This document shows positions 1 to 10,375 of a stretch of 10,375 nt of DNA, piece after piece (positions within the stretch are counted from its first letter, which is position 1; each line of letters begins with the position of its first letter). The position numbers and the translations under genes were made by a program. A model generated the notes under the pieces. The model was given only the letters and a program-made list of their open reading frames with translations. It was not told the DNA's origin and did not search any database. This DNA is from Oehlia diaphana (taxonomy: Eukaryota; Glomeromycota; Glomeromycetes; Glomerales; Glomeraceae): positions 17,521 through 27,895 of the forward strand of contig QZLH01001262.1 of NCBI GenBank assembly GCA_003833135.1, given 5' to 3'.

Positions 1-416
1 AAATTGGTGCATGCTCCGAGAAGGAAATGATCTTTAGAATGGAAGAAGAGATCATTCTGACTATCTTCATATAGTTAGGTACTATCCTCATATAGTATTC
101 CTCAGAGGATCTGGACTCGAACAAAGATGGTGAACAAACCTGGAGACTACTATACTTAGTGAAGTAGAGGCAAGCCCAGTATAGATTGAATGAAATGACA
201 GGTAAGGAAGTAATTACTATATTTTGGAAAAGTAATTATTGGAGTAAATGGAAGTAATCTACAATATCGATTATAATGGATTATTGGAGTAAAATAGAGA
301 CAATTCTAGAAAGAATTATCGGAGATAAGTTGATTACTATAAATTAGAAGAAGGTGATCAGCAAAGAAGATTGAGTAAGATTTATCAGGATTAAATGGAC
401 AAATGATAAATAGGCT
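1..416 (+). other. Non-coding leader or possible 5' LTR part, no gene
   Basis: No plausible gene is present. By position, upstream of the candidate primer-binding site, this could be the 3' part of a 5' LTR, but no second copy occurs in the window, so LTR identity cannot be tested. Small repeats are visible: a near-identical 15-mer at 61-75 and 82-96 (CTATCTTCATATAGT versus CTATCCTCATATAGT), and an exact 14-mer ATTATTGGAGTAAA at 235-248 and 280-293 with a degenerate third copy near 315. Confidence 0.4.
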
Positions 417-426
417 TGGCGCCGTT
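417..426 (+). promoter_or_regulatory. Candidate primer-binding site
   Basis: TGGCGCCGTT begins with TGG, the complement of a tRNA 3' CCA end, and has the form of primer-binding sites used by some gypsy elements. It lies about 240 bases before the first ATG, a sensible position. The matching tRNA was not identified, the following bases (ATGAAAG) were not matched to a T-arm, and no LTR end (CA) abuts it, so this is tentative. Confidence 0.35.
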
Positions 427-471
427 ATGAAAGATCTTATATAAATTAAATAAATACAAAAATAGAAATCA

Positions 472-584
472 GATGTAAGTTGTGGGTGAAGCTGTGATAA
501 ACCCTTTAGATGTAAGTTGTAGGTGATCGGTAATAAACCTTCCAAATGCGTAAGTTGCGGGTAAATCTTTTAAACCCCTAAGAA
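472..584 (+). repeat. Three imperfect 37-38 bp tandem repeats in the leader
   Basis: The units start at about 472, 509 and 546. The shared core TAAGTTG lies at 476, 513 and 551, giving periods of 37 and 38. Each unit then has a G-rich GGGT/AGGT step and ends in TAAACC. The array sits between the candidate primer-binding site and the first gag ATG, so it would be in the genomic RNA leader. Confidence 0.75.
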
Positions 585-655
585 ATGAGTCTATCGAAGA
601 AAGGAAAGATATAAATATAACAGCTAGAACTGTTGAGTAGATAAATTTTACTAAA

Positions 656-1276
656 ATGGATATATGGGACAAATTACAAGCTATTGTAGATAACCATGAA
701 ATGGAGAAACATATTCAGAAGAAAAGAGAATATCAAAGAGATCCATCATGCAGAAGATGCTACGGATATCTGAATAGAGAAGTACCAAAGGAATTTTTAG
801 AATTCTGGAAGATATTAAAGGAATTAATACCGCAAATAGGAACATTTACATGGAACACAATAATGAGATTTGGTGATCTAGTACCAGAAGAAGACGAAGC
901 AATAGTGGAAGTCAAAACAAGAAGAAAAGCCATAAATGTAATAATATATTCGATAAGATACGATGAGAGACCAGAATATACATACAAAGGAATAGAATCA
1001 ATAATAGAAATGATTATGGAAAATTGGGTAAGAGTGATTGACGAAGGAGAAATCATGGTAGGTATAGATAAGATAAAAGAGAAAATTCAAACAAATGAAG
1101 AAATCATAGAATACGGACATCGTATTGGAGAAAAAGAAATAGAAAGAAGATTCAACGAATTTTGGGAATGGTATAAGACAAAGACAGGAGTTACAGGCGA
1201 ATCTGATAGAACAAGAGAATATTTCAATGGATTACTATACCTGGAAGAAACTATAGCTAATGACGAGAATAAATGA
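656..1276 (+). CDS. N-terminal part of the Gag extension, unknown function
   Basis: A 206-residue ORF whose ATG at 656 is the first after an in-frame TAG at 638, with A at -3. The protein is highly charged and predicted helical, with no family I recognise. A CxxC pair (Cys32, Cys35) lies in an otherwise Cys-free protein. Residues ~145-175 (around ...IIEYGHRIGEKEIERR...) weakly resemble the helical module repeated four times further downstream. It ends at TGA 1274-1276, but the same frame continues open after that stop (1277-1801), so this is probably the first piece of one long Gag precursor, not a separate gene. No signal peptide or membrane segment is seen. Function is unknown; a structural or RNA-binding role as part of Gag is only an inference from position. 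Confidence 0.6.
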   Translation: MDIWDKLQAIVDNHEMEKHIQKKREYQRDPSCRRCYGYLNREVPKEFLEFWKILKELIPQIGTFTWNTIMRFGDLVPEEDEAIVEVKTRRKAINVIIYSIRYDERPEYTYKGIESIIEMIMENWVRVIDEGEIMVGIDKIKEKIQTNEEIIEYGHRIGEKEIERRFNEFWEWYKTKTGVTGESDRTREYFNGLLYLEETIANDENK

Positions 1277-1801
1277 AAAGTGATTAGATTTCAGAAGAGT
1301 ATGAGGTACACAACAAGAGTATCATATTCTAAATACAAAGATGGATGGAAAAATAGTGAGTTGACGAGAGAGATAATCGAGAAATTTATAACAGAAAGAC
1401 AATTTGAAATGAGACTTAGTGACACCGAAGGAAGTTTAGAAAGTTCGGAAGCAAGCGGAAATAGTAGTGAAAATGAAAAACAAGAAAGAACAGGTAAAAG
1501 TATAGCAGAAATCAAGGAAATTTTAGAAAAGAGTGGAATCTCAATAGATGAATTGAAAATAGAAAGAGCGATAAGATTAAGATACACTGAACGAATACTT
1601 GTAATAGAATTCTGGGAAAAATACAATGAATTAGAAAATCGTTCAGATGGGAAATTAAAAGAGGAACTAGACGAATGGATAGAAGCAAGAGCACGAGAAA
1701 ATCAAGAAATGATAATAAGATTTGAACAAATAATAAACAATTTAAGGATAATATTACCAACGAAAGCTATAGAGATCCTATACAGTTTGGGATTCAATTA
1801 A
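1277..1801 (+). pseudogene. Gag extension continued after an in-frame TGA
   Basis: Open in the same frame as the preceding ORF, separated only by the TGA at 1274-1276. There is no ATG at the front (the first candidate codon is GTG at 1280; an internal ATG is at 1301), so it is most likely a continuation. Counting from 1280, residues ~50-70 are a Ser/Glu/Asn-rich linker and residues 75-140 form a helical module with the pattern IxxILxxxG followed 13 residues later by Arg and then an aromatic. A second copy of the module begins at the end (LYSLGF, Gly codon at 1790) and runs across the TAA at 1799-1801. Function unknown; coiled and charged, likely part of the Gag assembly region. Confidence 0.55.
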
Positions 1802-2014
1802 CACGATATAGGGAATAGAAGGATCGTGCGAGAATATGTTAGGTTAATGAAAATATATTGTGAAGGAAGAATAAATGAAACAGGTAAATTAATAGTTAAA
1901 AGACTATTAAAAGAATTCATTGAAGAAGGTGGAAAAACTGAAATCACAGAATGGTTAGAAAGAGCACGAGAAATAGGAATAAGAGTTACAGAAAGCGAGT
2001 TAGCAACACTATAG
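1802..2014 (+). pseudogene. Gag extension segment between TAA and TAG stops
   Basis: Same frame again, bounded by TAA 1799-1801 and TAG 2012-2014. It completes the module begun just upstream: from Gly codon 1790, the Arg of IVREY falls 13 residues later and the Tyr 15 later, matching the intact copy at ~2273-2320. The next copy starts before the TAG (residues ESELATL) and resumes after it (NMGYNEE). Repeat spacing is thus kept across both stops, which argues that the ancestral protein was translated straight through them. Alone this segment is a 62-residue fragment from a GTG at 1826 and is unlikely to be a gene. Confidence 0.5.
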
Positions 2015-2017
2015 AAC

Positions 2018-3490
2018 ATGGGATACAATGAAGAAAAAATATTTACAGAAGGATTTATCAGGAAATTTCAAGAAATAAAGAACGAATTAAAAACGTTTGT
2101 AATGGAAGAATTGGACAAATGGCTAGTTCAAGAAAGGAAAAAGGGAGAATTAAAGGACGAATCAGATAACGAAGAAGATGAAAAGGAAAAAGTAGTAACG
2201 TCAATGTATGAACATTTATCAAAAACAGAGAATGAATTAACGAAAACAGATATCAGAAGGATATTGGAGTTAGGATTTGATCGATATGAGATGATTATAG
2301 ACGGATTTGTAAGAAAATACAAATCTATAAAAGAAAAGGATGATAAAGAAGTTCACAGGGTATTGTACTCATATCTGATTAAAAGAGGAATAATTAGAAA
2401 TCTAAAAGAAGATGATACGGATGATACAGATGAATCAAATTTACAAACAACACCGGAAATAGAGATTATAGATCCAGATGAAGACAAAGAAATAGGTGAA
2501 GAAAATTTGAGTAACAATAGTGAAGAAAATGTTATAAATACACCAACTTTTGGCTCAGGTCAAAATTCAGATTCGAATAATTCAAATCTTGAAAACATAG
2601 AAATAGAAAGTGATTTATCTGATACTGAAGTACCAATAACACCAGTAATAACAATGGCAATACCACAAGAAATAAAAAGAATATTAGAGAAAGCATTTGG
2701 GTTTGCGAACAACAGTCTGGAAAATCCATTACCACCAGGAACAGATATAGCAGGACGAATTGAGAATGCAGGAAATGAAACAGGTGGAATAATCAGTCTA
2801 CCATTATTTTATGGTAAAGAAGAAGATGTTAATGATTGGATTAGACAATTTGAAATAGCATTTACGGCAATTGGAAAGAACGCAGGAAATAATGGAGTCA
2901 GACAAGCAGCATTTGCAGCAACATGTTTGAGGAGAGCAGCAGCGCAATGGTACAATGAAATGAAAGAAATCAATGCAGGGAATATAGTAAATTGGGCGGA
3001 TGCAGATAACGATGATGATCTAAAACATAGAATTAAGAGAAGATTTACCAGAGAAGATGTGAGAAGAAGGAAAATGGTCGAATTGAGAAATACTAAACAA
3101 GGAATAAACGAAAGTATCAAAGGATATACGGGAAGATTTAGGAAATTATTGAGAATAGCGACTAGAGGAGCTGCATTAGCAGAGGAATTGCAGGTAGATT
3201 TCTACATCGAAGGATTAGAACCGACAATAGCATATAATGTTAGGAGACGCAACCCAGCAAATTTGAGTGATGCGATAAATCAAGCAAGAAGAGAAGAGGA
3301 AGCAAGGAATGAACTTTTTAGGAAAACAACAGGAATGGTTAATAGGACGTATCCGGAAATAGGAAACACCAGAGTACAGGATAATGTTGGAAATCAAACA
3401 AATATATTTGCAAAACCTTTGAACGAAAATTACGAGAATGAATTGGTAGAAGCAACGGAAAAGTTGAGGATTAATAGGTTAGAAAGATAG
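2018..3490 (+). CDS. gag: Gag: helical modules, acidic linker and gypsy capsid domain
   Basis: A 490-residue ORF with ATG at 2018, one codon after the TAG. Residues 1-55 and 75-125 are two copies of the helical module (NMGY and ILELGF starts). Residues ~128-205 are an Asp/Glu/Asn/Ser-rich disordered linker. Residues ~213-435 match the Retrotrans_gag capsid family of Ty3/gypsy elements: LPLFYGKEEDVNDWIRQFE, then LRRAAAQWYNE, the R-F motif before an R-rich helix (RRRKMVELRN), QGINESIKGYTGRFRKL and FYIEGLEPTIAYNV, in the expected order. Capsid proteins assemble the virus-like particle that holds the RNA. The tail (470-490) is helical and ends at TAG 3488; the nucleocapsid continues in the same frame after it. 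Capsid identity is firm; whether this ORF is made separately is uncertain. Confidence 0.88.
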   Translation: MGYNEEKIFTEGFIRKFQEIKNELKTFVMEELDKWLVQERKKGELKDESDNEEDEKEKVVTSMYEHLSKTENELTKTDIRRILELGFDRYEMIIDGFVRKYKSIKEKDDKEVHRVLYSYLIKRGIIRNLKEDDTDDTDESNLQTTPEIEIIDPDEDKEIGEENLSNNSEENVINTPTFGSGQNSDSNNSNLENIEIESDLSDTEVPITPVITMAIPQEIKRILEKAFGFANNSLENPLPPGTDIAGRIENAGNETGGIISLPLFYGKEEDVNDWIRQFEIAFTAIGKNAGNNGVRQAAFAATCLRRAAAQWYNEMKEINAGNIVNWADADNDDDLKHRIKRRFTREDVRRRKMVELRNTKQGINESIKGYTGRFRKLLRIATRGAALAEELQVDFYIEGLEPTIAYNVRRRNPANLSDAINQARREEEARNELFRKTTGMVNRTYPEIGNTRVQDNVGNQTNIFAKPLNENYENELVEATEKLRINRLER

Positions 3491-3511
3491 CTACAAAATA
3501 TAGAAAGACAA

Positions 3512-4063
3512 ATGAATAATAGAGGAAGTAATAGGAATCAACAAAGTCGAAGAGACTATAATAGGGTACCAATCGATTATGATAAAATAACTTGTTTCAA
3601 TTGTAATAAAAGAGGTCATTATGCGACAAAATGTCCATTAAGGGACAATACTTTGGAAAATAGAAGAAGAATTAATCTAATGGACGTAGAGCAGGAAGAA
3701 TATGATTACGAAGAATACGATGAAACCAACGACGATGATGACTATGAGGATGAAGAGTATGATGATCTACAACTATATCAATATAATTATGAGTTATATG
3801 AGAAAGATAATCTGGTAACAGAAAGAAGAAGAAGTAATAGGTTAAATCCTTTAAAGGGATGGCAAACATTTGGAAAACCGAATTTAGATGAAGAGATTAT
3901 AAAAAGAGGACAAAATGAGCAGTTGAGGAGGAATGACGGACCAATGTATGACCAACCAATAAAAGTGGAAATTCCAAAGGGATATAAATATAGTAAAAGA
4001 AGAGGAGAATGGTACGACCCACTAGCAGGATTAAAAAAATGGAAGGATGAAGGAGGAAAATGA
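3512..4063 (+). CDS. Nucleocapsid-like protein with one CCHC zinc knuckle
   Basis: A 183-residue ORF in the gag frame, with ATG 21 bases after the TAG at 3488-3490. Residues 1-20 are basic (Arg/Asn-rich). CFNCNKRGHYATKC at residues 28-41 is a canonical retroviral zinc knuckle (Cys28, Cys31, His36, Cys41; CX2CX4HX4C), which binds genomic RNA during packaging. Residues 58-100 are strongly acidic with many Tyr, Asp and Glu; the rest is basic. Near the end, YSKRRGEWYD (160-169) recurs in altered form in the pol linker. In most gypsy elements the knuckle is the C-terminus of Gag, so this is best read as Gag's tail split off by a nonsense codon. The frame ends with TGA 4061-4063 and stays open for another 27 codons to TAA 4145. 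Confidence 0.85.
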   Translation: MNNRGSNRNQQSRRDYNRVPIDYDKITCFNCNKRGHYATKCPLRDNTLENRRRINLMDVEQEEYDYEEYDETNDDDDYEDEEYDDLQLYQYNYELYEKDNLVTERRRSNRLNPLKGWQTFGKPNLDEEIIKRGQNEQLRRNDGPMYDQPIKVEIPKGYKYSKRRGEWYDPLAGLKKWKDEGGK

Positions 4064-4187
4064 GGACCAAACAAGAATAAAATAAGAGGAGTACGCCCGG
4101 AAGATACAGTAAACTATGAAAATTTATTTAATATTGTAGATCAATAAGGGAAATGATAAAGAAAATGATGAAAAAAGGGAGTAAAAA

Positions 4188-4823
4188 TTGACTACACTCA
4201 GACATAAAGAAAACAGAGATAACGGAAAAGAAAGAAGTCACAACAGCAATAAAAGCACAGTAACAATAAATGATAAAGATATTGAAATGGTAATAGATTC
4301 AGGAGCGGCAATAAGTGTAATAACAGAAAAATTACGAAGAGAATTAAGGATACCAATAACAAAAAAGAGTAATATTATATGTACACTAGCAAACGGAGAA
4401 AAGATTGCATCATTAGGAAAAATTCACACAGAAATTATAATAGGAGGAATGGTAGTACCTATAACGTTAAATGTAATAGAATCAAGACAGAAAGAAATAA
4501 TTATAGGAAATGATACATTAGATGATTGGAATGCAGTCATTGATTACAAAGAAAGAACGTTAAATTTAGAGGATAATGAAGAGATAGTAAGTATACCAGT
4601 ATGGTACTTTAGAAGAATAGATAAACCTGAATTTGAGAGTGAATCAGAAACTGAAGATGAGATGGAAGAATCTAATTATGAACCAGAAAGTAAACGAAAA
4701 TTGTACACAATGAAGGAGACGAATAAGGAAAATGATTCATCAGATGAAGATCTAAGTGGGACAGATACATCTGAGAGTGATAGTGAGGATACTAGTGAGA
4801 GTGATAGAGAAAATGAGCAATAA
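4188..4823 (+). CDS. Retropepsin-like aspartic protease with acidic Ser-rich tail
   Basis: The frame opens at 4185, shifted relative to gag, and has no ATG before the protease core (the first Met is residue 34, just before the active site), so it must be made by fusion or is defective. Residues 35-45 hold the catalytic VIDSGAAISVI (Asp37-Ser-Gly-Ala). The later IIIGNDTLDDWNAVIDY (105-120) matches the second conserved hydrophobic-Gly element of gypsy proteases. The domain is about 105 residues and would act as a homodimer to cut Gag and Pol. Residues 145-211 form a Ser/Glu/Asp-rich disordered tail with SES and SDS repeats, then TAA. RT follows in the same frame, but three more stops (TGA 4824, TAA 4854, TGA 4866) lie between. 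Confidence 0.85.
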   Translation: MTTLRHKENRDNGKERSHNSNKSTVTINDKDIEMVIDSGAAISVITEKLRRELRIPITKKSNIICTLANGEKIASLGKIHTEIIIGGMVVPITLNVIESRQKEIIIGNDTLDDWNAVIDYKERTLNLEDNEEIVSIPVWYFRRIDKPEFESESETEDEMEESNYEPESKRKLYTMKETNKENDSSDEDLSGTDTSESDSEDTSESDRENEQ

Positions 4824-4880
4824 TGAGCGAAAAGATATAAAAGCAACAATAGTTAAGGGAAAGAGTGAATAAAATTAAAT

Positions 4881-6230
4881 ATGACAAATAACAAATGGGA
4901 AAAATTTGAAAAGAAATTGAACATAGAAGAAATATCAAAAGAAAGAAAGGATAGATTAAAGGACCTAATTAAAGGATATGAAATAATATTTGAATATGAT
5001 GGAGAAAAATTAGGAAGAGTAGACAAAGTAAAGCATGGCATAGAAATCAAGGGAGATCAAGAACCAATCGCACAAAAAAGATACAAAAAAACTGAAGAAA
5101 AAGGAAAGTTTATAAGAAAAGAGATTGAACAACTATTAAAAATGAAGAAGATCAGAAAATCAAAGAGTCCTTGGGCATCTCCTGTGACACTAGCGAAAAA
5201 GAAAAGTGAGAATTACAGGTTTTGTATTGACTATAGAAAATTAAATAGTGTTACCAAATCGGATGCATATCCATTACCAAGAATAGATGAACTACTAGAA
5301 AAATATAGAACCGCAAGATGGTTCACAAGTTTAGACCTAGCAGCAGGATATCATCAGGTAGAAATGATGGAAGAAGATAAGGAAAAGACAGCTTTTATAT
5401 GTTCACAAGGATTATTTGAGTATAATGTAATGCCATTTGGATTAAAGAATGCACCTGGAACATTTCAACGACTAATGGATGAGATATTGAAAGAATATAT
5501 CGAAGAATTTGTAATCGTATATTTGGATGATATAATGATTTACTCAAAGAATTTTGAAGAATACATAGAACATATCAGTAAGGTATTAGACAGATTAAAA
5601 GAAAACAATATGATCATAAAATTGAAGAAATGTCAATTTGGAAAAAGGAACATAGAATTTTTAGGGCATATAGTAGGAAGAGATGGTTTAAAACCAGATG
5701 AAAAGAAGATTGAAAAGATTAAACAAATCAAAGTACCAGAAACAGTAACACAAGTTAGATCATTCTTAGGGCTTTGTTCGTATTATAGAAGATTTATAAA
5801 AGACTTTGCAAGAATAGCAAAACCATTATATCATTTAGTAAAGAAGGAAGTACCATTTGAATGGACAGACAAACAGGGGAAAGCATTTGAGGAATTAAAG
5901 ATTAAATTAATGGAAAAACCTATACTAGATTATCCAGATCTAGGGAAAGAATTCATATTAATAACAGATGTGTCAGGAGAAGGATTAGGGGCCATACTAG
6001 CCCAGAAAAATAAAGAAAATAAGGAATTTGTTATAGCATACGCTAGCAGGAGTTTGATTGGAGCAGAAAAGAATTATCCAATAACAGAATTGGAATGCTT
6101 AGCAATATTTTGGGGAATTAAACACTTCCACAAGTTCTTAGCTGGAAGAAAATTCACGGTAGTCACAGATCATGCAGCATTGAAAGGATTAATGAATGCT
6201 AAAATACCAACCGGAAGAAGAGCAAGATGA
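4881..6230 (+). CDS. pol: Reverse transcriptase and most of RNase H
   Basis: A 449-residue ORF with ATG at 4881, the first after TGA 4866. RT landmarks: KSPWASPVTLAKKK (96-108), RFCIDYRKLN (113-122), YPLPRID (130-136), FTSLDLAAGYHQV (148-160, catalytic Asp152), MPFGLKNAPGTFQRLMD (184-200), YLDD (214-217) and FLGHIVGRDG (260-269). Residues 294-350 are the connection (RSFLGLCSYYRRFI). RNase H begins near 355 with Asp363 in TDVSGEGLGA, Glu403 in TELECLA and Asp430 in TDHAAL. It copies genomic RNA into cDNA and degrades the RNA strand. The frame is broken by TGA 6228-6230 directly after GRRAR, where the family has Trp; RNase H then resumes in the same frame, so this looks like one recent nonsense mutation. 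Confidence 0.96.
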   Translation: MTNNKWEKFEKKLNIEEISKERKDRLKDLIKGYEIIFEYDGEKLGRVDKVKHGIEIKGDQEPIAQKRYKKTEEKGKFIRKEIEQLLKMKKIRKSKSPWASPVTLAKKKSENYRFCIDYRKLNSVTKSDAYPLPRIDELLEKYRTARWFTSLDLAAGYHQVEMMEEDKEKTAFICSQGLFEYNVMPFGLKNAPGTFQRLMDEILKEYIEEFVIVYLDDIMIYSKNFEEYIEHISKVLDRLKENNMIIKLKKCQFGKRNIEFLGHIVGRDGLKPDEKKIEKIKQIKVPETVTQVRSFLGLCSYYRRFIKDFARIAKPLYHLVKKEVPFEWTDKQGKAFEELKIKLMEKPILDYPDLGKEFILITDVSGEGLGAILAQKNKENKEFVIAYASRSLIGAEKNYPITELECLAIFWGIKHFHKFLAGRKFTVVTDHAALKGLMNAKIPTGRRAR

Positions 6231-7193
6231 GTGATGGAGTTACAACAGTATGATTTTGAAGTAGTACACAGAAGTGGTAAAGAAAACAAGAATGCGGATG
6301 CATTATCACGATTAAAATTTGAGGAAAAAGATATAAAAAGGATCGAGAATAACCAAGAAAGCCAGGAATATCAAATATTAACAATGGATAATATTAAGAA
6401 ATCAAATTGGAAGAGGAAATACGTGAAGATTGAAAATATATGGTATGATTATGATAACAAGAAAGGAAGATGGGATGATTTGAAATATTTCACAAATAAA
6501 GAAGCAATATTATTGAATTTGGATAAAGAAACTGAAAATGAACTATTAAAGAGGTTAAAACGGAAGAATAAACCACAAGTTATTATAATTGATGGAGTAG
6601 ATGGAGTCGGAAAATCAACGGTAGTAGAAAGGATAATTGAACGATTAGAGAAAGACAAGCTGAGAATGGTATTTAATAAATTTAAAAGAAGAAGAGATGA
6701 TAATGAAAAGTTTAAAGAACCTTCAAAGGAATACGAATGGTTATTCAGGAAACAAGTAGTAAAAGAAATTAATAGAAGAATGGTTGAATTTACAAACGAA
6801 GATATAATAATATTAGACAAATCACCATATTGTGAATACTTTTATCAAAAGACAAAGAGCTTCGATAGAGGGTTAATAAGCCCATACAGAAATCATAAAA
6901 TGGAAAAAGAGATATTTAGATATAAGGATATCATTGATAATGCAATAGTAATTTTTCTAGAAAACAAGGAATGCTGGAATAACTATATTGGAAGAGAAAC
7001 TAAAAAGGATAATGAAGGACATAAATCATCTTACGATACATTAGATGAAGAATCTTATATGGATATGGTGAGAATGTTCAAAGAATATCAGAATGTATAC
7101 GAAGAAACAGGAAAGTATAAAAAAGTAGAAATTAGAAACGATCAGAAAAGTTGGAAAAAAGTATATAAAGAAATTAAAAAGTACCTAGAATAA
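6231..7193 (+). CDS. RNase H tail fused to a thymidylate-kinase-like P-loop domain
   Basis: Continues the RT frame after TGA 6228; an ATG at 6234 could restart it. Counting from 6231, residues 3-28 complete RNase H (ELQQYDFEVVHRSGKENK, then NADALSRL). Residues 29-115 are a charged linker. Residues ~116-320 resemble a thymidylate or deoxynucleoside kinase: IIIDGVDGVGKST carries a Walker A loop (122-130), IIILDKSPYCEYFYQ (192-206) matches the DR(S/Y)-type substrate motif with Lys197 in the Arg place, VIFLENKECW (240-249) is the typical beta-strand, and YIGRETKKDN (252-261) resembles the Arg-containing lid. About 205 residues is the usual dTMP kinase length. These enzymes phosphorylate dTMP (or nucleosides) with ATP. 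The loop, strands and lid look intact. It ends at TAA 7191, before integrase. P-loop kinase is secure; the exact substrate is not. Confidence 0.82.
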   Translation: MMELQQYDFEVVHRSGKENKNADALSRLKFEEKDIKRIENNQESQEYQILTMDNIKKSNWKRKYVKIENIWYDYDNKKGRWDDLKYFTNKEAILLNLDKETENELLKRLKRKNKPQVIIIDGVDGVGKSTVVERIIERLEKDKLRMVFNKFKRRRDDNEKFKEPSKEYEWLFRKQVVKEINRRMVEFTNEDIIILDKSPYCEYFYQKTKSFDRGLISPYRNHKMEKEIFRYKDIIDNAIVIFLENKECWNNYIGRETKKDNEGHKSSYDTLDEESYMDMVRMFKEYQNVYEETGKYKKVEIRNDQKSWKKVYKEIKKYLE

Positions 7194-7198
7194 ATAAA

Positions 7199-7453
7199 AT
7201 GGAGTGGGTAATAAAATCAACAAATTCAAGAATAGGAATATTAATTAAAGAACTGGAGGAAATTCAAGAAGAAATTATTGAAATAAGGAATGAAAATAGG
7301 AGATTAGGAAAAACGGGGATTGATGATTGGAATAAAAAGGAGGAATCATTAATTAAAGAAATTCAAGAAGAAATAGTAAATATAGAAATAGTTTTAAGTA
7401 AAACAGAGATACGAAAGAAAATAATATGGAAGAAAATGAATATAAGCGAATAA
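7199..7453 (+). CDS. Small coiled-coil protein between kinase and integrase
   Basis: An 84-residue ORF starting with ATG 5 bases after the kinase stop, in a different frame. Its Glu/Ile/Lys content and heptad-like spacing (IKELEEIQEEIIEIRNENRR) predict a coiled coil. It holds an internal duplication: the exact 17-mer GAAATTCAAGAAGAAAT is at 7259-7275 and 7358-7374, 99 bases apart, encoding EIQEEI in both places. Its last 28 bases overlap the integrase ORF. I recognise no family. It could be a real accessory product, a spacer peptide, or the remains of the kinase-integrase junction after a frameshift. Confidence 0.4.
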   Translation: MEWVIKSTNSRIGILIKELEEIQEEIIEIRNENRRLGKTGIDDWNKKEESLIKEIQEEIVNIEIVLSKTEIRKKIIWKKMNISE

Positions 7454-7860
7454 TAGGGAACATCGATAAAGAGAAATTATACGAGAAAAGAGAAGGATTA
7501 CTATACAGAATAAAAGGCGAGAAAAGATTAAGAGTGATTAGAAAATATGAATATGAGGGATTTATGTATATGATGCATGACAATGAATTGTCAGGACATT
7601 TTGGAATTGAAGCAACAATAGAAAGAGTAAAAGAAAAGTATTATTGGAAAAATATGCGAAGAGATATTGAACAATATGTAAAATCATGTTGGGAGTGTCA
7701 AATGAGAGGAAAACCTCAAGGAGAAAATAGATTACAACCAATACGAGTAGGGGAACCATTTGAAACAATGGGAATAGATATAGTAGGACCATTAAAAGAA
7801 ACCGTAAGAGGGAATAAATATATTATAGTACATCAGGAAATTTTTACAGGTGATATATAG
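7426..7860 (+). pseudogene. Integrase, N-terminal part only (HHCC finger and first catalytic Asp)
   Basis: A 144-residue ORF in a third frame, open from 7402 with ATG 7426. Residues 24-31 (EGLLYRIK) and the HHCC finger (His51, His58, Cys88, Cys91; 29 residues between His58 and Cys88) match gypsy integrases, as does YYWKNMRRDIEQYVKSCWEC. The core starts with PFETMGIDIVGPLKET, where Asp117 is the first of the catalytic D,D,E triad, then GNKYIIV. Similarity runs to about residue 141 (the FT of the family's DxFT motif; Glu138 sits where Asp is usual) and stops at base ~7849, where a palindromic AT-rich sequence begins. The second Asp, the Glu and the C-terminal domain are missing from the window, so this copy cannot make active integrase. 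Confidence 0.9.
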
Positions 7861-7955
7861 CGATATATATCACTTTATCGATACATATCCCATTATTTAT
7901 AAAATGTGATATATATCGATAATAATCACACTCGTCGATTATTAACGATGTGATT
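7850..7955. repeat. Nested palindromes at the integrase breakpoint
   Basis: A near-perfect 24-bp palindrome at 7850-7873 (GTGATATATAG / CGATATATATCAC) begins exactly where integrase similarity ends. A second GTGATATATATCGAT starts at 7906 and pairs with ATCAC at 7925-7929. A third inverted pair is at 7924-7935 and 7945-7955 (AATCACA..TCGT / ACGATGTGATT). The shared GTGATATAT word suggests the end of another mobile element or a self-similar AT-rich repeat; which one is unknown. Confidence 0.7.
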
Positions 7956-8000
7956 AAATCAACAACTATCATCACTAACGATTATTATCTTATGGTAAAA

Positions 8001-8077
8001 TAACGTTAGATTATTTATTGTATTAAATAACATTATATTATTTATTGTTAGATAACGTTAAATTACTTTATTGTTAA
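8001..8077. repeat. Three imperfect ~26 bp tandem repeats
   Basis: The core TAACGTT/TAACATT followed by A/T-rich sequence and TTTATTGT recurs with starts at 8001, 8028 and 8053. No protein-coding meaning is visible. Confidence 0.65.
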
Positions 8078-8311
8078 ATGTGGTTCAGTTTTATTATCAT
8101 ATCAATAAAATACATTTGAAATCTATGCTAAATCTATACTAAATTCTATACTAAAACTATATAAATCTATTATGTACTATTTAATCGGATCCCAATGATA
8201 CCCTACTAATCTTATTGTAATATCGTTCATTTATAAACATAAAGGTCTGACCCGCCTACAAAACGTTTGATAAAAAAAATAGTTCATTACCAACTCTTTT
8301 CTACCTTTACT
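8078..8311. other. AT-rich non-coding stretch
   Basis: No gene, RNA or clear repeat is supported here. Near 8110-8170 the phrase AAATCTATxCTAAA recurs in slightly altered form. The C/T-rich segment 8241-8311 may be a decayed copy of the repeat that follows. Confidence 0.4.
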
Positions 8312-8758
8312 GAAATCCACCTCTAGAGATTTGATGTACCGATCACCTAAAAAAGAAAAGTAACGAAATGTTAATAATCATTTCGTTAAAAGGATATAAC
8401 TTTTTTTAAAAATATAAAAACTGATACCCACCTTAAATCATCACAAATTATAAAGTTTTGCTGATGTTCATTGACAAATTGGTCTCGTGATTGTGGCAAA
8501 TTGTAATTAAAATTGATAATAGGTCTTTCATCCTAACCAAAATCCACATCCAAGAGGATTCGAGAAACTGGTCTCTTAAAAAAAAAAGAAAAATAATGAA
8601 CCCTTAATATCGTTTCATTAAAAAAAAATATTTTTTAAAAATGAAAACCCGATATCTACCTTGAGATCTGATGAACCTGATCACATAAAAAAAAAGAAAA
8701 TAACGGAATATTAATAATCGTTTCATTATTTTTTAAAAACAAATCTGATAACTACCTT
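8312..8758. repeat. Diverged ~95-123 bp repeats, one with a perfect hairpin
   Basis: Copies at about 8312-8434, 8539-8662 and 8663-8758 share the order: AAATCCAC start (first two copies), an A-run with AAGAAAA, TAACG/TAATG, TTAATAAT or similar, TTTCGTTA/TTTCATTA, a T/A run, and a ...TACCTT or CACCTT end. A partial fourth copy lies near 8783-8832. In the first copy, TAACGAAATG at 8361-8370 and CATTTCGTTA at 8379-8388 form a perfect 10-bp stem with an 8-base loop; the other copies keep only part of the stem. The 104 bases between copies one and two look unrelated. Confidence 0.6.
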
Positions 8759-8832
8759 AAAAAAAAATACTGATACCCTTCCCTCGAAATCCAAAGAACT
8801 GACCTCCTACAAAATAAAAAAAAGGACTGTTA

Positions 8833-9092
8833 GTAAAGTTAGCTAAAATAATAAAAAAATTAAAATAAAAAAAATAATTGTCTTTATACCAAAATGGTGA
8901 GTCTAAGGAAATTCAAAGGCAAAAGATTTACCAGCGAGTTGAATATTCTGATAAGGGATACGAGTATACCTTCATATTGGGGCCCAAATATTTCTTCTTC
9001 AATGGTAAATGGAACACGCGGAGGGTGTTATTAAATCTTTCTGATTCTATTGGTATTTTTTGACCGGAATGTGCATCTAAAGAGACCGAAGA
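8833..9092. other. Unassigned segment, possibly a gene fragment
   Basis: Less A/T-rich than its flanks from ~8893 to 9090. Short open frames exist on both strands (plus strand 8878-9063 from a TTG, and 8894-9034 from an ATG), but none resembles a family I know. It could be a relic of an exon or of another transposon. Nothing here can be called a gene. Confidence 0.3.
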
Positions 9093-9268
9093 ATGCCTAA
9101 AAAAAGGGAAAGGGAGGAAGAGAGAAGGAGCAAAGAGAAAGGAAGACGAGAAAGAGAGGGATATGGGAAAAAAGGAAAGAAAGGGAGGGAAAAAACGAAA
9201 AAGGGGAAGGGGAAAAACGAAAGAAAGGGAATGAAAAGGAAAAGGAAAAGGGAAATTTACGAAAAAAA
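9093..9268 (+). repeat. Purine-only low-complexity tract
   Basis: The plus strand is almost entirely G and A for about 170 bases, with runs such as GGGAAAGGGAGG. The Lys/Arg/Glu-rich open frame across it (9093-9296) is a by-product of this composition, not a credible gene. Such homopurine tracts can form triplex DNA, though nothing here shows that. Confidence 0.75.
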
Positions 9269-9282
9269 GTTTAAGCTTAAAC
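9269..9282. repeat. Perfect 14-bp palindrome
   Basis: GTTTAAGCTTAAAC reads the same on both strands. A near-palindrome (AAAGGCTTAAGCTTT) follows at 9288-9302. They close the purine tract; no function is evident. Confidence 0.6.
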
Positions 9283-9330
9283 TAAAAAAGGCTTAAGCTT
9301 TAAAAAACAGAAAAAATGAAATGAAATGAA

Positions 9331-9630
9331 AGGTAAAAATGAAAAAAAAGAAAAGGGAAAGCGTAAAAAGGGGTGAAGTGGGTGAAAGGGAAAGTGTAAA
9401 AGAAAGATAGGTGAAGGGGGAAGGAAAAAAAAGGGTAGAAGAATGTGAATGGGAAAGGGCGAAAGTAATGTTTAATTAAGCTTTTAAAAAAAGTTTAAAA
9501 AAATAAACTTATCGTGCCGCGTTTTAGTAGTTAATCAATGGAAAGTTGTATTACATGATATGATACACGTGATTGTTAAATAGCCTCGTAGTAACTTATT
9601 TTTAATTAATTATAATATCATGTTACACTA
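9331..9630 (+). repeat. ~300-bp repeat, copy 1
   Basis: Matches 9821-10110 throughout with moderate divergence. Shared landmarks in order: AGGTRAAAAT, AAAGCGTAAAAA, GGTGAAGTGGGTGAA, GGGTAGAAGA, GTTTAAAAAAAT, ACTTATCGT, GTGATTGTTAAATA, TATAATATCATGT. The purine-rich first half is followed by a mixed half. An inverted pair (9547-9564 and 9610-9627, around ACATGATAT / ATATCATGT) closes the unit. It may be an old satellite monomer or a small non-autonomous element. Confidence 0.8.
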
Positions 9631-9680
9631 ACAATGGAGTAATGGAAAGTAATAGAGGAAACAAAAAGGAGAAATAGGAC

Positions 9681-9820
9681 ATGATGAGAGACGAAAAGAA
9701 GTGATGAGAGACAAAAGGGAGTGATGGAAGACGAAAAGAAGTAATGGAGACGAAAAGAAATGATGGGAAAATGAAGGGGAGTGATGGAAGACGAAAAGAA
9801 ATGATGGGAAGATGAAGAGA
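9681..9820 (+). repeat. 20-bp minisatellite, seven copies
   Basis: Seven units of 19-21 bases fill exactly 140 bases, starting at 9681, 9701, 9721, 9741, 9760, 9781 and 9801. The common form is GTGATGGAAGACGAAAAGAA, with variants. It lies between the two ~300-bp repeat copies and is purine-rich on the plus strand. Confidence 0.85.
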
Positions 9821-10110
9821 AGGTGAAAATGAAAGAAAAAGAAAAAAGAAAGCGTAAAAAAGGTGAAGTGGGTGAAGGGAAAGTGTGAAAGAGACGGGTG
9901 AGAGGGGAAGGAAAAAGAAGGGTAGAAGAGTGTAAATGGGGATGGGCGAAGGAAATGGTTAATTAGACTAAAAAAAAAAGTTTAAAAAAATGAACTTATC
10001 GTCGCGTCTTAGCAGTTTAACTAACGGAAAGTCGTGTCACATGATATAATGAATGTGATTGTTAAATAATCTCGTAAGTCGTAACTTAATTATAATATCA
10101 TGTAACATAA
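9821..10110 (+). repeat. ~300-bp repeat, copy 2
   Basis: The second copy of the unit at 9331-9630, offset by 490 bases at the start. It keeps the terminal inverted pair (10036-10050 and 10091-10106, CACATGATAT / ATATCATGTAAC). Differences from copy 1 are mostly substitutions and short A-run length changes. Confidence 0.8.
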
Positions 10111-10145
10111 TGCAAATCTATACAGAACTGATAAATTATCACTAC

Positions 10146-10329
10146 AGAAATTTATTGATAAAATCTTTTAGCACTTAATATCATTATTTATTTTTCAGAT
10201 TATTGTCAATAAATATCATTAATGTTAAATATCTTATAGAAATTCATCGATAAAATTTTTAACACTTAATATCATTAAATATCTTTCAGATAATTATCAA
10301 TAAATACCATTGATGTTAAATATCGTTAT
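10146..10329. repeat. 92-bp tandem repeat, two full copies, reaching toward the window edge
   Basis: Units at 10146-10237 and 10238-10329 align end to end without gaps: AGAAATT..AT.GATAAAAT, CACTTAATATCATTA, TTTCAGAT, ATCAATAAATA and ATGTTAAATATC are common. The sequence after 10330 (CCAG..TTTATTGATGATCAT) may start a third, more diverged copy, so the array may continue beyond the window. Confidence 0.8.
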
Positions 10330-10375
10330 ATTTTTCCAGTTGTTTATTGATGATCATCATAATACATTAATTATC

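What the first reader, a model, noticed from the sequence alone, without database searches (positions are those of the whole stretch)
6576..7193. Thymidylate-kinase-like domain built into a gypsy retrotransposon Pol, between RNase H and integrase
The open frame runs without a stop from the end of RNase H (NADALSRL) into a complete ~205-residue P-loop kinase (Walker A GVDGVGKST, DKSPYCEYFYQ, lid YIGRETKKDN). I know of no standard gypsy family with this domain. Some retroviruses carry dUTPase at the same place, which makes a nucleotide-supply role a reasonable guess. Apparently intact motifs, despite stops elsewhere, hint that the domain was kept for use. The dTMP specificity is inferred from motif likeness only.
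Basis: partly seen in the sequence, partly recalled or inferred. Interest (0 to 1): 0.88.

Follow-up and report, generated by a model that had tools for sequence, protein, structure and literature searches.

The report
Fungal retrotransposon with built-in nucleotide kinase
A family of gypsy retrotransposons found in arbuscular mycorrhizal fungi carries, between its RNase H and integrase regions, a conserved kinase-like domain that likely makes precursors of DNA building blocks for the element's own copying, although its substrate is untested.

The parts
2015..3487 (+). gag-like ORF (Retrotrans_gag)
   Evidence: Pfam Retrotrans_gag E 6.6e-10, Ty3_capsid 7.3e-7
3491..4060 (+). gag zinc knuckle (CCHC) ORF
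   Evidence: zf-CCHC E 1.8e-5
4185..4823 (+). aspartic protease ORF
   Evidence: gag-asp_proteas E 1.8e-13
4869..6230 (+). reverse transcriptase plus most of RNase H; ends at an in-frame TGA (6228-6230)
   Evidence: RVT_1 E 1.9e-42, RT_RNaseH_2 2e-34, RT_RNaseH 1.7e-31; stop seen
6231..6329 (+). C-terminal end of RNase H (to NADALSRL), same frame as the kinase
   Evidence: ORF 6231-7193; matched in other copies
6405..6572 (+). N-terminal extension of the kinase unit (strands and short helices in the model), present in many relatives, absent from P0017
   Evidence: alignments; model; P0017 sequence. Its own fold was not searched separately
6573..7193 (+). P-loop nucleotide-kinase-like domain
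   Evidence: profile, fold and homologue evidence
6594..6620 (+). Walker A GVDGVGKST
   Evidence: sequence; conserved in family
6684..6695 (+). basic KRRR motif after the second core strand, at or next to the place of the F-P of thymidylate kinases and of the Glu of dNKs
   Evidence: K 112 of 112, R 105 of 112, R 108 of 113, R 109 of 113 database rows; placement by hhalign
6816..6848 (+). DKSPYCEYFYQ, counterpart of the DR(Y/F/S)xxSxxAYQ segment of thymidylate kinases
6993..6998 (+). lid RE (R197, E198 of the 6405 numbering)
   Evidence: R 110 of 111, E 108 of 111 database rows
7200..7453 (+). small ORF (84 aa from ATG), coiled-coil-like by eye, also in copies C455 and C347
7402..7860 (+). integrase ORF, H2C2 zinc domain only; the rest broken off near 7836
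   Evidence: Integrase_H2C2 E 1.3e-21; other copies continue into rve

Best explanation
The window holds a broken copy of a Ty3/gypsy retrotransposon lineage, known from arbuscular mycorrhizal fungi, that carries between RNase H and integrase a P-loop domain predicted to be a kinase of the thymidylate kinase / deoxynucleoside kinase superfamily, and this kinase would phosphorylate a (deoxy)nucleoside monophosphate and so likely raise the local supply of DNA precursors for reverse transcription. Shown by the calls: position, frame, conserved motifs, presence in many copies and several named species, a kinase-free outside clade, purifying selection. Inferred: one capture by an ancestor; that the enzyme is active; monophosphate rather than nucleoside as substrate (a basic KRRR stretch, and no Glu at the place where dNKs have one); that the benefit comes in fungal compartments with low dNTP pools, as proposed for dUTPase in retroviruses. 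The base specificity is open, and dTMP is not favoured by the pocket residues.
Against: No enzyme activity, expression or substrate is shown. Profile comparison does not decide between thymidylate kinase (E 2e-10, 190 columns) and dNK (4.5e-11, 154 columns). Other P-loop families also match many members (KTI12 21 of 32, NPHP3_N 19, AAA_14 18). The window copy is dead, and of seven own-genome rows that cover all key sites only three have them all intact. One copy (C17) lost most of the kinase by deletion, though part of its integrase went too. One gain rests on support 92/97 and an unrooted tree; only the 30 best of 73 RT matches were fetched. dN/dS is pairwise on partly broken copies, pairs share branches and many dS values exceed 1.
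Confidence: 0.55

Rival explanations
1. The kinase has changed substrate: it acts on nucleic-acid ends (as a polynucleotide kinase), on a tRNA primer or on another small molecule, and helps a step of reverse transcription or integration other than nucleotide supply.
For: Base-pocket residues of thymidylate kinase are replaced: V118 at the place of the thymine-binding Arg, a near-invariant E144 at the Asn100 place. The near-invariant KRRR stretch is more basic than in the nine phage and one host thymidylate kinases aligned. The domain lies between two nucleic-acid enzymes.
Against: Best families by profile and fold are nucleotide/nucleoside kinases. AAA_33 (recalled as the family that holds polynucleotide kinases) matched the window ORF only at E 0.0028, over the P-loop part.
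Confidence: 0.2
2. It is a deoxynucleoside kinase (nucleoside to monophosphate) rather than a monophosphate kinase.
For: Fold and profile scores tie with thymidylate kinase; the top Foldseek hit is Giardia deoxyadenosine kinase (E 2.2e-6).
Against: Pfam dNK matches only 2 of 32 members at E <= 1e-3 against 30 of 32 for Thymidylate_kin. The Glu that dNKs have after the second strand (invariant in the four-sequence alignment A5; its catalytic role is recalled) aligns with Lys92 of the window, Thr in many relatives, just before KRRR.
Confidence: 0.15
3. The domain is a hitchhiker captured once, with no catalytic use, or used only as a spacer or structural part of Pol.
For: The window copy and most own-genome copies are broken; C17 deleted most of it.
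Against: Catalytic motifs, not only fold residues, are nearly invariant across proteins 50-77% identical to the window's; dN/dS is similar to that of RT; apparent recombinant elements kept an open kinase frame.
Confidence: 0.08
4. It is a host thymidylate kinase or deoxynucleoside kinase gene copied recently into the element.
For: This genome holds one gene of each kind by profile search.
Against: The host thymidylate kinase (C598) has introns by my reading and a standard pocket (DRYAYSG, FSANRW), and PF02223 finds only that gene among the 9 candidates scored. The element kinase is 26-29% identical to the host dNK ORF and is about equally far from both families by profile.
Confidence: 0.02

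Closest known systems
dUTPase-carrying fungal Ty3/gypsy elements (Postia placenta PosPlaTy3, Phanerochaete chrysosporium, Tuber melanosporum) and bdelloid rotifer LTR elements
   Same: A nucleotide-metabolism enzyme domain captured into a gypsy-type element (passages of PMC2864245 and PMC5408684); benefit in non-dividing cells is proposed in PMC2864245 for viruses with dUTPase.
   Different: There dUTPase, at the N or C end of Pol or between PR and RT; here a P-loop kinase-like domain between RNase H and integrase. The word 'kinase' does not occur in the main text of either paper.
Thymidylate kinase family (PF02223)
   Same: P-loop, overall fold over 183 residues, D-(R/K)...Y-Q segment.
   Different: Thymine-contact Arg replaced by Val, DR by DK, Asn100 place by Glu; the window's score is below Pfam's cut-off, P0009's above it.
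Deoxynucleoside kinase family (PF01712: dCK, dGK, Drosophila dNK)
   Different: Lacks the Glu after the second strand; Pfam dNK matches 2 of 32 members only.
Retroviral dUTPase between RT and integrase (a passage of PMC5408684 says dut can lie there)
   Same: Same region of Pol, nucleotide-pool enzyme.
   Different: Unrelated fold and reaction (recalled); vertebrate retroviruses.

Membership tests
Ty3/gypsy (Metaviridae) LTR retrotransposon | gag, aspartic protease, RT, RNase H and integrase in gypsy order (integrase after RNase H) | tested here: met
   Pfam domains in order in the window; integrase core in copies C1483 and C436
Ty3/gypsy (Metaviridae) LTR retrotransposon | paired LTRs | not tested
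   The window copy is cut at its 3' side; LTRs of other copies were not searched for
Thymidylate kinase (PF02223) | Pfam profile over the curated cut-off | tested here: inconclusive
   Window 24.8 bits against 27; P0009 30.2 bits; 30 of 32 members match at E <= 1e-3
Thymidylate kinase (PF02223) | P-loop GxxxxGK(S/T) and D-R motif | tested here: inconclusive
   P-loop met; the R of DR is K in 117 of 118 database rows
Thymidylate kinase (PF02223) | thymine-binding Arg (Arg74 in M. tuberculosis TMPK, PMC3619541) | tested here: not met
   Aligned residue is Val in 109 of 114 database rows; placement by hhalign through phage sequences
Thymidylate kinase (PF02223) | phosphorylates dTMP | not testable with these tools
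   Needs an enzyme assay
Deoxynucleoside kinase (PF01712) | Pfam profile match | tested here: not met
   2 of 32 members at E <= 1e-3, best 1.6e-4; not listed for the window at that limit
Deoxynucleoside kinase (PF01712) | Glu after the second core strand (catalytic role recalled) | tested here: not met
   Aligns with Lys92 of the window, Thr in many relatives; Glu invariant in alignment A5 of four dNKs
Deoxynucleoside kinase (PF01712) | dNK fold | tested here: inconclusive
dUTPase-bearing LTR elements | dUTPase domain | tested here: not met
   No dUTPase among the Pfam families listed for nine window ORFs

The most novel reading that the evidence does not exclude
These elements encode their own branch of P-loop nucleotide kinase, found only in retrotransposons, whose base pocket has moved away from thymine (Val for the thymine Arg, a near-invariant Glu that could read cytosine or guanine), and which works inside the particle as a transposition factor that lets reverse transcription run in non-dividing, multinucleate fungal hyphae and spores; the catalytic core is even exchanged as a module between element lineages.
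Probability: 0.3. Interest if true: 0.85.

Novelty: new variant of a known kind. Interest (0 to 1): 0.72.

Why it matters
The nucleotide-pool enzyme that I know of in retroviruses and LTR elements is dUTPase. A kinase kept in Pol across a fungal family would suggest that dNTP supply, not only uracil exclusion, can limit reverse transcription in a host, and gives a directly testable case. It also explains Rhizophagus database entries named 'unnamed protein product', 'thymidylate kinase-like' or 'enzymatic polyprotein', and warns against reading them as host nucleotide metabolism.

Tried and rejected
Private insertion in one copy: rejected. Recent copy of a host kinase: rejected. Relatives in IMG/VR viral contigs: none confirmed from the alignment A2 (42 pattern matches) or from P0110 (3 pattern matches). 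Phage relatives: tblastn of P0061 found 10 records, one at E < 1e-3 (Vibrio phage sm033 thymidylate kinase, 2e-4); 7 of 10 are annotated thymidylate kinase, 2 FtsY, 1 hypothetical. tblastn of P0110 found 7 records, none below E 0.1. This gives no near source.

PDB sequence hits (FtsY, adenylate kinase) rest on the P-loop and were not used for naming. The 50 rows that VIA shows hold no polynucleotide kinase, which excludes nothing. The first RT alignment had a frame error in the query and was replaced. Alignment A4 used a wrong subrange and was replaced by A5.

Kinase-free rows that do not count as evidence for an ancestral lack. C17: its first kinase codons resemble P0017 by eye, but tblastn with the window's kinase finds nothing there. 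C165: a long branch and an RNase H-integrase gap of about 790 nt with no match. P0038: labelled kinase-free by my length cut-off though it holds 60 kinase residues. C101, C500 and C739: also without a kinase match, left off the tree because under 221 RT residues were covered; C101's RT match itself stops early.

Literature: searches (open PubMed Central papers only). The listings (0, 1, 5, 1, 0, 20 of 3,036, 15 of 21, 13 and 10 of 12 papers) showed no paper on a kinase in an LTR element; most listed papers were seen as title and start of abstract only. Passages seen: PMC8647823, PMC11075540, PMC2864245, PMC5408684, PMC2774666, PMC3248453, PMC7264820 (counts only, no term found), PMC3619541. 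In the passages shown, the two R. irregularis TE papers mention 'kinase' only for expanded or high-copy gene families. Subscription papers and supplements were not searched. A look for dUTPase and for P0110-like genes in the window's genome did not complete (below).

Full report
What is in the window. The 10,375-base window lies in a 108.8 Mb genome of 1672 contigs. It holds a Ty3/gypsy element in the usual order: gag (2015-3487), CCHC knuckle, protease (4185-4823), RT and RNase H (4869-6230 and on), then a kinase-like domain, then the integrase zinc domain. The named database relatives are from Rhizophagus and Glomus cerebriforme; the two species looked up, R. irregularis and G. cerebriforme, are in the family Glomeraceae. 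That the window itself is from such a fungus is an inference.

The observation. The kinase is in one frame with RT, but this copy has a stop at 6228-6230 inside RNase H, and its integrase breaks off near 7836 where other copies continue. The window copy is therefore not a working element.

It belongs to the element. tblastn with the kinase gives 23 matches in the genome. One (C37) is a separate host-like dNK ORF. The others make 15 places, about 14 copies, since two pieces on C2 some 9 kb apart cover complementary parts of the kinase and look like one copy split by an insertion. With the C2 pieces as one copy, RT/RNase H lies upstream in 10 of 14, integrase downstream in 13 of 14, and both in 9 of 14; for the other five one flank was not found in the stretch of about 1.5 kb held, or the contig ends there (C455). 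The protein searches returned 38, 71 and 97 hits, 135 different proteins. Sixty-two carry an organism name, always R. irregularis, R. clarus, R. diaphanus or G. cerebriforme; the other 73 are unnamed or metagenomic. They include uninterrupted RT-RNase H-kinase proteins of 745-770 aa and kinase-integrase proteins.

One gain, then loss by deletion. On an RT/RNase H tree of 46 rows, six own-genome copies without the kinase (C1225, C354, C513, C1492, C1634, C168) form one clade (92/97). In C354, C1225, C1634 and C168 the integrase starts about 80-160 nt after RNase H; in C513 and C1492 no integrase was found in the stretch held. Three further rows on the tree were labelled kinase-free. C17 begins with codons that by eye resemble P0017's EDQPEIVIID and then jumps into integrase, so I read it as a deletion, though tblastn with the window's kinase does not see that remnant. 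C165 is a long branch with no match. P0038 is a truncated protein below my length cut-off. C101, C500 and C739 were too short for the tree. Since RNase H-integrase is the usual gypsy order (recalled), a gain in the kinase lineage is likelier than a loss in the other, but the tree is not rooted from outside and only 30 of 73 RT matches were fetched. Kinase and RT distances agree over 28 rows (Mantel r 0.71; 0 of 2000 permutations as high), with a telling exception. P0012, P0014 and P0035 have RT of the P0003/P0004 type (85-89%) and kinase residues 1-62 nearer that type (72-77% in P0012 and P0035, 53-56% in P0014), but kinase residues 63-262 of the P0017 type (91-93% against 63-66%; only 70 columns in P0035). 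If these gene models are right, elements recombine near the edge of the catalytic core and keep it whole.

Selection. Nei-Gojobori dN/dS between own-genome copies (47 of 91 kinase pairs with at least 100 codons and dS under 1.5) runs from 0.09 to 0.48, the highest upper bootstrap bound being 0.75; RT runs from 0.05 to 0.51 (53 of 66 pairs, highest bound 0.83). For the same pairs: C1193-C422 kinase 0.17, RT 0.07; C1193-C1483 0.12 and 0.08; C1193-C307 0.14 and 0.17; C1483-C307 0.29 and 0.33. Pairs share branches, copies are partly dead and many dS values exceed 1, so this shows long purifying selection on the family, not the present state of a copy. In 82 database rows that cover all key sites, 69 have all of them intact; among own-genome rows 3 of 7 do (C1193, C422, C436).

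What the pocket says. By hhalign the DKSPYCEYFYQ segment sits on the DR(Y/F/S)xxSxxAYQ segment of thymidylate kinases, closest by eye to two Vibrio phage enzymes (DRSAYSGLAYQ, DRSYFSGAAYQ). In M. tuberculosis TMPK, Phe70 stacks on thymine, Arg74 and Asn100 hydrogen-bond it, and Arg95 contacts ring and phosphate; human TMPK has Gly at the Asn100 place (PMC3619541, passages). By the alignment Phe70 is kept (F114, 113 of 115 rows), Arg95 is Lys (K139, 117 of 118), Arg74 is Val (V118, 109 of 114) and Asn100 is Glu (E144, 114 of 117). The mapping to M. tuberculosis numbers is mine, through the phage and host sequences and recalled motif positions. It argues against plain dTMP specificity. The Glu that dNKs have after the second strand is missing and KRRR follows at that place, which favours a phosphorylated substrate.

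Layout differs among copies. In the window, C1483 and the R. irregularis proteins of about 770 aa the kinase is fused to RT-RNase H. In C436 it is its own ORF with its own ATG, and the integrase ORF overlaps its end. Seven metagenome proteins of 264-267 aa that start at nearly the same place (P0051-P0054, P0056, P0058, P0060) fit that second layout. How the downstream ORFs are translated is open.

How it most likely works. The element makes RT, RNase H and a kinase together; the kinase, probably a (d)NMP kinase, would raise the dNDP/dNTP supply where the element copies its RNA. This is akin to the part proposed for dUTPase in viruses that carry it, an enzyme also found in fungal gypsy elements (PMC2864245, passages). 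Activity, substrate and effect on transposition are untested.

Novelty. Nine searches of the open PubMed Central library listed no paper on an LTR element with such a kinase; subscription papers were not covered. Two R. irregularis TE papers mention kinases only as expanded gene families in the passages shown. Nucleotide enzymes in gypsy Pol are known (dUTPase), so I call this a new variant of a known kind.

Noticed in passing
L019 / L054, G000:C37:74038-74655: A single-copy 336-aa ORF with a full deoxynucleoside kinase domain (Pfam dNK E 9.8e-31; one place by PF01712); no RT match in the 3.5 kb of L019. A host or acquired dNK.
   Followed up: partly
P0110 (metagenome protein): A 393-aa protein fusing a NUDIX domain (E 2.4e-5) to a kinase 41% identical to the element kinase: a second possible nucleotide-pool combination; its genomic context is not known.
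   Followed up: partly
P0012, P0014, P0035 (R. irregularis): Apparent recombinants with the catalytic core of one lineage and the RT and kinase N-terminus of another, break near kinase residue 63.
   Followed up: partly
G000:C2:147610-157008: Complementary kinase pieces about 9 kb apart, probably one copy split by an insertion.
   Followed up: no
7200-7453: Small ORF between kinase and integrase, 89% identical in C455, 54-59% in C347, not found in C422.
   Followed up: no
641-1801: ORFs upstream of gag (211 and 174 aa) without a Pfam match over its cut-off; an extra 5' region of the element.
   Followed up: no
7850-7929: Inverted repeat (27-nt arms, 81% complementary) right where the integrase breaks off; perhaps the edge of another insertion.
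   Followed up: no
9177-10002: Purine-rich repeats, among them two 111-nt copies 487 bases apart.
   Followed up: no
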